Assembly: GCA_965371225.1 (NCBI GenBank)
Contig: CBDUXP010000004.1
Span: 62,001 to 126,000 of the forward strand
Length of the DNA stretch: 64,000 nt
Origin: CBDUXP01 sp965371225 [NCBI: uncultured bacterium]
Lineage (GTDB): Bacteria > Abyssobacteria > SURF-5 > CBDUXP01
Direction: 5' to 3'
A program made the translations under genes and the position numbers. This document shows positions 1-64,000 of this stretch, piece by piece. Under the pieces are notes generated by a model. The model saw only the letters and a list, made by a program, of their open reading frames with translations. It ran no database searches and was not told the DNA's origin. Position 1 is the first letter of the stretch; each line of letters begins with the position of its first letter.

Positions 1-426
1 CGCAACCGTATCGTTCTCGTTGACAATTGGAACCACGCCGCCGAATTCGAGCAACGCTACGAGCGTGTTGCGCGCGTTGAGATACATCTGCCGGTCGCGG
101 AGCCCCTCCCGCGTGAGCAGCACCTGCGCCACGCGCAGGTCGTGCGCCGCGAACAGGTCGTGGTACACGTGCATGAGCAGGCCCTGGCCGACGGCCGCGA
201 TGGCCTGCTTCTCTTGGAGGCCCCGGGGCCGCGCGGTCCGGCCCAGCTCGCCGAGCCCGGCGCCCACCGCGCCGGAGGTCACGAGGATCAGTCGCCGCCC
301 TGCATGCGCCCACGCGGCCAGCTCGGCCACGATGGGCCGAAGCCAACGGTCTGTCAGCCGGCCTTGCTCGTCGCTCAGCAGGCTGGTGCCGACTTTGAAA
401 ACGACGGGGGGGTTGTTACCCCACAT
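1..426 (-). CDS. proB: Glutamate 5-kinase, N-terminal part (runs off the left edge)
   Basis: Glutamate 5-kinase phosphorylates L-glutamate with ATP, the first step of proline synthesis in the cytoplasm. Only the first 142 codons are inside the window. The reading begins MWGNNPPVVFKVGTSLL, with the amino-acid-kinase lysine (FKVGTS, K11), the glycine loop VTSGAVGAG at residues 49-57 and NEND near the edge, all typical of ProB. The ATG overlaps the last 11 bases of obgE (ATGTGGGGTAA), so the two are probably translationally coupled; obgE-proB adjacency is common in bacteria. The C-terminal half, and whether a PUA domain is present, cannot be seen. Confidence 0.93.
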   Translation of the reverse strand, partial: MWGNNPPVVFKVGTSLLSDEQGRLTDRWLRPIVAELAAWAHAGRRLILVTSGAVGAGLGELGRTARPRGLQEKQAIAAVGQGLLMHVYHDLFAAHDLRVAQVLLTREGLRDRQMYLNARNTLVALLEFGGVVPIVNENDTVA

Positions 427-1693
427 GGTACGTGAACTCCATGTCCCCGATGCGCACCGTGGCGTCTTCCTTGACGCCCAGGCGGCCCAGGGTGGTGGCC
501 AGGCCCAACTTCTTCAGGCGATGGTTGAAGTATCGCACGGCCTCGTCGTTTTCCCAGTCCGTCATCTGCGCCCAGCGCTCGGGCTTCGTGCCGGTCACGC
601 GCCACGCGCCGTCCTCCGGCTCCACGCTCCAGGGGGCTTCGTATCCATAGTATGCCTCCACCTCGAATACGCGAGGCCGGTCCCGCTCCTCCGCCGCGAG
701 CCGGTCCAAGGCCCGAGTCGTGGCCGCGCGCATGTCCTCGATCCCCTGGCCTTCCAGGGCACTCATCGGCACGATCTCCCCGACTTCGCCGCGCAGGGCC
801 GCGGTGAAGGCGTCCAGTTGCGCGCGGGCGGGCTCCAGGTCGAGCTTGTTCGCCGCCACCACGGCGGGCCGCTCCGTCAGCGACGCGTCATGCATGCGCA
901 GTTCCCGATGCAGCGTCCGGTAATCGGCCACGGGGTCCGCGCCGCTCAGGTCGATGAGGTAGACGATGACTTTCGTCCGCTCGATGTGCCGGAGAAAGTC
1001 ATGCCCGAGGCCGACCCCTTCATGGGCTCCCTCGATGAGTCCCGGGATGTCGGCCACCACGAAACGGCGATAGTCGTCGTCCTCGACGACGCCCAGGTTC
1101 GGGGACAGGGTGGTGAAGGGATACGGCGCGATTTTCGGGTTCGCCGCGGAAAGCTGGCCCAGCAGCGTGCTCTTGCCCGCATTCGGCAGTCCGACCAGCG
1201 CGGCGTCGGCGATGAGCTTGAGTTCGAGCAGTAGCTCCCGGTGCTCGCCGGGCTCACCCTTTTCCGCGAATTTCGGCAGCCGGTTCTCGCGCGTGGCCAG
1301 CACCGCGTTGCCGCGGCCGCCCATGCCACCGCGGGCGGCGGTGAACTCCTGGTCGACCTCGACCAGGTCGGCGCAAATCTGGCCGGACGCCTCTTCCCGG
1401 ACCACGGTGCCGGCGGGCACGGGCACGATGTGGTCGGCACCCGCCCGCCCGGCCTTCCGTTGCCCCTTGCCGTGTTGGCCGCGGTCCCCCTTCTGTTGGG
1501 GGTGGTACTTTAGGTCCAGCAAGGTGGCCACATTCTCCGTCACCCGCAGGATGACGTCTCCGCCCTTGCCGCCGCCGCCGCCGTCGGGGCCGCCCTTCGG
1601 GACGTACTTCTCCCGGCGAAAACTGACGCACCCGTTCCCGCCGTTCCCGGCGATGCACACGATGCGCTGGACGTCGACAAAAGCGTTGCTCAT
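416..1693 (-). CDS. obgE: Obg/CgtA GTPase
   Basis: Essential GTPase of large-ribosomal-subunit assembly and stress signalling. The 425-residue product has the glycine-rich Obg fold (residues about 1-158, with the GGPDGGGGGKGGDV stretch), a G domain with P-loop GLPNAGKST (168-176), the switch I threonines in PFTTLSPNLG, G3 motif DIPGLIEGA and G4 motif ANKLD. About the last 85 residues (from VFEVEAYYG to EFTYHVG) match the OCT domain, which E. coli ObgE lacks but many Gram-positive and other Obg proteins carry. It follows rplU-rpmA in the classic order, 199 bases behind rpmA and beyond a terminator, so it may depend partly on read-through. proB overlaps its stop. Confidence 0.97.
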   Translation of the reverse strand: MSNAFVDVQRIVCIAGNGGNGCVSFRREKYVPKGGPDGGGGGKGGDVILRVTENVATLLDLKYHPQQKGDRGQHGKGQRKAGRAGADHIVPVPAGTVVREEASGQICADLVEVDQEFTAARGGMGGRGNAVLATRENRLPKFAEKGEPGEHRELLLELKLIADAALVGLPNAGKSTLLGQLSAANPKIAPYPFTTLSPNLGVVEDDDYRRFVVADIPGLIEGAHEGVGLGHDFLRHIERTKVIVYLIDLSGADPVADYRTLHRELRMHDASLTERPAVVAANKLDLEPARAQLDAFTAALRGEVGEIVPMSALEGQGIEDMRAATTRALDRLAAEERDRPRVFEVEAYYGYEAPWSVEPEDGAWRVTGTKPERWAQMTDWENDEAVRYFNHRLKKLGLATTLGRLGVKEDATVRIGDMEFTYHVG

Positions 1694-1704
1694 ATGCGGT
1701 CCCG

Positions 1705-1826
1705 AACCACCAAGACACCAAGAGGTTTCCGCTCAGGAGTCCACCGCAGGGTCCATCGCGATTGGTGTCCGTGTCACTGCGTTGATTCTACCGGTTCCTC
1801 TCCGTGTTCTTGGTGTCTTGGTGGTT
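1705..1826. repeat. Long inverted repeat between rpmA and obgE
   Basis: Two perfect 19-base arms face each other: AACCACCAAGACACCAAGA at 1705-1723 and its reverse complement at 1808-1826, separated by 84 bases with no gene. The arms contain the tandem unit CACCAAGA(C), which I recognise as a short dispersed motif in intergenic DNA of many environmental bacteria. The unit of about 122 bp looks like a REP/MITE-type palindromic element. It lies directly upstream of the obgE start, so it would form a hairpin in any read-through transcript from rplU-rpmA. Confidence 0.75.
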
Positions 1827-1834
1827 GACGCCCT

Positions 1835-1864
1835 AAAAACGAAAACCCCCTCGCAGGGAGGGGG
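1835..1864 (-). terminator. Intrinsic terminator after rpmA
   Basis: On the minus strand a perfect 7-bp stem (CCCCCTC at 1864-1858 with GAGGGGG at 1852-1846) closes a 5-base loop and is followed by TTTTCGTTTTT. It sits 28 bases past the rpmA stop and should end most rplU-rpmA transcripts, separating them from obgE. Confidence 0.85.
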
Positions 1865-1892
1865 TGTGCACATCCGCGAGTCCGGGGCCGCT

Positions 1893-2156
1893 CTAATTCG
1901 CGGCCGGCGGGTACACGCTGACTTTTTTTCGTTTCTTGTCATACCGTTCAAAGGTGACCACGCCATCCACCAGCGCGAACAGCGTATGGTCGTTGCCGCA
2001 GCCCACGTTCGTGCCGGGATGGATCCGCGTGCCCCGCTGGCGAATGATGATGTTGCCCGCGCGCACGGTCTCGCCCCCGTACTTCTTCACCCCCAGGCGC
2101 TGCGAGTTCGAATCGCGCCCGTTGCGGGTGGAGCCTTGCCCTTTTTTATGTGCCAT
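1893..2156 (-). CDS. rpmA: 50S ribosomal protein L27 (bL27)
   Basis: The 87-residue basic protein begins [20 protein letters not shown] and continues with the [18 protein letters not shown] core of bL27, whose flexible N-terminus reaches the peptidyl-transferase centre. The N-terminus starts directly with AHKKG, so there is no cleavable extension like that of Firmicutes L27. It lies 18 bases after rplU in the conserved rplU-rpmA pair and is followed by an intrinsic terminator. Confidence 0.98.
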
Positions 2157-2174
2157 ATTCTTTTACCCGCCCAG

Positions 2175-2486
2175 CTAGCCAATTTTCTCGATGCGGACCG
2201 TGGTCTGCTGCTGCCGGTGGCCCTGCTTCTTATGGTAGCCCTTGCGCCGCTTTTTCTTGAAGACGACGATCTTCCGCGCGCGGTCCTGCACCAGAACCTC
2301 TGCCTTCACCTTCGGCGCCGTCTTGGCCAGCGCGCCATCCTCGCCGAACGCGCCGACCGTCTCCAATTCCACCGTCGCGCCCACCTCCGCGTCGAGCTTC
2401 TCGACGGTGATGGTGTCGCCCTCCCGCACGGGATACTGCTTCCCGCCGGTATTCACGATGGCCAGCATGTCCTTCTTCTTCGCCAC
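2175..2486 (-). CDS. rplU: 50S ribosomal protein L21 (bL21)
   Basis: The 103-residue product contains [13 protein letters not shown] near the start and ends with [23 protein letters not shown], both diagnostic of bL21, a 23S rRNA-binding protein. I chose the GTG start at 2486 because GAAGGA lies 8 bases before it. An internal ATG at 2468 would match the shorter E. coli N-terminus, but it has only a purine run ending 3 bases away. A near-consensus promoter is placed just upstream, and rpmA is in the same transcript. Confidence 0.98.
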
Positions 2487-2553
2487 GGATGGATTCCTTC
2501 AGCCAGCCCGGGACGCGCCTGCGCATCGAGGCAACAGCCCGGCTGAGCCCAGA

Positions 2554-2582
2554 AGTGTACGTATTCCCTTCGCCTCTGTCAA
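2554..2582 (-). promoter_or_regulatory. Sigma70-type promoter for rplU-rpmA
   Basis: On the minus strand, -35 TTGACA (2582-2577, perfect) and -10 TACACT (2559-2554) are 17 bases apart. Transcription would start near 2547 and leave a leader of about 60 bases before the rplU GTG. Confidence 0.8.
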
Positions 2583-2611
2583 TTTGCGGCAAATCAAGGC
2601 TGAAGGACTCA

Positions 2612-3520
2612 TTACGCTCCGGGCTCAGCGCCGAATAGCAAGGGCGAGCCGCCCCACATGATGAAGACGATGAAGCCGGCCACGAACAGGATGACCCACA
2701 GCATTAACGCCCCCGTGTCAGGAAGTGCGACGCGGGACCAAATACGCCCCCCAGTCAAGAGCGGGCCAGGCGTCGCCACGCGCGCTACGGCGACGGCCAT
2801 CAGCGCGACCGCTCCGGTGCAGACGGCGAGGAACGGGCTGACCGGCGCTTGCCATTGCGTCGCAGCGGTGGTCCACGCGTCTTCGAACAGCCAAAATTCC
2901 ACAGTCGCCAACAACATCCCGCCTACGAGCGACGCACCGAAGGCCAGGCCCTTGTTCCCGGTGAACGATCCCATGATGACGGCAAGCGCCAAGCATTGCA
3001 GGGCGTGGACCAGTACGAGCACCTCCCCGTACACGAATGAATACGGGGGGCTGGTCAGGATGTACTGCGCATCGAGCTGCTGTTCTGCGGAGAGGGAATT
3101 CAAGCCGCTGTCGAACGGTGCGCCCCAGAACAGATACCCGAAGACTGCCCCGCGATACAACAGGAAGGGCAAGACCACCAACGCCGCGCGTGGGGCCAGC
3201 TTGGCCGCCACCAGGCCGCGCGCGCGCATGGGCCGCGATCGCAGGAAGGTCCACGTATTTTCGGCGGTCTCCCCTGCCACCGCGTCGTGACCGACCGCGC
3301 ACGCCCACAAGCTTAGGAGCAAGCCCAAGGCGATCACCACGCCGGGATGGTTGCCGTGGAGCACCGAGGTGGCATCGCCTACAAAGAGGTGTAAGGCCGT
3401 CTCCAGGGGACCGACGCGACGGCCCAATTCCCCGATCAGCACCAACCCCAGTGCTACCTGGCCGAGCGCGACCGCGCACCGCAGCCAAAGGACTCGCCAC
3501 TCTTTCCAGAGCAGACTCAT
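2612..3520 (-). CDS. ABC-2 type transporter permease
   Basis: An integral membrane protein of 302 residues with about six hydrophobic segments, beginning MSLLWKEWRVLWLRC. The charged LLWKEWR start, then helices, then a SRPM-type amphipathic stretch are typical of ABC-2 permeases. The ATG overlaps the stop of the preceding permease gene (ATGA), so the two are coupled and probably form a heteromeric channel with the ATPase at 5508-6413. The open frame extends upstream inside the neighbouring gene, but that part has no family character. The substrate is unknown. Confidence 0.85.
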   Translation of the reverse strand: MSLLWKEWRVLWLRCAVALGQVALGLVLIGELGRRVGPLETALHLFVGDATSVLHGNHPGVVIALGLLLSLWACAVGHDAVAGETAENTWTFLRSRPMRARGLVAAKLAPRAALVVLPFLLYRGAVFGYLFWGAPFDSGLNSLSAEQQLDAQYILTSPPYSFVYGEVLVLVHALQCLALAVIMGSFTGNKGLAFGASLVGGMLLATVEFWLFEDAWTTAATQWQAPVSPFLAVCTGAVALMAVAVARVATPGPLLTGGRIWSRVALPDTGALMLWVILFVAGFIVFIMWGGSPLLFGAEPGA

Positions 3521-5505
3521 GACCCCACCTGCATGGGCGCCTGCCTGGCGAGCCAGCGGTGCCACGCCCGCACGTCCCAGCCGTGGCGTTCGCCCGTGAC
3601 TTTCTCCAATGCGCGCACAGCCACTAAACCGTCGCGCGGCCGTTCCACTTCTTCCAGAAAGCGCACCATCTCCCCGAGCATGCCCGGCAGGAGGATGGCC
3701 GCTTGAGGGGATACGCGTTCGATCAGGTGGGCAGCCAACGCTGCGCGGCGATAGGACAAGTCGGATACGTTCCATCGGCGCCCCACCCCGCGCGGGATCC
3801 AGTCCGCACTTGCGGCAACGTGTTGCAACAGGGACCGCACGGTCGGATCCAACGGCTGCTCGCGGAGCCACTCCAGGGCCAACGCGGGGGTCTGCTCCCG
3901 CGCCGCCTCGAAGGTGGTGCCGCGCTCGTAGGGGAACGCACGCCAACGGGCCACAAGCGCCCCGCGCACTTCATGGGCGGGGAGGTACGTGGTGAGGATT
4001 TCCTGCTCCCCAGCGCGGAGCCCAGGTGTCGCGGCCAGCAGGTCACGAGCCTCCGTCGCCATCCACGGCGGGGCGTAGGGGGAGAGGTCGATGAGGGCCG
4101 CGAGCCGGGCATCGGGATGCTCCGTGCGCCAGGGTCGTCCCTCTACCCACTCCGGTACTGCCACGTAGGGACGGACGTGTCGTGCCAGCGTCAGGTTCGC
4201 CCGTACGGGGGCCGGTGTTCGCTCTTCCGCCCACTCCGGCCATTGGCCGATGTGCCGGAGCAGTGCCGTACGCCGGGCCGTGCTGGGGGCGTCCTCCGCC
4301 ATCTGCGCCAAGCGTTTCCCGGCCGTGAATGCCGCGCTATCTTTCCGCTGGCCGCGGGCCAGTTGCTGCCAGTGCATGTCCATCAGCGTGAACAGGGCCG
4401 CGTCCTCGCTCGCGTCCGCGGGCCACGCGGGCTCGAATTGGACCCAAATGCAATCGGGGATCGTCCCGCTCCGGCACCACAGCAGTCCTCCCGGGACCGA
4501 TCGCATCGCGGCGAGGGCGCGCCTCGGTGCCAGGTGGGGGCGCATAAGCACAAATGCGTCGCCGACCCGGGGATCCGGGTGCGCCAACGCGCGCGTCACG
4601 GTCCGGTCCATCGCGCGCCGGTACATGCGCCAAGTCTGCCCCGCACCCACCCACTTGGTGCTCGCACGTCTGGCTTCCACCAGGCTCCGCTGCTCGGCCG
4701 TGTGGTTCAGGGCCTGCAGGTCGGCGCCGGCGGCCGCCCGCCGCGCGACGGCGGCGACGGCCCGCTCGGGTGACCCGCGCTGCAGGTAATTCCGAATTCC
4801 CAGCACGGTCAGACAGACCGCCACGATCCCCACCAGTACCACGCGCGCGCCGCGGCGCCACGCGGGGCAGTCCGTGACGGCGAGGACCGCGGCGGCGCCC
4901 GGGATCAGTAGCCCCAGTGCGACCCGTTGGACGAACCCGTGCGCCGGGTACAGAGCCATTCGGCAGGTCTCCAGCACCGTCAACGCCCCCAGCGCGAGAC
5001 CAACCCACGGCCCCGTGCTGCGTCGGTCCGAGCCGGCGAGTGCGCCGAGCATCGCCGTCCCGGACAGCAACCAGAACACGAGTGGCCACTCCACAAGGCC
5101 GGTGAAGCTCCACAGGGGCGGCCGTCCGCTGGGCCGGTCCACGATCTCGGCGTACAACAGGATGGCGCCGAACGCCGCCGCAATGTGCAGCGCCGCCAGC
5201 GCCACGTAGGGGCCCAGAAGCGCTCTCGAATCGTGAGGCCGTGTGCGGAGGAAGGCCCGGGCACGGTCGAGCCCCAGCCCCCGCGGGGCCTCAGCCATGG
5301 CCAGGATCAGCAGTGCCGCCACCAGTCCGGCGAACGCGAAGGCGATGTAGTCGGGCCCGATTCTGGTGAGTTCCAGATAAGCCTGGGACTGGGGCAACCG
5401 ACGGACCCAGGCGTCGAGCACAAGTGCGACCACCATGCACCCGGGCACCGCCACCTCGACGGGGAGCCACGTCTCGCGCCAGGTTTTCCACCAGAGTCCG
5501 CGCAT
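3517..5505 (-). CDS. ABC-2 permease with large C-terminal helical-repeat domain
   Basis: 662 residues. The first about 245 look like an ABC-2 permease (start MRGLWWKTWRETWLPVEV, about six hydrophobic segments). The remaining about 415 are soluble, Arg/Ala/Leu-rich and helical, resembling HEAT-type repeats. They end with ALEKVTGERHGWDVRAWHRW, a TG..hG.D..aW..W signature that I associate with the C-termini of HEAT-repeat proteins in Planctomycetes and Acidobacteria. This fusion is unusual for an ABC-2 permease and would place a large domain on one face of the membrane. It starts 2 bases after the ATPase stop and overlaps the next permease by 4 bases. Substrate unknown. Confidence 0.8.
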   Translation of the reverse strand: MRGLWWKTWRETWLPVEVAVPGCMVVALVLDAWVRRLPQSQAYLELTRIGPDYIAFAFAGLVAALLILAMAEAPRGLGLDRARAFLRTRPHDSRALLGPYVALAALHIAAAFGAILLYAEIVDRPSGRPPLWSFTGLVEWPLVFWLLSGTAMLGALAGSDRRSTGPWVGLALGALTVLETCRMALYPAHGFVQRVALGLLIPGAAAVLAVTDCPAWRRGARVVLVGIVAVCLTVLGIRNYLQRGSPERAVAAVARRAAAGADLQALNHTAEQRSLVEARRASTKWVGAGQTWRMYRRAMDRTVTRALAHPDPRVGDAFVLMRPHLAPRRALAAMRSVPGGLLWCRSGTIPDCIWVQFEPAWPADASEDAALFTLMDMHWQQLARGQRKDSAAFTAGKRLAQMAEDAPSTARRTALLRHIGQWPEWAEERTPAPVRANLTLARHVRPYVAVPEWVEGRPWRTEHPDARLAALIDLSPYAPPWMATEARDLLAATPGLRAGEQEILTTYLPAHEVRGALVARWRAFPYERGTTFEAAREQTPALALEWLREQPLDPTVRSLLQHVAASADWIPRGVGRRWNVSDLSYRRAALAAHLIERVSPQAAILLPGMLGEMVRFLEEVERPRDGLVAVRALEKVTGERHGWDVRAWHRWLARQAPMQVGS

Positions 5506-5507
5506 GG

Positions 5508-6413
5508 TCAGGCGGGGTTGTCGGGCCGATCGCGGAGGACCAGATCGGCGAAGATGCGGTCGATGGGCAAGTCCCGCACTTCACAATTCACTGCGGAAAA
5601 GTCGCTTCGAAGCTGCTCCTTCAAGTCAGCAGTGAAGTGTTCGGTGGTGAGCGCGTACTGCCGCCCGTGCCGCCGCGCTTTGAGGATGCCCGGCACGGGC
5701 AATCGCTCGGGGGCGCCGTTGGGGAAGGTGAGCAGGATTTCCTTGACCCGCGCCGTGAGTTGGTTGATGGGCTCGTTGGCCACCAGACGTCCCTTGTCGA
5801 TGATGACGGCGTGGTCGGCCACCTGGGCGAGTTCATCCAGCAAGTGACTGGAGATGAAGACCGTTCGGCCCTGCTCCTGAATCAAGCGGATGAGGTCGCC
5901 AAGAATCTCCTGCCGCGCAATCGGGTCCAGCCCAAGCGTGGGGTCGTCCAGGATGAGCATCTCCGGGTGGAACGCGGCGGCGAGCAGAATGGCCAGCCGC
6001 GCCTGCTGCCCCTTGGAAAGGGCCTTCACCTTCTGCTTGAGGTCCAGCTCGTACCGCGTCGTCAAGGCCGCCGCGAAGCCCGCGTCCCAGTCATCGTAAA
6101 AGCCTGCGGTGAAACGAATAATCTCTTTTACCTTCATCCAGCCGTACATCTGCTGATGCTCGGCGAAGAACCCGACGCGGCGGCGGACCTCGATGGCCTG
6201 GCGCACGGGATCGAAGCCGAGAACGCGGGACTGGCCTGCGCGGGGCTTGAGCAAGCCCACAAGCATTTCGATGGTGGTGGTCTTGCCCGCTCCGTTGCGC
6301 CCCAGGAAGCCGCACACACTGCCCGTCGGCACCGTGAACGAGAGGCCGTCGACCGCAGGCGTTTTCCCGTAGCGGTAGGTCAAGCCGTCAGCGTGAATCG
6401 CCATGTCAGCCAT
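5508..6413 (-). CDS. ABC transporter ATP-binding protein
   Basis: The 301-residue ATPase subunit carries Walker A GRNGAGKTTT, Q-loop region, signature LSKGQQARL, Walker B MLILDDPTLGLDP and the switch histidine in ISSHLLDEL. About 80 residues follow the nucleotide-binding domain, as in CcmA/YtrB-type exporters paired with ABC-2 permeases. It lies between a YtrA-type GntR regulator (26 bases upstream) and two permeases. That is the layout of ytr-like operons, which in Bacillus respond to cell-envelope stress; a similar role here is inference. Confidence 0.93.
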   Translation of the reverse strand: MADMAIHADGLTYRYGKTPAVDGLSFTVPTGSVCGFLGRNGAGKTTTIEMLVGLLKPRAGQSRVLGFDPVRQAIEVRRRVGFFAEHQQMYGWMKVKEIIRFTAGFYDDWDAGFAAALTTRYELDLKQKVKALSKGQQARLAILLAAAFHPEMLILDDPTLGLDPIARQEILGDLIRLIQEQGRTVFISSHLLDELAQVADHAVIIDKGRLVANEPINQLTARVKEILLTFPNGAPERLPVPGILKARRHGRQYALTTEHFTADLKEQLRSDFSAVNCEVRDLPIDRIFADLVLRDRPDNPA

Positions 6414-6439
6414 GCCATCCCCCTCTCACACCGGCTCGT

Positions 6440-6847
6440 TCACGGTTTGGTCGCCTCGCGCCGCTCCAGGGTTTCTAATCGTTCCAACCGTTCCTGCACC
6501 AGGGCCGCCAACGCGCGCTCGGGCAGTTGCAGGTGCCGCGCTTCCAGGAGCGCTTCGTCGATCAGGTGCGCCACGATCCCGCGCCGCTCGGCCATGGAGA
6601 GCGCCACCGCCCGATCCCGCACGAAGGAACCGGACCCGTGGCGGGCCTCGACCAGGCCTTGGTGCTCCAGCTCCCGGTAGGCTTTGGCCACGGTGTTCGG
6701 GTTCACCGTGAGTTGCTGCGCCAGCTCGCGGACGGATGGCAGGCGATCCTGCGGCTTCAGGGCCCCCAGCGCGACCGCGTGGCGGATCTCACGCGCGATC
6801 TGTTTGTAGATGGGGGTGCCGTCGCGGGAGTCGATTCGAAGGTACAT
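6440..6847 (-). CDS. GntR family (YtrA subfamily) transcriptional regulator
   Basis: 135 residues: an N-terminal winged helix (YLRIDSRDGTPIYKQIAREI, then RLPSVRELAQQLTVNPNTVAKAY, recognition helix about residues 35-55) and a short C-terminal helical tail. This short form without a large ligand domain is the YtrA subfamily, usually an autoregulating repressor of an adjacent ABC operon. I chose ATG 6847 because the promoter -10 lies at 6890-6885, so longer readings start before transcription does. A partial palindrome over the -10 region is the likely operator. Confidence 0.92.
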   Translation of the reverse strand: MYLRIDSRDGTPIYKQIAREIRHAVALGALKPQDRLPSVRELAQQLTVNPNTVAKAYRELEHQGLVEARHGSGSFVRDRAVALSMAERRGIVAHLIDEALLEARHLQLPERALAALVQERLERLETLERREATKP

Positions 6848-6871
6848 GCCGTGCGACAGTCGGTAACGCAG

Positions 6872-6913
6872 AGTGTCTACTGTAATAATACACTCAACAC
6901 CTGTGCCGGGCAA
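6872..6913 (-). promoter_or_regulatory. Promoter and probable GntR/YtrA operator
   Basis: -35 TTGCCC (6913-6908), 17-base spacer, -10 TATTAT (6890-6885). A 23-base imperfect palindrome (6872-6894) with outer arms AGTGT and ACACT and inner TA/TA matches overlaps the -10. A bound dimer would block RNA polymerase, which fits autoregulation by the YtrA-type protein encoded about 25 bases downstream. Confidence 0.72.
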
Positions 6914-6969
6914 GCGAAATCTTCATGGTCGCGGCCGCCCGCGTTGTATCCGGTTCCCCGTGGGCGGGG

Positions 6970-7617
6970 CTAGCGCTGGGCGGCGTGGAGGCGGTGTGGG
7001 CGCGGGGTCTGGAACTGGGGATGCGGCGCGATGGCCGCGTCCTGGTCGCGCCACGCCCGGGCGAGCCGGCGCGCTTCCGCGACCTGTTCCGGCGCCATGC
7101 GGGCCGCGAGTGCATCCCGCGTTAGCGCGGCCTTGGGATGCCCCTGACTCGCCGCCAAGTTCAGCCACGCAAAGGCTCGCACGAAATCCTGCGGGGCCCG
7201 TCTGCCGGTGTAATGGGCCAGCCCCAGGGCGAACTGGGCTTCCGCGTGGCCCTGCACCGCCGCCTGCCGGTACCAGGCCAGGGCTCGGGGGTAATCCTGG
7301 CGGACCACGGTGCCCGCCGCGTAGAGCGTGCCGAGGTTGAATTGCGCTTCCGCCAGCCCCTGGACGGCGGCCTGACTGCACCACTTGACCGCCAAGGCGG
7401 GGCTCTGCCGGATCCCTTCCCCGCCTGCGTACAGCATGCTCAGCCCGTACTGCGCTTTCGGGTGCCCCTGCTCGGCCGCGGTGCGCCATTCGGCGAACGC
7501 TGTCGAAAAGTCGCCGCGCTTATAGGCGGTGAGGCCCGTCTGAAAATCTGCCCACGCGGCCCCGGCCCCGAGGAAGCACGCGAGCCCGCCGACGCCGATC
7601 ATGGTGAGACCGCGCAT
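6970..7617 (-). CDS. Secreted Sel1-like repeat protein
   Basis: 215 residues. It begins with a signal peptide (MRGLTMIGVGGLACFLGAGAAWA, cleavage expected before DFQTG), followed by about four Sel1/TPR-like repeats of 36 residues (A..QGHPKAQYGLSMLYAGGEG, A.QGLAEAQFNLGTLYAAG, A.QGHAEAQFALGLAHYTG and a degenerate fourth). Such proteins are scaffolds for protein-protein contacts in the periplasm. GGAGGGGAACG stands directly before the ATG at 7617 and decides the start over a longer open frame. No functional partner is obvious nearby. Confidence 0.85.
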   Translation of the reverse strand: MRGLTMIGVGGLACFLGAGAAWADFQTGLTAYKRGDFSTAFAEWRTAAEQGHPKAQYGLSMLYAGGEGIRQSPALAVKWCSQAAVQGLAEAQFNLGTLYAAGTVVRQDYPRALAWYRQAAVQGHAEAQFALGLAHYTGRRAPQDFVRAFAWLNLAASQGHPKAALTRDALAARMAPEQVAEARRLARAWRDQDAAIAPHPQFQTPRPHRLHAAQR

Positions 7618-7806
7618 CGTTCCCCTCCACTTCAGGCAGGCACCCGCTGGAGATTCTACTGCAATATCGGCCCGGAACCTCCTGGCTTGACAGGGGATAC
7701 CGATCGAGAGACGCACCCCTGGGGCGTGAACGATCGCGTGAGGGCCCCCAGGGCGGCCAGGGGCAGGCGCGAATAATAATGGTTGCCGGGCGGGGCTGTC
7801 CCGGCC

Positions 7807-8322
7807 CTACACGGCGGGGCTGCGTTGCCAGTCTTCGCAGGTCTCGGCCCGGGCCTTGGCGGGCCACTGTCCCCGTCCGGCTTGGACCCGGGTGGCGAGC
7901 ATGGGCTTGCGGCAATTGCCCCGTTGGGCCGACCGGCGTTCCGTAATCGGGTACCAGTGAGAGCATGTGACGCACTGGTGGGACACGGCCGGCATGGGGA
8001 CATCCAACCCGTCGCTGTAGGCGGGCCGGTGCGCGCCCATGATGGGCCGGATGTACCGGAACGTGGCTGGGGTCCGGAAGTGCCCGTCGACCGCCTTCGC
8101 GATCTCCCGGGCGAGCACGCGTGCGTTCCGGAAGTGGCCGTCGCGAACTTCGGGAACGGTTGCCGCCTCTGCGGTTTGCATCTGGTGCTGAATCGCGGCT
8201 GCGCGCTGCGCGATCAGTCGCGCCAGCCACCCTGTATCCCGGCGCGGGTTGCTGTCCGAATTCCCCTTGCGTGTGGAGTGTTGCGAGAGCCCTGCAGAAG
8301 ACATGCGGGTTGGAGGGCGCAT
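7807..8322 (-). CDS. Hypothetical protein with C-terminal four-Cys motif
   Basis: 171 residues, not recognised. The N-terminal two thirds are charged and helical, with a repeated DGHFR at about residues 61 and 79. The C-terminal third has C117-x2-C120, C137 and C162 (context CVTCSHWYP, GNCRKP, ETCEDW), which could bind zinc or an Fe-S cluster; similar compact CxxC...C...C ends occur in small phage-like and environmental proteins. No Shine-Dalgarno is clear at ATG 8322 or ATG 8304. Codon use is GC-rich like the neighbours. It lies between a Sel1 and an ankyrin protein. Confidence 0.6.
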   Translation of the reverse strand: MRPPTRMSSAGLSQHSTRKGNSDSNPRRDTGWLARLIAQRAAAIQHQMQTAEAATVPEVRDGHFRNARVLAREIAKAVDGHFRTPATFRYIRPIMGAHRPAYSDGLDVPMPAVSHQCVTCSHWYPITERRSAQRGNCRKPMLATRVQAGRGQWPAKARAETCEDWQRSPAV

Positions 8323-8407
8323 GTGAAAAGCCTACGGTCGGATCGGGACCGCCGCAACGCTGGGAAGCCGGGCGGAACCTTGCCGGCTGCGGCCCGGCTG
8401 AGGGTGC

Positions 8408-9070
8408 CTACCGGGCGCCGCGGCGGCGGAGCAGGGCGGCTAGCTCCAAACGGTCGTCGCGCTGGGCCATGCTCAGCGGCGTCCACCCTTCCTTGGAGCG
8501 GGCGTCCATGTCCGCCCCGTAAATCAGCAGCAGGGTGGCGACGGTGCAGTCGCCGGTCATCGCGCACCGGTGCAGGGGGGTCCAATGCGAAAAACTGCGC
8601 GCGGTGGCATCGGCCCCGTGTTGCAGTAGGAACCGCACGATCTGTTCCTGCCGTCCCTTGCGCCAGAAGTTTCCCGCGGCCGCGTGCAGAGGTGTCTCGC
8701 CCCAAGCATCGCACGCATCGATATGGGCCCCGTGGTCCAGCAAGAGGCGCGCGACGTCCTGGTGGCCTTCCGCGGCTGCCCGGTGCAGGGCCGTCCCGTC
8801 CTGTCCCCCGTTCACATCGACGCCTTCTTGGATCAACTGGCCCACTCCGACGACGTTGCCCAGCTCCGCGGCCCGGAGCAGTTGCTGCTCGACGCGGGAC
8901 GTGCGGCGAAGCTCGACCGTTCTGGGCATCCAGCCATGAATGTGTTGCACCCGCCAATGCACGGGTTTGAGGGTCCGCTTGGCCCGGGCTTTCCGTTTGG
9001 CCGGCCGGCGCACCGTGCGCTCCGCGCGTGTACTCTGCTTCGCCACTAGGGGTAACTGCATCCCAGCCAT
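8408..9070 (-). CDS. Ankyrin repeat protein
   Basis: 220 residues. After a basic, low-complexity N-terminal 55 residues (RPAKRKARAKRTLK) come four to five ankyrin repeats, recognisable by TALHRAAAEGHQDVARLLLDHGA, TPLHAAA, TPLHRCAMTGDC.VATLLL.YGA and a final TPLSMAQ.....LAALLRRRGA. It has no signal peptide, so it is probably cytosolic, with a protein-binding role. GGAGGGAAG precedes the ATG at 9070 by a few bases, which decides against the ATG at 9100. Partner unknown. Confidence 0.87.
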   Translation of the reverse strand: MAGMQLPLVAKQSTRAERTVRRPAKRKARAKRTLKPVHWRVQHIHGWMPRTVELRRTSRVEQQLLRAAELGNVVGVGQLIQEGVDVNGGQDGTALHRAAAEGHQDVARLLLDHGAHIDACDAWGETPLHAAAGNFWRKGRQEQIVRFLLQHGADATARSFSHWTPLHRCAMTGDCTVATLLLIYGADMDARSKEGWTPLSMAQRDDRLELAALLRRRGAR

Positions 9071-9354
9071 TCTTCCCTCCACGACTCGTGTGAGTTCCAC
9101 TGGCTGTCGGGCGGCTGCGGGGGTCGGGAGGCGCCGGAAACCTGGCGCGGCGGGTCGAGGACAGCCGACTGACGTTCGTCCAACTAGCCTGCAAGGATAT
9201 CGCTGCCCGGGCCCTCACGGCGTACCACAATAGGCATTTGGGGGAGGCCGGCAAGGTCTTCCTCCCTCCTGTCCCTTGGCCCGGCCCAGGGCCGCGCGGG
9301 CAGCCTTCTGGTCCCTGGGCTGATAGCGTGGTAGCGCGAGAGGAGGCATGCCGC

Positions 9355-9726
9355 ATGTCCGCCAGCGAGGCCCGGCAGGCCATCGAGGACTTCTTTAAAG
9401 GGTTCAACGGACGGGATATCGAGGTCATTCGGACCGCCCTGCACTATCCGCACGTGCGCCTGGCCAGCGGCCGCGTGATGGTGACCGAAACCCCCGGCGA
9501 GTACCGCATCCCGTTCGAACGGCTCGCGGAGGTGGAGGGGTGGCACCACAGCACGCTCGACGCGGCCGACGTGGTCCACGCGGGGCCGGACAAGGTGCAC
9601 TTCGACGTGCGCTTCAGCCGCTATCGGGAAGACGGGACGCGGTACGCGGAGCACCAGGCGCTGTGGGTCGTGACGCGCCAGGGCGACCACTGGGGTGTGC
9701 AGGCGCGGTCCAGTTACGCCCCCTAG
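9355..9726 (+). CDS. NTF2-like / SnoaL-fold protein
   Basis: 123 residues beginning MSASEARQAIEDFFKGFNGRD, followed by the cone-shaped NTF2 fold pattern (helix, IRTALHYPHVRL, G.VMV, later HFDVRFSRYREDG and a final WGVQARSSYAP). The family covers small enzymes and ligand-binding proteins, and I see nothing that fixes a substrate. AGGAGG lies 8 bases before the chosen ATG. Its TAG and the TAG of the convergent HTTM gene share one CTAG tetramer (9723-9726), so the two messages overlap tail to tail. Confidence 0.8.
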   Translation: MSASEARQAIEDFFKGFNGRDIEVIRTALHYPHVRLASGRVMVTETPGEYRIPFERLAEVEGWHHSTLDAADVVHAGPDKVHFDVRFSRYREDGTRYAEHQALWVVTRQGDHWGVQARSSYAP

Positions 9727-11675
9727 CCGTCCCGCCCGCGATCGCTCCGCGAACGGTGGCGCTCCCGCAAATGGGCTAGCGTCGCCTCAAGGCGCTCCCG
9801 TTCACTCCCGTGCCCTGGCGGCAAGTTGTAGCTGAACGCCCACTGCTGAGCCGCGTAGTCCACCTCCAGTTCGCCCATGACGACCCGGTCACTGGACCCG
9901 GGCCGGAGGTCCGACCACGCGGGGAACCCGAGATCGCGGTTCAGGGTCCGCTTGAAGTACAGGGACTCGTAGTAGCGCTTGCCGGTGACGCCCTGGATAC
10001 TCGCGTCCAGCCGGGCCACGCGCCGGAGAAACGCATGCGTGCCCGCCGTGGGGCTGTCCACGGCGCCCGCGTCAAATTTGGTGTTCATGGGCGCCCGTTG
10101 CCAGTTCATGCCGTAGGTATATTGGAAGAGATCGTTTTGCCAGAACGACAGCCGCCGGCCAGTGTGGTCCGTGAGGGGGACGACGCGAATGGGCGTCCCC
10201 TCCTGATCCGTCTCATACAGGATGGTGAAACTTTCGTCCATGAACAGGGCGTTGGCGTTCAGGACGTCAACCCGCCTCTGGCCAAACAGGAGGTACCACT
10301 CGCTCACCTCGGAGGTGGCGAGCGGTTGCGCCCACGCAAATCCGATGTCCGGTGGAAGGGCGATTACGAGGTGCACGGGCAAGAAAAGCGCCATGGCAAC
10401 CATGAGCCCGTTCTGGAGCCGGCGGCTGAACGCAGGAACCGGAAGGGGAACACTGGGGGCGGCGGCCCGGGGCTGCTCCGAAGGGAATTCCCGGTTGGGT
10501 GCCTCGCCGGGCGGGCCACCCCGCATCCACCGGGGCCCCAGACCAGTCACTTTGCCGAGGGCCACAATGGGGAAGAGCAACATCAACGGGAAGACGCGCA
10601 GCGTGAGGGCCCAGTAGGCGTCGTAGCCAACCCACAGGGTTCCCTTCCGTTCGAGGACCGGTCCCCCGCCGGCGGCGGCGGCCTCCTGCACCCGTTCGGG
10701 CGCCTGGATCAGTTCAGTGGTCGTGACGCGTTCGTAGAAGTCGCACCGTTCGATCCACCGCCGGAGGCGGCGGGTGCGTGGGTGGTGGCCGTCCGAGTAG
10801 AAAGTCACCGCGGGGACGGGAATCACGCCTGTGTAATTGAACGTGAGCAGCCACATGCACAGTTCTGCCCCCGGGAGATACCCGAGAGGCAGGAAAAAGA
10901 TCGACACCAGGTAGAACGCCAAGCCCTGCAGAACGGCAAACGGGCGCGTCCATTTCCAATACATGAGCGGGAGGAACAGCATCTCCCAAGAGAGCTGCAC
11001 GATCAGGGCCACGGAGCAGAACAGGTCGAATGCCCACGGCACCGCGTTGCGAAACGCGATCATGGATGCATACTGGCGCACCCAGGCGGGCGAGACGGTC
11101 ATGATCTGTAGCACTTCTGCGCGACGCCAATTCGGATCCTGCACGTGGTAGATCGATGCGATGGCTGCGACGAACCAGAACAGCGCGATGAGCAGCCACC
11201 GGACCCGCGCCAGCCCGGCTCGGTCCGGGGACACCGCACACACATACAGCGCGCGAATCACCCGCCCGACGATGGGGGCCCGCGCCAACCGGGCATCTAC
11301 GCTGGCCGTGCGGCCAGCGCCCAGGAAGATCAAGCCCCACGCCACGATGGTTTGCACCTGGTCGCCCAGTGTGAACCCGAACGGGGACGGCGAAAAGTAC
11401 TGAATGATTAGCAGCGCCAAGGCGAGGGGGGTGGCAAACCCCACGACGACGCACACACCCAGCGCCGCGCCTATGATTGCCCGTAGCCCCATGACGCGGG
11501 GATTGTCGGACAACACCGCGAAGCCGGCCACGTCGATATAGCCGTGGACCAGATTCAGGCCCCAGATCACGCGGACGAGCGTCACATTGCGCGCGATCAT
11601 TCCCGGCGTCGCCGGGAGGGCGAAGGGAGCGAATACCCAGCGGCGCGTCCGGGACCATGGACCTTCGTGCGTCAT
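9723..11675 (-). CDS. HTTM domain membrane protein (gamma-carboxylase-like)
   Basis: 650 residues. The N-terminal half has several hydrophobic helices in the HTTM pattern (TLVRVIWGLNLVHGY, QYFSPSPFGFTLGD, AIASIYHVQDPNWRRAEVLQ, LPLMYWKW), the horizontally transferred transmembrane domain shared with vitamin-K-dependent gamma-glutamyl carboxylase. The C-terminal about 220 residues are soluble (from ALPPDIGFAW to the end) and probably extracytoplasmic. Bacterial HTTM proteins have few proven activities; carboxylase or epoxidase chemistry is only a family-level guess. It is alone between convergent and divergent plus-strand genes. Confidence 0.8.
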   Translation of the reverse strand: MTHEGPWSRTRRWVFAPFALPATPGMIARNVTLVRVIWGLNLVHGYIDVAGFAVLSDNPRVMGLRAIIGAALGVCVVVGFATPLALALLIIQYFSPSPFGFTLGDQVQTIVAWGLIFLGAGRTASVDARLARAPIVGRVIRALYVCAVSPDRAGLARVRWLLIALFWFVAAIASIYHVQDPNWRRAEVLQIMTVSPAWVRQYASMIAFRNAVPWAFDLFCSVALIVQLSWEMLFLPLMYWKWTRPFAVLQGLAFYLVSIFFLPLGYLPGAELCMWLLTFNYTGVIPVPAVTFYSDGHHPRTRRLRRWIERCDFYERVTTTELIQAPERVQEAAAAGGGPVLERKGTLWVGYDAYWALTLRVFPLMLLFPIVALGKVTGLGPRWMRGGPPGEAPNREFPSEQPRAAAPSVPLPVPAFSRRLQNGLMVAMALFLPVHLVIALPPDIGFAWAQPLATSEVSEWYLLFGQRRVDVLNANALFMDESFTILYETDQEGTPIRVVPLTDHTGRRLSFWQNDLFQYTYGMNWQRAPMNTKFDAGAVDSPTAGTHAFLRRVARLDASIQGVTGKRYYESLYFKRTLNRDLGFPAWSDLRPGSSDRVVMGELEVDYAAQQWAFSYNLPPGHGSERERLEATLAHLRERHRSRSDRGRDG

Positions 11676-11853
11676 TGGTCTTGCATGCTACTTTCACCGG
11701 AGCGGAAGCAGGCCGATGGTAGCACACGCGGCTGGATCGCCTATGCGGGGCCCCTGCCGCACGATCCCGTGGCCGAGGTTTGGCGGCGGCAATATCCCCA
11801 GTAGTGAGGCGCCACACAGCGCTGACGGCTCATCTGCGTGTATCCTTCCTCGC

Positions 11854-12615
11854 ATGGTCACTTCAGCGAACGGGAGCGGAGATCAGGTACAGCAGGAATC
11901 CCCTGAGGAATCCCCCGCCGTGGTGGCGCGGCGGTTCGTGCGCACCCGCGGCGTCGGCGTGCTGTCGACGCATTCGGTCGACCTCCCGGGCTACCCGTTC
12001 GGCTCGGTGACGCCGTACGCGCTGACCCCCGAGGGGATGCCCATCGTGCTGGTCAGTGCGATCGCGCAGCACACGCAAAACATGAACGCCCATCCGGAAG
12101 TCTGCCTGACCGTGCTGGACGACGACAGCCCCGACAAGCAAGCGGCCGCCCGCGTGTCCATCCTCGGCAAGGCGCACTGCCCCCGGCCGACCGACCTGGA
12201 GGCGATCCGGGCCCGCTACATGGCGCACTTCCCGGGCCACTGGCGGTACTTTGAGGCGCACGACTTCGCGTTCTACCGCATCACGCCTACGCGGGTGCGG
12301 TACATCGGCGGCTTCGGCAACATTCACTGGGTAGAAGCTGCGGACTGGACCCTGCCCGCTTCCGCCTGGGCCGCTGCGGAACGGCGCGTGCTGGACCACA
12401 TGAACGCGGACCACCGGGACACGCTGCGCGACCTGTGCCGGCACTACCACGGCACCACCGAGCTGGAACCCGAGCTGATCGCACTCGATCCTGAAGGATT
12501 TCACGTGCGCGGTGCCACCCGCGTCTATTACTTCGCGTATGCCGCGGCCTGTGTCACGGTGGACAGCATCCGGGCCGAGATGGTCCGCATGGCGCTCGCG
12601 GCACGGGCCGCGTAA
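11854..12615 (+). CDS. HugZ-like FMN/heme-binding split-barrel protein with DUF2470 domain
   Basis: 253 residues. The first about 150 form a pyridoxamine-phosphate-oxidase-like split barrel (VLSTHSVDLPGYPFGSVTPY, LVSAIAQHTQNMNAHPEVCLTV, ARVSILGKA). The C-terminal about 85 form a DUF2470/HugZ C-domain (RRVLDHMNADHRDTLRDLCRHYHG, VRGATRVYYFAYA). This layout matches HugZ heme oxygenases and related proteins that open heme or bind FMN. Heme degradation versus a flavin role cannot be settled here, and no heme-uptake genes are adjacent. The ATG at 11854 has no convincing ribosome-binding site. Confidence 0.82.
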   Translation: MVTSANGSGDQVQQESPEESPAVVARRFVRTRGVGVLSTHSVDLPGYPFGSVTPYALTPEGMPIVLVSAIAQHTQNMNAHPEVCLTVLDDDSPDKQAAARVSILGKAHCPRPTDLEAIRARYMAHFPGHWRYFEAHDFAFYRITPTRVRYIGGFGNIHWVEAADWTLPASAWAAAERRVLDHMNADHRDTLRDLCRHYHGTTELEPELIALDPEGFHVRGATRVYYFAYAAACVTVDSIRAEMVRMALAARAA

Positions 12616-12658
12616 CGCCGCCTCCGCCGCGGGCCGTCGGGACGAAGGCGGGAACGCG

Positions 12659-13858
12659 TTATGGGGCAGACTGGCGGCCGCTTATGCCAGCGCCGCCCAG
12701 TGCGTCCACGATGACAGCCGCCATGGCGGCGTGCGCGTCCGGATTCGGGTGCCCGTCCACTTTCCGCGGGGGATTGCCATGCCGAAAGGCATAGCTCCCT
12801 TCATAGGCCGCTAGCCTCGGTTCGGGCAGCTCGGCTAACAGGGCGCCGGTGACGTTCACCACCTGCGCCTCAGGCAGGCCCAAATCAGCCTCCACAAAGT
12901 CCGGTTGGCCATCCAAAGGCCACCACATGTACAGGACGATCATCTGCGCATCGTTCTGGGCGCACACCGCTGCGATTTCCCCTAGCGCCAGCCGGAGGAC
13001 CGCCAGCCGATCGTCCGGAAGATCCGCAAGTGTCCCCCAACGCTGTTGGACGCGGTACTGCAGCAGGTGTAGGTCGTCGCGGGACACCCGGCGCCAGCCG
13101 ACCTGTCGCAGGAAAGTGGCAAATCCTGGGCGATGCTCCCCCCGCTGCATGTACCGATAGAGAGGCAGGTCCCAAAAGACCGTCTCGAATACGGGCGGCA
13201 GGATCTCGATGGAGCCGTCACCTCCCTTCCCGAAATGGGGCCTCGCCTTCAACCCAGCCAAGCCCTTTTGAATCGGCGAGAGGGAGCGCTGGATCAGCCA
13301 CGGCGAGGTCTGGACCAGCACAATATCGGGCCGGTGCTCGGGAATCGCCAGCCGCGCCCGCAAGACGCATTCCGCTAGTCCGTAGCCTGAGACTCCCGCA
13401 TTGATGGCGCGACCATCCAGGGCGGCGGCGACCCGCTCAACGTAGACGTCTTCCGCGGGACACCTGTAGCCGTAGGTCCACGAATCCCCGAAAGCCATGA
13501 TGCGTGGCCCGGTTTCCGGCGGCTGAGGCAGGTTGGCTGCGGGCACGCGCATGCTCCGCGCGTCGTGCCGTAAGGGGATTTCCGCATCCCGGCCGAATCG
13601 CATGACGCCTTCCACGTTCGGGGCGGTGACGTACCCCATGGTGGGATGTGGCACGTGGGCGGGCGCGCTCCACACGTATTTCCCGCTCGACAGGTCGCGA
13701 TAATACGCGTACGCGCGAACGACGACGCTGCCAACATAGGCCAGCGCTACCACGAGTCCGCATAAACCCAGTGCGAACTGCACGCGCCGGCCGACCGATA
13801 GACGCCCGACCGACAGATCACCGGTGGGTTTGTCCGCTGCGGATCTTGTCTCACTCAT
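12659..13858 (-). CDS. Membrane-anchored SGNH/GDSL-type hydrolase
   Basis: 399 residues with an N-terminal transmembrane helix (LGLCGLVVALAYVGSVVV), then an extracytoplasmic SGNH domain. Block I is AFGDSWTYGYRC (catalytic Ser in GDSW), the block II glycine is in NAGVSGYG, block III appears as TSPW (its usual Asn is replaced), and block V is DGHPNPDAH with the Asp-His pair. Such proteins are esterases or acyl-modifying enzymes of envelope polymers; the substrate is unknown. I chose ATG 13858 (MSETRSAADKP) over an earlier in-frame ATG at 13897 on N-terminal plausibility only. It is convergent with the HugZ-like gene, 43 bases between stops. Confidence 0.82.
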   Translation of the reverse strand: MSETRSAADKPTGDLSVGRLSVGRRVQFALGLCGLVVALAYVGSVVVRAYAYYRDLSSGKYVWSAPAHVPHPTMGYVTAPNVEGVMRFGRDAEIPLRHDARSMRVPAANLPQPPETGPRIMAFGDSWTYGYRCPAEDVYVERVAAALDGRAINAGVSGYGLAECVLRARLAIPEHRPDIVLVQTSPWLIQRSLSPIQKGLAGLKARPHFGKGGDGSIEILPPVFETVFWDLPLYRYMQRGEHRPGFATFLRQVGWRRVSRDDLHLLQYRVQQRWGTLADLPDDRLAVLRLALGEIAAVCAQNDAQMIVLYMWWPLDGQPDFVEADLGLPEAQVVNVTGALLAELPEPRLAAYEGSYAFRHGNPPRKVDGHPNPDAHAAMAAVIVDALGGAGISGRQSAP

Positions 13859-14149
13859 CGTCAAACACGCCGGCTTGCCGCCGTGCATCCATAGCATACC
13901 CTCGGGCTACACGAAGGGGATCTGTGTCGGTAAGCGCCGCATCGGCCGCCCACTCCCCCTCATCGGCGTCATCGGCGAGTCCAACTCCCTCTCGTGGACG
14001 AGGTGCCTCGCCCTCATCAAACGGGCGACGCGTTTGTGCCGGTTGGTGCGTACCGCATCGAGGCAATCGCCTCGGAGAAAGTGAGTAGAGTCTGGGGGGC
14101 TGGCGTCCGGGGCGACCGAGTAGTAACTTATGTCGCAGGGGGGTGGGGT
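13859..14149. other. Divergent intergenic region
   Basis: About 290 bases between the SGNH hydrolase and the zinc-ribbon protein, read in opposite directions. It contains a perfect 6-bp hairpin (CGAGGC at 14059-14064 with GCCTCG at 14069-14074, loop AATC) without a U-run. I see no convincing -35/-10 pair on either strand. Confidence 0.5.
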
Positions 14150-14542
14150 ATGCAGGAAGTACTGCCGGCCGCGCCGGGGGTGGGAAGCTCCGCGCTGCGG
14201 CCACGCGAAGCCATGACGTGTCCGACCTGTGCGCACACGGTGCCGGGGTCGACGCGTGTGTGCCCGAACTGCTTTAGTCTGCTGGATTCCGTGTGTGAAG
14301 GCTGCGGCGGGCAGCTGGACGTGCGCCGCCTGCGGGTGCGTATTGCGAGTGGGCTCCGACTGGCGTTGGAAATCGTGGGCGTGCTGGTAATCATCGCCAC
14401 GTTCGCTTCCATTGTCGGGCCGTTCCTCGGGCTGCTGCTCATCTTGCTTGCGGAACGGTTCGGCTACCGGACGGAGGCGCACCACTTCTGTGCGGCCTGT
14501 CGGAAGCAGCACCAACCGCGACCCGCCGCACGGCTCACGTAA
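14150..14542 (+). CDS. Small zinc-ribbon membrane protein
   Basis: About 130 residues if it starts at ATG 14150 (after a G-rich run), or 109 from ATG 14213. It has MTCPTCAHTVPGSTRVCPNC and CEGCGG (paired CxxC zinc ribbons), one or two hydrophobic segments (LALEIVGVLVIIATFASIV and FLGLLLILLA) and a final CAACRKQH that completes a third CxxC. It is a cytoplasm-facing metal-binding membrane protein of unknown role. The start is uncertain because neither site has a typical ribosome-binding sequence. tRNA-Glu follows on the other strand. Confidence 0.65.
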   Translation: MQEVLPAAPGVGSSALRPREAMTCPTCAHTVPGSTRVCPNCFSLLDSVCEGCGGQLDVRRLRVRIASGLRLALEIVGVLVIIATFASIVGPFLGLLLILLAERFGYRTEAHHFCAACRKQHQPRPAARLT

Positions 14543-14615
14543 GCCTCAGGCAGCGGACGGCGGGGCACCAGGGCGGGGTGGGACGCCGAGCCGTGTCCCA
14601 CGTGCGGCACTGTAG

Positions 14616-14687
14616 TAGCCCCTACCAGAATCGAACTGGTGTTTGATGGCTGAGAACCACCCGTCCTAACCACTAGACGAAGGGGCC
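14616..14687 (-). tRNA. tRNA-Glu (anticodon CTC)
   Basis: The minus strand folds into a full cloverleaf. The acceptor is GGCCCCT/AGGGGCT, the D-arm is GTC...GAC, the anticodon stem GGTGG/CCATC encloses loop TTCTCAG (anticodon CTC, reading GAG), and the T-arm ACCAG/CTGGT has loop TTCGATT. The discriminator is A and the CCA is not encoded (CTA follows), so it must be added after transcription. Confidence 0.95.
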
Positions 14688-14766
14688 AGAAAGAGGCGCG
14701 ATCGGGAAACCCCGCCGCGCCGAACTCAATATAGGGGTTTCACGGGACAGCGTGCAACCACGCGCC

Positions 14767-15294
14767 TCAGCGGTATGCGGCGAGCCCGATCATGCCGGCG
14801 GCGACGATGGCCCACGCGGGGTGGAGCCCCAAGAACGCGATGACGCCAAACGTGGCGGCGCTGATGACGCCGGTGCTCATATTGGTGACCGCGCGCGGGA
14901 ACATCTCCCAGACAACCACAAGAAGGAGACCGACCACGGCTGGGCGCACGGCCTTGAGCGTGCCGGCGACGAGCGGCGAGTCCTTGAACTGCAGGAACAT
15001 GGACATGAGCAGAAGCATGGCGACGAGCGAGGGCAAGACAATGGCCACGTTCGCCACGATGACGCCGGGGATGCCGGCCACCTGGATACCGACGATGCCG
15101 GCCATCTTGCAGGCGATGGGCCCCGGCAGCGCGTAGCCCATGGCGAGCGCGTCGGTGAACTCCTCGATGGTCATCCACTGGTGGACGTCCACCACCTCCT
15201 CCTGGATGAGCGGGATCATGGAGGGCCCCCCGCCATAGGCCAAGATCCCCACCTTGAAGAACGACCAGGTCAACTGTCCAAGCTCGGTCAGCAT
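14767..15294 (-). CDS. ChrA-family chromate/anion transporter, single-domain form
   Basis: 175 residues of mostly hydrophobic sequence with the ChrA half-unit signatures: SFFKVGILAYGGGPSMIPLI near the N-terminus, the PGP motif in ALPGPIACKMAG, then four to five more helices. Full-length ChrA has two such halves, and short forms normally come as a pair of adjacent genes. Here only one half is present, between tRNA-Glu and tRNA-Gln, so it must form a homodimer or pair with a protein encoded elsewhere. GGGGAG lies a few bases before the ATG at 15294. The real substrate may not be chromate. Confidence 0.86.
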   Translation of the reverse strand: MLTELGQLTWSFFKVGILAYGGGPSMIPLIQEEVVDVHQWMTIEEFTDALAMGYALPGPIACKMAGIVGIQVAGIPGVIVANVAIVLPSLVAMLLLMSMFLQFKDSPLVAGTLKAVRPAVVGLLLVVVWEMFPRAVTNMSTGVISAATFGVIAFLGLHPAWAIVAAGMIGLAAYR

Positions 15295-15505
15295 CAGCTC
15301 CCCTTCTCAGTCAGGTATACGCTCCCGGGCGGGCGTGGAGTTGCGTCGGCCCCGGAGCGCGAACGCCCCGACGGAGGTGGGGCGTCAACGCTCGAGGAAA
15401 CACTGGGGAAACACTTGGGCGCCATTCGCGGTGGTGAACGGTCGTCGTAGGTCGTTCAGGACAAAACCCACAATGCGACAACGGCGCGGAATTCCGCGCC
15501 GTTGG

Positions 15506-15581
15506 TGGCTGGGGAGGCAGGACTCGAACCTGCAATCCCCTGATCCAGAGTCAGGTGCCTTACCAATTTGGCCACTCCCCA
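15506..15581 (-). tRNA. tRNA-Gln (anticodon CTG)
   Basis: Cloverleaf on the minus strand: acceptor TGGGGAG/CTCCCCA, anticodon stem CCTGA/TCAGG with loop CTCTGGA (anticodon CTG, reading CAG), T-arm GCAGG/CCTGC with TTCGAGT, discriminator G. The CCA end is encoded, unlike the neighbouring tRNA-Glu. Confidence 0.95.
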
Positions 15582-15636
15582 AAATCGCGTCCGTGGGAAC
15601 GCGCCGGGCCCAGGCTAGCAGCGCTCCGGGGCCACG

Positions 15637-16131
15637 TCAATTCTGCGTGGCGGATTCGTCCGCGTCTTTCGGTTGGCCTTCCTTGCCATACAATTGCGAG
15701 AGCACGTCCATGAATTCGTCGATATCCTTAAACGAGCGGTACACCGACGCAAAGCGGACGTAGGCGACCTCGTCGAGTTCGCGCAAGGAATCCATCACCA
15801 TCTGCCCGAGCTGCTCGCTGTTCACTTCCTTGGCGAGACTCGTGGCGATCTTCGTTTCAATCCGATCGACCACGCTCTCCAAATGCTCCACGCTGACCGG
15901 CCGTTTCTCGCACGCCTTGAGCATCCCGATGACGATCTTCGCCCGGTCGAAGGGTTCGCGCCGCCCATCCTTCTTCACCACCATCAACGGGATCTCTTCA
16001 ATCCGTTCGTACGTGGTGAAGCGGCGACTGCACGCGAGACACTCGCGCCGCCGTCGAATCAGTTCGCCCTCTTTGATCGTGCGACTGTCGACGACTTTAT
16101 CGTCTAGATGGCTGCAGAACGGACACCGCAT
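15637..16131 (-). CDS. nrdR: Transcriptional repressor NrdR
   Basis: The 164-residue NrdR senses ATP/dATP and represses ribonucleotide reductase genes. It has an N-terminal zinc ribbon ([17 protein letters not shown] and [13 protein letters not shown], four cysteines C3, C6, C31, C34) and then an ATP-cone ([19 protein letters not shown] to [18 protein letters not shown]). Length and motifs match the family fully. GAGGG is 6 bases before the ATG. It is transcribed toward tRNA-Gln; no nrd genes are in the window, so it acts in trans here. Confidence 0.97.
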
Positions 16132-16201
16132 CGTTTCCCTCGCTCAATCGTCTCCCAATCATCTAGGTTACACCACAAGACCTGCCCACCGCGACTCCCG
16201 T

Positions 16202-16216
16202 GCCACACTATGTGGC
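16202..16216. promoter_or_regulatory. 15-bp palindrome upstream of nrdR
   Basis: GCCACA-CTA-TGTGGC is a perfect 6-bp inverted repeat 71 bases before the nrdR start. It could be an operator, but it does not clearly match the known NrdR box, and there is no U-run to make it a terminator of the purB...rsmD transcript, which ends on its other side. Confidence 0.35.
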
Positions 16217-16323
16217 TTGGGCCGGGGCCGGGCCTACCCTATCTTGCCCTACTTTTGCAGTTGAACCGTAACGCCACAATATCTTGGGGCACTTGACCTT
16301 GCCGCGTGCCCGCACGGACGCCA

Positions 16324-16899
16324 TCATCCTGTGGTTTCCGGTGCCCGGTACAACACCAAACTGGTGCGCCCGTACCGTTTCACCTGCCAGAATTCCAGCC
16401 CGGGCACGTCCTCCAGGGGGAGGTCGTGGCCCCGCGGCCGTTCCACGCTCAGCACGCCGGCGGGGGCGAGCAGCGCGTGCGACCCCACGGTGTTGACGAT
16501 GGCCGCCGCAAGCGCGCGGTCCGCATACGGTGGATCCGCGAGTACCACTGTCGGTGCGGGTGTCCGTTCTTGCGCCAGGACCCGGATCGCGTCTAGCGCC
16601 GCCATCGGCAGGACGCGCGCATACGATGCGAGCCCCGTCTTCTCCAGGTTGGCTTTGATGACGTCACGACTGTTCGCAGCCGACTCCACAAAGGTGCAGA
16701 ACCGGGCTCCGCGGCTGAGCGCCTCGATGCCCAGCCCGCCACTCCCCGCGCACAGGTCCAGCACGTAGGCCGCCGGGACCAGCGACTCGAGCACGGCGAA
16801 GAGCGCTTCCTTGACGCGATCGGCCGTGGGGCGCGCGGTCGCACCGGCCAGGGTGGCCAGCCGCCGCCCTTTCGCGATGCCGGTGATAACGCGGGGCAC
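16324..16899 (-). CDS. rsmD: 16S rRNA (guanine-N2) methyltransferase RsmD
   Basis: 191 residues. It uses SAM to methylate a guanine (G966 in E. coli numbering) of 16S rRNA in the assembled small subunit. It starts MPRVITGIAKGRRLATLAG, has the TADRVKEALFAVL segment, SAM motif VLDLCAGSGGLGIEALSRGA and the catalytic DPPY motif (VVLADPPYADRAL), all standard for RsmD. The start is GTG, sharing one base with the recG stop (TAGTG), so it is the last gene of the purB...recG-rsmD run; recG-rsmD adjacency occurs in several phyla. Confidence 0.94.
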   Translation of the reverse strand: MPRVITGIAKGRRLATLAGATARPTADRVKEALFAVLESLVPAAYVLDLCAGSGGLGIEALSRGARFCTFVESAANSRDVIKANLEKTGLASYARVLPMAALDAIRVLAQERTPAPTVVLADPPYADRALAAAIVNTVGSHALLAPAGVLSVERPRGHDLPLEDVPGLEFWQVKRYGRTSLVLYRAPETTG

Positions 16900-18971
16900 T
16901 ACAAAACCAGTTCGGGGCTATCCAGCATGCCCAGGCTAGCGCTTAGGCCCGCGTGGTCCGGCCAATGCAGATCCGGATCGTCTGCCAGCAGCCTGCGGGC
17001 ACACTGCCCCGCCGCGTCCATGAGGTCGGCATTGTGGACCAGGTGGCCGAGGCGAATGCGCGGGATGCCGCTCTGGCGCACGCCCAGGAATTCGCCGGGG
17101 CCCCGGAGCGCCAGGTCCTCCGCCGCGATCTCGAACCCGTCAGTCGTCCGCTTCAGAATCTCGAGCCGCGCCTCCCCCGTCGTCGTGGTCGGCGTCCCGC
17201 GCAACAGGCAGAGACCCGCATGGGCCCCGCGGCCCAGGCGCCCACGCAGTTGGTGCAACTGCGCCAGGCCGAAGCGGTGGGCGTCCTCGATGACCATGAC
17301 GCTCGCGTTGGGGACGTCCACCCCCACCTCGATCACCGACGTGCAGACGAGGACGTCGCTCTCGCCGGCGGCGAAGCGGCGCATGGCGGCTGATTTCTCG
17401 GCCGCGCTCATCCCGCCGTGCAGAAGGTCGAGATGGTACGCCTTCAACGGTCCGCGCCGGAGCCGGTCGATCTGCACCGTGACCGCCGTGGCGCCCTCGC
17501 TGCTTTCCGTCTCCTCTCGCGGGTGAATCAGCGGGCAGACCCAGAAGGCTTGGCGGCCGGCGTCCAGCTCGGCCTGCACGCGATGGATCCACTGCTTCCC
17601 GGGGGTGGGGCCGAGCAGTTCGGTCGCCACGGGCTGCCGCCCCGCGGGCAACTGCCGCAGCGTCAGCCGGTCGAAGTCGCCGTACAGGGTCAGTGCGAGG
17701 GTCCGGGGGATCGGCGTCGCAGTCATGACGATCAGGTGCGGCGCGATGCCTTTCTGTTGGAGGCGCGCGCGCTGGAGCACGCCGAACCGGTGCTGCTCGT
17801 CGATGATCACCAGCCCGAGCCGGGCGAAGCGGACGCCTTCGTCGAAGAGCGCCTGCGTGCCCACCACGAGGGGCACGTCCCCTTCGGCCACCCGCTCGCG
17901 GCGGAGGCGCCGGTCCGCCGCCGCCAAGCCGCCGGTGAGGGTCGTGAACTCCACGCCATGTGACCCGAGCCATTGCGCGACCGTGGCCGCGTGCTGATCC
18001 GCGAGCACTTCCGTCGGGGCCATCAGCGCCACCTGGGCGCCCGCGCGGATGGCGGTCAACGCAGCCTGGAGCGCGAGCAGCGTCTTCCCGGTGCCCACGT
18101 CCCCTTGCAGCAGCACGTTTGCGGGTGTGGTGGCGGCCAAGCGCCCGGCCAACTCATCCCACACCCGCTCCTGATCCTCTGTCAGCGCAAAAGGCAACGC
18201 CTCCTGAAACGCCTGGCACGCCGCGGGGGCGGACAGGGCCGTCGCCCGTTCCTTGGCCGGCGCACTCGCCCGGGCTTGTTGCATGCGCAACTGGAACAGG
18301 AGGAATTCTTCAAAGATGAATCGGCGGCGCGCCACTTCGTGTTCGGCGAGGGTGTCCGGCTGGTGCATGGCCAGGAGCGCGTCCGCGAGGCTGGGGAACC
18401 CGTGAGTCTCGCGCACGTCGGGCGGCAAACCATCGGGATACGTCTGCCGTTGCGGGAGCAGCTCCCCCATCCACCCCCGAAGCTTCCGGTCGGAAATCCC
18501 CGGTGGCGTGCGATACCGGGGCAGCAGACACTGCCACCCGCCCTCGCTACTCTGCCCATCCAACACCTCCACCATTGGCGACGTCAGTTGCAGCGCGCCG
18601 CGGTACTCGCGCACGCGGCCCGTGCAGATCACGCGCTGCCCCTTCCGCAGGCTGCGGGCGAGGTAGGGCTGGTTGAACCACGCGAGCGCGATGGCGCCCG
18701 TCTCGTCCGTCAGCGTGGCGGTCACGGGCATCCGGCGCCAGCGACCGCGGCCGCCGCCCCGGACCGGCCCGAGGGTCCCAATGAGATTGACGTCCTCGCC
18801 GACGTCGAGCCCAGCGATGGGGACGACGGTGGAGCGGTCCGTGTACTCCCTGGGGAAGTGGTAGAGCAGGTCGGCGGGCGTGTGGATCTCAAACTCGGCG
18901 AGCCGGGTGGCCATGGCCGGGCCGAGCCCCTTCAGGTCCGTGAGACGCGCGACCGTGCTCTCGCGCGTCAG
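16899..18971 (-). CDS. recG: ATP-dependent DNA helicase RecG (probable CTG start)
   Basis: RecG reverses stalled replication forks and branch-migrates Holliday junctions. The core has the wedge OB-fold (about residues 60-170), Walker A GDVGTGKTLL, DEQH box IIDEQHRFG, and motifs TATPIPRTLALTLYGD and HQLRGRLGR. The first in-frame ATG (18914) would cut off the conserved LTDLKGLGP segment that precedes the LLYHFPREYTDRS region. Reading on gives an in-frame CTG at 18971, two bases after the purE stop with a GGGGG run just before it, and 690 residues, the usual RecG length. I therefore propose CTG initiation. It is coupled to purE upstream and rsmD downstream. Confidence 0.93.
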   Translation of the reverse strand: MTRESTVARLTDLKGLGPAMATRLAEFEIHTPADLLYHFPREYTDRSTVVPIAGLDVGEDVNLIGTLGPVRGGGRGRWRRMPVTATLTDETGAIALAWFNQPYLARSLRKGQRVICTGRVREYRGALQLTSPMVEVLDGQSSEGGWQCLLPRYRTPPGISDRKLRGWMGELLPQRQTYPDGLPPDVRETHGFPSLADALLAMHQPDTLAEHEVARRRFIFEEFLLFQLRMQQARASAPAKERATALSAPAACQAFQEALPFALTEDQERVWDELAGRLAATTPANVLLQGDVGTGKTLLALQAALTAIRAGAQVALMAPTEVLADQHAATVAQWLGSHGVEFTTLTGGLAAADRRLRRERVAEGDVPLVVGTQALFDEGVRFARLGLVIIDEQHRFGVLQRARLQQKGIAPHLIVMTATPIPRTLALTLYGDFDRLTLRQLPAGRQPVATELLGPTPGKQWIHRVQAELDAGRQAFWVCPLIHPREETESSEGATAVTVQIDRLRRGPLKAYHLDLLHGGMSAAEKSAAMRRFAAGESDVLVCTSVIEVGVDVPNASVMVIEDAHRFGLAQLHQLRGRLGRGAHAGLCLLRGTPTTTTGEARLEILKRTTDGFEIAAEDLALRGPGEFLGVRQSGIPRIRLGHLVHNADLMDAAGQCARRLLADDPDLHWPDHAGLSASLGMLDSPELVL

Positions 18972-18972
18972 G

Positions 18973-19473
18973 TCAGCCCCCGCGCCGTTTGTCGACCGCT
19001 TCTTGGCGTTGAACGACGCTCTTGCCCAGCTCCGCCTTGTGGTCCGCGAAGGCCTGTCGCAAGCGGTCGTCGCTCAGCGCAAGCATTTGCACGGCGAGCA
19101 GCGCGGCATTCGTGGCGCCCGCCTCGCCGATGGCGACTGTGGCGACGGGCACCCCGCTCGGCATCTGCACCGTGGCATGGAGCGCATCCACCCCCTGTAG
19201 ATCGGAGCTGGCGATGGGAACGCCGATGACCGGCAGCGTCGTATGCGAAGCGATCACGCCGGCCAAATGCGCCGCATAACCGGCGCCGGCGATGATGACC
19301 TTCGTACCGCGCTCCGCTGCGCCCTTTGCGAACGCGGCCGTCTCGTCGGGGCTGCGATGCGCCGAGAGAACGCGCACTTCATGGTCCACGCCGAACTGCT
19401 CGAGCGTGTCCGCCGCACGCGCCATCACGTCGTAGTCCGACTCGCTGCCCATCACGATTACAACGGTGGCCAT
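18973..19473 (-). CDS. purE: N5-carboxyaminoimidazole ribonucleotide mutase (PurE)
   Basis: The 166-residue PurE converts N5-CAIR to CAIR in IMP synthesis. It has [14 protein letters not shown] with the conserved Ser/Asp, SAHRSPDET with the catalytic His, and [14 protein letters not shown] and LPVIGVPI, the class I (bacterial) pattern. No purK is present in the window, so N5-CAIR must come from a gene elsewhere or the enzyme uses CO2 directly; a bacterial class I PurE normally needs PurK. It lies 14 bases after purD. Confidence 0.96.
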
Positions 19474-19487
19474 CCCAGTGCGTTTCC

Positions 19488-20768
19488 CTACGCCGACACG
19501 CGCGCCAACGCGCGGTGCCCGATGTCGCGGCGACAGTACTTCCCCTCAAATGCGATGCGGTCCGCCGCGGCGTACGCGCGCGTGAGGGCCTCGCGCAGGT
19601 CGCTCCCCAGCGCCGTCACGCCGAGCACGCGGCCCCCGTTCGTGACCACATCGCCATCCGTCAGGGAACTCGCGGCATGGAAAACCACCACGCTTGGTAT
19701 CTCTGCCGCGTCGTCAAGGCCGGTCATCGGCAGCCCCTTCTGGTAGGTCCCGGGATAGCCCCCGGAGGCGAGCACGACACACACGGCCGCATCCTCCCGC
19801 CAGGTTACCGCATGGTCGGCGAGGGTGCCGTCAGTAGCCGCCACGAGCAGGGGGAGCAAGTCGCTTTCCATCCGCGGCAGGAGGACCTGGCACTCCGGAT
19901 CCCCGAACCGGCAGTTGAACTCCAGCACGTACGGCACCCCCCCGCAAATCATCAGGCCGGCATACAGCACGCCGACGAACGGCGCGCCCCGGTTCGCGAG
20001 GGCGTCGATCACGGGCTGCATGACCGAGCGTGCAATGTCATCGAGCATCGCCTCATCCACCACCGGCGCGGGGGAATAGGCGCCCATGCCGCCGGTGTTC
20101 GGGCCGGTGTCCCCCTCCCCGATCCGTTTGTGGTCCTGGGACGTGGCGAGCGTGATGATGTGATGCCCGTCGGAGATGCCGAACACGCTGCACTCTTCAC
20201 CGTCGAGGAACTGCTCCACCAGGATCGTGGCGCCACTGTCGCCGAACACCCTGTCGCGCAGGGCCGCATCGATCGCGACCTGCGCCTGCTCCAAGGTCTC
20301 GCAAATGGTCACGCCTTTGCCGGCCGCCAACCCGTCCGCCTTGATCGCGAGGGGCGCGCCCATCTGCTGGGCGTACGCCCAGGCCGCGTCCGGATCCGCG
20401 AATGTCTCGGCGGCGGCGGTGCGTACTCCGGCGGTGTGCATGATGTCTTTGGCGAAGGCTTTGCTGCCTTCGATCCGTGCCGCGGCGGCGCTTGGCCCGA
20501 ACGCGGTGATGCCTGCGGCTGCCAGCGCGTCTACCACGCCGTTACAGAGGGGCGCCTCGGGACTGACCACCACCAGGTCAATGCGATGCTCGCGGGCGAG
20601 GCCCACCACGGCGGCATTGTCCAGAATATCCACGGGAACGCACTCCGCCACGGCTGCGATGCCGGCATTCCCCGGCGCGCACACCAGGTGTTCGCATTCG
20701 GGGCTCTGGGCAATCTTCCAGGCCAGGGTGTGGGCGCGACCGTCGCCGCCGAGAATGAGGACGCGCAT
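19488..20768 (-). CDS. purD: Phosphoribosylamine-glycine ligase (PurD)
   Basis: 426 residues, an ATP-grasp enzyme joining glycine to phosphoribosylamine to make GAR. It begins [22 protein letters not shown], with [25 protein letters not shown] (ATP-binding lysines), [13 protein letters not shown] and the [10 protein letters not shown] and [11 protein letters not shown] motifs. The glycine-rich N-terminus reads GGDGRAH rather than the usual GSGGREHA, a mild deviation. The start is set by the ATG 2 bases after the purH TAG; the frame stays open further upstream inside purH but without family character. Confidence 0.96.
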
Positions 20769-20770
20769 GC

Positions 20771-22342
20771 CTAATGCCGGAAGTGGCGCATGCCGGTAAA
20801 CACCATGGCGAGACCGTGTTCGTCGGCCGCGGCGATCACATCCTCGTCCCCCTTCGAGCCGCCCGGTTGGATGATCGCGGTCACCCCGGCCGCCGCCGCA
20901 GTATCGATGCCGTCGCGGAACGGGAAGAATGCGTCGGAGGCGAGCACGGCGCCCCGCGCGCGGTCGCCGGCCTTCTGCACCGCGAGTTCGCTGGCGTCCA
21001 CACGGCTCATCTGCCCGGCCCCCGCGCCAACCAGCGTCTGGCCCTGCGCGAGCACGATGGCGTTGGATTTCACGTGCTTGCAAACGATCCAGGCGAATTG
21101 CAACGCCTCGCGCTCCTCGTCCGAGATGCCCCGTTCCGTGACCTGTTGCCAGTCCTCGGGTGCGACGCTGCCGGTATCGTAGCCTTGCACCAGGAGGCCG
21201 CCTGAGACGCGCCGCACGTTCGGCATGCCGTCTTGCAGCTTCGCCATGTCACCAACGGCCAGCAGACGCACGCTCTCCCCCCACCACCGGCTGGTCTGGA
21301 GCAGTTCGATCGCAGCGGGGCTGAACCCCGGCGCGACGATGGCTTCGACGAAGCGGTTTTCCTTTGCAATGCGCGCGGCCAGGGGCCGGTCGACCGCGCG
21401 GTTGAAACCCTGGACGCTGCCGAAGGCGCTCTTGGGATCGCCTGCCGACGCCCGCCCGTAGGCCTCGTCGATGGATTCGCCCGCGCCGGCCCCGCAGGGA
21501 TTCGTGTGCTTCACGATCGCCGCCGCCGGGATCGAGAAGTCCGCTACGAGGCGGAGTGCCGCGTCCAGGTCCAAGTAGTTGATGTAGGACAGGGGTTTAC
21601 CGGCCAGGACCTCCGCCGTGGCCAAGCCCACGTCCTGGGAACCCGGGTCGCGGTAGAACGCGCCCGTCTGGTGCGGGTTTTCCCCGTACCGCAGGTCCTG
21701 CACCTTCTGGAGGGCCAGGGTCAGCCGCTCGGGATACTCCGACCCGTTTGCGGAAATCCCCGCAAAATAGGTCGCAATGGCGGCATCGTAGGCGGCGGTG
21801 TACGCGAACACCTTTTGGGCCAGCCGCCGGCGCGTGCCCAGGGTGACGGTGCGCTGGTTGCCGCGCATCTCGGCCAGCACCACGTCGTAGTCCCGCGGAT
21901 CGGTGAGCACCGTGACGCTCTCGTGGTTCTTCGCCGCCGAGCGCAGCATGCTCGGGCCGCCGATGTCGATGTCCTCGATCGCCTCGGCCACGGTGGCGTC
22001 CGGCTTCGCGACCGTCTCCTGAAAGGGATAGAGATTCACCACGATCAGATCGATCATCCCGATGCCGTGCTGCTTGGCCGCAGCCATGTGCTCCGGCTTG
22101 TCCCGCAGGGCGAGCAACCCGCCGTGGATTTTCGGGTGCAGGGTCTTCACCCGGCCATCCATCATCTCCGGGAACCCCGTGTACTCCGCCACCGGCGTCA
22201 CCGGCAGCCCCGCGTCTTCGAGCGCCGTCTTGGTGCCGCCCGTAGACAACAGCTCGACGCCGAACCGGTGCAGGGCGGTGGCCAGCTCGACGATGCCCGC
22301 CTTGTCATACACGCTGAAGAGCGCGCGCCGAATCGGTCTCAC
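20771..22342 (-). CDS. purH: Bifunctional AICAR formyltransferase / IMP cyclohydrolase (PurH)
   Basis: 523 residues performing the last two steps to IMP. The N-terminal IMP cyclohydrolase part has ALFSVYDKAGIVELA, LLSTGGTKTAL, GFPEMMDGRVKTLHPKIHGGLL and NLYPFQETV. The C-terminal formyltransferase part has the KHTNPCGAG motif (catalytic Lys-His), SAFGSVQGFNR, LRYGENPHQ and SDAFFPFRDGID. The GTG start at 22342 overlaps the purQ TGA (GTGA). The IVKHTNPCG strongly supports normal transformylase activity using 10-formyl-THF. Confidence 0.97.
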   Translation of the reverse strand: MRPIRRALFSVYDKAGIVELATALHRFGVELLSTGGTKTALEDAGLPVTPVAEYTGFPEMMDGRVKTLHPKIHGGLLALRDKPEHMAAAKQHGIGMIDLIVVNLYPFQETVAKPDATVAEAIEDIDIGGPSMLRSAAKNHESVTVLTDPRDYDVVLAEMRGNQRTVTLGTRRRLAQKVFAYTAAYDAAIATYFAGISANGSEYPERLTLALQKVQDLRYGENPHQTGAFYRDPGSQDVGLATAEVLAGKPLSYINYLDLDAALRLVADFSIPAAAIVKHTNPCGAGAGESIDEAYGRASAGDPKSAFGSVQGFNRAVDRPLAARIAKENRFVEAIVAPGFSPAAIELLQTSRWWGESVRLLAVGDMAKLQDGMPNVRRVSGGLLVQGYDTGSVAPEDWQQVTERGISDEEREALQFAWIVCKHVKSNAIVLAQGQTLVGAGAGQMSRVDASELAVQKAGDRARGAVLASDAFFPFRDGIDTAAAAGVTAIIQPGGSKGDEDVIAAADEHGLAMVFTGMRHFRH

Positions 22343-23178
22343 GAGGCCTTGCTCCACGTCCGGCGCTTCCGCCGGGCGGCGTATTGTACGGCGTTTCGGA
22401 AAATGGCGACCCCCTGGCCCAGGGCCGGGACCCGTTCGCGGGTCCACCGGGGGTGGTTGGTGCGGTACAGATAACCCTCCGGGTGCGGCATGAGACCGAA
22501 GACGCGGCCGGTCGGGTCGCACAGCCCGGCGATGCCGGCCACCGACCCGTTGGGGTTGCCGGGGTACTCGGCCGGCTCCCCCTCCGGGCCCACGTACCGC
22601 AGGGGGATCAGGTGGTGCTCCTCCAAGGTCCGAAGGAGCCGCTTGTCCTTGGGGATCACCTTGCCCTCGCCGTGGCGCACCGGCAGATACAGCCCCGGGA
22701 GCTTGCGCGTGAAGACGCAGGGCGACTCGGGGTCCGCCGCCATGTGGACCCAGCGATCCTCGAACCGGCCAGAGTCGTTGAACGTGACCGTGGCCTCCTG
22801 GCGCCCGCGCCGGCCCCCCGTTGCGGGGAGCAGCCCCATCTTGACCAATACCTGGAACCCATTGCAAATACCGAGGATAAGCTTTTCCTCTTCAAGGAAT
22901 TCATGAATGGACCCGGCCAGGTGCACAGTGAGCTTGTTCGCCAGCACGCGGCCGGCCGCAATGTTATCACCGAAGGAAAACCCGCCGGGCACCACGAAGA
23001 TGTCGTAGTCGTGGAGGTGGCGGCCATCGGGCCCGCTGGGGTCGATGAGGTCGTTCACGTGCACGCGTTCGGCCTGGGCGCCGACCGGCGCCATCGTGAA
23101 GGCGTGCTCGGTTTCGTAGTCGCAGTTGATGCCGTACCCCGTGAGCACCAGCACCCGCACGTGACTCGCGTCTACCAT
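22339..23178 (-). CDS. purQ: FGAM synthase glutaminase subunit (PurQ)
   Basis: A 279-residue class I glutamine amidotransferase that supplies ammonia to PurL. It has VLVLTGYGINCDYETEHAF, the nucleophile in ILGICNGFQVLVKMGLLP (Cys of GICNG), and the His/Glu partners in MPHPEGYLYRTNHPRW. It is longer than the about 225-residue PurQ of Bacillus, like the long PurQ forms paired with long PurL proteins. Its ATG overlaps the purL stop by 7 bases, so the two subunits are made together. Confidence 0.96.
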   Translation of the reverse strand: MVDASHVRVLVLTGYGINCDYETEHAFTMAPVGAQAERVHVNDLIDPSGPDGRHLHDYDIFVVPGGFSFGDNIAAGRVLANKLTVHLAGSIHEFLEEEKLILGICNGFQVLVKMGLLPATGGRRGRQEATVTFNDSGRFEDRWVHMAADPESPCVFTRKLPGLYLPVRHGEGKVIPKDKRLLRTLEEHHLIPLRYVGPEGEPAEYPGNPNGSVAGIAGLCDPTGRVFGLMPHPEGYLYRTNHPRWTRERVPALGQGVAIFRNAVQYAARRKRRTWSKAS

Positions 23179-26174
23179 GCCAGCGGCTCCTGCCAGGCGG
23201 CCTTCAGCCCGGCGATATCCTCCCGCACGACGACCTGCCCGCCGAGCCCCACGATCGCGAAATCGGGTTTGCGCGTTACCGCCCCCACGCAGCGGGTTCC
23301 CGTGCCGCGCATGGCCCGCGCGAAGGATTCCCGATCCGCCTTCGCAACGGTCACCACGAAGCGACTCTGGGATTCGGAGAACAAGAGAAAGTCGTCGCGC
23401 TCCACGTCGGCCCGGAGCACCTTGCGCAGGTCCACCCGCATGCCCAGCCCCCCGGCGAACGCCGTCTCGGCCAGGGCCACGCCCAGGCCCCCGTCACTGC
23501 AGTCGTGACACGAGCGCACGAGCCCGCGCCTGATCGCCTTGGTCAGCGCCCGGTACCGCTTTTTCGCCGCGGTGGTGTCCACTGTTGGTACCCGGGCGCC
23601 CAGCCGACCGCGCTCGGCGGCGTATTCGCTGCCGCCCAGGTGAGCCGCGGTCTCGCCCACCACGTACACCAGATCCCCCGCCCGTTTGGCGTCCATGGTC
23701 ACCGCCTGCTCGACGTCGGGCATCACGCCGATCACGGAGAACAGCAGCGTCGGCGGGATGGAGATCTTGCGGTCGCCGATGCGGTAGTCGTTCTTCATGC
23801 TGTCTTTGCCGGAGATGCAGGGCACCCCGTACGCGGTGCAGACGTCGTAGAGCGCCTGGTTGGCGCGTACCAGTTGCGCCATCTTGTACTCGGCATCCGG
23901 CGTTTGCGGCGACGGGACCGGGTCCGGCCAGCAGAAATTGTCCAGGCCCGCCATGTGGTCTAGGCTGCCGCCGACGCAGACAGCATTGCGCACCGCCTCG
24001 TCCACTGCGGCGGCGGCCATGTGGTAGGCGTCCAGGTCGCTGTACCGCGGACACAGGCCGCTGGCGACCACCACCCCGTCGGGCCGTTCGCCGAGGGGCC
24101 GCAACACCGCCGCGTCGCCTGGTCCGTCATCGGCTGCGCCCACAAAGGGTTTGATCGCGCTCGCCCCCTGCACCTCGTGGTCGTACTGCCGCACGAAGGT
24201 CTCCTTGCTGCACACGTTCAGGCGGCCGAGGATCCGCTTGAGCGTGGCCCCCAGGTCCGGTGGTTCCGGCAAGTCGTCCAGGGGTTCGCCGGGTGGGGGC
24301 ACCCACGTGGCGGGCAGGTCCAGTTGTGGTACCCCGTCGTGGAAAAACGCCATGTCCAGGGCGGCTACGACCTTCCCGCCAAACCGCGCGATGAACTGGC
24401 CGGAGGCGGTGAACTCGCCCAGGGCGGTGACTGTCACGTCGCGGCGCGCCGCCAGGGCTTGGAACGCCGCCCAACAGTCCGGCGGCACGGCGAGGGTCAT
24501 CCGCTCCTGCGCCTCTGAGAGCAGGATTTCCCACGGTTGCAGGCCCGCATACTTCAGGGGCGCGCGGTCCAGGTGCAACTCGCACCCGCCGGGCGCCTGC
24601 GCCATTTCGCCGACGGAGGATGAGAGCCCCCCCGCACCGTTGTCCGTGATGCAGGTGTACAAGCCGCGGTCCCGCGCCTCCAGCAGAAAGTCCGTCATCT
24701 TCTTCTGCACGATGGGGTCGCCGATCTGCACGGCGGACACCGGGGAGCCCTCGTGCAGTTCCTCGGACGAGAACGTGGCGCCGTGGATGCCGTCCTTGCC
24801 GATGTCGCCCCCGGCCATGACGATCAAATCACCGGGTCGGGCGCGCTTCTCGTGGCCCGGTGTGCCCGCAATCGTGGCCGGCAGCAGGCCGCCCGTGCCG
24901 CAGAACACGAGGGGTTTGCCGAGGAAACGCTCGTCGAACACGATGCTGCCGTTCACGTCCGGGATCCCGCTTTGGTTCGCGCCATCTCGGACTCCGCGAT
25001 GGACGCCCTTGAAAATCCGTTTCGGGTGCAGCAGCCGGGGAGGCAGGGGGCCGTCGTGGTTCGGCGGGGCGAAGCAGAACGTGTCCGTATTGAAGATCAG
25101 GCGTGCCCCGCGGCCGGTACCGAAAGGATCCCGGTTGCACCCGACGATGCCGGTCAGCGCGCCGCCGTAGGGATCGAGTGCGGACGGGCTGTTGTGAGTT
25201 TCCACCTTCATCACGAGCGACCAGTCGTCCGTGAAGCGAATCACCCCCGCATTGTCGTGGAACACGGACAGGAGCCAGTCCACGTCCTTCGCAATGCGCT
25301 CGGTGCCGCCGCGGATGTAGGTGTTGAAAAGGCTGTCGATGGTTTGTCGCGTCCCGCTGCCATCGTCATAGCGGACGCGGGCGGCGAAGATTTTGTGCTT
25401 GCAGTGCTCGGACCAGGTTTGGGCCAGGGCCTCCAATTCCACGTCCGTCGGCTCGGGCCCCAGGCCCAGGGCGGCGCGCCGCTCGCGGACGTCAGGCTCC
25501 CGGTAATGGGCCTGAATGGCTTCCATCTCGGCGACGGACAGCGCGAGCATGCGCTCTTGGCTCATCGCCCGCAGCGCGTCCGGGGGGAGGTCCAGGCTGA
25601 TGCGTTCGACCCGCGGCGGCACGGGCGTGAAGTCGGCGGGCGGTTCCAAGGTCTCGCCACCGGCTCGCACGTACTGCGCGCCGGTCAGGACGGCCCATCG
25701 TTCGATCAGCTCGTTGGCGAGGAGGTCGCGGGCGACGCGCTCCACCTCTTCGGCCGTCAGGCTGCCCCTGATGCGAAATTGGGTCGCCGTGTGGACCACC
25801 AGGCCCCGGGCGCCGGGTCCCAGCGTGTCGCGCAACCCGTCGGCCACGGTCCGCGCCACGTTGTCGGTGACGCCGGGCCGGAACCCGACCTCGATGACCC
25901 AGTCCGCCTTGCCGCCCAGCGGCTCGTTGATGGTGGAGCGCTCGCTGACCGGGTCGGTAAGCAGGCAGGTCCGAATGCGTTCGGCATCGGCCGGGGTGAG
26001 CGGCCCGAGGATATTCGTGATGCGCACGATGCGCACGGCCCGCGCGTCCAGGCCAAGGTCCTCGGCCATCGCGTCCCGCACTGCGGCACCCGCCGCATCG
26101 AACATGGACGGCTTGAGGGCGACTTCAAATCGGGTGAGCGCACGCACGGCGGGGCGGACACGCCGTTCAGCCAT
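23172..26174 (-). CDS. purL: FGAM synthase, PurL with two fused N-terminal PurS-like modules
   Basis: 1000 residues; it makes FGAM from FGAR, ATP and PurQ-derived ammonia. The N-terminal about 170 residues contain two consecutive PurS-like repeats. The first begins TRFEVALKPSMFDAAG and has CLLTDPVSE; the second begins DWVIEVGFRPGVTDN and ends LLANELIERW. The PurL body follows, with LAQTWSEHCKHK, KVETHNSPSALDPYGG, GGDIGKDGIHGATFSS, ITDNGAGGLSSSVGEMAQ and, in the second half, SGKDSMKNDY and SDGGLGVALAE. No separate purS is present; its job (PurL-PurQ docking) is probably done by the fused repeats. It overlaps purM by 8 bases (ATGGCTGA). Confidence 0.95.
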   Translation of the reverse strand: MAERRVRPAVRALTRFEVALKPSMFDAAGAAVRDAMAEDLGLDARAVRIVRITNILGPLTPADAERIRTCLLTDPVSERSTINEPLGGKADWVIEVGFRPGVTDNVARTVADGLRDTLGPGARGLVVHTATQFRIRGSLTAEEVERVARDLLANELIERWAVLTGAQYVRAGGETLEPPADFTPVPPRVERISLDLPPDALRAMSQERMLALSVAEMEAIQAHYREPDVRERRAALGLGPEPTDVELEALAQTWSEHCKHKIFAARVRYDDGSGTRQTIDSLFNTYIRGGTERIAKDVDWLLSVFHDNAGVIRFTDDWSLVMKVETHNSPSALDPYGGALTGIVGCNRDPFGTGRGARLIFNTDTFCFAPPNHDGPLPPRLLHPKRIFKGVHRGVRDGANQSGIPDVNGSIVFDERFLGKPLVFCGTGGLLPATIAGTPGHEKRARPGDLIVMAGGDIGKDGIHGATFSSEELHEGSPVSAVQIGDPIVQKKMTDFLLEARDRGLYTCITDNGAGGLSSSVGEMAQAPGGCELHLDRAPLKYAGLQPWEILLSEAQERMTLAVPPDCWAAFQALAARRDVTVTALGEFTASGQFIARFGGKVVAALDMAFFHDGVPQLDLPATWVPPPGEPLDDLPEPPDLGATLKRILGRLNVCSKETFVRQYDHEVQGASAIKPFVGAADDGPGDAAVLRPLGERPDGVVVASGLCPRYSDLDAYHMAAAAVDEAVRNAVCVGGSLDHMAGLDNFCWPDPVPSPQTPDAEYKMAQLVRANQALYDVCTAYGVPCISGKDSMKNDYRIGDRKISIPPTLLFSVIGVMPDVEQAVTMDAKRAGDLVYVVGETAAHLGGSEYAAERGRLGARVPTVDTTAAKKRYRALTKAIRRGLVRSCHDCSDGGLGVALAETAFAGGLGMRVDLRKVLRADVERDDFLLFSESQSRFVVTVAKADRESFARAMRGTGTRCVGAVTRKPDFAIVGLGGQVVVREDIAGLKAAWQEPLAW

Positions 26175-27210
26175 ACCGCACCTGGCCGGAACCGGGAACG
26201 ATGTCGCCCACGCACCAGGCGGTCTCTCCCGCTTTGGTCAGAGCGTCCTGCAGCGCATCCACCCGATCGGGTGGGACGACGCAGACGTACCCGACCCCGA
26301 GGTTGAACGTGCGGCGCATGTCGTCGTCGGGCACGTTGCCGAGGCGTTGTATGGCCCGGAAGATCGGTAGCGGTTCGAAAGTGTCCAGCCGAATGCGCGC
26401 ATCAAGGTTCTCGGGCAGGATGCGGGGAATGTTGTCCGTCATGCCGCCGCCCGTGATGTGCGCCATGCCCCGGATCTCGTGCCGGTCCAGGATGGGGAGG
26501 ATACTGGGCGCGTAACACCGGTGCGGACGCAAGAGGGCATCGCCGATGGGTTCCGGCACGTCGTCCACCCGGTCGCTCGGCGCCAGACCGGCCGCGTCGA
26601 AACAGACCTTGCGCGCCAGGCTGTACCCGTTCGTGTGCAGCCCGCTGGACTGCAGCGCGATGATGCGGTCCCCGGCCTCGATGGCGGCACCGGTGATGAC
26701 GCTCCCCCGGTCGACAATGCCCACGATCGTCCCGACCAAGTCGTAGTCGCCATCCGTATAAACGCCGGGCAGCTCGGCCGTTTCCCCGCCGATGAGGGCG
26801 CACCCGGCGTGCCGGCAACCCTCGGCGACTCCGCGCACGATGGCTTCGATAATGCTGGGGTCGAGCCGGCCGATGCCGATGTAGTCCAGAAAGAACAGGG
26901 GCCGCGCCCCCTGCACGAGGATGTCGTTCACGCAGTGGGACACGATGTCGATGCCCACCGTGTCGTGGATGTTCATTTCGACGGCGACGCGGATTTTCGT
27001 GCCGACGCTGTCCACGCTGCTGACGAGGACCGGGTCTTGCAGGTCCGAGTGGCCCAGCGCGAACAGGCCGCCAAATCCGCCCGTGTTCTGCAGCACGCCT
27101 TCGGTGAACGTGCTTTCCACCAGTGGCCGGATGCGGCCCATCGCCGCCGTGGCGGCGTCGATGTCGACGCCCGCGTTCTTATACGTCAGGCTGGGGTTCG
27201 TGCCGGTCAT
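26167..27210 (-). CDS. purM: AIR synthetase (PurM)
   Basis: 347 residues; ring-closes FGAM to AIR with ATP. It has SLTYKNAGVDIDAATAAM at the start, SSVDSVGTKIRVA, VNDILVQGARPLFFLDYIG, ALIGGETAELPGVY, LQSSGLHTNGYSLAR and AHITGGGMTDNIPR, matching PurM over its full length. The ATG lies 32 bases inside the 3' end of purF, a long overlap, but the conserved N-terminus requires it. Confidence 0.97.
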   Translation of the reverse strand: MTGTNPSLTYKNAGVDIDAATAAMGRIRPLVESTFTEGVLQNTGGFGGLFALGHSDLQDPVLVSSVDSVGTKIRVAVEMNIHDTVGIDIVSHCVNDILVQGARPLFFLDYIGIGRLDPSIIEAIVRGVAEGCRHAGCALIGGETAELPGVYTDGDYDLVGTIVGIVDRGSVITGAAIEAGDRIIALQSSGLHTNGYSLARKVCFDAAGLAPSDRVDDVPEPIGDALLRPHRCYAPSILPILDRHEIRGMAHITGGGMTDNIPRILPENLDARIRLDTFEPLPIFRAIQRLGNVPDDDMRRTFNLGVGYVCVVPPDRVDALQDALTKAGETAWCVGDIVPGSGQVRYG

Positions 27211-28630
27211 AAATCTCGAGCTGAATGGGGCGCCGGTGTTCGACCGAGAGTTTGGTCAGGCCGTTCTGGAAGGGCACGGGGTACTCCCCGTTGAAACAGG
27301 CGTAGCAGAAGGCTTCCCCGTCGCCGCCGCAGGCTTTCGTCATGCCTTCCATGGAGAGGTAGTACACACTGTCCACGCGGAAATGCACGCGCATCTCTTC
27401 GAGCGAGTGCGACGCGGCGATGAGTTCGCCGCGGGAGGGGGTGTCGACCCCGTAGAAGCAGGGGTTTTTTACGGGGGGGCTCGAGACGCGGAAGTGGACC
27501 TCGGTGGCGCCCGCCGTGCGAATCATCTTGACGATTTTCCGGCTCGTGGTGCCCCGCACGATGGAGTCGTCGACCACGACCACGCGCTTACCGGCGAGGC
27601 TTCGGGACACCGGGCTGTACTTGACCTTGGCGCCGAAGTCGCGGATGCTTTGGGCCGGCTCAATGAACGTCCGGCCCACGTAGTGGTTGCGGATCAGGCC
27701 CATGTCGTACGGGATGCCGGTTTCGTGGGCGAAGCCGAGCGCCGCATACACGGAGGAGTCGGGGACGGGGATGACCACGTCCGCCTCGACGGGCGCCTCG
27801 CGGGCCAGCTCTTCCCCGAGTTGGTAGCGGACGCGGTCCACGTCGCGGCCGTAGATGATGCTGTCGGGCCGGGCGAAGTAGACGTACTCGAAGATGCACT
27901 GCTTGGGCTGGGTTGCGGCGAACGGGGTGCGGGAGCGCAGGCCGCTACGATCGATGGTGACCACTTCCCCCGGAGCCACGTCGCGGACGAACTGCGCGTC
28001 TATGATGCTGAAGGCGCACGATTCCGACGCCACGGTGAAGGCGTGGTCGATGCGCCCAATGCTGAGCGGCCGGAATCCCATCGGGTCGCGCGCCGCGAGG
28101 AGCTTGTTCTCGGTGAGGAGCACCAGCGAGTAGGCCCCCTTCACCTGCTGCAAAGCGTCGATGAGGGCGTCCTCGATGGCATCCTCTTTCGATCGCGCAA
28201 TGAGGTGCAGAATCACCTCCGTATCGCTTGTGGAGACGAAGATGCTGCCGTTCTGTTCCAGCCGCTCGCGCAATTCGAGCGCGTTGATCAGGTTCCCGTT
28301 GTGCGCCAGCGCCACCTGCCCCTGCCGGCAGGAGGCGTATTGCGGTTGCGCGTTGCGCAGCAGGCTTGAGCCGCTGGTGGAGTACCGCACGTGCCCGATG
28401 GCGGCCATGCCTTGCAAGTCCTGAATGAGCTGCTCGTTGAACACCTCGGCGACGAGCCCCATCCCCTTGCGCGTCTTCAGCCGCTCGCCGGTCCAGACGG
28501 TGATGCCGGCGCTCTCCTGGCCGCGGTGCTGGAGCGCATAGAGGCCCAGGTAGGTGTGGTTCGCCGCCTCGGGATACCCAAAGATCCCGAAGACGCCGCA
28601 CTCGTGGCGCAATGCGTCGTGCTCAGCCAT
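27179..28630 (-). CDS. purF: Amidophosphoribosyltransferase (PurF), 4Fe-4S type
   Basis: 483 residues, the committing step of purine synthesis (PRPP + glutamine to phosphoribosylamine). After a 10-residue propeptide (MAEHDALRHE) comes CGVFGIFG, whose Cys11 becomes the N-terminal glutaminase nucleophile after cleavage. The PRPP loop is VVVVDDSIVRGTTS. The four cluster cysteines known from the Bacillus enzyme are present: QCIFEYVYFARPDS, PCFYGVD and the CYAC pair in FCYACFNGEYP, so an oxygen-labile 4Fe-4S form is expected. The ATG overlaps the purC end by 8 bases (ATGGCTGA). Confidence 0.97.
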   Translation of the reverse strand: MAEHDALRHECGVFGIFGYPEAANHTYLGLYALQHRGQESAGITVWTGERLKTRKGMGLVAEVFNEQLIQDLQGMAAIGHVRYSTSGSSLLRNAQPQYASCRQGQVALAHNGNLINALELRERLEQNGSIFVSTSDTEVILHLIARSKEDAIEDALIDALQQVKGAYSLVLLTENKLLAARDPMGFRPLSIGRIDHAFTVASESCAFSIIDAQFVRDVAPGEVVTIDRSGLRSRTPFAATQPKQCIFEYVYFARPDSIIYGRDVDRVRYQLGEELAREAPVEADVVIPVPDSSVYAALGFAHETGIPYDMGLIRNHYVGRTFIEPAQSIRDFGAKVKYSPVSRSLAGKRVVVVDDSIVRGTTSRKIVKMIRTAGATEVHFRVSSPPVKNPCFYGVDTPSRGELIAASHSLEEMRVHFRVDSVYYLSMEGMTKACGGDGEAFCYACFNGEYPVPFQNGLTKLSVEHRRPIQLEIYDRHEPQPDV

Positions 28631-29546
28631 GCAGTACCGCCTCCGTGCGGGCAAAGGGCTCGCCGGTGATCTGTTCATACGCTTGCACGTACTGCCGGTG
28701 GCTCGCCTGCACCACCTCCGGCGGCAGCTCGGGCCCCGGCGGCGTCTTGTCCCAATCCAGCGCCGCCGCATAGTCCCGCATGGATTGCTTGTCGAAATTC
28801 CGCTGCGGGCGGCCGGGTTCGTACTCCGCGCTGAGCCAGTAGCGCGATGAATCCGGGGTCAGCGCCTCGTCGATCCACACGAGGTCGCCATTCTCCACGC
28901 CGAATTCGAACTTGGTGTCGCTGAGGATGAGCCCGTTCTGCGCCACGTGGTCCGCCGCCGCCCGGTAAATCTCCAGGCTGAGGTCACGCATCCGGGCCGC
29001 GAGGGCCTGGTCCCCGAGGAGGGCGGCCGCCTCTTCGAACGTAAGGGGCTCATCGTGTCCCGTATCGGCTTTGGTGGTGGGCGTAAAGATGGGTTCCGGC
29101 AGCTGGGCGGCTTCCACGAGGCCGCGCGGCAGCGGGACCCCGCAGATGGATTGATGCTGCTGGTAGGCCGTCCAGCCGGACCCGGCCAGGTATCCCCGGA
29201 CGACGCATTCGACGGGCAGCGGCTCCGACTTGCGCACGAGCATGCTTCGGTCCGCCAGTTGCGCCCGGTCTCCCTGTAGGTCGGCGGGAAACTCGTTGAA
29301 GTCCGCCGTGATCATGTGGTGCCGCACCTCCCCCGCAAAGTAGCGGAACCAGTAGGCGGAGAGCTGGGTGAGGATGGCCCCCTTGTCGGGAATCCCCGTC
29401 GGCAGCACCACGTCATACACGCTGACGCGGTCCGTAGCCACGAACAGCAGGTCGTCGCCGTACGTATAGATGTCGCGCACCTTCCCCCGTCGCCAGAGTT
29501 CGCGCCCGGGGAGGCGGGTGTCCAGGATGACGGGGAATTCGTTCAC
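28623..29546 (-). CDS. purC: SAICAR synthetase (PurC)
   Basis: 307 residues; joins aspartate to CAIR. It has RGKVRDIYTYGDDLLFVATDRVS, PLPVECVVRGYLAGSGW, GLILSDTKFEFG and WIDEALTPDSSRYW. At about 300 residues it belongs to the long form resembling yeast Ade1 rather than the about 237-residue E. coli form. GTG 29546 overlaps the purB TGA (GTGA); sequence further upstream in this frame lies inside purB and has no PurC character. Confidence 0.96.
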   Translation of the reverse strand: MNEFPVILDTRLPGRELWRRGKVRDIYTYGDDLLFVATDRVSVYDVVLPTGIPDKGAILTQLSAYWFRYFAGEVRHHMITADFNEFPADLQGDRAQLADRSMLVRKSEPLPVECVVRGYLAGSGWTAYQQHQSICGVPLPRGLVEAAQLPEPIFTPTTKADTGHDEPLTFEEAAALLGDQALAARMRDLSLEIYRAAADHVAQNGLILSDTKFEFGVENGDLVWIDEALTPDSSRYWLSAEYEPGRPQRNFDKQSMRDYAAALDWDKTPPGPELPPEVVQASHRQYVQAYEQITGEPFARTEAVLHG

Positions 29547-30901
29547 CTGCGCGATACCGCCTTGCTTCGTGGGGATTTTGCCTTCTCGCCCCGGCGCCGT
29601 GCGGCCGGCAGCACGCCGGTTCGGCGGAGAATCGTGTCCACGTGCTTGAGATGATGCTCCAGGTCGAACAGTCCTTCCAGCGCGCCGTTGCCCAGCCGGC
29701 GCTGGACGTCGGGCTCCTGCTTCAGGAGGGTGCGGAAGTCGGCGCCGTTCTCCCACACTTGCATGGCGCAGCTCTGCACCACCTGATAGGCATCGTCGCG
29801 GGTCATCCCCGCGTCCGTCAGGGCGAGCAGCACGCGCTGAGAGTAGATGAGGCCGTGGGTGCGATGCAGATTCTCCAGCATCCGGTCCGGATACACCCTC
29901 AGCTTGTCCATCACGCGGGTGAACCGCCAGAGCATGTAATCGATCAGGATGGCGCTGTCCGGGAGAATGATCCGTTCGGCGCTGGAGTGGGAGATATCGC
30001 GCTCATGCCAGAGCGCCACGTTCTCCAGGGCCGCCGTCGCATTGTTTCGCACGACGCGGGCGAGGCCGGACACGGTCTCACAACTGACGGGGTTCCGCTT
30101 GTGGGGCATGGCGGAACTCCCCTTCTGGCGGCCGGCAAAGGGCTCTTCCACCTCGTGGATGTCCGTGCGCTGGAGGTTCCGGATCTCGGTGGCGCACTTT
30201 TCCAGGGACCCCCCGATCAGGGCCAGCACCTGGGCGAACTCCGCGTGCCGGTCCCGCTGAATGATCTGCGTGCTGGCGGGAGCGGGAGTCAGGCCCAGCT
30301 TCTTGCAGACGTGAGCCTCGACGCGGGGATCCACATTGGCGAACGTGCCCACCGCCCCGCTGATCTGCCCGACCGCGATCCGCTCGCGCATGGCCAGGAG
30401 CCGCTCGCGGTTGCGGCCCATCTCGTCGTACCAGAGCGCCAGCTTGATCCCGAAGGTGGTGGGCTCGGCATGGATGCCGTGGGACCGGCCGATCATGACC
30501 GTGTCCTTGTGTTCCCGCGCCCGGCGTTTTAGCACCGCGCGGAGGCCCTCGAGCCCGGCCGCGATCCGGTCGCACGAACGGGCGCATTGGACCGCGAGCG
30601 CGGTGTCTAGCACGTCTGACGACGTCATCCCCATGTGGATGTAGCGGGAGGACGGCCCCACATGCTCCGCCACGTTAGTGAGAAAGGCGATCACGTCATG
30701 GTGGACCTCGGCCTCGATCTCTTGCGTACGTTCGACCGAAAACTTCGCCCGCTTCTTGATGCGGTCCAGATCGGCCTTCGGGATATTGCCCAGTTTGTGT
30801 TGGGCCTCGCAGGCCAGCAACTCGACCTCCAGCCACAACTGCAGGCGGGCCTGATCGCTCCAGAGCGCGGCAATTTCGGGCCGGGAATAGCGCGGAATCA
30901 T
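29543..30901 (-). CDS. purB: Adenylosuccinate lyase (PurB)
   Basis: 452 residues, acting twice: SAICAR to AICAR, and adenylosuccinate to AMP. It begins MIPRYSRPEIAALWSDQARL, with HHDVIAFLTNVAE, HMGMTSSDVLDTA, IGRSHGIHAEP (catalytic His) and the fumarase-superfamily signature GSSAMPHKRNPV carrying the mobile-loop serine. The C-terminus is basic (AARRRGEKAKSPRSK). It is the first gene of the eleven-gene purine-recG-rsmD run, with its own promoter about 100 bases upstream. Confidence 0.97.
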   Translation of the reverse strand: MIPRYSRPEIAALWSDQARLQLWLEVELLACEAQHKLGNIPKADLDRIKKRAKFSVERTQEIEAEVHHDVIAFLTNVAEHVGPSSRYIHMGMTSSDVLDTALAVQCARSCDRIAAGLEGLRAVLKRRAREHKDTVMIGRSHGIHAEPTTFGIKLALWYDEMGRNRERLLAMRERIAVGQISGAVGTFANVDPRVEAHVCKKLGLTPAPASTQIIQRDRHAEFAQVLALIGGSLEKCATEIRNLQRTDIHEVEEPFAGRQKGSSAMPHKRNPVSCETVSGLARVVRNNATAALENVALWHERDISHSSAERIILPDSAILIDYMLWRFTRVMDKLRVYPDRMLENLHRTHGLIYSQRVLLALTDAGMTRDDAYQVVQSCAMQVWENGADFRTLLKQEPDVQRRLGNGALEGLFDLEHHLKHVDTILRRTGVLPAARRRGEKAKSPRSKAVSRR

Positions 30902-31000
30902 GGGGGCCCCTGGGGCGGGTGGACGCCGCCAGCGCGGCCGCGGGCCGTACAGCTGGGAGCGGGCAGTGGGCTGGACACGATGCAGAAGACGCGCCGCGTC

Positions 31001-31029
31001 ATTGTATTCTGGAGGTCACGTCCGGTCAA
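31001..31029 (-). promoter_or_regulatory. Sigma70-type promoter of the purB operon
   Basis: -35 TTGACC (31029-31024), 17-base spacer, -10 TACAAT (31006-31001), each 5 of 6 matches. The -35 overlaps the stop codon of the plsC-like gene just upstream. Transcription would start near 30994, giving a leader of about 93 bases before purB. I see no purine-riboswitch-like conserved core in that leader. Confidence 0.8.
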
Positions 31030-31853
31030 GGAAGCCCCACCGGTTGGGCTTCCTGCGTCAGGTGCTCGCGGGCGGTGGCGACCAGTTCGGTAATCCGGTC
31101 CCGGGTGGTGGCGGTGAGCGCGCGCCGCTCCCGCACAGATTTGCCCCGCGTGTCGATGCAGGGGCCGACCACCACGTGCACGCGCCCGGGCTCCGGGCAG
31201 AGCTTGCCGCGCGGCAGCACCGCCCGGGTGCCGGCAATCGCCACGGGCAGGATTGGCGCTCCGGCCCGCAAGGCCAGAATGAAGGCCCCCGCCTGGAACT
31301 CCAGCAGCTCACCGTTGTCGCTGCGGTGGCCTTCGGGAAAGACCAGCATGCCGCCGCCATCGGCGATGTAGCGCGCGGCTTCGTTCAGACTTTCCATGGC
31401 CTGGCGCCGGTTCTCCCGGTCCAACGACAGGAACCCGAGTCCCCGGAACCCGTGGCCGAGCACAGGAAGGCTGAAGAGTTCCCGTTTGGCCAGCGCACTG
31501 AACGACCGGGGTATCCAGCCGCAGAGCAGTGGCGGGTCGAAGTGGCTCTCATGATTGGCCACCAACACGAAGCCGCCCGTGGACGGTACGTGCTCCAGTC
31601 CCTGGATGCTCGTGCGGACCCCGCACAGTTTCATCAACCGTTGGCCGAACGAACGCTTGCACCAAGCCCCGAGCGAATCCCGCCGGTTCAGCAGCCCGCT
31701 CAGGATGGCCGGGGGGGCGTACGCAACGATGAGGGCGATTGTGCCGATGTAGTTGACCATCGCGCGCAATCGGCGGCGCAGGCCCGCCGGCGCTGCGGCT
31801 CGCGGCTGGCTCACCGGGATCCCGCTCCCGGTGTCAGGGAGTGCAGCACGCAC
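31026..31853 (-). CDS. PlsC-family 1-acylglycerol-3-phosphate acyltransferase (copy 2)
   Basis: 275 residues with an N-terminal hydrophobic helix (VNYIGTIALIVAYAPPAIL), then the acyltransferase blocks NHESHFD (H-x4-D catalytic pair), FRGLGFLSLDR, MLVFPEGHRS and LPVAIAGTRAVLPRG. It transfers an acyl chain to lysophosphatidate or a related acceptor at the inner membrane. The GTG at 31853 directly follows the previous stop (TAAGTG) and has GGGAAG upstream; ATG 31760 is an alternative. It is a paralogue of its immediate neighbour, sharing GLEHVP..GGFVL..NHESH.D. Exact acceptor unknown. Confidence 0.88.
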   Translation of the reverse strand: MRAALPDTGSGIPVSQPRAAAPAGLRRRLRAMVNYIGTIALIVAYAPPAILSGLLNRRDSLGAWCKRSFGQRLMKLCGVRTSIQGLEHVPSTGGFVLVANHESHFDPPLLCGWIPRSFSALAKRELFSLPVLGHGFRGLGFLSLDRENRRQAMESLNEAARYIADGGGMLVFPEGHRSDNGELLEFQAGAFILALRAGAPILPVAIAGTRAVLPRGKLCPEPGRVHVVVGPCIDTRGKSVRERRALTATTRDRITELVATAREHLTQEAQPVGLP

Positions 31854-32606
31854 TTAGCTTCCCGCATGCGCTTCCGATTCCGCCTTCAGCGTGGCCTTGG
31901 CGCGCCGCCGGAGATCCGCGATGGTGTCCTGCGCCTCGGCCAACAGCGCGTCGCGGTCCTCCAGCCCTCGGCCGGCGACCGGAATGGGCGGCCCGATGAG
32001 CAAGTGGACGCGGCCGGACCGGATGTTGACGCTCCGCCAGGGCAGCACCTCCCGTGTGCCCGCGATGGCTGCAGGAATCAGCGGCACTTGTGCCTTCAAG
32101 GCCATTACGAAGCCTCCCTTCTTAAACTCTTGTATATCACCGGATTCTGTTCTATGCCCTTCCGGGAATACCAGCACTACGCCCCCCTGCTGCAGGTGGC
32201 GCGTGGCCGCGTCCATTTCCTGCATCGATTGCGCGTGGTCCGCCCGGTTTACCTCAATGAAGCCGAACCCGCGGAAGCCGGCTCCCATGATCGGAATGCG
32301 AAACAGCTCCGTCTTGGCCACGATGGTGAAGTCCCGGGGGAACCAGCCGCATAGGAAAGGGCCGTCGTAATGACTCTCGTGATTCGAGATCAAGACAAAG
32401 CCGCCTTCTTGCGGCACATGCTCCAGCCCTTCGACGGTGGCGTTTACCCCCGTGGACCGCAAGACCCAGAGGCCGGCCCAGCGTATGGTCCGGGGGCCGA
32501 GTTTGGGCCCGAGCCCGACCAGACCGGCGATCGCCCCGATGAAACAGGCCGCCCCAACGAAGAACACGGCCGCTAGGCCTCTGTACAGGAGGCGAAGCAG
32601 GCCCAT
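31854..32606 (-). CDS. PlsC-family 1-acylglycerol-3-phosphate acyltransferase (copy 1)
   Basis: 250 residues: hydrophobic N-terminus (MGLLRLLYRGLAAVFFVG and a second helix), NHESHYD catalytic motif, FRGFGFIEVNR, VLVFPEGHRT, IPAAIAGTREVLPW. The ATG shares one base with the ArnT-like TGA (TGATG), so it is coupled to that gene. Two adjacent PlsC paralogues suggest different positions or acceptors (for example phosphatidic acid versus an envelope lipid), but the sequence does not tell which. Confidence 0.9.
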   Translation of the reverse strand: MGLLRLLYRGLAAVFFVGAACFIGAIAGLVGLGPKLGPRTIRWAGLWVLRSTGVNATVEGLEHVPQEGGFVLISNHESHYDGPFLCGWFPRDFTIVAKTELFRIPIMGAGFRGFGFIEVNRADHAQSMQEMDAATRHLQQGGVVLVFPEGHRTESGDIQEFKKGGFVMALKAQVPLIPAAIAGTREVLPWRSVNIRSGRVHLLIGPPIPVAGRGLEDRDALLAEAQDTIADLRRRAKATLKAESEAHAGS

Positions 32607-34396
32607 CAGGTGGCGGGAGGGCGGTTGGTGAGCAGCACCCAGATGCGGGAGCCGATCCGATCCCGATGCACCAGCACGAACCGGTCGGGAATCGTATCGC
32701 GGTATCGGTCGTAGTGCTTCTCTTCGATAATCGCGAGTAGGGGTCCGGGCCGAGTAGTGTCGGCCGTGGTAATCGCCGGCGGAGTATCGATCTCCAGGTG
32801 GCGTCCATAATAGAACGCGATGTCCGCCCGGAAGGAATGAAAGAGGACGACCTGGGCATTGGCGCCCGCCATGTGTTGCCATCCGCGGACAGTTTCGGCA
32901 AAGCCGCGCGCCGATTTCACCGAGTCGAAGGCCGGCAGGACGATGCCACTACACACGCCCAATACCAGGGTCGTTAGGACGACGATGGTAGGAATGACGC
33001 GGGAGGGCGGCCGGGGCAGGTGATGGAGCAAGGCCCAGGCGCCCAGGCACGAAAAGGCGATGCCGCCGCCGATGCCTGGGTCTGCCAGGGTGCGCAGGAG
33101 CGGCCCCGCCCCATCCAACTCGTGCCGGAGCCGGCTCCACGTGGGACCAGCGGTCGCCGGAATTCCATCGCGGGTCAGGAGCATCAGCACCACCAGGCTC
33201 ATGCCGGTGGCGATCGTGCCGATTGATAGCAGGAGCGTGGGCACCATCACCCTCCGCACCTGCGGCAGGCGGCGGAGGTCGCTGGCGTATTGCCGCAGAT
33301 GCGCCGCGACGAGCAGGGCTAACCCGGGGTAGATGGGGAGCAAGTACTGGCCCCGCTTGCCGGAGATAGCGCTGAAGACGAGAAACGGGGCCACCACCCA
33401 ACACCAGGCGAGCCGCAGCCGCGGCCATTCCACCGTCCCCCGCGCGCGCACCGCGGCCCAGACCGCCGTCGGCAGGAAGACGCTCCAGGGCAGAAACTCC
33501 CCCAATAGGCCCACCGCGTAGTGGTAGACCGGCTTCTGGTGGCTGTAGCTGGTCACCAGGCGCCCGGTCGTCTGCCGCAACAATTCGTCCAGGCTGCCGA
33601 ACGCGCCCCCGCTGCGGGCGTATGCCGCGCGCCACCAGGGCGCCACTAGCAGGAGCGCGCACGCGGCGGCGCCCGCCAGGAGGATGCCGGCTCGACGGGG
33701 GCGGCCGATGGTCCAGCCATAACTGCCCAGCACCACCGCCGGGATGAGCAGCGCCACGGGGCCCTTGGTCAGCAGCCCCGCCGTCATGCCCGCCAACACT
33801 CCCACGCTCCAGGGCCCCCACCGCCGGTCGGCGTCCAGGGCACGGACGCCGGAGAGTATGGCGATGGTGACCCACAAGGTGAGCACGGCATCCAGCGCCC
33901 CATTGCGGCTAAACCAGAAGAACTGCACGCTCGTGGCGAGGATGAGCGCCGCCACGAGCCCCGTCCATTCGTCCCACCGGCGTGCGCCGGCGCGCCAGAC
34001 CAGCAGCAGGGTGCAGAGGGCCGCGAAGGCCGAGGGCAGGCGTGCGGTCACTTCATTCACGGAGGCGGCTCGCTCCCGCGGTCCCCGCCCGGGCCGGCGC
34101 CATTCCACCCACCGGCCGTAGGTCTCGGCGCACGCGGTCGTCAGCCAGAACATCAGGGGGGGCTTCTCCTGGTACACGTCCCCGTTGAGGCGGGGCAGGA
34201 TGTAGTCCCCTCCTGCGCGCATCTCCCGCGCAACCAGCGCATAGCGCACCTCGTCCGGCGCCCAGAGATCATGGGCGCCCAGATTGCTGAAGAACAGGGC
34301 GAGGGCGACCGCCACGAGCACGAGCCCGGCCGCGACCGGCTTGGGTTGCCGGACGGGGGCCGCGGGAAGCATCGGGGGCGCCACCGGCGCGGTCAC
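32606..34396 (-). CDS. ArnT-like lipid-linked sugar transferase (GT83/PMT superfamily)
   Basis: 596 residues. The first periplasmic loop has LGAHDLWAPDEVRYALVAREM and QEKPPLMFW, the acidic and Lys/Pro motifs of ArnT/PMT enzymes, followed by about ten hydrophobic helices and a C-terminal soluble part (about residues 490-596). Family members move a sugar from undecaprenyl phosphate onto lipid A or other envelope acceptors on the outer face of the inner membrane. The GT2 and LAB_N genes just before it probably make and flip or present that lipid-linked sugar. GTG start, 1 base after the LAB_N stop. Confidence 0.9.
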   Translation of the reverse strand: MTAPVAPPMLPAAPVRQPKPVAAGLVLVAVALALFFSNLGAHDLWAPDEVRYALVAREMRAGGDYILPRLNGDVYQEKPPLMFWLTTACAETYGRWVEWRRPGRGPRERAASVNEVTARLPSAFAALCTLLLVWRAGARRWDEWTGLVAALILATSVQFFWFSRNGALDAVLTLWVTIAILSGVRALDADRRWGPWSVGVLAGMTAGLLTKGPVALLIPAVVLGSYGWTIGRPRRAGILLAGAAACALLLVAPWWRAAYARSGGAFGSLDELLRQTTGRLVTSYSHQKPVYHYAVGLLGEFLPWSVFLPTAVWAAVRARGTVEWPRLRLAWCWVVAPFLVFSAISGKRGQYLLPIYPGLALLVAAHLRQYASDLRRLPQVRRVMVPTLLLSIGTIATGMSLVVLMLLTRDGIPATAGPTWSRLRHELDGAGPLLRTLADPGIGGGIAFSCLGAWALLHHLPRPPSRVIPTIVVLTTLVLGVCSGIVLPAFDSVKSARGFAETVRGWQHMAGANAQVVLFHSFRADIAFYYGRHLEIDTPPAITTADTTRPGPLLAIIEEKHYDRYRDTIPDRFVLVHRDRIGSRIWVLLTNRPPAT

Positions 34397-34397
34397 G

Positions 34398-34706
34398 TTA
34401 GCCAGGGGCCTCCTCCTGCCGTTCCCGCGCCAGGAGCATGAGGTTGCGCGTGTAGATGAGGAACCCGGTGGTTTGGCCCAGCGCGATGACGGGATCCTGG
34501 CGGCCGAAGAACGCGTACGTGAACAGCATGAAACTCCCGAGCAAGCTCAGGTACCAGAAGGCTTTGGGGATGACGCTGCGCTTGGCCCGTTCCGAGACGA
34601 TCCACTGGACGAGAAAGCGCGAGAAAAACACGGTCTGCCCGACCATGCCCCAGACAAACCAGCGGTCGGTGAGATTCTCAAGGAGTCGGGCCCACAGGTC
34701 GTCCAT
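34398..34706 (-). CDS. LAB_N (lipid-A-disaccharide synthase N-terminal-like) membrane protein
   Basis: 102 residues with three hydrophobic helices. WGMVGQTVFFSRFLVQWIVSE, IPKAFWYLSLLGS and QTTGFLIYTRNLMLL match the small LAB_N family, which is fused to LpxB in some bacteria and occurs alone beside GT2 and ArnT genes in others. It begins exactly after the GT2 stop (TAAATG). A role in handling undecaprenyl-linked sugars is inferred from this context. It is complete, not a truncated lpxB. Confidence 0.9.
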   Translation of the reverse strand: MDDLWARLLENLTDRWFVWGMVGQTVFFSRFLVQWIVSERAKRSVIPKAFWYLSLLGSFMLFTYAFFGRQDPVIALGQTTGFLIYTRNLMLLARERQEEAPG

Positions 34707-35411
34707 TTAGAGTTCCTCTTCGATCTCGTAGCCGAACTGGCGCCACTTCATCCAGCGCACCGCGAACAGGTCGATCGTGGCCCGGAAGACGCGGTTCCAC
34801 ATGCCGTACTTCGATACTCCCCGCTCGCGCGGCCGGTGGCTGACCGGAACTTCCACCACCGTGTAGCCCGCCATCTTGATCAGCGTCGGCAGAAACCGGT
34901 GCATGCCTTCGTACAGCTTCAGGTCCTGCAGACATTCCCGCTTGTAGGCCTTGAGCGAACAGCCCACGTCAGCGATGCTCTCGCCGGTCACCCAGTTGCG
35001 CACGCCATTGGCGATCCGGCTTTGCCAGAGGCGGTACGCCGAATCGTGGCGCTTGTGGCGCCAGCCGACCGCCGCGTCGTACTCCGGCAGCTTTTCGAGG
35101 AGCGTCGGGATGTCGCGCGGATCGTTCTGCAAGTCGGCGTCCAGCGTGATCACCACGTCGCCCCGGGCCGCCTTGAACCCCGCCGCCATGGCGGCCGTCT
35201 GCCCGGCGTTCGCTTTGAAGCCCACCAGCCGCACGGCCGGGTCGCTGGCGCGCAAGTCGCGGATCACCTGGCGGCTCCCGTCGGTGCTGCCGTCGTCCAC
35301 GTAGACGATTTCGTAGTCCGCCTCAAGCGCCTGCATGACGGGGGTGAGCGCGGCGTGGAGGTGCGGCAGCGATGCCTCTTCATTGTAGAGGGGTACCACC
35401 ACGGAATACAC
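34707..35411 (-). CDS. GT2 glycosyltransferase, polyprenyl-phosphate sugar synthase type
   Basis: 234 residues, resembling dolichol-phosphate mannose synthase: YSVVVPLYNEEASLPHL, IVYVDDGSTDGS, the metal-binding ITLDADLQNDP, GWRHKRHDSAYR and RPRERGVSKYGMWNR. It lacks the two C-terminal helices of GtrB/ArnC forms, so it is likely cytosolic or peripheral. It would load a sugar on undecaprenyl phosphate for the ArnT-like enzyme. GTG start one base after guaA. Confidence 0.9.
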   Translation of the reverse strand: MYSVVVPLYNEEASLPHLHAALTPVMQALEADYEIVYVDDGSTDGSRQVIRDLRASDPAVRLVGFKANAGQTAAMAAGFKAARGDVVITLDADLQNDPRDIPTLLEKLPEYDAAVGWRHKRHDSAYRLWQSRIANGVRNWVTGESIADVGCSLKAYKRECLQDLKLYEGMHRFLPTLIKMAGYTVVEVPVSHRPRERGVSKYGMWNRVFRATIDLFAVRWMKWRQFGYEIEEEL

Positions 35412-35412
35412 G

Positions 35413-36972
35413 CTATTCCCACTCGATGGTCGCGGGGGGTTTCGAACTCACGTCGTACACCACCCGGTTGATGCCCGGCACCTCATTGATGATGCGATTG
35501 CTGATGCGGCCCAGCACGTCGGCGGGCATGGGATACCAATCCGCGGTCATGCCGTCGTGACTCGTGACGCAGCGCACCACCGCCGCCTCCTCGTACGTGC
35601 GGTAGTCGCCCATGACGCCCACGCTGCGCACCGGGAGCAGCACCACCAGGGCCTGCCAGATCTCGCGATACAGCCCCGCCGCCGTAATCTCCTCGATGGC
35701 GATGGCGTCCGCTTGGCGGAGCGTTTCCAGCCGCTCGGGGGTGATGCTGCCGAGGCACCGGACGGCGAGACCCGGCCCGGGGAACGGGTGTCGCCACACC
35801 AGGTGGTCCGGCAGCCCCAGTTCGATCCCCACCGCGCGGACTTCGTCCTTGAACATCTCGCGCAGCGGCTCCACCAGGGCGAACTCCATATCATCGGGCA
35901 GGCCACCCACATTGTGGTGCGACTTGATCACGGAGGACGGCCCCCGCACGGACACCGACTCGATCACGTCGGGATACAGCGTCCCCTGCGCCAAAAACTC
36001 GAAGCGGCCCAGGTCCGCGGCGGCTTCCTCGAACACGCGGATGAATTCCCGCCCGATCACCTTCCGCTTCTCTTCCGGATCCTGTACGTCCCGCAGCTTG
36101 CCCACGAACCGATCCACGGCATCGACCACCGTCAACTTGATGTGGAACGCCTCGCGGAAGACCGTTTCCACGAGGTCGCCCTCGCCGAGGCGCAGCAGGC
36201 CCGTGTCCACGAACACGCAATGCAGTTGGTCCCCGACCGCCCGGTGCACGAGCGCGGCGGTGACGGCGGAATCCACCCCGCCACTCAGCCCGCACAGCAC
36301 GCCCCGGTCCCCCACCTGGGTGCGCACGCGCGTCACGGCGTCCGCAATCATGGACCCCGGGGTCCACGTGGGGGCGCACCCGCAGATACGGAAGGCGAAG
36401 TTCTCCAGGATGGTGGCCCCGTGCTGGGTGTGTGTCACTTCCGGATGAAACTGGATGCCGAACATCCGGCGCTGGGGATCGCCGACCGCACAGAGGCCGG
36501 AGTTCGCGCTCTGCCCGATGCACGCGAATCCGGCCGGCAGGCCCTCGACGCCATCCCCGTGGCTCATCCAAACGGTGCTCTCCGCCGGCAGCCCGGCGAA
36601 CAGCGGCGAGCCCGCGCCGTGCGTCAGTTGGGCTTTTCCGAATTCCCGCCGTTCGTTCGGCGCGATGGCGCCGCCGAAGTGGTGCGCGATCACCTGATGG
36701 CCGTAACAGATGCCGAGGATGGGCACGCCCATGTCGTAGACGGCGGGATCGGGCCGGGGGGCGGCGCCCTCGATGACGCTGGCCGGCCCTCCGGAGAAAA
36801 CGATGCCCGCCGGTGCGCGGGCGTGGAGCGTCGCCGCGTCCGCGGTGCACGGCAGAATGTCGCAGAAGACGTGGCTCTCGCGAATGCGGCGGGCGATGAG
36901 CTGCGTAGTTTGCCCGCCGAAGTCGAGGACGACGATTCCGCCCGGGTGGGGATCGGCAGGCGGCGCGGTCAT
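35413..36972 (-). CDS. guaA: GMP synthase (glutamine-hydrolysing)
   Basis: 519 residues; XMP + ATP + glutamine to GMP. The glutaminase domain has [11 protein letters not shown] (Cys nucleophile) and [12 protein letters not shown]. The ATP-pyrophosphatase domain has [10 protein letters not shown] (P-loop). The C-terminal dimer domain has [14 protein letters not shown] and ends [18 protein letters not shown], the universal GuaA terminus. It follows guaB by 27 bases. Confidence 0.98.
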
Positions 36973-36999
36973 GTGCGCGGAGAGTCGGCAGAGCGGCGG

Positions 37000-38496
37000 T
37001 TACACGGATCGGGTGTAATTCGGCGCCTCCTTCGTGATCACCACGTCGTGGGGGTGGCCTTCTTGCAGTGCGGCAAAGGTCTGGCGCACGAAGCGCGCCT
37101 TCTCCCGAAGTTCCGCCAGGTCGCGCGCGCCCACGTACCCCATCCCCGAGCGGAGCCCGCCCACAAGCTGGAAGACCTTATCGCTCACCTTGCCGCGGAA
37201 CGCCACGCGCCCCTCGATGCCTTCCGGAACGAACTTGGAGCTGGCGTCGCTCCCGTCACGGAAATTGTGCTTTTCCCCGTCCTGGAAATACCGGTCCGCG
37301 CTGCCGTCCTTCATGGCGCCGATGGAGCCCATGCCGCGATACATCTTGTAGCCGCGCCCTTCGTAGAACACCATCTCGCCGGGGCTCTCTTCGGTCCCGG
37401 CGAAGAGGCTCCCGGTCATCACGGTATGCGCGCCGGCCGCCAGGGCTTTCACGATGTCCCCGGACCAACGGATGCCCCCGTCCGCGATCACCGGCACCCC
37501 GGTGTCCTTCGCCGCCGCCGCGCAATCCCAGATCGCCGTGAGCTGCGGGACGCCGACGCCCGCCACGATGCGCGTCGTGCAGATGGAGGCTGGGCCCACC
37601 CCCACCTTGATCGCGTCCGCGCCCACCTCGATCAGGTCTAGCGTGGCCTCCCCCGTGACTACGTTGCCGGCAACCAGGTCCACCTCGCGGAACGCGAGTT
37701 TCAGCTCGCGCACGGTCTCAAGCACACGAATGTTGTGGCCGTGTGCGGTATCCACGACGAGCACGTCCACGTCCGCCGCCACGAGCGCCTGCGCCCGCTC
37801 CATGGCATCCACCCCCACGCCTACCGCCGCTCCGACGCGCAGGCGCCCCCGGTCATCCTTCGCGGCTTGCGGGAAATCCTGCGCCTTGCGGATGTCCTTG
37901 ATGGTAATCATGCCGCAGAGTTTCCCGGCGTCATCCGTGACCAAGAGTTTTTCGATGCGGTGCTCGTGCAGCAGGCGCTTGGCGTCGTCCAGCGTGGTGC
38001 CGGGCCGCACGGTGATCAAGTGCTCTTTGGTCATCACGTCGCCGATGCGTTGGTCCCACTCGGTTTGGAAACGCAGGTCGCGGTTCGTGATGATCCCGAC
38101 GAGCGTCCCGCCGTTGTGCGTGATGGGAATGCCGCTGATGTGATAGCGGCCCATCAATTCCTCCGCCTCGCGAACGGGGCGGTCGGGAGTCAGGGTGATC
38201 GGGTCGTTGATGACCCCACTCTCGGAGCGCTTCACCCGGTCGACTTCGTGGGCCTGCTGCTCGACGGTGAGGTTCTTATGGATGATGCCGATGCCGCCTT
38301 CCTGGGCCAGGGCGATGGCCAGTCGGGCTTCGGTCACCGAATCCATCGCGGCGCTGGCGAGCGGCGTCGTCAGGACCACGTTGCGCGTGAACCGCGTACT
38401 GACGTCTACGTCCGCCGGCAGCACTTCCGACCGGCCGGGCACCAGGCTGACATCGTCGAAGGCCAGCCCTTCCTTGAACAAGTCGGCTTCGGGCAT
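37000..38496 (-). CDS. guaB: IMP dehydrogenase
   Basis: 498 residues; oxidises IMP to XMP with NAD, the branch toward GMP. It begins [21 protein letters not shown], has a CBS pair (about residues 95-210), the active-site loop [19 protein letters not shown] with the catalytic Cys, [18 protein letters not shown], and the flap region [10 protein letters not shown]. Own promoter 66-94 bases upstream; guaA follows. Confidence 0.98.
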
Positions 38497-38561
38497 GATT
38501 GGCTGATCGCTCCTTGCGTCCCGGGGCCGCCTCTACGCTACCTCCGGGAATTTAGCCGCCT

Positions 38562-38590
38562 AGGATACTCCCGACCGAAGCGAAACTCAA
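38562..38590 (-). promoter_or_regulatory. Sigma70-type promoter of guaB-guaA
   Basis: -35 TTGAGT (38590-38585), 17-base spacer, -10 TATCCT (38567-38562). It begins directly after the groEL terminator U-run (38598-38593), so termination and re-initiation are packed into about 70 bases. Leader about 60 bases. Confidence 0.75.
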
Positions 38591-38592
38591 GC

Positions 38593-38630
38593 AAAAAAGG
38601 CCGCGCCCCTGCCAGGAATGGCCAGGGGCG
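38593..38630 (-). terminator. Intrinsic terminator after groEL
   Basis: On the minus strand CGCCCCT (38630-38624) pairs with AGGGGCG (38610-38604), with an inner GCCA/TGGC extension, followed by CGGCC and six T. It lies 33 bases after the groEL stop. Confidence 0.83.
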
Positions 38631-38662
38631 TTGCAGCAGTCGTTCGGCGAGCCGGGCGGGTG

Positions 38663-40315
<1,653 letters not shown>

Positions 40316-40603
40316 CTAGGTGCGCGTTGCCAGGAGATCGATCTCCCGAAGAATCAAGTAGTCCGTGTCGCCGATGTTGACTTCAGTGCCGGAGTACTGG
40401 GCGAATAGCACGTGGTCCCCCTTCTTCACGGACATCTCTGCGCGCTTGCCGGTGTCCAACCGGCGCCCGGGGCCCACCCACTTGACCACCGCCTCTTGCG
40501 GTTTCTCCTTGGCGGTGTCCGGCAATACCAGACCGCCACGTGTGGTCTTCTCCGCCTCAACCACTTGAACAATGATGCGGTCACCTAACGGACGCATTTT
40601 CAC
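40316..40603 (-). CDS. groES: Co-chaperonin GroES
   Basis: 95 residues, the 10-kDa lid of GroEL. It has MRPLGDRIIVQVVEAEKTTRGG, the mobile loop (about residues 17-32), GDHVLFAQYSGTEV and LILREIDLLA. I chose GTG 40603 (VKMRPLG) because GAGGAGG lies 9 bases before it; ATG 40597 would also fit the family. Confidence 0.97.
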   Translation of the reverse strand: MKMRPLGDRIIVQVVEAEKTTRGGLVLPDTAKEKPQEAVVKWVGPGRRLDTGKRAEMSVKKGDHVLFAQYSGTEVNIGDTDYLILREIDLLATRT

Positions 40604-40748
40604 CGGGGTATTCCTCCTCACCGACCCGCGGGCCGGCCACCAGTCCTCGTGGAGGCGGCTCCCATGGCGCCTCCGGGGGTGCGATGCGCTCTTGACCTGA
40701 AACCGGTGCGGGCGCGTTCGGGCGTAGTCAGAACTATCGCAGCAGCGG

Positions 40749-40779
40749 AGGATAACACACGTTCAGGCCTGACTGTCAA
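40749..40779 (-). promoter_or_regulatory. groES-groEL promoter with palindromic spacer
   Basis: A perfect -35 TTGACA (40779-40774) and a -10 candidate TATCCT (40754-40749) are separated by 19 bases. Inside the spacer is a perfect 10-bp palindrome TCAGGCCTGA (40763-40772), a possible operator. I find no CIRCE element in the 219 bases between rsmA and groES. The leader is about 140 bases, longer than for the other promoters here. Confidence 0.6.
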
Positions 40780-40822
40780 CATTATCGGCGCGCGGGCCCG
40801 CGCCGTCGCCACCGGGCGGAGG

Positions 40823-41710
40823 TTAGCCGAGACTGCGGACGGGGCCGCGCGCCTGCCCTTCCAGGGGCCGCAAGGCATCGGCAAGGGCTACAAACTCCTC
40901 GAAGGCGAGCGTCTCCCCACGACGTTGGTGATCCAGGTTGACAGTCGCCAGGGCGGCGAGCACGTCGGGCTTGGACAGGCCGACGAGCGGACCCGCCGTG
41001 AGCGCATTGCGCAGGGATTTGCGCCGCTGGCCGAACGCGGCCTTCACCACGCGGAAGAACCAGGCCCGGTCTGCCGCGGGCACGCGGGGTTCGTGCCGGC
41101 GCAGGTGCACAATGGCGGATTCGACTTTGGGCCGCGGCTTGAACGCCGTCCGTGACACGTAATGTGCGATGGAGGTCCGCGCGTAACAGCGTGTCGTCAC
41201 CGTCAGGACGCTGTAGCTCTTCTCGCCGGGACCCGACACAAGGCGCTCGGCGACTTCCCGCTGCACCATAACCGTCAAGGAGTGGAACGGCGCGGGTGTC
41301 TCCAAGAAGGCCGTGAGAATCGGGGACGTAATGTAGAAGGGCAGATTCGACACCATCTTGATGGGGCGGTCCGCCGCGAGGTAGCGCGTCGTCAGTTCGC
41401 CCACGTCGTACACGAGAACGTCGCCGATGAAGAGGCGCACGGCGGCCCGGTCTGCAAACCGCTCGCACAAGACGGGAGCGAACGCCGGATCGATCTCGAC
41501 GGCGAAGACGGTGTCCGCGTAATCGGCCAGCACCGCGGTAAGATCGCCGATACCCGCACCCACCTCGAACACTTGATCGTCCGGCCCCAGCCCGGCCACC
41601 TCGGCCATCTTCCGGTTGATGTTGGGGTCGAGCAGGAAATTCTGGCCCAGCCGCTTCTTGAAGCGCAGGCCGTACTTCTGCCAGAGATCACCCGGCCGGA
41701 GTTCCGGCAT
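40823..41710 (-). CDS. rsmA: 16S rRNA dimethyladenosine transferase RsmA (KsgA)
   Basis: 295 residues; dimethylates two adjacent adenines in helix 45 of 16S rRNA. It has GLRFKKRLGQNFLLDPNI, SAM motif VFEVGAGIGDLTAVLA, the catalytic NLPFYITSPIL (NLPY-type motif with F) and FKPRPKVESAIVHL, and GQRRKSLRNAL in the C-domain. ATG 41710 lies 23 bases inside the 3' end of pdxA; pdxA-rsmA adjacency is widespread. Confidence 0.96.
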   Translation of the reverse strand: MPELRPGDLWQKYGLRFKKRLGQNFLLDPNINRKMAEVAGLGPDDQVFEVGAGIGDLTAVLADYADTVFAVEIDPAFAPVLCERFADRAAVRLFIGDVLVYDVGELTTRYLAADRPIKMVSNLPFYITSPILTAFLETPAPFHSLTVMVQREVAERLVSGPGEKSYSVLTVTTRCYARTSIAHYVSRTAFKPRPKVESAIVHLRRHEPRVPAADRAWFFRVVKAAFGQRRKSLRNALTAGPLVGLSKPDVLAALATVNLDHQRRGETLAFEEFVALADALRPLEGQARGPVRSLG

Positions 41711-42656
41711 GGACAAATCGGGCGGCGAGCAGCACCGCGGTTTTGAGGCTGGTGGGATCGGCAGTGCCCCGGCCCGCAAGATCGAACGCGGTGCCGTGGT
41801 CCACGGAGGTCCGCACGTATGGCAGCCCGAGCGTGACATTTACTCCGCTGTTGAACGCGACGAGCTTGAACGGCGCCAGGCCCTGGTCGTGGTACATGGC
41901 CACAGTGGCATCGAAATCGCCCCGGCCCGCCCGCATGAATGCCGTGTCGGCCGGCAGCGGTCCTTCCACGTGCACACCGCCGGCGCGCGCCCGTTCCACT
42001 GCCGGGGCAATGACGGCCGTATCCTCGGCGCCAAACAGGCCATCCTCCCCCGCGTGCGGGTTCAGCCCACACACGCCCAGACGTGGGGCCGCCACATCCA
42101 GTACGCGCAGGACCGCCGCGGTGCGCTCGATCGTAATGCCGACCCGTTCGTGCGTCAGGCGCCGGGGCACCTCGCTCAGGGGACAATGGACGGTGACGAG
42201 TGATACGCAAAGCTGCGGACTCCAGAAGAACATGGTGGGCTCGGGCACGCCCACACGTTCACCGAGGTATTCCGTGTGGCCGACGAAGGCGGGATGCCCC
42301 GCCTGGTGCACGGCCGCTTTGCTCACCGGGCCGGTGACGATGCCCACCACGGTGCCGGCTTCCGCCAGGTCGGCGGCCGCGGCCAGCGTGGCCATGGCCC
42401 ACGCTCCCCCCGCGGCGCTGGCGCGGCCCACCTCCGGCACGTCCACATCCGGGCACCGCACTTCGTGGATCTCGATACCCTGCCCGGCGCCCCGTGCCCC
42501 CACCGTGTCCTGCGCGCGCTCGAGGGCCCAACGCGGGCCCACGACCACCAGATCTATCGCGGCCCGCACGTCCGGGTCGTTGCTTACGCGGGCCACCACT
42601 TCGGGTCCAATGCCGGCCGGGTCGCCGAGAGTCAGGGCGAGGCGGGGCCGGGTCAC
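41688..42656 (-). CDS. pdxA: 4-hydroxythreonine-4-phosphate dehydrogenase (PdxA)
   Basis: 322 residues of the DXP-dependent vitamin B6 pathway. It has LALTLGDPAGIGPEVVA, metal and substrate motifs TGPVSKAAVHQAGHPAFVGHTEYL, GLNPHAGEDGLFG, AMYHDQGLAPFKL and PYVRTSVDHGTAFDLAGRG. The GTG at 42656 overlaps the stop of the upstream YkvA-like gene (GTGA). The DHGTAFDLAG motif is diagnostic. No other pdx gene is in the window. Confidence 0.96.
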   Translation of the reverse strand: MTRPRLALTLGDPAGIGPEVVARVSNDPDVRAAIDLVVVGPRWALERAQDTVGARGAGQGIEIHEVRCPDVDVPEVGRASAAGGAWAMATLAAAADLAEAGTVVGIVTGPVSKAAVHQAGHPAFVGHTEYLGERVGVPEPTMFFWSPQLCVSLVTVHCPLSEVPRRLTHERVGITIERTAAVLRVLDVAAPRLGVCGLNPHAGEDGLFGAEDTAVIAPAVERARAGGVHVEGPLPADTAFMRAGRGDFDATVAMYHDQGLAPFKLVAFNSGVNVTLGLPYVRTSVDHGTAFDLAGRGTADPTSLKTAVLLAARFVHAGTPAG

Positions 42657-42997
42657 GGAGGTGGGGGCGCGGCTTGAGGGGCCAAGGCGGCCACGTGCTC
42701 GTCGACGATGGCCTTGGGCACCCGGCGCAAGAACGCCTGGCAACCGAACACGAGCACGGTGAAGTCGTCGACCAGCCCCAAGGGGCCGAACACCGCGGCG
42801 GGCAGGAAGTCGACGGGTGAGATTACATAGGCGAGGGTGCCCAGCAGGATAAGGCGCGGGAACCAGCGGGTGCGGCGGTCCCAGAAGACGCGCCAAAACA
42901 GCCGGAGCATGGTGGGGAGGCGGCGCAGCAGCATCAGGAACGTGGCGGGGTTGCGCGAGAACGCCCCGACGGTGGCGCCGAGGGTTTCCCGCCTCAT
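42653..42997 (-). CDS. YkvA-like DUF1232 membrane protein
   Basis: 114 residues with an N-terminal amphipathic region and hydrophobic helix LILLGTLAYVISPVDFLPAAVFGPLGLVDD; the ISPVDFLPD/A.. .G..DD pattern is the DUF1232 core. Function unknown in the family. The ATG overlaps the kdsB stop (ATGA), preceded by GGAGGGGAG. Confidence 0.88.
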   Translation of the reverse strand: MRRETLGATVGAFSRNPATFLMLLRRLPTMLRLFWRVFWDRRTRWFPRLILLGTLAYVISPVDFLPAAVFGPLGLVDDFTVLVFGCQAFLRRVPKAIVDEHVAALAPQAAPPPP

Positions 42998-43746
42998 GTG
43001 AGACTCCCCTCCGCGCACAGCGCGCGGACGCGTTCGAGGTCTTCCGCGGTCTCCACGTGCATGGGTTCGTAATCGGTTACCGCAACCGCAATGTGCTCGC
43101 CGTGTTCCAAGGCCCGTAACTGTTCCAGCCGTTCCTGGCGTTCCCCGGGTGTCCGTGGCAGTTGCGGGTAACGCAACAGGAACTCGCGCCGAAAGCCGTA
43201 GAGGCCGATGTGTTGGTAAAAGCGCGGGACGTCGGCAGCCGTCTCGAACTCCTCCCGCGTGGCATGCGGGATCGGACTCCGGGAAAAGTACACCGCCTCG
43301 CCCGCCGTATTCACGACCACCTTCGCGGTGTGCGGGCTGATGAAATCATCCCACCGGCGGCAGGGATGCACCAGCGTCCCCATGTTCACGTCCGGCCGCT
43401 GTTGCATCAACGCGATGAGCAGGTCGATGGCCGCCGGCTGAATGAACGGCTCGTCCCCCTGCACGTTGATCACCCATTCGGTCTCGAGGGTTGCGGCGAC
43501 CTCCGCGCACCGATCCGTGCCCGACGGATGCTCGGCCCGCGTCATGACCACGTCGACGCCGTGCGCCGTGCAGGCGTCGACGATGCGGGCGTCATCGGTC
43601 GCGACGAGGACCGTCTCCGCCAGGGAGCACTGCTGCGCCCGCCGGGCGCAGCGCACGACCATGGGCAAGCCGCCGATGTCGGCGAGAGCCTTCGCCGGCA
43701 TGCGCGTCGACGCGTAGCGCGCCGGAATGACGATCGCGACTCCCAT
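42994..43746 (-). CDS. kdsB: CMP-Kdo synthetase (KdsB)
   Basis: 250 residues; activates Kdo with CTP for transfer to lipid A. It has VIPARYASTRMPAKALADI, VVMTRAEHPSGTDRCAEV, INVQGDEPFIQP and YFSRSPIPHATRE, matching KdsB over its length (E. coli 248). ATG 43746 follows the GT4 stop by 4 bases; an in-frame TTG at 43767 would add seven residues. Confidence 0.96.
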   Translation of the reverse strand: MGVAIVIPARYASTRMPAKALADIGGLPMVVRCARRAQQCSLAETVLVATDDARIVDACTAHGVDVVMTRAEHPSGTDRCAEVAATLETEWVINVQGDEPFIQPAAIDLLIALMQQRPDVNMGTLVHPCRRWDDFISPHTAKVVVNTAGEAVYFSRSPIPHATREEFETAADVPRFYQHIGLYGFRREFLLRYPQLPRTPGERQERLEQLRALEHGEHIAVAVTDYEPMHVETAEDLERVRALCAEGSLT

Positions 43747-43750
43747 GGCG

Positions 43751-44863
43751 TCAGCCGTCGCGCCCAAGAGCGCGGGCGTACGTGCGGAGCGTGCCGTCCA
43801 CCATGCAGTCGGCTGTGACGTGGCGCAGTGCCCAGGCGCGGGCCGCCTGCGCCATCGTTTTGGCGGTGTCGGGGGCTTCCAGCATGTCGCAAATGGCGGC
43901 GGCGAGCGCGACCGGGTCTTCTTTCGCCGCGACGCGGCCCGTGGTGCCGTCCTCGATCAATTCGGGGAGTCCGCCGGCGTCGGTCACGACGCTGGGCCGC
44001 GAGAGAAAGATGGCATCGATCACGCTCGTATTGAGGCCTTCCAGGTGCGAGGGCATGACGTACAGGTCGCACACGGCCGTGATGGCGAGGTAATCCTCGC
44101 GAAAACCCGCGAAAAGTATAGCATCGGCTACGCCCCGGTCCCGCGCCTGCTGTCGCAGGGGCTCCTGCAAGGGGCCCTCGCCCACGAAGACGAACCGGGC
44201 GGATGGATGGCGTTGCAGGACTGCGGGAATGGCATCCACGAGAAACCGGTGCCCTTTATGGCCCACGAGCGCCGCTACAGTAACGATGACCGGGCCTTGC
44301 GGCCGGATGCCGAACGTCCCGGCGAAGTCCAGGGGCTTCGTGGCTTCCGCGCGATGCGGATCCAGCCCGCTCAGCACCACGTCGATACGGTCCGGGCAGA
44401 CGCCGTCAGCGATCATGACGCGGCGCACGGCCTCGCTGATCGCGATGTAGCGATCCACGCGCGTGCGGTACTTCCAGAGCGCCACGCGCAGGGGCAGTTT
44501 GTGGATACTGAAATCGACGCGCCGCGACACGATCAGCTTCGGTTCCGGCTTGCCCAGGCAGGCCAGCACGCCGTGCATGTGGGTGTGCGACGTATGACAG
44601 TGCACAATGTCGGGGCGCCGCTCGGCGATCCGGCGGCGCAGGGTGAACACCGCCTGGGGAGACAGCTCCCCGCGGCTGGGCACTTCCAAGACTTCGATCC
44701 CCGCGGCGAAGGCGTGCTCACTCAGCGTGCTCCGCGGCTGCGCCACCAGGACGGCCTCATGTCCGCGGTCGCGTAGGCCGCTCAGCAGCGTCAGGACTTG
44801 CTGTTCGCCGCCGCGCCAGCCGCGCAGCTCGTTCAGGTGGAAGCTCCGGATGGGAACGGGCAT
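43751..44863 (-). CDS. GT4 glycosyltransferase
   Basis: 370 residues with the GT-B fold: N-domain start SFHLNELRGWRGGEQQVLTLL, IVHCHTSHTHMHG, and C-domain VTVAALVGHKGHRFLVDA, VFVGEGPLQEPL and the EX7E-like PSHLEGLNTSVIDAI. The N-terminal GGEQQ replaces the usual GGxE. It transfers a nucleotide sugar, probably onto the growing LPS core given kdsB, rfaE2 and other GTs around it. ATG 44863 was chosen because sequence upstream in this frame lies in the neighbouring GT gene. Confidence 0.88.
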   Translation of the reverse strand: MPVPIRSFHLNELRGWRGGEQQVLTLLSGLRDRGHEAVLVAQPRSTLSEHAFAAGIEVLEVPSRGELSPQAVFTLRRRIAERRPDIVHCHTSHTHMHGVLACLGKPEPKLIVSRRVDFSIHKLPLRVALWKYRTRVDRYIAISEAVRRVMIADGVCPDRIDVVLSGLDPHRAEATKPLDFAGTFGIRPQGPVIVTVAALVGHKGHRFLVDAIPAVLQRHPSARFVFVGEGPLQEPLRQQARDRGVADAILFAGFREDYLAITAVCDLYVMPSHLEGLNTSVIDAIFLSRPSVVTDAGGLPELIEDGTTGRVAAKEDPVALAAAICDMLEAPDTAKTMAQAARAWALRHVTADCMVDGTLRTYARALGRDG

Positions 44864-44880
44864 GGCCGATGCGCGAGCCC

Positions 44881-46017
44881 CTAGCGGGGGGCCCCCGAGG
44901 CCTGTGCGGACACGGCGGGCTCGCCCGAGGCGATCCGGTGGTACAACCGGCGGGTGGCGATGGCGGTGCGCTGCCACGTGAAGTCCCGCGCCCGTTCCAA
45001 GCCGCTTTGGATGGCGTGTACGCGCCAGGCTTCGTCGGTCATGAGTCGGCGCAGCCCGTCCGCGATGGCATCGACATCCGTGGGATCCACGGTGAGCAGT
45101 GCCTCGCCCCCAATCTCCGGCGACGAGCTGCGGTTGCCCGCGAGCACTGGACACCCAGATGCCATGGCTTCCAGGATCGGCAGGCCGAACCCTTCATACA
45201 GGCTGGGAAACGCGAGGGCCGACGCGGCTGCGTAGAGTGCAGGCAGGTGTCCGGATTCCAGGTAGGGAAAACGCAGGATGCGCTCGCGCAGGGGAGATCG
45301 CTCGACGACCGCCTCGGCTTCTTCGCTGCCGTAACCGCCGTGGCCGACCAGCACAAGATGCAAGTCAGGATCCAGGTCCGGCGCGGCCCGTTCGAAGGCC
45401 TGCACGAGCCGGATCACGTTCTTGCGGCGATCCATGCGGCCGAGGAAGAGTACGTAGTGTTCGGGAATGGGGTACCACTCCCGCACCCGGTCGATTTCCG
45501 AAGCGGCTTCCGGCTCGTAGGCATCCGCCACGCCGAGGTAGATCACCACGAGCTTCTCCGGCGGCGCGTCCAGGTGTGTGCGCAGGTCGGCCGCGGTACT
45601 TTCCGAGATACAGATGATGGCGGCGGCGCGTTCCAGGGCGCGCTGGTACTGCGCCAACTTCTTCTTGCGAAAGGTCGGGTTGGCAAACTCGTCCGACACC
45701 ACGGAGAAGACGTCGCAGATGGTGGCGACCACGGGCGTCTTGCGCCAGCGCGGTACCCGCACGTCCAGGCCGTGAAACAGGTCTAGCCGCCCCGCGCGGA
45801 AGGGGCGCAAGGGAGGTTGCCACACGGCGCGCCGGACGTGGCTGGGGAGGTCCTCCGTAATCCCGAAGCGCCGCTTGTGCCGGGAGAGTCGCCAACACAC
45901 GATGTATTCCTCGCCCGGAGGAGCGACCGCCAGTTGCGCCACGAGACTGCGGATGTATTGGGCGATACCCGTGCCGCCGACGGTGGCGGCGGAGGAACAA
46001 TCGAGTCCGATGCGCAG
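44881..46017 (-). CDS. GT4 glycosyltransferase (probable CTG start)
   Basis: 378 residues, GT-B fold: VLFLGRMDRRKNVIRLVQAFE, LVLVGHGGYG and FPSLYEGFGLPILEAMASGCPVL with the EX7E motif. The first ATG/GTG/TTG in frame (GTG 45942) would remove the family N-terminus. The frame continues upstream as RIGLDCSSAATVGGTGIAQYI, the classic GT4 start with the GGTG loop. The only start codon available there is CTG 46017, with GGAGGG about 8 bases before it and the preceding stop overlapping the leader. I propose CTG initiation. An LPS core or O-unit role is inferred. Confidence 0.87.
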   Translation of the reverse strand: MRIGLDCSSAATVGGTGIAQYIRSLVAQLAVAPPGEEYIVCWRLSRHKRRFGITEDLPSHVRRAVWQPPLRPFRAGRLDLFHGLDVRVPRWRKTPVVATICDVFSVVSDEFANPTFRKKKLAQYQRALERAAAIICISESTAADLRTHLDAPPEKLVVIYLGVADAYEPEAASEIDRVREWYPIPEHYVLFLGRMDRRKNVIRLVQAFERAAPDLDPDLHLVLVGHGGYGSEEAEAVVERSPLRERILRFPYLESGHLPALYAAASALAFPSLYEGFGLPILEAMASGCPVLAGNRSSSPEIGGEALLTVDPTDVDAIADGLRRLMTDEAWRVHAIQSGLERARDFTWQRTAIATRRLYHRIASGEPAVSAQASGAPR

Positions 46018-46021
46018 AGGA

Positions 46022-46840
46022 TCAACCCTCCGCGGCGGCCGCGTCCGCTTGGTGGAGACCCGCCTCGCAGTACGCGGGGCGCGCGCGCCCGCCCCACGCG
46101 TAGGTTTTATTCCGCAGGTCGGCCTTGCTCTCGTGTGGCGCGTGCCAGATGTGGTACACCACCGCGCGGTTCACGATCGGATACGGCCGCACGCCTACCC
46201 GCTTGAGGCGCTCGCGCAGGTCCCCGTCTTCGTTGCCCCAGCCGACGAACTGCTCGTCGTACCCGTTGACGCGGCGGTAGTCGTCCAGAAACAGCGAGAA
46301 ATTGTTGCCCCGTACCCGAGGCTTCCGCCGCTGCCGCAGCCAGGTATAAAGGATGGCGCGCCGCTGCAGGGCGTCCAACGTGCGCTGAGCGTCCGGCGTG
46401 CGGGCGTCTTCGTACCGGCCGGCGCGAACGGCGTCCAGCGTCAACGCGTCGGTGACGTCCTGGGGTAAGCGGAGGCACTCGCCGAGGACCAGCCGACCGG
46501 GCGCCGCCGCGGCCACGTGTTCGGCCAGGAGGGACGCGTGCGGCAGGCTGTCGCAATCCGTGACGAGCATATAAGTGTTCCGCACCAGCCCGATGCCCAG
46601 GTTCACGGTGGCGGCCTTGCGGAAGCCGGCGTTGGCGTGCCGCGCATAGCGCACGGGATACGGCAGCGTCGGGGCCAGGCGCTGCACCATGGCCTCCGTG
46701 TCGTCCGTCGACCCGTCATCCGCCACAATGAATTCGAAGTCGGTCACCGTCTGCCGCGTGTACGCAACCAGCACCTTTTCCAGGGACAGCGCGCGATTCC
46801 ACGTCGTACAGACGATAGACAGGGGAAGGGCCTCAGCCAT
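46022..46840 (-). CDS. GT2 glycosyltransferase
   Basis: 272 residues, GT-A fold: LSIVCTTWNRALSLEKVLVAY, FIVADDGSTDDTEAM, NAGFRKAATVNLGI, the metal-binding VTDCDSLPH and, in the C-terminal part, the galactosyltransferase-type GWGNEDGDLRERL. This pattern (GT2 plus Glyco_transf_7C) occurs in LPS/capsule clusters. The ATG overlaps the preceding GT4 by 8 bases (ATGGCTGA); the earlier ATG at 46855 is less likely. Confidence 0.88.
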   Translation of the reverse strand: MAEALPLSIVCTTWNRALSLEKVLVAYTRQTVTDFEFIVADDGSTDDTEAMVQRLAPTLPYPVRYARHANAGFRKAATVNLGIGLVRNTYMLVTDCDSLPHASLLAEHVAAAAPGRLVLGECLRLPQDVTDALTLDAVRAGRYEDARTPDAQRTLDALQRRAILYTWLRQRRKPRVRGNNFSLFLDDYRRVNGYDEQFVGWGNEDGDLRERLKRVGVRPYPIVNRAVVYHIWHAPHESKADLRNKTYAWGGRARPAYCEAGLHQADAAAAEG

Positions 46841-47969
46841 GGGCCACCGCTTCATACACGGCCCGGACGGTCGCGGCCTGGCGGTGCAGCGCGAACCGCT
46901 CGCGCCCCACGCGCCGGGCCCGCTCTTGCAAGGCCCGGCGCAGGTGGGTGTCCGTAGTCAGGCGTACGATGGCCTCGGCGAGGTTCGGCGCTGAGTCCTC
47001 AATGACCAACCCCGTCTGCCCGTCGTCCACCAGCCAGGGCAGGATGCCGCGCGCCGCCGCTAACACGGGAACGCCCAGAGCGAGGGCCTCCCGGACGGTG
47101 CGGCACGTGCCGTCGCTCCCCGGCACCAGGAAGATGAGCACGTCCATTGCGGCCAGCGCGGCCACGTACTCGTCGGCTTCCAGATAACCGGCGGTGTGTA
47201 CGCGATCGCTGAGCCCCATTCGGCGGACGGGCCGGTGCACCACTTCCTCTTCCCGCGTGCCGCGCCCCACGAACACCAGCCGCGCTTGGGGGGCCGCCGC
47301 GCTCGCCGTCCGAAATGCCTCAAGGAGCACGTCGAAGCGCCGGTACGGCTGCATCCGCGCCACCACGCCGAACACGATGTGGTCTGTGTCGAGGCCCCAG
47401 GCTGTCCGGGGGTCGGGCAGGGGCCGGCTCACATCGAAACGCGTCGTGTCCACGGCGCCATCGACCACATGGAGCCGGTCCGCGGAGAGCAACCCACGAT
47501 TCACCACGTGCGCCCGCATCGGTTCCGCGGGGACGCATAGGGCGTCCGTCCAATGCCCGACCGCAAAGCCGTTCAACCAGGAACCATTCAGCTGTGCGCC
47601 GTCGTACACCGAGCGGACGATGGGCACCGGAACCTTGGCCCAGCGCCGGGCCAAGCCGGCCGTGCAGTGATCCACGGGCTGATGGGTGTGCAACAGATCG
47701 TACCGGCCGGCGCGTAACTCGTTCGCGAGGACCCGGGCATCGCGCATGAGCGTGAGCGGTTGTGGGTGTTTGGGGAGGTGCAGATCGGTGCGCACCGTGA
47801 GGCCCCGCGCGCGGGCTTCACTAGCCATGCGGTGGGGAGTGCGGTTGCCGGCGGCGGCGCAGGCGAACGTGATCTCGAGACCGGCCGCCTGTAGTCCGGC
47901 GGCAAGCTGGGCAGCGGGCTCGGCCGGGCCGGTCCAGCGTTTGTTGCTGAACAGATGGAGCACGCGCAC
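46833..47969 (-). CDS. GT4 glycosyltransferase
   Basis: 378 residues, GT-B fold. The N-terminal is VRVLHLFSNKRWTGPAEPAAQLA, DLLHTHQPVDH follows, and C-domain FGVVARMQPYRRFDVLLEAF, LVFVGRGTREEE and ALALGVPVLAAARGILPWLV follow. The acidic EX7E motif is weakened to TCRTVREALALG. GTG start, 4 bases after the methyltransferase stop. Part of the LPS run. Confidence 0.88.
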   Translation of the reverse strand: MRVLHLFSNKRWTGPAEPAAQLAAGLQAAGLEITFACAAAGNRTPHRMASEARARGLTVRTDLHLPKHPQPLTLMRDARVLANELRAGRYDLLHTHQPVDHCTAGLARRWAKVPVPIVRSVYDGAQLNGSWLNGFAVGHWTDALCVPAEPMRAHVVNRGLLSADRLHVVDGAVDTTRFDVSRPLPDPRTAWGLDTDHIVFGVVARMQPYRRFDVLLEAFRTASAAAPQARLVFVGRGTREEEVVHRPVRRMGLSDRVHTAGYLEADEYVAALAAMDVLIFLVPGSDGTCRTVREALALGVPVLAAARGILPWLVDDGQTGLVIEDSAPNLAEAIVRLTTDTHLRRALQERARRVGRERFALHRQAATVRAVYEAVAHG

Positions 47970-47973
47970 GGCG

Positions 47974-48744
47974 TCATCCCTGCTTGCGCGCCTGGAGAAT
48001 CAAGGTCTCACCCAGGAACAGGGCCGGGCTCAGCAGCTGGTGAAGAATTTCCGTATTGCGAGGCTCCTGGGTACGCGAATGCTCGTGGCGGAAGGCGAGC
48101 CATGTGTAAAGCGCAACGAACGGGTACAGGATCGCGTAGGGCCAGGACGCCGGCTTGATGCGGTTCATCCCGACGCGCTCGATGACAAACCCGCTCGTAT
48201 GGAGCACGTAGCGCAACTCGGGAAACCCGATGGGGTTGATATGGTGCAGCGGGTCGCGGCGGGTTTCGTCCAAGGGTCGTTTGAACTTGTTGTGAAACCC
48301 GCTCCACAGAAATCGCCACCGGCTGCGAATCGCCTGAATATTGGGGGTGCTGAGAATGAAGTATCCGCCGGGCGCGAGAACGCGCGCCGCCTCGCGGGTG
48401 ACGTGGAACGGGTTTTCCACGTGTTCGATCCCGTCCGCGCAGACGACCGCGTCGTACGCCCCCGATTCCAGCGGCCACGCGGTTTGCAGGTCCACTTCGT
48501 AGCACGTTACGTCGGGCAGCGTGAAGAGTTGGGGCTGGAGATCGCCGCCCGCGCAACTGGCGACGTGGGGCTGCAGCATGGCGAGCAGCGCCCCTTCCCC
48601 GCACGGCACGTCTAAGACGCGTTGCGCGCCGCAGTCGCGCACCCACTGGGCGATGGTGTCCAAGGTATTCCGGCTGGTATTCGCCTGCGGGCGCGTGGAC
48701 GCGCGTGCGGGCGCGCCGGAGAGTGTAGTGGCATGGCTCGGCAT
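47974..48744 (-). CDS. SAM-dependent methyltransferase (class I)
   Basis: 256 residues. SAM motif I is RVLDVPCGEGALLAML, then DLQ at motif II, VVCADGIEHVENPF (motif post-II) and LAPGGYFILSTPNI (motif III). The C-terminal about 60 residues contain an aromatic hydrophobic stretch (WPYAILYPFVALYTWL), perhaps membrane-associated. Its place among glycosyltransferases suggests methylation of an LPS sugar. ATG 48744 is 4 bases after the preceding stop. Confidence 0.85.
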   Translation of the reverse strand: MPSHATTLSGAPARASTRPQANTSRNTLDTIAQWVRDCGAQRVLDVPCGEGALLAMLQPHVASCAGGDLQPQLFTLPDVTCYEVDLQTAWPLESGAYDAVVCADGIEHVENPFHVTREAARVLAPGGYFILSTPNIQAIRSRWRFLWSGFHNKFKRPLDETRRDPLHHINPIGFPELRYVLHTSGFVIERVGMNRIKPASWPYAILYPFVALYTWLAFRHEHSRTQEPRNTEILHQLLSPALFLGETLILQARKQG

Positions 48745-48748
48745 GGAC

Positions 48749-49567
48749 TCAGGCGGTGTGTTGCTCCGGGCGGGCCCGCGCGTCGGTCGCCGGGCCATTG
48801 GCCGTCCGGGGTGCTGTGGTCCGGCCCATGCCCCAGAGTTTGATGTACTTCAGGAGGACGTTGCACGCCGCCAGCAGACAGAGCACGAGGCCGGCCCCGC
48901 CATCCAGGAACCCGAGGCGCAGGACGTACATCTTGAAGAACCGGGCGGGTGGGCGAAGCAGCAGCGCGCTCAGGCTGGCGCGCCGTCCCCGGGCATGGAG
49001 GTCTTCCGCGCCCCACGTGGTGTAGCGGTCAAATTTCTCGAAGTACTGCGCCATAGAGCGGACGGTGTCGTGGTACAGGACGCCGGGGAGGCGGGCAGTT
49101 TCCCCGTCGGTAATGATCTTTTCGTGGACGCGCACGTCCGCGTACCGGCTCACCCGGCGGTCGTACAGCCGCACGACGAAATCGCGCTCCCAGCCGCAGT
49201 GCTTGATATGTTGGCCGAAGAAGAAGCTTTCGCGCTTCACGTCGAACGCCGTGGCGGCCGGCGCCGTCGCCAAGACGCGCTCCACCGCTTCACGGAGTTC
49301 CGGGCTGACCCACTCGTCCGCATCTACGGCGAGCACCCAGTCGTGCGTGCACTGGGGCAGCGCCCAATTCTTCTGCGCCGCCGGCGTGCTGAATTCGTGT
49401 TGCAGCACATGGCCGGTGTACCGGCGCACGATGTCCATGGTGTCGTCCGTGCTGAAGGAATCGACCACGAACACGTCATCCGCCCAGGCGAGACTTTCCA
49501 GGCACCGGGCGATGTTCTCCGCCTCGTTGTAGCAGATGACCAGCGCGGTCACGGGCAGGCGGCTCAC
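48749..49567 (-). CDS. GT2 glycosyltransferase, WaaE/KdtX-like
   Basis: 272 residues: [48 protein letters not shown], then the WaaE-type [21 protein letters not shown] and [10 protein letters not shown]. WaaE/KdtX enzymes add glucose to heptose I of the LPS core. A hydrophobic segment near residue 230 ([19 protein letters not shown]) may anchor it. The GTG overlaps the rfaE2 stop (GTGA). Confidence 0.9.
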
Positions 49568-50046
49568 GACGCGCCTCCCCGGATGCGGGCGATGAGGGCG
49601 GACGTGGAGTGCGTCTTGGCGTCGCCCACGATCGCAATGCGCCCCCCGTACCGGGCGACCGTCGCGCGTTCGGGGATGGTGTCGGGCGTGTGGTCGGTCC
49701 CCTTGGCGTGCACGTCCGGGTGCAGGGCCTCCAGAATCGCATCCGCGGTGGGCTCGTCGAAGATCGTCACGTAGTCCACCGCGCTCAGTGCGGCCACGAT
49801 GGCGGCACGCTCGGCTTCGGGCATGAGCGGGCGCAGGCCATTGGGCTTATTGCGGCGGACCGACGCGTCGCTGTTGAGGGCGACCACCAAGACGTCGCCT
49901 TCCGCCTTGGCCGCTTCCAGGTAGCGCACGTGCCCCACGTGGAGCAGATCAAAACACCCGTTGGCCAGCACCACGCGCTCCCCCGCCGCACGGTGGGACG
50001 CCACGCGCGCTGCCAAGGCCGCGCGATCACGAACGAGCGGCGCCAT
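49564..50046 (-). CDS. rfaE2: Heptose-1-phosphate adenylyltransferase (RfaE domain II, HldC-type)
   Basis: 160 residues corresponding only to the cytidylyltransferase-like C-terminal domain of Hld[23 protein letters not shown] (HxGH motif), [12 protein letters not shown] and [17 protein letters not shown]. It would make the ADP-heptose precursor of the inner core. The kinase half (RfaE1), GmhA and HldD are not in the window. It is a complete stand-alone form, known in many bacteria, not a fragment. Confidence 0.93.
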
Positions 50047-50130
50047 GCCGTGACCTGCGGGGGCGCCCGGATGTACCGCCGGCGGCCGGCGGCGGTGCGC
50101 ACGGGCGGGCCTGCTGGGCGGCGAGGGGCA

Positions 50131-50778
50131 CTAGTTTCGGAACGCCTTCGCGTCCTCCATGAACTGGGCCAGGCCCTTGTCCGTCAGCGGGTGCAGAATC
50201 ATCTGGTCGAGCACCTTGGCGGGGATCGTGGCGATATCGGCGCCCATCCTGGCGGCTTCGATCACGTGCAGGGGGTGGCGCACGCTGGCGACGATCACTT
50301 CGGTCTCGATGGCGGCATATTGCGAGAACATCTCGACGATGTGGCCGACGGTCTCCATGCCGTCGTGACTAATGTCATCGAGGCGGCCGACGAAGGGACT
50401 GACGTAGCCGGCGCCGGCTTTGGCGGCCATGAGCGCCTGGGTCGGCGAGAAGATGAGCGTCACGTTTGTTTTGATGCCGTCTTGGGCCAATTGGTACGTC
50501 GACTTGAGGCCCGCCCGAGTCATGGGGATCTTCACGACGACGTTCGGCGCCCACGTGGCGAAGATTTTGCCTTCCTCGTACATCCCGTCGGGTTCTACCG
50601 TGGTGACCTCGACGCTGATGGGCCCGTCCACGACCTCGGCGATTTCCTTGATGCGCCGCTCGTGATCGACATTCTCCTTCGCCACGAGCGTCGGGTTCGT
50701 CGTTACCCCGTCTACGATGCCGAGCGCGGCCGCTTCTTTGATCGCGTCCAGATTGGCGGTGTCGATGAAGATCTTCAT
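50131..50778 (-). CDS. tal: Transaldolase, short TalC/MipB type
   Basis: 215 residues, TIM barrel: [35 protein letters not shown], the Schiff-base lysine in NVVVKIPMT, and [13 protein letters not shown]. In this family the residue after SP tells transaldolase (Phe) from fructose-6-phosphate aldolase (Tyr); here it is Phe, so true transaldolase is favoured. It links sedoheptulose-7-phosphate and fructose-6-phosphate. Its place between kdsC and rfaE2 fits supply of the heptose precursor, which is inference. Confidence 0.93.
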
Positions 50779-50803
50779 ACGCGGTGGGTGGTCCTCCCTG
50801 TGG

Positions 50804-51346
50804 CTAGCCGGAGTTGCGGGCCGGCACCTCGCCGTTGGCGAAATGGTCATTGATCTCGTCGAGGCGGCCGAGCGTGCGCAGAATGTATTCCACGCATTCG
50901 CGAACCGCCCCGTGGCCCCCGGCGGCCTCGGTAACGTAGTGCACGTGCTCCCGAACCTCGGCCCGCGCGTTCGCAGGCGCGATGGCGAACCCGACTAGCT
51001 GTAGGACCCGCAGGTCCAGGATGTCGTCGCCCATGTAGGCGATCTCGCGATCGGCCAGCCCCTCGGCGCGTTTGAGTTCTTCATACGCGACGCGTTTGTC
51101 GAAGTACCCCTGCCAGACGCAGTCGATGCCCAACTGTTCCGCCCGGCGGGTGACCGCCTCGGAGCGCCGGCCCGTCATAATCCCGACCCGGAGGCCGGCG
51201 GCTTTGGCCATGGTCAGGCCGAACCCGTCGTGCACATCGAACCGCTTGATCTCCACGTCCCCCGTCCCGTAGATCATGCCGCCGTCGGTGAGGACCCCGT
51301 CCACGTCGAAGAGCAGCAGCTTGAGTGGCACGATTCGCTCGCGCAT
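50804..51346 (-). CDS. kdsC: Kdo-8-phosphate phosphatase (KdsC)
   Basis: 180 residues, a small HAD enzyme releasing Kdo from Kdo-8-phosphate: [19 protein letters not shown] (Asp nucleophile), [38 protein letters not shown] and [13 protein letters not shown]. It has no cap domain, as expected for KdsC, which works as a tetramer. Immediately downstream of kdsA (4 bases). Confidence 0.95.
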
Positions 51347-51350
51347 GGGC

Positions 51351-52187
51351 CTAGGCTTCCCCCCAGCCGCGCATGACCTCGTGAATGGCCTTGGCTTGGG
51401 TGAGCAGGCCTTCCATCTTGTGCAGGGGCCACATGCTGGAGGCATCGCACTTGGCGTCCTCCGGCTTGGGGTGGGTCTCCAGGAAGAGCGCGTTTGCGCC
51501 GGCTGCGATGCCGGCACGCACGAGGGGCGGGACGAAGTGCGGCGAGCCGCCGTTCACCATGTCTTCGCTGGGAAACCCGTAGTTCCGCACGATATGCGTC
51601 GCATCGTAAACCACCGGGACGCCCAGGTCGCGGAGAATCGGCACGCAGGTCAGGTCGCTGATGAGCTTGTTGTACCCGAAGCACGTGCCCCGTTCGGTCA
51701 CGAGAATCTGCCGGTTGCCGGTGCTCTGGAGCTTGCCGACCGCACTACCCATGTTCGCCGGCGCGAGGAACTGCCCCTTCTTGACGTTCACCGGTTTCCC
51801 GGTCTCCCCGAACTTCAGGAGCAGGCTCGTCTGCTGGCAGAGGTACGCCGGCACTTGCAGCAGGTCCAACACCTCCCCCGCCGGCTCCACCTGTTGCGCG
51901 TCGTGGCTGTCGGAGGTGATGGGACACCCGACCTTGTCCCGCACTTTCGCCAGCATCTCCAGCCCCTTCGTGACCCCGGGCCCGCGATAACTCCGTTCGG
52001 ACCCGCGGTTGTCCTTCTCGTAGGAGGCCTTGAAGATGAAAGAAATTCCGAGCCGGGCGGTAATTTCCGCCATCGTTTCGGCGATTTCTTCGAGGCCCGC
52101 CTGATCTTCAATGACGTCGGGGCCGCCAATGACGCACAAGGGCTGCCCGTCGCCGATGGTGATATCGCCTACGGTGACGTTTTGCAT
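51351..52187 (-). CDS. kdsA: Kdo-8-phosphate synthase (KdsA)
   Basis: 278 residues; condenses PEP with arabinose-5-phosphate. It has FIFKASYEKDNRGSERSYRGPG, TSDSHDAQQVEPAGEVLDLLQVPAYLCQQTSLL (family-specific), TERGTCFGYNKLI, YDATHIVRNYG and LETHPKPEDAKCDASSMWPL. The residue at the metal/Asn switch position is Asp (GGPDVIED), where metallo-enzymes have Cys and metal-free ones Asn. The rest (AKCD) resembles the metal-free type. The ATG lies 19 bases inside the end of kdkA. Confidence 0.96.
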   Translation of the reverse strand: MQNVTVGDITIGDGQPLCVIGGPDVIEDQAGLEEIAETMAEITARLGISFIFKASYEKDNRGSERSYRGPGVTKGLEMLAKVRDKVGCPITSDSHDAQQVEPAGEVLDLLQVPAYLCQQTSLLLKFGETGKPVNVKKGQFLAPANMGSAVGKLQSTGNRQILVTERGTCFGYNKLISDLTCVPILRDLGVPVVYDATHIVRNYGFPSEDMVNGGSPHFVPPLVRAGIAAGANALFLETHPKPEDAKCDASSMWPLHKMEGLLTQAKAIHEVMRGWGEA

Positions 52188-53062
52188 GATACGGGGGGAG
52201 GGTGGAGCGGGCGTGAGGCGTGGAGGGCATCGCTGAGCCACCACTTCGCGCGGAACCACGGACGGGTGGACCGCAGGGCGGTGCGCATGGAGGCGGGGCC
52301 ACAAGCCGCGTGGTGTAAATACGCTTTCAAGAACTGTGCGGCCGCGAGCCCGGGAATCGGGACGCCGGCGGCTTGGTGTTTCGTGCACGAGCGCACTAAG
52401 CGCCACAGGGCTCGCGCCCGCTGCTGGGGGGTGAGTGTGCCGACCCGGTGCGCGCCGTCCAGGTCGATGATCCACGCGCGCCACGCGCCGTCCGCACGTT
52501 GGAGCAAGATGTTGGTGGCGTTCAGGTCGGGATGCACAATGCCGGCGTCGTGCAATTTCGCCGTGGCAGCAGCGGCTGCTTGCACCGCCGCGCGCCGTTC
52601 CTGCGCATTCGACACCGTGCTCCACAGGTGCGCAAATGGCAAGGCGTCGGGAATCTCGTGGACGATGACCCAGGCCCGGTAGCGGCCCAGCCCCCCGCGC
52701 TCCCACACTGCGGCCAGAACTTCGGGCGTGGGCACGCCGGCCGCGCGGGCTTCCGCGCTTACACACAGTTCCCGCAGTGGCCGCGGTGGCGTGCCGATGG
52801 CGAGATACCAGGTGCTGACAAACCGGCCGAGCATCCCCCCCCGCCGTCCGGCGCGGATTACCACGCGTCCAACCTCTGTCGGCACGCTCGCGTGGCGGGC
52901 GCGTCCCGGGCGCACCTGTACGTCGCCGTCGGGACCAAAATCGGTCGGTTCGGCTACCGGCAGGGCCAACAGGGCGTCGCGCGCCGTCTCGCGGACCACC
53001 CAGTGGCGACCGCGATGGGCTACGACCTCAAAGCCTGCCGGCGGCTGCAAGGGCTGGATCAT
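52169..53062 (-). CDS. kdkA: Kdo kinase, KdkA/WaaP-type
   Basis: About 297 residues with a eukaryotic-like kinase fold: glycine-rich RRGGMLGRF, RELCVSAEARAAGVPTPEVLAA, hinge VIVHEIPDALPF, catalytic loop HDAGIVHPDLNATNILL (HxDLNxxN) and metal motif IIDLDGA. KdkA phosphorylates Kdo of lipid A at the inner membrane. The start may be ATG 53062 or GTG 53080. It is the first gene of the LPS run, followed by kdsA. Confidence 0.88.
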   Translation of the reverse strand: MIQPLQPPAGFEVVAHRGRHWVVRETARDALLALPVAEPTDFGPDGDVQVRPGRARHASVPTEVGRVVIRAGRRGGMLGRFVSTWYLAIGTPPRPLRELCVSAEARAAGVPTPEVLAAVWERGGLGRYRAWVIVHEIPDALPFAHLWSTVSNAQERRAAVQAAAAATAKLHDAGIVHPDLNATNILLQRADGAWRAWIIDLDGAHRVGTLTPQQRARALWRLVRSCTKHQAAGVPIPGLAAAQFLKAYLHHAACGPASMRTALRSTRPWFRAKWWLSDALHASRPLHPPPVSCKTSP

Positions 53063-53418
53063 ATTGCGGCTAACGCCCACAAGATCTAGGGGGGCGTCCA
53101 GTCTAGGGGCCGATATTTAGTGTAGCACTGGCTGGCGGACAAGCCGCATGAATCCGCGAACTTTACCACACGCCTCTGGTGCCTTCAATACGTGGCGCGT
53201 TCCTGAGGGGGGATTTCGGCGGAGGCCGGGGCCCGGTGCCCGCGGGCCTTGCGTCTGTTTGCGGTGCGTGGCGGCGGCGCGGGCGCGCCGTTGCCCCCTC
53301 CGAAATCACATGCTAGGCTGCGGTAGTTCTTGCTGAAACGGGAATGCTTCTCGAGAAGCGTCGGTGTCCGGAGTTTGACTTTCGCCCGGTTTCCCGGGTG
53401 TTTAGAGGGATAGGTGAT
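53063..53418. promoter_or_regulatory. Divergent promoter region between kdkA and the NYN gene
   Basis: 356 bases read outward on both sides. Plus strand: -35 TTGCCC (53291-53296), 17 bases, -10 TAGGCT (53314-53319) with an extended TGC, starting near 53326. Its leader holds a perfect 14-bp palindrome GCTTCTCGAGAAGC (53346-53359). Minus strand: TTGTCC (53142-53137), 17 bases, TAAATA (53119-53114), weaker, pointing to kdkA. A second plus-strand TTGACT at about 53374 has no good -10. Confidence 0.5.
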
Positions 53419-54003
53419 ATGGAACGAGTCATGGTGTTTTTGGACGGGTCGAATATCTATCACGGCCTCAAGGCGTACAACCAGGCGCACGGCCACGATA
53501 TGGGGCACGGGGTTCGGATCGACTACGAGAAGTTGGCCCGGGTGCTGACGGCCGGCCGGGACCTGCGCCGGGCCTATTTCTACGGCTCCTACGCGCAGGA
53601 GGGCGATCCGAGCTGGAGTTTCTTCGAGACGCTGAGCTACGGGAATTTTAAGGTGCGCGCCTTTCCGCTTCGGGCCGTGGCCCAGACCTACGTCGAGAAG
53701 GGGGTGGACATGAACATCACGCTGGACATGATGTTGCATGCCGCCCGGCAACACGTGGACACCGTCATTCTCGTGAGCGGCTCGAGCGACTACCTGCCTC
53801 TCCTGGAGGCGGTGCAGGACATGGGGATTCGCGTCGAGGTGGCCGCCTTTCGCGAAAGCACCTCGCCCCGTTTGATCAAGGGGGCGGATCGCTACATTAA
53901 TATCGAGCATAAGGTGCCGGAGGTGGCCATCGAGGCGCGGGATCGGGACCAGGACGGCGGCCGGTCGCACGACCGCGAATACCACTCCTCCGACGCGTAC
54001 TAG
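53419..54003 (+). CDS. NYN (LabA-like PIN-fold) domain protein
   Basis: 194 residues: MERVMVFLDGSNIYHGLKAY with the first catalytic Asp and Asn, YFYGSYAQEGDPSWSFF, VEKGVDMNITLDMMLHAA with acidic residues, and LVSGSSDYLPLLEAVQDMGI with the last Asp. All four acidic positions of NYN nucleases are visible, so RNA cleavage is plausible. AGGTG lies just before the ATG at 53419. The C-terminal 20 residues are charged and disordered. The next gene begins 10 bases after it. Confidence 0.9.
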   Translation: MERVMVFLDGSNIYHGLKAYNQAHGHDMGHGVRIDYEKLARVLTAGRDLRRAYFYGSYAQEGDPSWSFFETLSYGNFKVRAFPLRAVAQTYVEKGVDMNITLDMMLHAARQHVDTVILVSGSSDYLPLLEAVQDMGIRVEVAAFRESTSPRLIKGADRYINIEHKVPEVAIEARDRDQDGGRSHDREYHSSDAY

Positions 54004-54012
54004 TCCCTTCGC

Positions 54013-54882
54013 GTGAGTGGCCTGGATTGGGCCGCGCTGGGGGCGCGCCTCGGGCTGCAGGCGGGCGACCACTGTCTGCGCGGTATAGCCGGCCGTTATC
54101 CGGTCGGAGTGACGTCGCGTGATACGGCGACCTGGCTGGGGCTCATTGTCGCCAATGCCGACCAGCGCTGCTGGACCCTCACCCGCCGGTGGGAACCCCA
54201 AGCCCGTCCGCCGCGCCGGCCGGATGCCACGACGGTCAAGTTCGCGGACCGGCGGCTGACCGAGCGCTACGTCGGGGCGGCCGAGGATTCGGCGTGGTTT
54301 CGCGACCGGCTGGGGGCGGGGGCCGCAGACGCGTTGGTCGAGGCGGCTGACGCCAACCGCCTGGGCGCGTGCAGCATCGACCTGCGCGATCACCTCTTGA
54401 CCGCGCGGTACCGGTGCGCCGCTTCCGACGTGCCCGACCTGTCCGAAACCTTAGCGGCCCTGGGCGCGCTCGCAGCGTGTATCGATTCGCCCGAAGCGAC
54501 TCTCCCCGACCTAGCCACCGTGCCGCTCCTGACCGGCGGAGGCAATGTCCCTGCCCAGAGGATGACCCGGCTCGAAGTGGACCGGGCTCGCTTGACCGCC
54601 ACCCTGGCGCGGCAGCCCGGCCTGCGCGCGCGGGTGCACCCTGCCCCAGCGGTCGTGGTGGATTGGGACGCAGGCCGGCTGCAGAACCTCGATACCACGC
54701 TGCCCCTGGAGGCGATTCGCCAGGTGGCCATCGTGGCCGAGCGGGACGGTGCGTTCTGCGCAGTGACCGACGTGGGGGGCGCCATAGTCTTCGCCGGCCG
54801 GTTGGCCGGTGGCCCGCCCCAGATCCCTACCTCTCTTGCGCAAGTGAGTCCACCGCTGGTGTACGCACGTGCGGACCGCTGA
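54013..54882 (+). CDS. Conserved-looking hypothetical protein next to NYN gene
   Basis: 289 residues, not recognised. GTG start 10 bases after the NYN stop, so co-expression is likely. Trp/Arg-rich N-terminus (LGLIVANADQRCWTLTRRWE), then KFADRRLTERYVGAAEDSAWFRDRLGAGAADALVEAAD, a helical segment, and a C-terminal half ending VTDVGGAIVFAGRLAGGPP. No clear membrane span or catalytic motif. It could be a partner or modulator of the NYN protein; this is inference from position only. Confidence 0.6.
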   Translation: MSGLDWAALGARLGLQAGDHCLRGIAGRYPVGVTSRDTATWLGLIVANADQRCWTLTRRWEPQARPPRRPDATTVKFADRRLTERYVGAAEDSAWFRDRLGAGAADALVEAADANRLGACSIDLRDHLLTARYRCAASDVPDLSETLAALGALAACIDSPEATLPDLATVPLLTGGGNVPAQRMTRLEVDRARLTATLARQPGLRARVHPAPAVVVDWDAGRLQNLDTTLPLEAIRQVAIVAERDGAFCAVTDVGGAIVFAGRLAGGPPQIPTSLAQVSPPLVYARADR

Positions 54883-54933
54883 CGGGATGCGCTCGCGTGT
54901 GCCGCCGGCTTCTACGCGGTAAGGTACCGGGGC

Positions 54934-55221
54934 ATGTCTTTCCTGGTCCCGCTGCTGGGAATCGCGAGTATCCCGGTGGTCATCTTGTTCTTCGCCTTCT
55001 TCGCGGCCTATGTCTTCAAGATGGACTGGATCGAGAGTGCGTTCGGAGACATGGACGCGTTTTGGGCGCAGCGTGCCGTGTGGTCTTGGACCCCGCGACG
55101 CCTGCGCCGGTCCAGGGAATCGGGGCGGCGCAGGCGGAAGGCGGGCGCACGGACCGCAAAGGAAGACGCGGTCGAAGCGCGTGACGCGGCGGAGAAGGCC
55201 GCCCGGTGGCCATACGACTGA
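54934..55221 (+). CDS. Small single-span membrane protein
   Basis: 95 residues: hydrophobic helix SFLVPLLGIASIPVVILFFAFFAAYVF (about residues 2-28), then a strongly basic tail with RRLRRSRESGRRRRK and a final acidic/Ala helix. Positive charges after the helix put the tail in the cytoplasm. No family recognised. No strong ribosome-binding site, and the tail composition partly reflects GC content, so reality is moderately supported. Confidence 0.5.
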   Translation: MSFLVPLLGIASIPVVILFFAFFAAYVFKMDWIESAFGDMDAFWAQRAVWSWTPRRLRRSRESGRRRRKAGARTAKEDAVEARDAAEKAARWPYD

Positions 55222-55252
55222 GCCCGCGCGCGTCCCGGCGGGGCGTGGGAGA

Positions 55253-55426
55253 TCATCCCCAACAGCGGGACCAGCCGCAAGCGGGACAGTAGGCGCAGCC
55301 GCCGGCGGGAACCAGGTCCACGGAGCACTCGGGACAGGCGGATGCGTCCTCCCGATCCGGGGCGCGGGAGGGCGGTGGAGCGGCCGGAGCGCTGAGGGCC
55401 GCGGCGGAGAGAGGCCGCGGATTCAT
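55253..55426 (-). CDS. Mini zinc-ribbon protein (57 aa)
   Basis: 57 residues from ATG 55426 (GGAG 6 bases before it; a longer frame to 55486 is possible). The Pro/Ala-rich start is probably disordered; the C-terminal third is CPECSVDLVPAGGCAYCPACGWSRC, with two CxxC pairs. This resembles the terminal zinc ribbon of B12-dependent ribonucleotide reductases, here stand-alone. It lies between the small membrane protein and lexA. Function unknown. Confidence 0.6.
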   Translation of the reverse strand: MNPRPLSAAALSAPAAPPPSRAPDREDASACPECSVDLVPAGGCAYCPACGWSRCWG

Positions 55427-55506
55427 AGGGCTCCGACCGCCCCACGGTGCTGGTGAGGGGAGCTGGCGGTCTTCCAAAGGGAACAAAAAGCGAACATGGC
55501 GGTGTG

Positions 55507-55544
55507 AGGAAAAGCGCGGGGCCGATTCTGCCGGCGCCGCGCTT
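55507..55544 (-). terminator. Probable intrinsic terminator after lexA
   Basis: Minus-strand stem AAGCGCGG (55544-55537) with CCGCGCTT (55519-55512), a further GCCG/CGGC pairing inside the loop, and a short TTTTCCTC tail. It lies 16 bases after the lexA stop. The U-run is short and partly in the stem. Confidence 0.55.
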
Positions 55545-55559
55545 GTGTCCTGCCTTTCG

Positions 55560-56189
55560 TTAGTACTTGCGCATGAGGCCGACGACCACGCCCTGAATTT
55601 TCAGGTTCCGGTCCGGGCCCACGCGGATGGGGTCCATGGCGAGGTTGGCCGGTTGGAGGCGCACGTGGTCATCCTCCAGGTAGAAACGTTTCAGGGTGGC
55701 GGCCTCATTGTCCACGAGGGCCACGACGGTCTCACCGTCTTCTGCGGTGGTGCTCTCCCGGACGATCACGTAGTCGCCGTCCTGGATATGATCGTCGATC
55801 ATCGAGTCGCCTTTGACCTTGAGGACGAAGGTTCGTCGCCCGGCGGTGCCCACCCCCGCGAGGTGGCGCGGGACGGCAATGGTTTCGCGCTCGGCGATGG
55901 CTTCGATGGGCGCCCCGGCGGCGATGCGGCCCATGAGCGGCAGCTCCACGCTGGATTCATCCGCGGCGTCGAGGTCGACGATGCGCATGTCCCGGCTGCG
56001 GTTCCACCCGCGTTCCACCAGGCCTTTGGCGGCCAGGTTCGATAGGTGTTTGTGTACCGTCGCCATGGAGGAGAGCTGGAAGTGCTGCCCGATCTCTTCC
56101 AGGGTGGGCGCGTAGCCCTTGTCCCGGATGTGCTCGCGCACGAAGTCGAGGATTTCCTTCTGGCGCTTCGTCAACGTGGGTCGTTTCAC
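55560..56189 (-). CDS. lexA: SOS repressor LexA
   Basis: 209 residues. Winged-helix DNA-binding domain KRPTLTKRQKEILDFVREHI with GYAPTLEEIGQHFQLSSMATVHKHL; self-cleavage Ala-Gly bond in GRIAAGAPIEA; catalytic Ser in LKVKGDSMIDDHI and Lys in NEAATLKRFY. RecA-stimulated cleavage would release SOS genes. GTG 56189 is preceded by GGAGG (7 bases), deciding against longer frames. The recognition helix differs from E. coli LexA, as in other phyla. Confidence 0.97.
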   Translation of the reverse strand: MKRPTLTKRQKEILDFVREHIRDKGYAPTLEEIGQHFQLSSMATVHKHLSNLAAKGLVERGWNRSRDMRIVDLDAADESSVELPLMGRIAAGAPIEAIAERETIAVPRHLAGVGTAGRRTFVLKVKGDSMIDDHIQDGDYVIVRESTTAEDGETVVALVDNEAATLKRFYLEDDHVRLQPANLAMDPIRVGPDRNLKIQGVVVGLMRKY

Positions 56190-56502
56190 TCCAATGCCTC
56201 CCCGCACGGGGCCGGGGCGCCAGGATGGCGCCGCCCTTCGTGCCGCGATTAGGGTAGGCGAATCAGGGACGAAAGTCAACAGCATATTTTTGCCGGTGGG
56301 CCACCTTTCGGCCAATGTGCGCTTCCTTTGGCCACTCGCGCCGATCCAGACGTGGGCAGGGTGTGGATAAGTCCTGTTTCCGTACCCACCGTCCCCATCC
56401 TGTCCACAGGACGCCGGCGGCCGCCGAGTTCCCGGTGGCCGTGGTGACTGGCGCAAACTGGCCCTTGCAAATTTCTAATAGTAAGGTAATATAATCATTA
56501 GC
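56190..56502. other. Divergent lexA-marR intergenic region
   Basis: 313 bases holding the lexA promoter on one side and the marR promoter on the other (given separately). Between them is one 9-mer identical to the consensus DnaA box in inverted orientation (TGTGGATAA, 56362-56370) and a 14-base palindrome TCCTGTCCACAGGA (56398-56411). No gene is visible here. Confidence 0.55.
56251..56279 (-). promoter_or_regulatory. lexA promoter
   Basis: -35 TTGACT (56279-56274), 17-base spacer, -10 TACCCT (56256-56251), start near 56244, leader about 55 bases. Neither the E. coli (CTG-N10-CAG) nor the Gram-positive (GAAC-N4-GTTC) LexA box is evident; an imperfect GATT/AATC inverted repeat overlaps the -10. 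Confidence 0.6.
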
Positions 56503-56516
56503 ATGCCTAATGATTA
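56465..56516 (+). promoter_or_regulatory. marR promoter with 25-bp palindromic operator over the start codon
   Basis: -35 TTGCAA (56465-56470), 19-base spacer, perfect -10 TATAAT (56490-56495). The palindrome has perfect 10-bp arms TAATCATTAG (56492-56501) and CTAATGATTA (56507-56516) around a 5-base centre CATGC. It covers part of the -10, the expected transcription start and the ATG at 56503. This fits negative autoregulation by the MarR-type product and a leaderless message. Confidence 0.82.
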
Positions 56517-57072
56517 CGATTCGCCCGGTCCGGGGCAGTTTTCCAGCATCCCAGCGCCAGATGACGCGGATATCCCCCCCTTCCTGCATGAACGTGGATT
56601 CGCCGGCATTCTTGCCGCCGCCGCCAGTGCCCTCCGGGCCGGGATCGCCAGCAGCCTGGAGATGGTGGGTTTACCCCCGTGGGGCCCCGGCCGCGTGGGG
56701 CTGATGTCCAAGCTTCTGGACGAGCCCATGAGCCAGGTGGACGTGGCCAATTTCATGCGCATTTCCCCGCCGTCGGCCATGGAGCTGGTCAGGCGCCTGG
56801 AGCGGGACGGATACGTCCGGCGCACGCGGGATCCCAAGGATCAGCGCCGGCGGTTGGTCAGCCTGACGGAGGGAGCGCGCCGGCAGGTCATCGAGATGCG
56901 CCGGAGTCTGGTGGCGGGGATGACGGCGGTTGAAGAACGGATGGCAGCGGAAGGCTTCAGTGACGCGGATCTGGAGCGGTGCAAGGCGCTGTTGCGCGCC
57001 TACACGGAGGTGTCCCGCGCCGAGCACGTGCGGCGCCAGGCGCCCCCCGAATCCGGCGCCGCGGCGGGATGA
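56503..57072 (+). CDS. MarR family transcriptional regulator
   Basis: 189 residues. After a Pro/Asp-rich 27-residue lead comes a MarR fold: a helical dimer part (FLHERGFAGILAAAASALRAGI), then MSQVDVANFMRISPPSAMELVRRLERDGYVRRTRDPKDQRRRLVSLTEGARRQV, i.e. helix-turn-helix and wing with the DPKDQRRRLV signature. The -10 TATAAT ends 8 bases before the ATG, so transcription probably begins at the start codon and no ribosome-binding site exists. It should control the oxidoreductase cluster that follows in the same direction, presumably sensing its substrate. Effector unknown. Confidence 0.93.
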   Translation: MPNDYDSPGPGQFSSIPAPDDADIPPFLHERGFAGILAAAASALRAGIASSLEMVGLPPWGPGRVGLMSKLLDEPMSQVDVANFMRISPPSAMELVRRLERDGYVRRTRDPKDQRRRLVSLTEGARRQVIEMRRSLVAGMTAVEERMAAEGFSDADLERCKALLRAYTEVSRAEHVRRQAPPESGAAAG

Positions 57073-57199
57073 CAAGTTTTTGTATCTGGGATTGCCCACG
57101 GTGGCCGGCCTCTGAGGGGTATTGGCTGCAAAACGGGGTGAGATCGGCCGGACTGCCCACGGGCGATCGCATCACCTGTACAGCAAGGAGTCTGACGGG

Positions 57200-59404
57200 A
57201 TGAGCACCACCGGTACCAATGGCGAATGGCAGCACACCGCCTGCGTCCTGTGCAGTTTGAACTGCGGCCTCCTGGTGAAGATCGAGGACAACACGATCGC
57301 GAAGGTCAAGGGCGACAAGGCCAATCCCTTCAGCCAGGGCTACACCTGCAGCAAGGGCCTCACCATCGCGAAGTACGCCCACCACAAGCAGCGGGTGCTG
57401 CAGCCGCTGAAGAAGCAGGCGGACGGCACCCATGCGCCGATCGCATGGGAGCAGGCCTACGCGGAGATTGCGGACAAGCTGAACGGCATCATTGCCGCCC
57501 ACGGCGGCGGCGCCATCGGCCTCGCGGGCGGCGGCGGCCAGGGCAATCACCTGGACCTGCCCTATGCGACCAGTTTCTTGCGCGCCATCGACTCACCCTG
57601 GTTTTTCAACGCGCTGGCCCAAGAGTACACCCATAAATTCTGGGTGCACCGCCACACGTTCGGCGGCGACGGGGTCGACTATCACGTGGAGCCGGAACAC
57701 GGCGAAGTGCTGCTGGTGATCGGGTCCAACCCGTACATGAGTCACGGTTTTCAGCGGACGCGCGTCGTATTGAAAGCGATTGCGAAGGATCCCGACCGTG
57801 CGCTGATCGTGGTGGACCCGCGCCGCCACGAGACGGCGAAGCTGGCCGACCGGTACCTGCAGATTCGCCCGGGCACGGACGTGTATTTCCTGCTGGCGCT
57901 GGTCCACGTCATCGTCCACGAAGGGCTGGTGGACGAGGCGTCCATGACGGCACACACGACGGGTTGGGCGGACATGCGCTACCTGGCGGACCTGGTGACG
58001 CCCGAGCGGGCCGCCGGGCTGTGCGATCTGGACGCGGATGACATCCGCTGGGTGGCGCGGCGGTTCGCGGCCGCAGCGAGCGCGTCCATCCGCGTCGACC
58101 TGGGTTTGCATCACAATAAGTTCAGCGTCGAGAACGTGTACCTGGTCGATCTCCTGCACGTCCTGACCGGCAACCTGTGCAGGGATGGCGGCGCGGTGTT
58201 CCCCGCCTCGTTCTTCAGCGGTGCGGGCGTCACGGGCGGCGGGGGCCGGCGGGAACGTCCCAGCACGCGCGTGGCCGGCATCCCGCAGATTCTCGGGATG
58301 TATCCGCCGAACGCGCTCCCCGAGGAAATCCTCGACGCCGGGGAAGCTGGGCTGCGGGCGCTCTTCGTGGAAGGTGCCAATCCGCTGCGCTCCTACGCGG
58401 ATAGCACGCGGATGGAAGAGGCCTTCCGGGCGCTGGACTTGTTGGTGGTGATCGACCCGGCGATGACGGAAGCGGCGCACATGGCCGACTACGTGCTGCC
58501 CCCGCCCTGCGGTTACGAGAAGTGGGAGACGGTGGTGTTCACAAAGGGCTATCCGGGGATCTATGCGCACGTGCGGCCGCCCGTGCTCGAGGCGCCGCCG
58601 GAGACCCGGCAGGAAGGCATCATCTTCTACCAGCTCCTCAAGGCGATGGGCCGCGACGTGTCCGGCCATCCCCTCTTCGGCGCGCTCGAGCTAGCCATCG
58701 ACGCGGGCGAAGAGGCCCCGGTCCTGAGCCTGGTGCGGGGGGCCGCCACCTCGTTCTCCATGACGCGGTATCAAGAACTGTTGGACGCGGGCACGATCAC
58801 GGCGGACGGCAACGCGCCGGAGCAGGTGTTCCAGGCGATACTGGATCACCCGGAAGGGGTCGAGCTGTGTAAAGTCGACGCGGCCAACAACTGGGAGTCC
58901 CTCCGCACGCCCGACAAGAAGGTCATCCTCAATCCGCCGCCGCTGGTGGAGGTGTTTGCCGCGTTGGAGATTCCCGACGACACCGACTTCCGGCAGAACG
59001 CGGAGTTCCCCCTCGTGCTCCAAACCGGCGAGCGGAGCGACTACAGTGCGAACACGATCCATCGCGATCCGTCGTGGCGCAAGAAATTCACGAGCCAACT
59101 GCGGATGCATGAGACCGTGGCCGAAGAGTTGAGCATTACCGATGGGGAGACGGTGAAACTCATCACCGAATACGCCGAGGCGCTGGTGCCGGCGCGGGTG
59201 ACCGACGACATCTATCCCGGGAATGTCAGCCTGCCGCACGGCTACGGCCTGTTGTGGGAGGACGAGGACACCGGGAAGCTGGAACCCGTGGGGGTCAATG
59301 TCCAGGCCCTCATCAGCGCGAAGCACCGGGAGCCGATTAGCGGAGTGCCCTACCACAAGCACATCCCTTGTCGGCTCGAAAAGGTCAACGGCAGCCAGGC
59401 ATGA
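57200..59404 (+). CDS. Molybdopterin (bis-PGD) 4Fe-4S oxidoreductase, paralogue A
   Basis: 734 residues of the DMSO reductase/formate dehydrogenase superfamily. A 4Fe-4S site is formed by C15-x2-C18-x3-C22-x27-C50, with the electron-relay Lys52. Cofactor-binding stretches follow (GGGGQGNHLD, VIGSNPYMSHG, VVDPRRHETAKLAD, LQIRPGTDVYFLLA, then FVEGANPLRSYA and a C-terminal molydopterin-dinucleotide domain with YSANTIHRDPSWR and VSLPHGYG). At the position of Sec140 in FdhH the protein has Gln141-Glu142 (NALAQEYT), with no Cys, Sec, Ser or Asp. No Tat signal, so cytoplasmic. AAGGAG is 9 bases before the ATG. Substrate unknown. Confidence 0.92.
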   Translation: MSTTGTNGEWQHTACVLCSLNCGLLVKIEDNTIAKVKGDKANPFSQGYTCSKGLTIAKYAHHKQRVLQPLKKQADGTHAPIAWEQAYAEIADKLNGIIAAHGGGAIGLAGGGGQGNHLDLPYATSFLRAIDSPWFFNALAQEYTHKFWVHRHTFGGDGVDYHVEPEHGEVLLVIGSNPYMSHGFQRTRVVLKAIAKDPDRALIVVDPRRHETAKLADRYLQIRPGTDVYFLLALVHVIVHEGLVDEASMTAHTTGWADMRYLADLVTPERAAGLCDLDADDIRWVARRFAAAASASIRVDLGLHHNKFSVENVYLVDLLHVLTGNLCRDGGAVFPASFFSGAGVTGGGGRRERPSTRVAGIPQILGMYPPNALPEEILDAGEAGLRALFVEGANPLRSYADSTRMEEAFRALDLLVVIDPAMTEAAHMADYVLPPPCGYEKWETVVFTKGYPGIYAHVRPPVLEAPPETRQEGIIFYQLLKAMGRDVSGHPLFGALELAIDAGEEAPVLSLVRGAATSFSMTRYQELLDAGTITADGNAPEQVFQAILDHPEGVELCKVDAANNWESLRTPDKKVILNPPPLVEVFAALEIPDDTDFRQNAEFPLVLQTGERSDYSANTIHRDPSWRKKFTSQLRMHETVAEELSITDGETVKLITEYAEALVPARVTDDIYPGNVSLPHGYGLLWEDEDTGKLEPVGVNVQALISAKHREPISGVPYHKHIPCRLEKVNGSQA

Positions 59405-59442
59405 CCGTTCACGAGAGGGCGGTCGCGAAGGAGCGTGCGAAG

Positions 59443-61644
59443 ATGAGCAGCAACGGTTCAAACGGCGAGTGGCATTCCACGGCCTGCGTGCTGTGCAGTA
59501 TCAACTGCGGCCTGCTGGCGAAGGTCGAGGACAACACGATCGTCAAGGTGAAGGGGGACAAGACGAACCCCTTCAGCAAGGGCTACACGTGCAGCAAGGG
59601 GCTGACGGTGGCCAAGTACGCGACGCACGCCCAGCGGGTGACGACGCCGCTGAAGAAAATGCCTGACGGCACGCACGCGCCCATCTCCTGGGAGCAGGCG
59701 ATCGGCGAGATCGCGGAGAAATTGCAGGACATCGTCGCGCGGCATAGCCCCCGGTCCGTGGGCCTGGTGGGCGGCGGCGGCCAAGGCAACCACCTGGACT
59801 TCATCTATGCCGCGAGCTTTCTCAACTTGCTGGGGTCGCCGTGGCACTTCAACGCCTTGGCCCAGGAGTTCACGCAGAAGTACTGGGTGAACGGGCACAT
59901 GTTCGGGAGCGACGGCGTGGACTTCGAGGGCAACCCGCACCGATCCGAGGTGTTCCTGGTGCTGGGGACGAATCCGTGGATGAGTCACGGGATTCAGCGG
60001 GCCCGCGTGGTGTTGCGCGAGATCGCGAAGGACCCCGACCGCACGCTCATCGTGGTGGACCCCCGCCGCCACGAGACGGCGAAGATGGCGGACCAGTATC
60101 TCCAGATTCGCCCCGGCACGGACGTGTACTTCCTGCTGGCCATGCTCAACGTCATCGTGTCGGAAGGCCTCACCGACGACGCGTTCATCGCCGAGCACGG
60201 GCACGGGTGGGAGGAGGCCAAGTTCATCGCGGACCTGGTGACCCCGGCGCAGGCGGCGACGCTCTGCGACCTCAGCGAGGCGGACATCGTGGCGGTGGCA
60301 CGGCGGTTCGCGACGGCGGAGAGCGCCAGCGTCAAGGCCGATCTCGGCATCTACCACAACAAGTTCATGGTCGAGAATTGCTACTTGCTGCCGCTGCTGC
60401 ACCTGATCACGGGCAACCTGTGCACGCCGGCGGGCGCCCACTTCCCCGTGAGCATGTTCACGGGGGCGGGCATCTTCCGGGACGTGCCGGAGTCGGAAAA
60501 GCCGCGCACCCGCGTGGCGGATATTCCAATGATCCGCAACCTGTTCCCGCCGAACGCGCTGCCGGAGGAAATCCTCGACGCGGGACCGGAGCGCCTGCGC
60601 GCGCTGTTCGTCGAAGCCTGCAACCCGCTGCGTTCGTACGCCGACACCCAGCGCATGACGGAGGCGTTCGAGGATCTCGATCTGCTCGTGGTGATCGACC
60701 CCACCATGAACGAACCGGCCCGCATGGCGGACTACGTGCTACCGGCGCCGGTGGGCTACGAGAAGTGGGAGACCACCGTGTTCCCCAAAGGTTTCCCGGA
60801 GGTGTACATGCAGCTTCGGCCGCCGATTCTCGAGGGCCCGGCCGAGGCGAAGCAGGAGTGCATCATCTTCTACGAGTTGGCGAAGGCCATGGGGTTGGAC
60901 TATCAGTCGGTACCCCCCTTCGCGGCGCTGGAGGAGGCGATTGCCGCGGGGGATCCCGCGCCGGTCCTGACGCTGCTGCGCGGGTTGAGTTCCGGATTCG
61001 CCATGTACAACTATCAGGCGCTCGTCGCGTCCGGGGCCATCAGCGGCGACGGCGATGCCGGGGAAGAAATCTTCCAGAAGCTCCTGGACCATCCGGAGGG
61101 CGTCGAGTTGTGCCGCGTCGACCCCGAAGCCAACTGGGACCAGATCCGCACGCCGGACAAGAAGGCCGTGCTCCATCCCCCCGAGTTGCTCGGCATGTTC
61201 CGCGACCTGACGATTCCAGAGGATACGGACTTCCGGAACAATCCGGAATGGCCGTTCATCCTGCAGACGGGCGAGCGCACCGACTACAACGCCAATACGA
61301 TCCACCGGGACCCGAGCTGGCGCAAGAAGCAGCGCAACAGTTACCTGCGCATGCACAAGACGGTGGCCGAGGAGTTGTGTGTGACCGACGGGGAGACGGT
61401 GCGCCTCATCACGGAACAGGCGCGGGTTCTGGTGCCCGCCCTGGTGACCGAGGATATTTATCCCGGCAATCTGAGCATGCCCCACGGCTACGGTCTCTTG
61501 TGGCCGGATGAGGAGACGGGCAAGTTGGAGCAGGTTGGCGTGAACGTGCAGGAACTCATCAGCGCCAAACACCGCGACCCCACCAGCGGCGTGCCGTACC
61601 ACAAGCACATCCCCTGTCGCGTGGAAAAGGTGGAGGCCGCCTAG
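59443..61644 (+). CDS. Molybdopterin (bis-PGD) 4Fe-4S oxidoreductase, paralogue B
   Basis: 733 residues, clearly a tandem duplicate of the preceding gene: same cysteine numbering (C15, C18, C22, C50), Lys52, GGGGQGNHLD, NALAQEFT with Gln141-Glu142, VVDPRRHETAKMAD, LQIRPGTDVYFLLA and a near-identical end (SGVPYHKHIPCR.EKV). The middle regions differ more (for example HFPVSMFTGAGIFRD versus VFPASFFSGAGVTGG), which suggests different substrates or a heterodimer. The start could be ATG 59401, overlapping the first gene's stop (ATGA), but AAGGAG 9 bases before ATG 59443 matches paralogue A exactly. Cytoplasmic; no separate iron-sulfur or membrane subunit is adjacent. Confidence 0.92.
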   Translation: MSSNGSNGEWHSTACVLCSINCGLLAKVEDNTIVKVKGDKTNPFSKGYTCSKGLTVAKYATHAQRVTTPLKKMPDGTHAPISWEQAIGEIAEKLQDIVARHSPRSVGLVGGGGQGNHLDFIYAASFLNLLGSPWHFNALAQEFTQKYWVNGHMFGSDGVDFEGNPHRSEVFLVLGTNPWMSHGIQRARVVLREIAKDPDRTLIVVDPRRHETAKMADQYLQIRPGTDVYFLLAMLNVIVSEGLTDDAFIAEHGHGWEEAKFIADLVTPAQAATLCDLSEADIVAVARRFATAESASVKADLGIYHNKFMVENCYLLPLLHLITGNLCTPAGAHFPVSMFTGAGIFRDVPESEKPRTRVADIPMIRNLFPPNALPEEILDAGPERLRALFVEACNPLRSYADTQRMTEAFEDLDLLVVIDPTMNEPARMADYVLPAPVGYEKWETTVFPKGFPEVYMQLRPPILEGPAEAKQECIIFYELAKAMGLDYQSVPPFAALEEAIAAGDPAPVLTLLRGLSSGFAMYNYQALVASGAISGDGDAGEEIFQKLLDHPEGVELCRVDPEANWDQIRTPDKKAVLHPPELLGMFRDLTIPEDTDFRNNPEWPFILQTGERTDYNANTIHRDPSWRKKQRNSYLRMHKTVAEELCVTDGETVRLITEQARVLVPALVTEDIYPGNLSMPHGYGLLWPDEETGKLEQVGVNVQELISAKHRDPTSGVPYHKHIPCRVEKVEAA

Positions 61645-61785
61645 CCCCGGCCTCCGATATCGTGTCCGCCGCGCCGGTCCGGACGCCATCGCCCCCGCCC
61701 GCTACCTTGGAAGTGGACGGGGCCGCCCCCGCGGGATATGCTTGCCGCCCGGCGTCCGGCGAGGGGGGACCGCCGTGCGCGCACC

Positions 61786-63222
61786 ATGACAGAACCGGCA
61801 GTTCAGGACGAAGCGCCAGCGACCGCGCTGTCGGCAGTCAAGAAGCTGCTGTACGGCGTGGGCCAGGCTGCGCCGGGGCTGGCCGAGAACTCGATCAACA
61901 TCTTCCTGCTGTTCTACTTCACGAAGGTCGTGCAGTTGGACCCCCGGCTCGTGGGCACCGCGCTGATGGTGGGGCGCTTCTGGGACGCGATCACGGATCC
62001 GCTGATGGGGTATATCAGCGACCAGACGCGCACGCGCTGGGGCCGGCGCCGGCCGTTTCTCTTGTTCGGGGCGGTGCCCTTCGGGTTGGCGTACTTCCTG
62101 CTCTGGTGCCCCTTCCCGAACATCACGGGCAACGCCGCGTTCCCCTACCTGCTCATCACGTTTCTGCTGTACAGCACCGGCGTGACCGTTTGCCAGGTGC
62201 CGTACCTGACGCTCGGCGGGGAGTTGAGTCCGGATTACCACGAGCGGTCCAGCATCATCGGCTTCCGGCAGGTCTTCTGGATCATCACGATTCTCGTGGG
62301 CGGCGCGTTGACCGCCAATGTGGTCGGCCTCTTCGTCGACGTGCCGTATGGGGCGGTGGCGTCCCGCCCCGGCTGGGCGGCGATGGCGGCCCTGTTCGGG
62401 TGCCTCGGCACCGCGGCGTGGCTCACGGCGGGCTTCGGCACGCGCGAGGTGATCAACCCGGGGCCACGCGACACGAAACCGTTGGGGCAGGCCGTGGGCG
62501 ATGTGTACCGCGTCGCCCTGAAAGCGCTACGCAACCCACACTTTCGCAAGATCGCCGGCGCGTTCCTGATCGCGCAGATCGCGTTCATCATGGTGACCAC
62601 CACCCTGCCGTTCCTCATCAACGACTGGATGCAGATGCCCAACCTCTTCGCGCCAATCATGGGATCGCTGTTGATCGCCGCGATTCCGTGCCTGGGGTTG
62701 TGGGTGCGCCTCTCGCGCCGGATCGGCAAGCGCATGGCGTACGTGGCCGGGCTGGCCATCCTCGCGGCCCTGCCGCTGACCACCCTGGTGATCCTGCACC
62801 CGGATCGCTGGATCGGCTGGACGTTCATCTACGCGGCGCTGTTCGGCGTCGGCCTCGCCAGCCACATGGTGTTTCCCTGGTCCATGATCCCCGACACCAT
62901 CGATGTGGACGAACTCGAAACCGGCGACCGCAACGACGGATCCTACTTCGGGGTCATGACGTTCCTCGGCAAGACCAGTTCCGCCATCAGCATCTTCATC
63001 GTCGGCCAGCTCATTGGGATCACGGGCTACGACGCCAGCTTGGCGGTACAGACCGACAGCGCGCTCTTCGGATTGCGGTTGATCTACGCCGTGATCCCCA
63101 CCTTCGCATTCGCGGCCAGCATCCTGGTATTCCTACGCTATCCGCTCACCGAAGCAGCGGCGCACGAGGTGCGGGAGCAATTGCTCGCCCGCCGCGGCGA
63201 ACTCGACGCCGCCGGCGCCTGA
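61786..63222 (+). CDS. GPH/MFS_2 family cation symporter homologue
   Basis: 478 residues with about 12 hydrophobic helices. Early motifs LYGVGQAAPGLAENSINIFLLFYFT and GRFWDAITDPLMGYISDQTRTRWGRRRPF are diagnostic of the glycoside-pentoside-hexuronide:cation symporter (MFS_2) family, as are PYLTLGGELSPDYHERSSI and MIPDTIDVDELETGDRNDGSYFG. Family members import sugars, glycosides or related organic compounds with Na+ or H+. It follows paralogue B by 141 bases, and no good ribosome-binding site marks ATG 61786, so the start is provisional. It probably imports the substrate of the oxidoreductases. Confidence 0.92.
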   Translation: MTEPAVQDEAPATALSAVKKLLYGVGQAAPGLAENSINIFLLFYFTKVVQLDPRLVGTALMVGRFWDAITDPLMGYISDQTRTRWGRRRPFLLFGAVPFGLAYFLLWCPFPNITGNAAFPYLLITFLLYSTGVTVCQVPYLTLGGELSPDYHERSSIIGFRQVFWIITILVGGALTANVVGLFVDVPYGAVASRPGWAAMAALFGCLGTAAWLTAGFGTREVINPGPRDTKPLGQAVGDVYRVALKALRNPHFRKIAGAFLIAQIAFIMVTTTLPFLINDWMQMPNLFAPIMGSLLIAAIPCLGLWVRLSRRIGKRMAYVAGLAILAALPLTTLVILHPDRWIGWTFIYAALFGVGLASHMVFPWSMIPDTIDVDELETGDRNDGSYFGVMTFLGKTSSAISIFIVGQLIGITGYDASLAVQTDSALFGLRLIYAVIPTFAFAASILVFLRYPLTEAAAHEVREQLLARRGELDAAGA

Positions 63223-63289
63223 CCCCCATACGGTTTCTGCCCAGACGCCAACTGCGCGCCCGGCCCGGCGCGCTCATCGGGAGGTAATC

Positions 63290-63889
63290 ATGGCGTGGAT
63301 CACCACCACTAGCGAAGAGGACGCCACTGGCCTGACCGCCGAGGTGTACGAGCGGCTCCGCGAGTCCCCCATCTTCATGGGCAGCGTGCCCAACATTTAC
63401 AAGTCCCTGTCCCTGCGGCCGGAAATTCTGGACGTGTTCCAGAAGATGTCCTTCGTCGGCTCCTTCGGCGGCACGGGGCTCACGCGGGAAGAGGAGGAGA
63501 TGGTCTCCACCGTCGTCTCCTCCATCAACCGCTGCCACTACTGAACGAACGCGCACGGCGCGGCCCTCGTGGGAGCGGGGGGAGATATGGACTTGGCGCA
63601 CCAGCTCAAGCGCGACTGGCGCAAGGCGGACCTGAGCGAGAAGCATACGACCATGCTCGCGTTCTGCGAGAAGCTCACCGTCAACCCGAGCGGCATCACG
63701 AAAGACGACATGCAGGCGGTGCGTGACGCCGGCTGGAGCGAACGGGATTACTTCGACATGGTGCTGCTCACCGCAGCCTTCAACCTCATCGATCGTGTGG
63801 CAGACGCCTTCGGCGTCCAAGTGGACGACCAGATGAAAGGCATGCTCGACGCCATCGGCGAGGAACTCGTCTTCGATTCAAAAGCGTAG
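63290..63889 (+). CDS. AhpD-like (carboxymuconolactone decarboxylase family) selenoprotein, in-frame UGA = Sec85
   Basis: Read through the TGA at 63542-63544, the frame gives 199 residues of the AhpD/CMD family: VYERLRESPIFMGSVPNIYKSL, ILDVFQKMSFVG, LTREEEEMVSTVVSSINRCHY-U-TNAHGAAL, then LKRDWRKADLSEKHTTMLAFCEKLTVNP, SERDYFDMVLLTAAFNLIDRVADAFGV. The motif C82-H-Y-U85-TNA-H89 reproduces the AhpD active site CxxC-x3-H with Sec at the second Cys, the peroxidatic one in mycobacterial AhpD. The 3' part keeps family sequence, frame and codon style, so this is not decay. GGAGG lies 5 bases before the ATG. Likely a thiol/selenol peroxidase or redox partner serving the cluster; it would need the Sec machinery elsewhere. 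Confidence 0.88.
63550..63577 (+). promoter_or_regulatory. Candidate bacterial SECIS hairpin
   Basis: Starting 6 bases after the UGA, the RNA can fold as CGC (63550-63552)/GCG (63575-63577), an internal loop, then CACGG (63554-63558)/UCGUG (63567-63571) around the G-containing apical loop CGCGGCCC. The U at 63567 can be bulged, as in bacterial SECIS elements. The apical loop is 15-22 bases from the UGA, the usual distance. Confidence 0.6.
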
Positions 63890-64000
63890 ACCCGGCGGCC
63901 AGCACTCCACGGAGCCGAGCCCGGTGCGGTTGCCGCGACCTCCGGGATATATGTCGCCCTTTGTTGTTCCCCATTCCTCCTGTGGGTTGTGTTGGAAGCC

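What the first reader, a model, noticed from the sequence alone, without database searches (positions are those of the whole stretch)
63290..63889. Hidden selenoprotein: AhpD-like enzyme with CxxU active site
A single in-frame TGA at 63542 falls exactly on the second Cys of the AhpD CxxC-x3-H motif (C-H-Y-U-T-N-A-H). The family sequence continues in the same frame for 115 residues after it, and a hairpin follows the UGA. Standard gene calling would report two short fragments (84 and about 106 residues). CxxU AhpD-like selenoproteins have been described from marine metagenomes as a family, but this member and its link to a molybdopterin gene cluster seem worth describing.
Basis: partly seen in the sequence, partly recalled or inferred. 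Interest (0 to 1): 0.88.

Follow-up and report, generated by a model that had tools for sequence, protein, structure and literature searches.

The report
Selenocysteine version of AhpD-like peroxidase-related enzyme
A bacterial gene that looks broken by a stop signal is almost certainly intact: the stop is read as the rare amino acid selenocysteine in the active site of an AhpD-like redox enzyme, a kind of selenoprotein already known and found here in many other bacteria.

Summary
Window 63290-63889 is one frame of 199 residues with a single UGA (63542-63544) at the second Cys of the AhpD C-x-x-C-x3-H motif (C82-H-Y-U85-T-N-A-H89). Read through, it passes the TIGR01926 'peroxidase-related enzyme' cut-off (120.7 vs 81.8 bits). 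In draws around two chosen genomes, UGA is in 21 of 21 (Acidobacteriota) and 43 of 43 (Poribacteria) best matches. Of 44 Acidobacteriota genomes with a UGA-bearing member 43 carry SelB, against 3 of 12 with only stop-free members. SECIS-like hairpins follow the UGA in 98 of 105 members, 51% in synonymous shuffles; the window's hairpin alone is not significant. So it is a selenoprotein (about 0.95), of a listed family (AhpD-like, TIGR01926, CxxU: PMC13188914): a diverged new member (at most 41% identity to those compared), not a new kind. The supposed molybdopterin link is not conserved. The window's own sel genes could not be tested: no genome is held.

The parts
63290..63889 (+). Sec-AhpD-like gene, 199 aa with UGA read as selenocysteine
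   Evidence: TIGR01926 120.7 bits vs cut-off 81.8; Pfam CMD PF02627 32.2 bits vs 23; predicted AhpD fold, mean pLDDT 92.1, TM 0.84 to 6k40_A
63542..63544 (+). in-frame UGA = selenocysteine 85, at the second Cys of C-x-x-C-x3-H
   Evidence: UGA aligned at the same residue in 10 of 10 fetched UGA members from the Acidobacteriota draw
63533..63535 (+). Cys82, first residue of the CxxU motif
   Evidence: part of the search pattern, so its invariance is by construction; also present in the 10 UGA members
63554..63556 (+). His89 of the AhpD motif (Sec+4)
   Evidence: part of the search pattern; also present in the 10 UGA members
63497..63499 (+). Glu70, equivalent by spacing to the proton-relay Glu of AhpD (that role is recalled)
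   Evidence: Glu in 104 of 104 relatives with a residue there; not part of the search pattern
63564..63581 (+). SECIS-like hairpin, 7 bp, apical loop GGGA 63571-63574
   Evidence: the class is significant for the family (98 of 105), not for this sequence alone
63279..63285 (+). Shine-Dalgarno-like GGGAGGT, 4 nt before the ATG
   Evidence: sequence
61738..63222 (+). GPH-family MFS symporter, 67 nt upstream; neighbour, not shown to be functionally linked
   Evidence: TIGR00792 237.3 vs 231.35 bits; no relative in the 118 loci
57122..61644 (+). tandem pair of molybdopterin oxidoreductases (ORFs 57122-59404 and 59368-61644), 65.7% identical; neighbours, link not conserved

Best explanation
The gene encodes a bacterial selenoprotein of the AhpD-like (peroxidase-related, TIGR01926) branch of the carboxymuconolactone decarboxylase/AhpD superfamily. 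During translation the UGA at 63542 is decoded by SelB and tRNA-Sec, helped by a SECIS hairpin just downstream, giving a C82-H-Y-U85 redox pair with H89 and E70 as proton relay. By analogy with AhpD, the Sec selenolate would attack a peroxide or other oxidised substrate and be recycled by Cys82 through a selenenylsulfide, reduced by an unknown partner. Shown: the frame, UGA conservation, Cys/Sec exchange, the family's hairpin signal, co-occurrence with SelB in relatives, predicted fold. Inferred: actual Sec insertion in this organism, catalytic role, substrate and reductant. The stated confidence is for the selenoprotein reading; I would give about 0.6 to a peroxide- or disulfide-type thiol redox role.
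For: The read-through protein passes TIGR01926 and aligns with Cys homologues on both sides of the UGA. Pattern scan (capped): 111 of 118 genome loci with the motif are relatives. Draws not selected for UGA except for their centre genome: 21 of 21 Acidobacteriota matches of at least 80 bits and 43 of 43 Poribacteria matches of at least 82 bits bear TGA; one of these 64 also has a TAG. UGA aligns at residue 85 in 10 of 10 checked. SelB: 43 of 44 genomes with a UGA-bearing member vs 3 of 12 with only stop-free members, Fisher p 2.7e-7. In 45 of the motif genomes, picked by me, SelB is over cut-off in 39 and tRNA-Sec in 34 (2 of 45 lack both); SelA and SelD over cut-off in 8 of 8, picked among SelB-positive ones. 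SECIS-like hairpin in 98 of 105 vs 0.51 in synonymous shuffles, mean z -1.03, p 1.2e-14; UGA members 10 of 10 vs Cys members 5 of 17, p 3.6e-4.
Against: No genome is held for the window, and no tRNA-Sec or credible SelA, SelB or SelD match lies in it, so Sec machinery in this organism is unproven. The window's hairpin alone is not significant (z -0.6). The protein sits on a long branch (1.14) with at most 41% identity to the members compared, so loss of function cannot be formally excluded. 6 of 45 motif-bearing genomes lack SelB over cut-off and 11 lack tRNA-Sec over cut-off; most are metagenome assemblies, so incompleteness is a likely reason, not a shown one. The tRNA-Sec cut-off is loose: 5 of 14 control genomes pass it (2 of 14 for SelB); 33 of the 34 score 61.8 bits or more.
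Confidence: 0.95

Rival explanations
1. Sequencing or assembly error: the true codon is TGC or TGT and the protein is an ordinary Cys AhpD-like enzyme.
For: One base separates TGA from TGC/TGT, no reads are available, and Cys is the usual residue in lower-scoring homologues.
Against: An error would have to hit the one codon that is UGA in the best-matching relatives across phyla, with a hairpin of the right kind downstream.
Confidence: 0.02
2. Pseudogene: a nonsense mutation, with the remainder not yet decayed.
For: Long branch in the tree; sel genes of this genome not seen.
Against: No other stop in the 199-codon frame; strongly coding-like third-position composition downstream of the UGA (GC3 minus GC2 0.48); Glu70, Cys82 and His89 kept; UGA at the same site in relatives.
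Confidence: 0.02
3. General stop reassignment (UGA read as Trp or another residue in this organism).
For: A single TGA inside a conserved frame.
Against: 26 of 55 composition-predicted genes of the window end in TGA, so it looks like a normal stop there; among the fetched homologues the site is UGA or, in 17 of 19 stop-free ones, Cys, with one Phe and one Ser and no Trp.
Confidence: 0.005
4. It is a selenoprotein whose job is to serve the adjacent tandem molybdopterin oxidoreductases and transporter, as an electron-transfer or detoxifying partner.
For: Same strand, 67 nt behind the symporter, no terminator-like or promoter-like site between the two in a simple consensus scan.
Against: None of these neighbours has a match in the 118 loci around the motif (best E 1.2); among 105 UGA members the most frequent neighbour groups occur in 15 loci each and look unrelated. 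At most 8 kb per locus was held, so more distant linkage was not seen.
Confidence: 0.1

Closest known systems
AhpD-like selenoprotein family (COG2128 / TIGR01926, CxxU), described from the Sargasso Sea and GOS metagenomes; review entry MCB9421940.1 (PMC1088965, PMC2398784, PMC13188914; passages seen)
   Same: CxxU motif, TIGR01926 assignment, hairpin after the UGA, Cys homologues
   Different: This member is at most 41% identical to the relatives compared here and sits on a long branch; whether MCB9421940.1 or the metagenome sequences are closer was not tested
TIGR01926-like 'peroxidase-related' proteins with solved structures (3c1l Mlr4105, 6k40 D. radiodurans AhpD, 2pfx, 2oyo, 2prr)
   Same: Alignment over most of the length; same fold, TM 0.80-0.86 normalised to the query; C-x-Y-C in 3c1l and 6k40
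   Different: Cys in place of Sec in the two alignments printed (3c1l, 6k40)
NF041238 AhpD_rel_CFYUT, alkylhydroperoxidase-related (seleno)protein
   Same: A CxxU-type (seleno)protein family; this protein matches its second half
   Different: The model is 357 positions long; this protein covers 151-352 at 76 bits against a cut-off of 175; not a member
Classical AhpD (TIGR00777)
   Same: AhpD core; spacing of Glu, CxxC and His (classical positions recalled)
   Different: 19.3 bits against a cut-off of 191.95; Tyr just before the Sec, where classical AhpD has His (recalled)

Membership tests
AhpD-like selenoproteins (TIGR01926, CxxU) | Score over the curated TIGR01926 cut-off | tested here: met
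   120.7 vs 81.8 bits, with Cys written for Sec
AhpD-like selenoproteins (TIGR01926, CxxU) | In-frame UGA at the second Cys of CxxC | tested here: met
AhpD-like selenoproteins (TIGR01926, CxxU) | Cys-containing homologues at that column | tested here: met
   Cys in 17 of 19 aligned stop-free Acidobacteriota members (three of the 17 lack the first Cys); one Phe, one Ser; a 20th locus gave no alignment; also 3c1l and 6k40
AhpD-like selenoproteins (TIGR01926, CxxU) | UGA conserved in at least two different sequences | tested here: met
   111 relatives by a pattern that requires UGA; 21 of 21 and 43 of 43 best matches in draws not selected for UGA apart from the centre genome
AhpD-like selenoproteins (TIGR01926, CxxU) | Bacterial SECIS: hairpin after UGA with G in a small apical loop | tested here: met
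   Present in the window (63564-63581) and in 98 of 105 members vs 0.51 in shuffles; not significant for the window alone; criterion written by me, no dedicated bacterial SECIS program was available
AhpD-like selenoproteins (TIGR01926, CxxU) | selA, selB, selC, selD in the same genome | not testable with these tools
   No genome held; none seen in the window; present in most relatives examined
AhpD-like selenoproteins (TIGR01926, CxxU) | Sec actually inserted; redox activity | not testable with these tools
   needs expression with mass spectrometry, and an assay
NF041238 AhpD_rel_CFYUT | Score over curated cut-off (175 bits) | tested here: not met
   76 bits, match to the second half of the model
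Classical AhpD (TIGR00777) | Score over curated cut-off (191.95 bits) | tested here: not met
   19.3 bits

The most novel reading that the evidence does not exclude
The window protein is the first seen of a separate, early-branching Sec lineage of TIGR01926 in an uncultured bacterial group, recruited into a unit with tandem molybdopterin oxidoreductases and a GPH symporter, where the selenol acts on a product or intermediate of that pathway rather than as a general peroxide defence.
Probability: 0.08. Interest if true: 0.5.

Novelty: new member of a known kind. Interest (0 to 1): 0.27.

Why it matters
It is a clean case of a gene that standard ORF calling splits into two fragments. The survey also shows that in this branch Sec, not Cys, is the form in the best matches drawn from Acidobacteriota and Poribacteria, so genes of this kind there may often be mis-annotated (annotation itself was not checked). 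As a new member of a listed family it changes little beyond that.

Tried and rejected
Close relatives of the exact sequence: the first genome scan, with the protein itself and six short exact peptide patterns, found none (30 pattern hits, no relative). Plasmid records gave homologues under 60% identity (137 records); the residue at the site was not read in these. The two viral-contig hits of the motif and 7 of the 118 genome hits are not relatives; the two viral ones and two of the seven that I printed look to me like chance or out-of-frame matches. Placing the organism: among 46 genomes PurL is closest by bits to a Polyangia genome (51%) and Obg to a Poribacteria genome (48%), so the phylum is left open. 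Molybdopterin link: rejected as unconserved in the DNA held. General recoding of UGA: rejected. A second same-frame TGA at 54880-54882 was looked at: no Pfam family on either side and no match in 33 genomes, an empty answer that shows little; unresolved.

A first search for Cys controls with a fixed motif found Cys at the site in 6 of 20 loci (hairpin in 1 of 6) and was replaced by alignment-based placement, where two loci (Phe, Ser) were skipped and one of 20 (L153) gave no alignment. One search used relatives with phmmer E below 1e-15 (105 of 111); 104 had enough sequence, plus the window, makes 105. One search's controls used 70 of these rows. One search used a subset (94 rows: 77 Sec, 17 Cys). 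In one search a UGA-bearing genome is one with any match of at least 50 bits whose row lists a TGA (4 of 54 such rows also list TAA or TAG); the position of the TGA was checked for 10 rows only. The centre genomes were picked because they carry a UGA member; without them the counts are 20 of 20, 42 of 42 and 42 of 43. SelD was first compared with the window using wrong reading frames (the control failed) and was repeated with the right one, again without a credible hit.

Full report
Observation. The frame 63290-63889 on the + strand runs from ATG, behind a Shine-Dalgarno-like sequence, to TAG with one TGA at 63542-63544. Without read-through it is two ORFs of 84 and 106 residues. Read through, the 199-residue protein passes the TIGR01926 peroxidase-related cut-off (120.7 vs 81.8 bits), but not those of NF041238 (76 vs 175) and classical AhpD TIGR00777 (19.3 vs 191.95), and passes Pfam CMD. 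It aligns over residues 30-185 with 3c1l and 26-176 with 6k40, which have CYYC and CVYC where this has CHYU. An AlphaFold2 model from an alignment of the window protein and 23 UGA relatives (Cys written for Sec) has mean pLDDT 92.1 and matches 6k40 at TM 0.84 and 3c1l at 0.81-0.83, normalised to the query.

Is the UGA conserved? A scan with the sequence itself found no relative in the genome collection (84,980 species by the tool's description). 111 of the 118 are relatives by phmmer and blastp, four of them with E above 1e-10; 7 are not, nor are 2 viral contigs. Identities reach 41%. They come from Acidobacteriota, Chloroflexota, Planctomycetota, Marinimicrobia, Poribacteria, Myxococcota, Binatota and others. 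That set is selected for UGA, so two draws were made that are not, except for their centre genome. In 197 Acidobacteriota genomes, 99 had a match; the 21 matches of at least 80 bits all bear TGA, one of them two. In 84 Poribacteria genomes, 49 had a match; the 43 matches of at least 82 bits all bear TGA, one with a second TGA and a TAG. Without the centre genomes these are 20 of 20 and 42 of 42. In 10 of 10 UGA members checked it is at residue 85; of 19 aligned stop-free members 17 have Cys there (three of these lack the first Cys), one Phe, one Ser. Glu70, not in the pattern, is Glu in 104 of 104.

Does it go with the Sec machinery? In the same 197 Acidobacteriota genomes SelB is over cut-off in 130. 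Of 44 genomes with a UGA-bearing match of at least 50 bits, 43 have SelB; of 12 with only stop-free matches of that score, 3 do; of the other 141, 84 do (Fisher p 2.7e-7 for the first two). The genomes are related, so the p value does not count independent events. In 45 genomes picked from the motif set, SelB is over cut-off in 39 and tRNA-Sec in 34, and 2 lack both. Among 14 control genomes 2 pass for SelB and 5 for tRNA-Sec, so the latter cut-off is loose; 33 of the 34 score 61.8 bits or more. SelA and SelD are over cut-off in 8 of 8 genomes picked among SelB-positive ones. For the window itself nothing can be said: no genome is held, and no tRNA-Sec or credible SelA, SelB or SelD match lies in the 64 kb.

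SECIS. The first 48 nt after the UGA were folded for the window and 104 relatives. A hairpin with G near the start of a small apical loop that begins 14-34 nt downstream is in 98 of 105, against 0.51 on average in synonymous recodings; mean energy z is -1.03 (p 1.2e-14). The criterion is mine, written from the published description of a small apical loop with a guanosine (passages of PMC1088965); the distance range is recalled. In stretches 60-108 and 120-168 nt downstream mean z was 0.03 and -0.52 (70 rows), so the second control is not fully flat. In the Acidobacteriota draw the hairpin is in 10 of 10 UGA members and 5 of 17 Cys members (p 3.6e-4). The window's own hairpin (63564-63581, loop GGGA) fits but is not significant alone (z -0.6).

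Evolution. In a tree of 94 members (77 Sec, 17 Cys) the Sec label needs at least 6 changes, 3 forced by well-supported branches, so Sec and Cys seem to have been exchanged more than once; long branches meet in it, and the window protein is itself a long branch of unsure place.

Context. Upstream on the same strand lie a MarR-like gene, two molybdopterin oxidoreductases 65.7% identical to each other, and a GPH symporter. None has a match in the 118 loci of up to 8 kb around the motif (best E 1.2, while the AhpD-like query finds 111). Among 105 UGA members the most frequent neighbour groups occur in 15 loci each. As far as these flanks show, the gene is a stand-alone enzyme.

Known or new. AhpD-like CxxU selenoproteins were described from the Sargasso Sea (27 sequences; PMC1088965, passages), from bacterial genomes (COG2128, 2 selenoproteins; PMC1794560, passages) and from GOS (AhpD-like 1, 299 selenoproteins; PMC2398784, passages); reviews list AhpD-like, CxxU, MCB9421940.1 (PMC9312934 and, with TIGR01926, PMC13188914; passages). 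In the listings of five full-text searches I saw no title or abstract that describes this member or the family's prevalence in Poribacteria; the library holds open-licence papers only. The mechanism (Sec attack, Cys resolution, Glu/His relay) is inferred from recalled knowledge of AhpD and was not tested.

Noticed in passing
window 54013-55221 (+), TGA at 54880-54882: Two ORFs (54013-54882 and 54934-55221) lie in the same frame, separated by a single TGA, and the stretch after the TGA keeps coding-like composition. No Pfam family on either side, no match of the read-through protein in 33 genomes. Two adjacent genes, a broken gene or a second recoded UGA cannot be told apart.
   Followed up: partly
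window 57122-61644 (+): Tandem pair of molybdopterin oxidoreductases, 65.7% identical, their longest ORFs overlapping by 37 bases; nearest by model to formate dehydrogenase alpha and thiosulfate reductase PhsA but under every curated NCBIfam cut-off shown; substrate unknown.
   Followed up: partly
Poribacteria genomes: 49 of 84 genomes carry a match to this enzyme and the 43 best matches all bear UGA, so in this phylum the Sec form appears to be the rule.
   Followed up: partly
genomes: SelD itself carries one in-frame TGA in the best match of 6 of 8 genomes, so SelD is probably a selenoprotein there too (a known situation, recalled).
   Followed up: no
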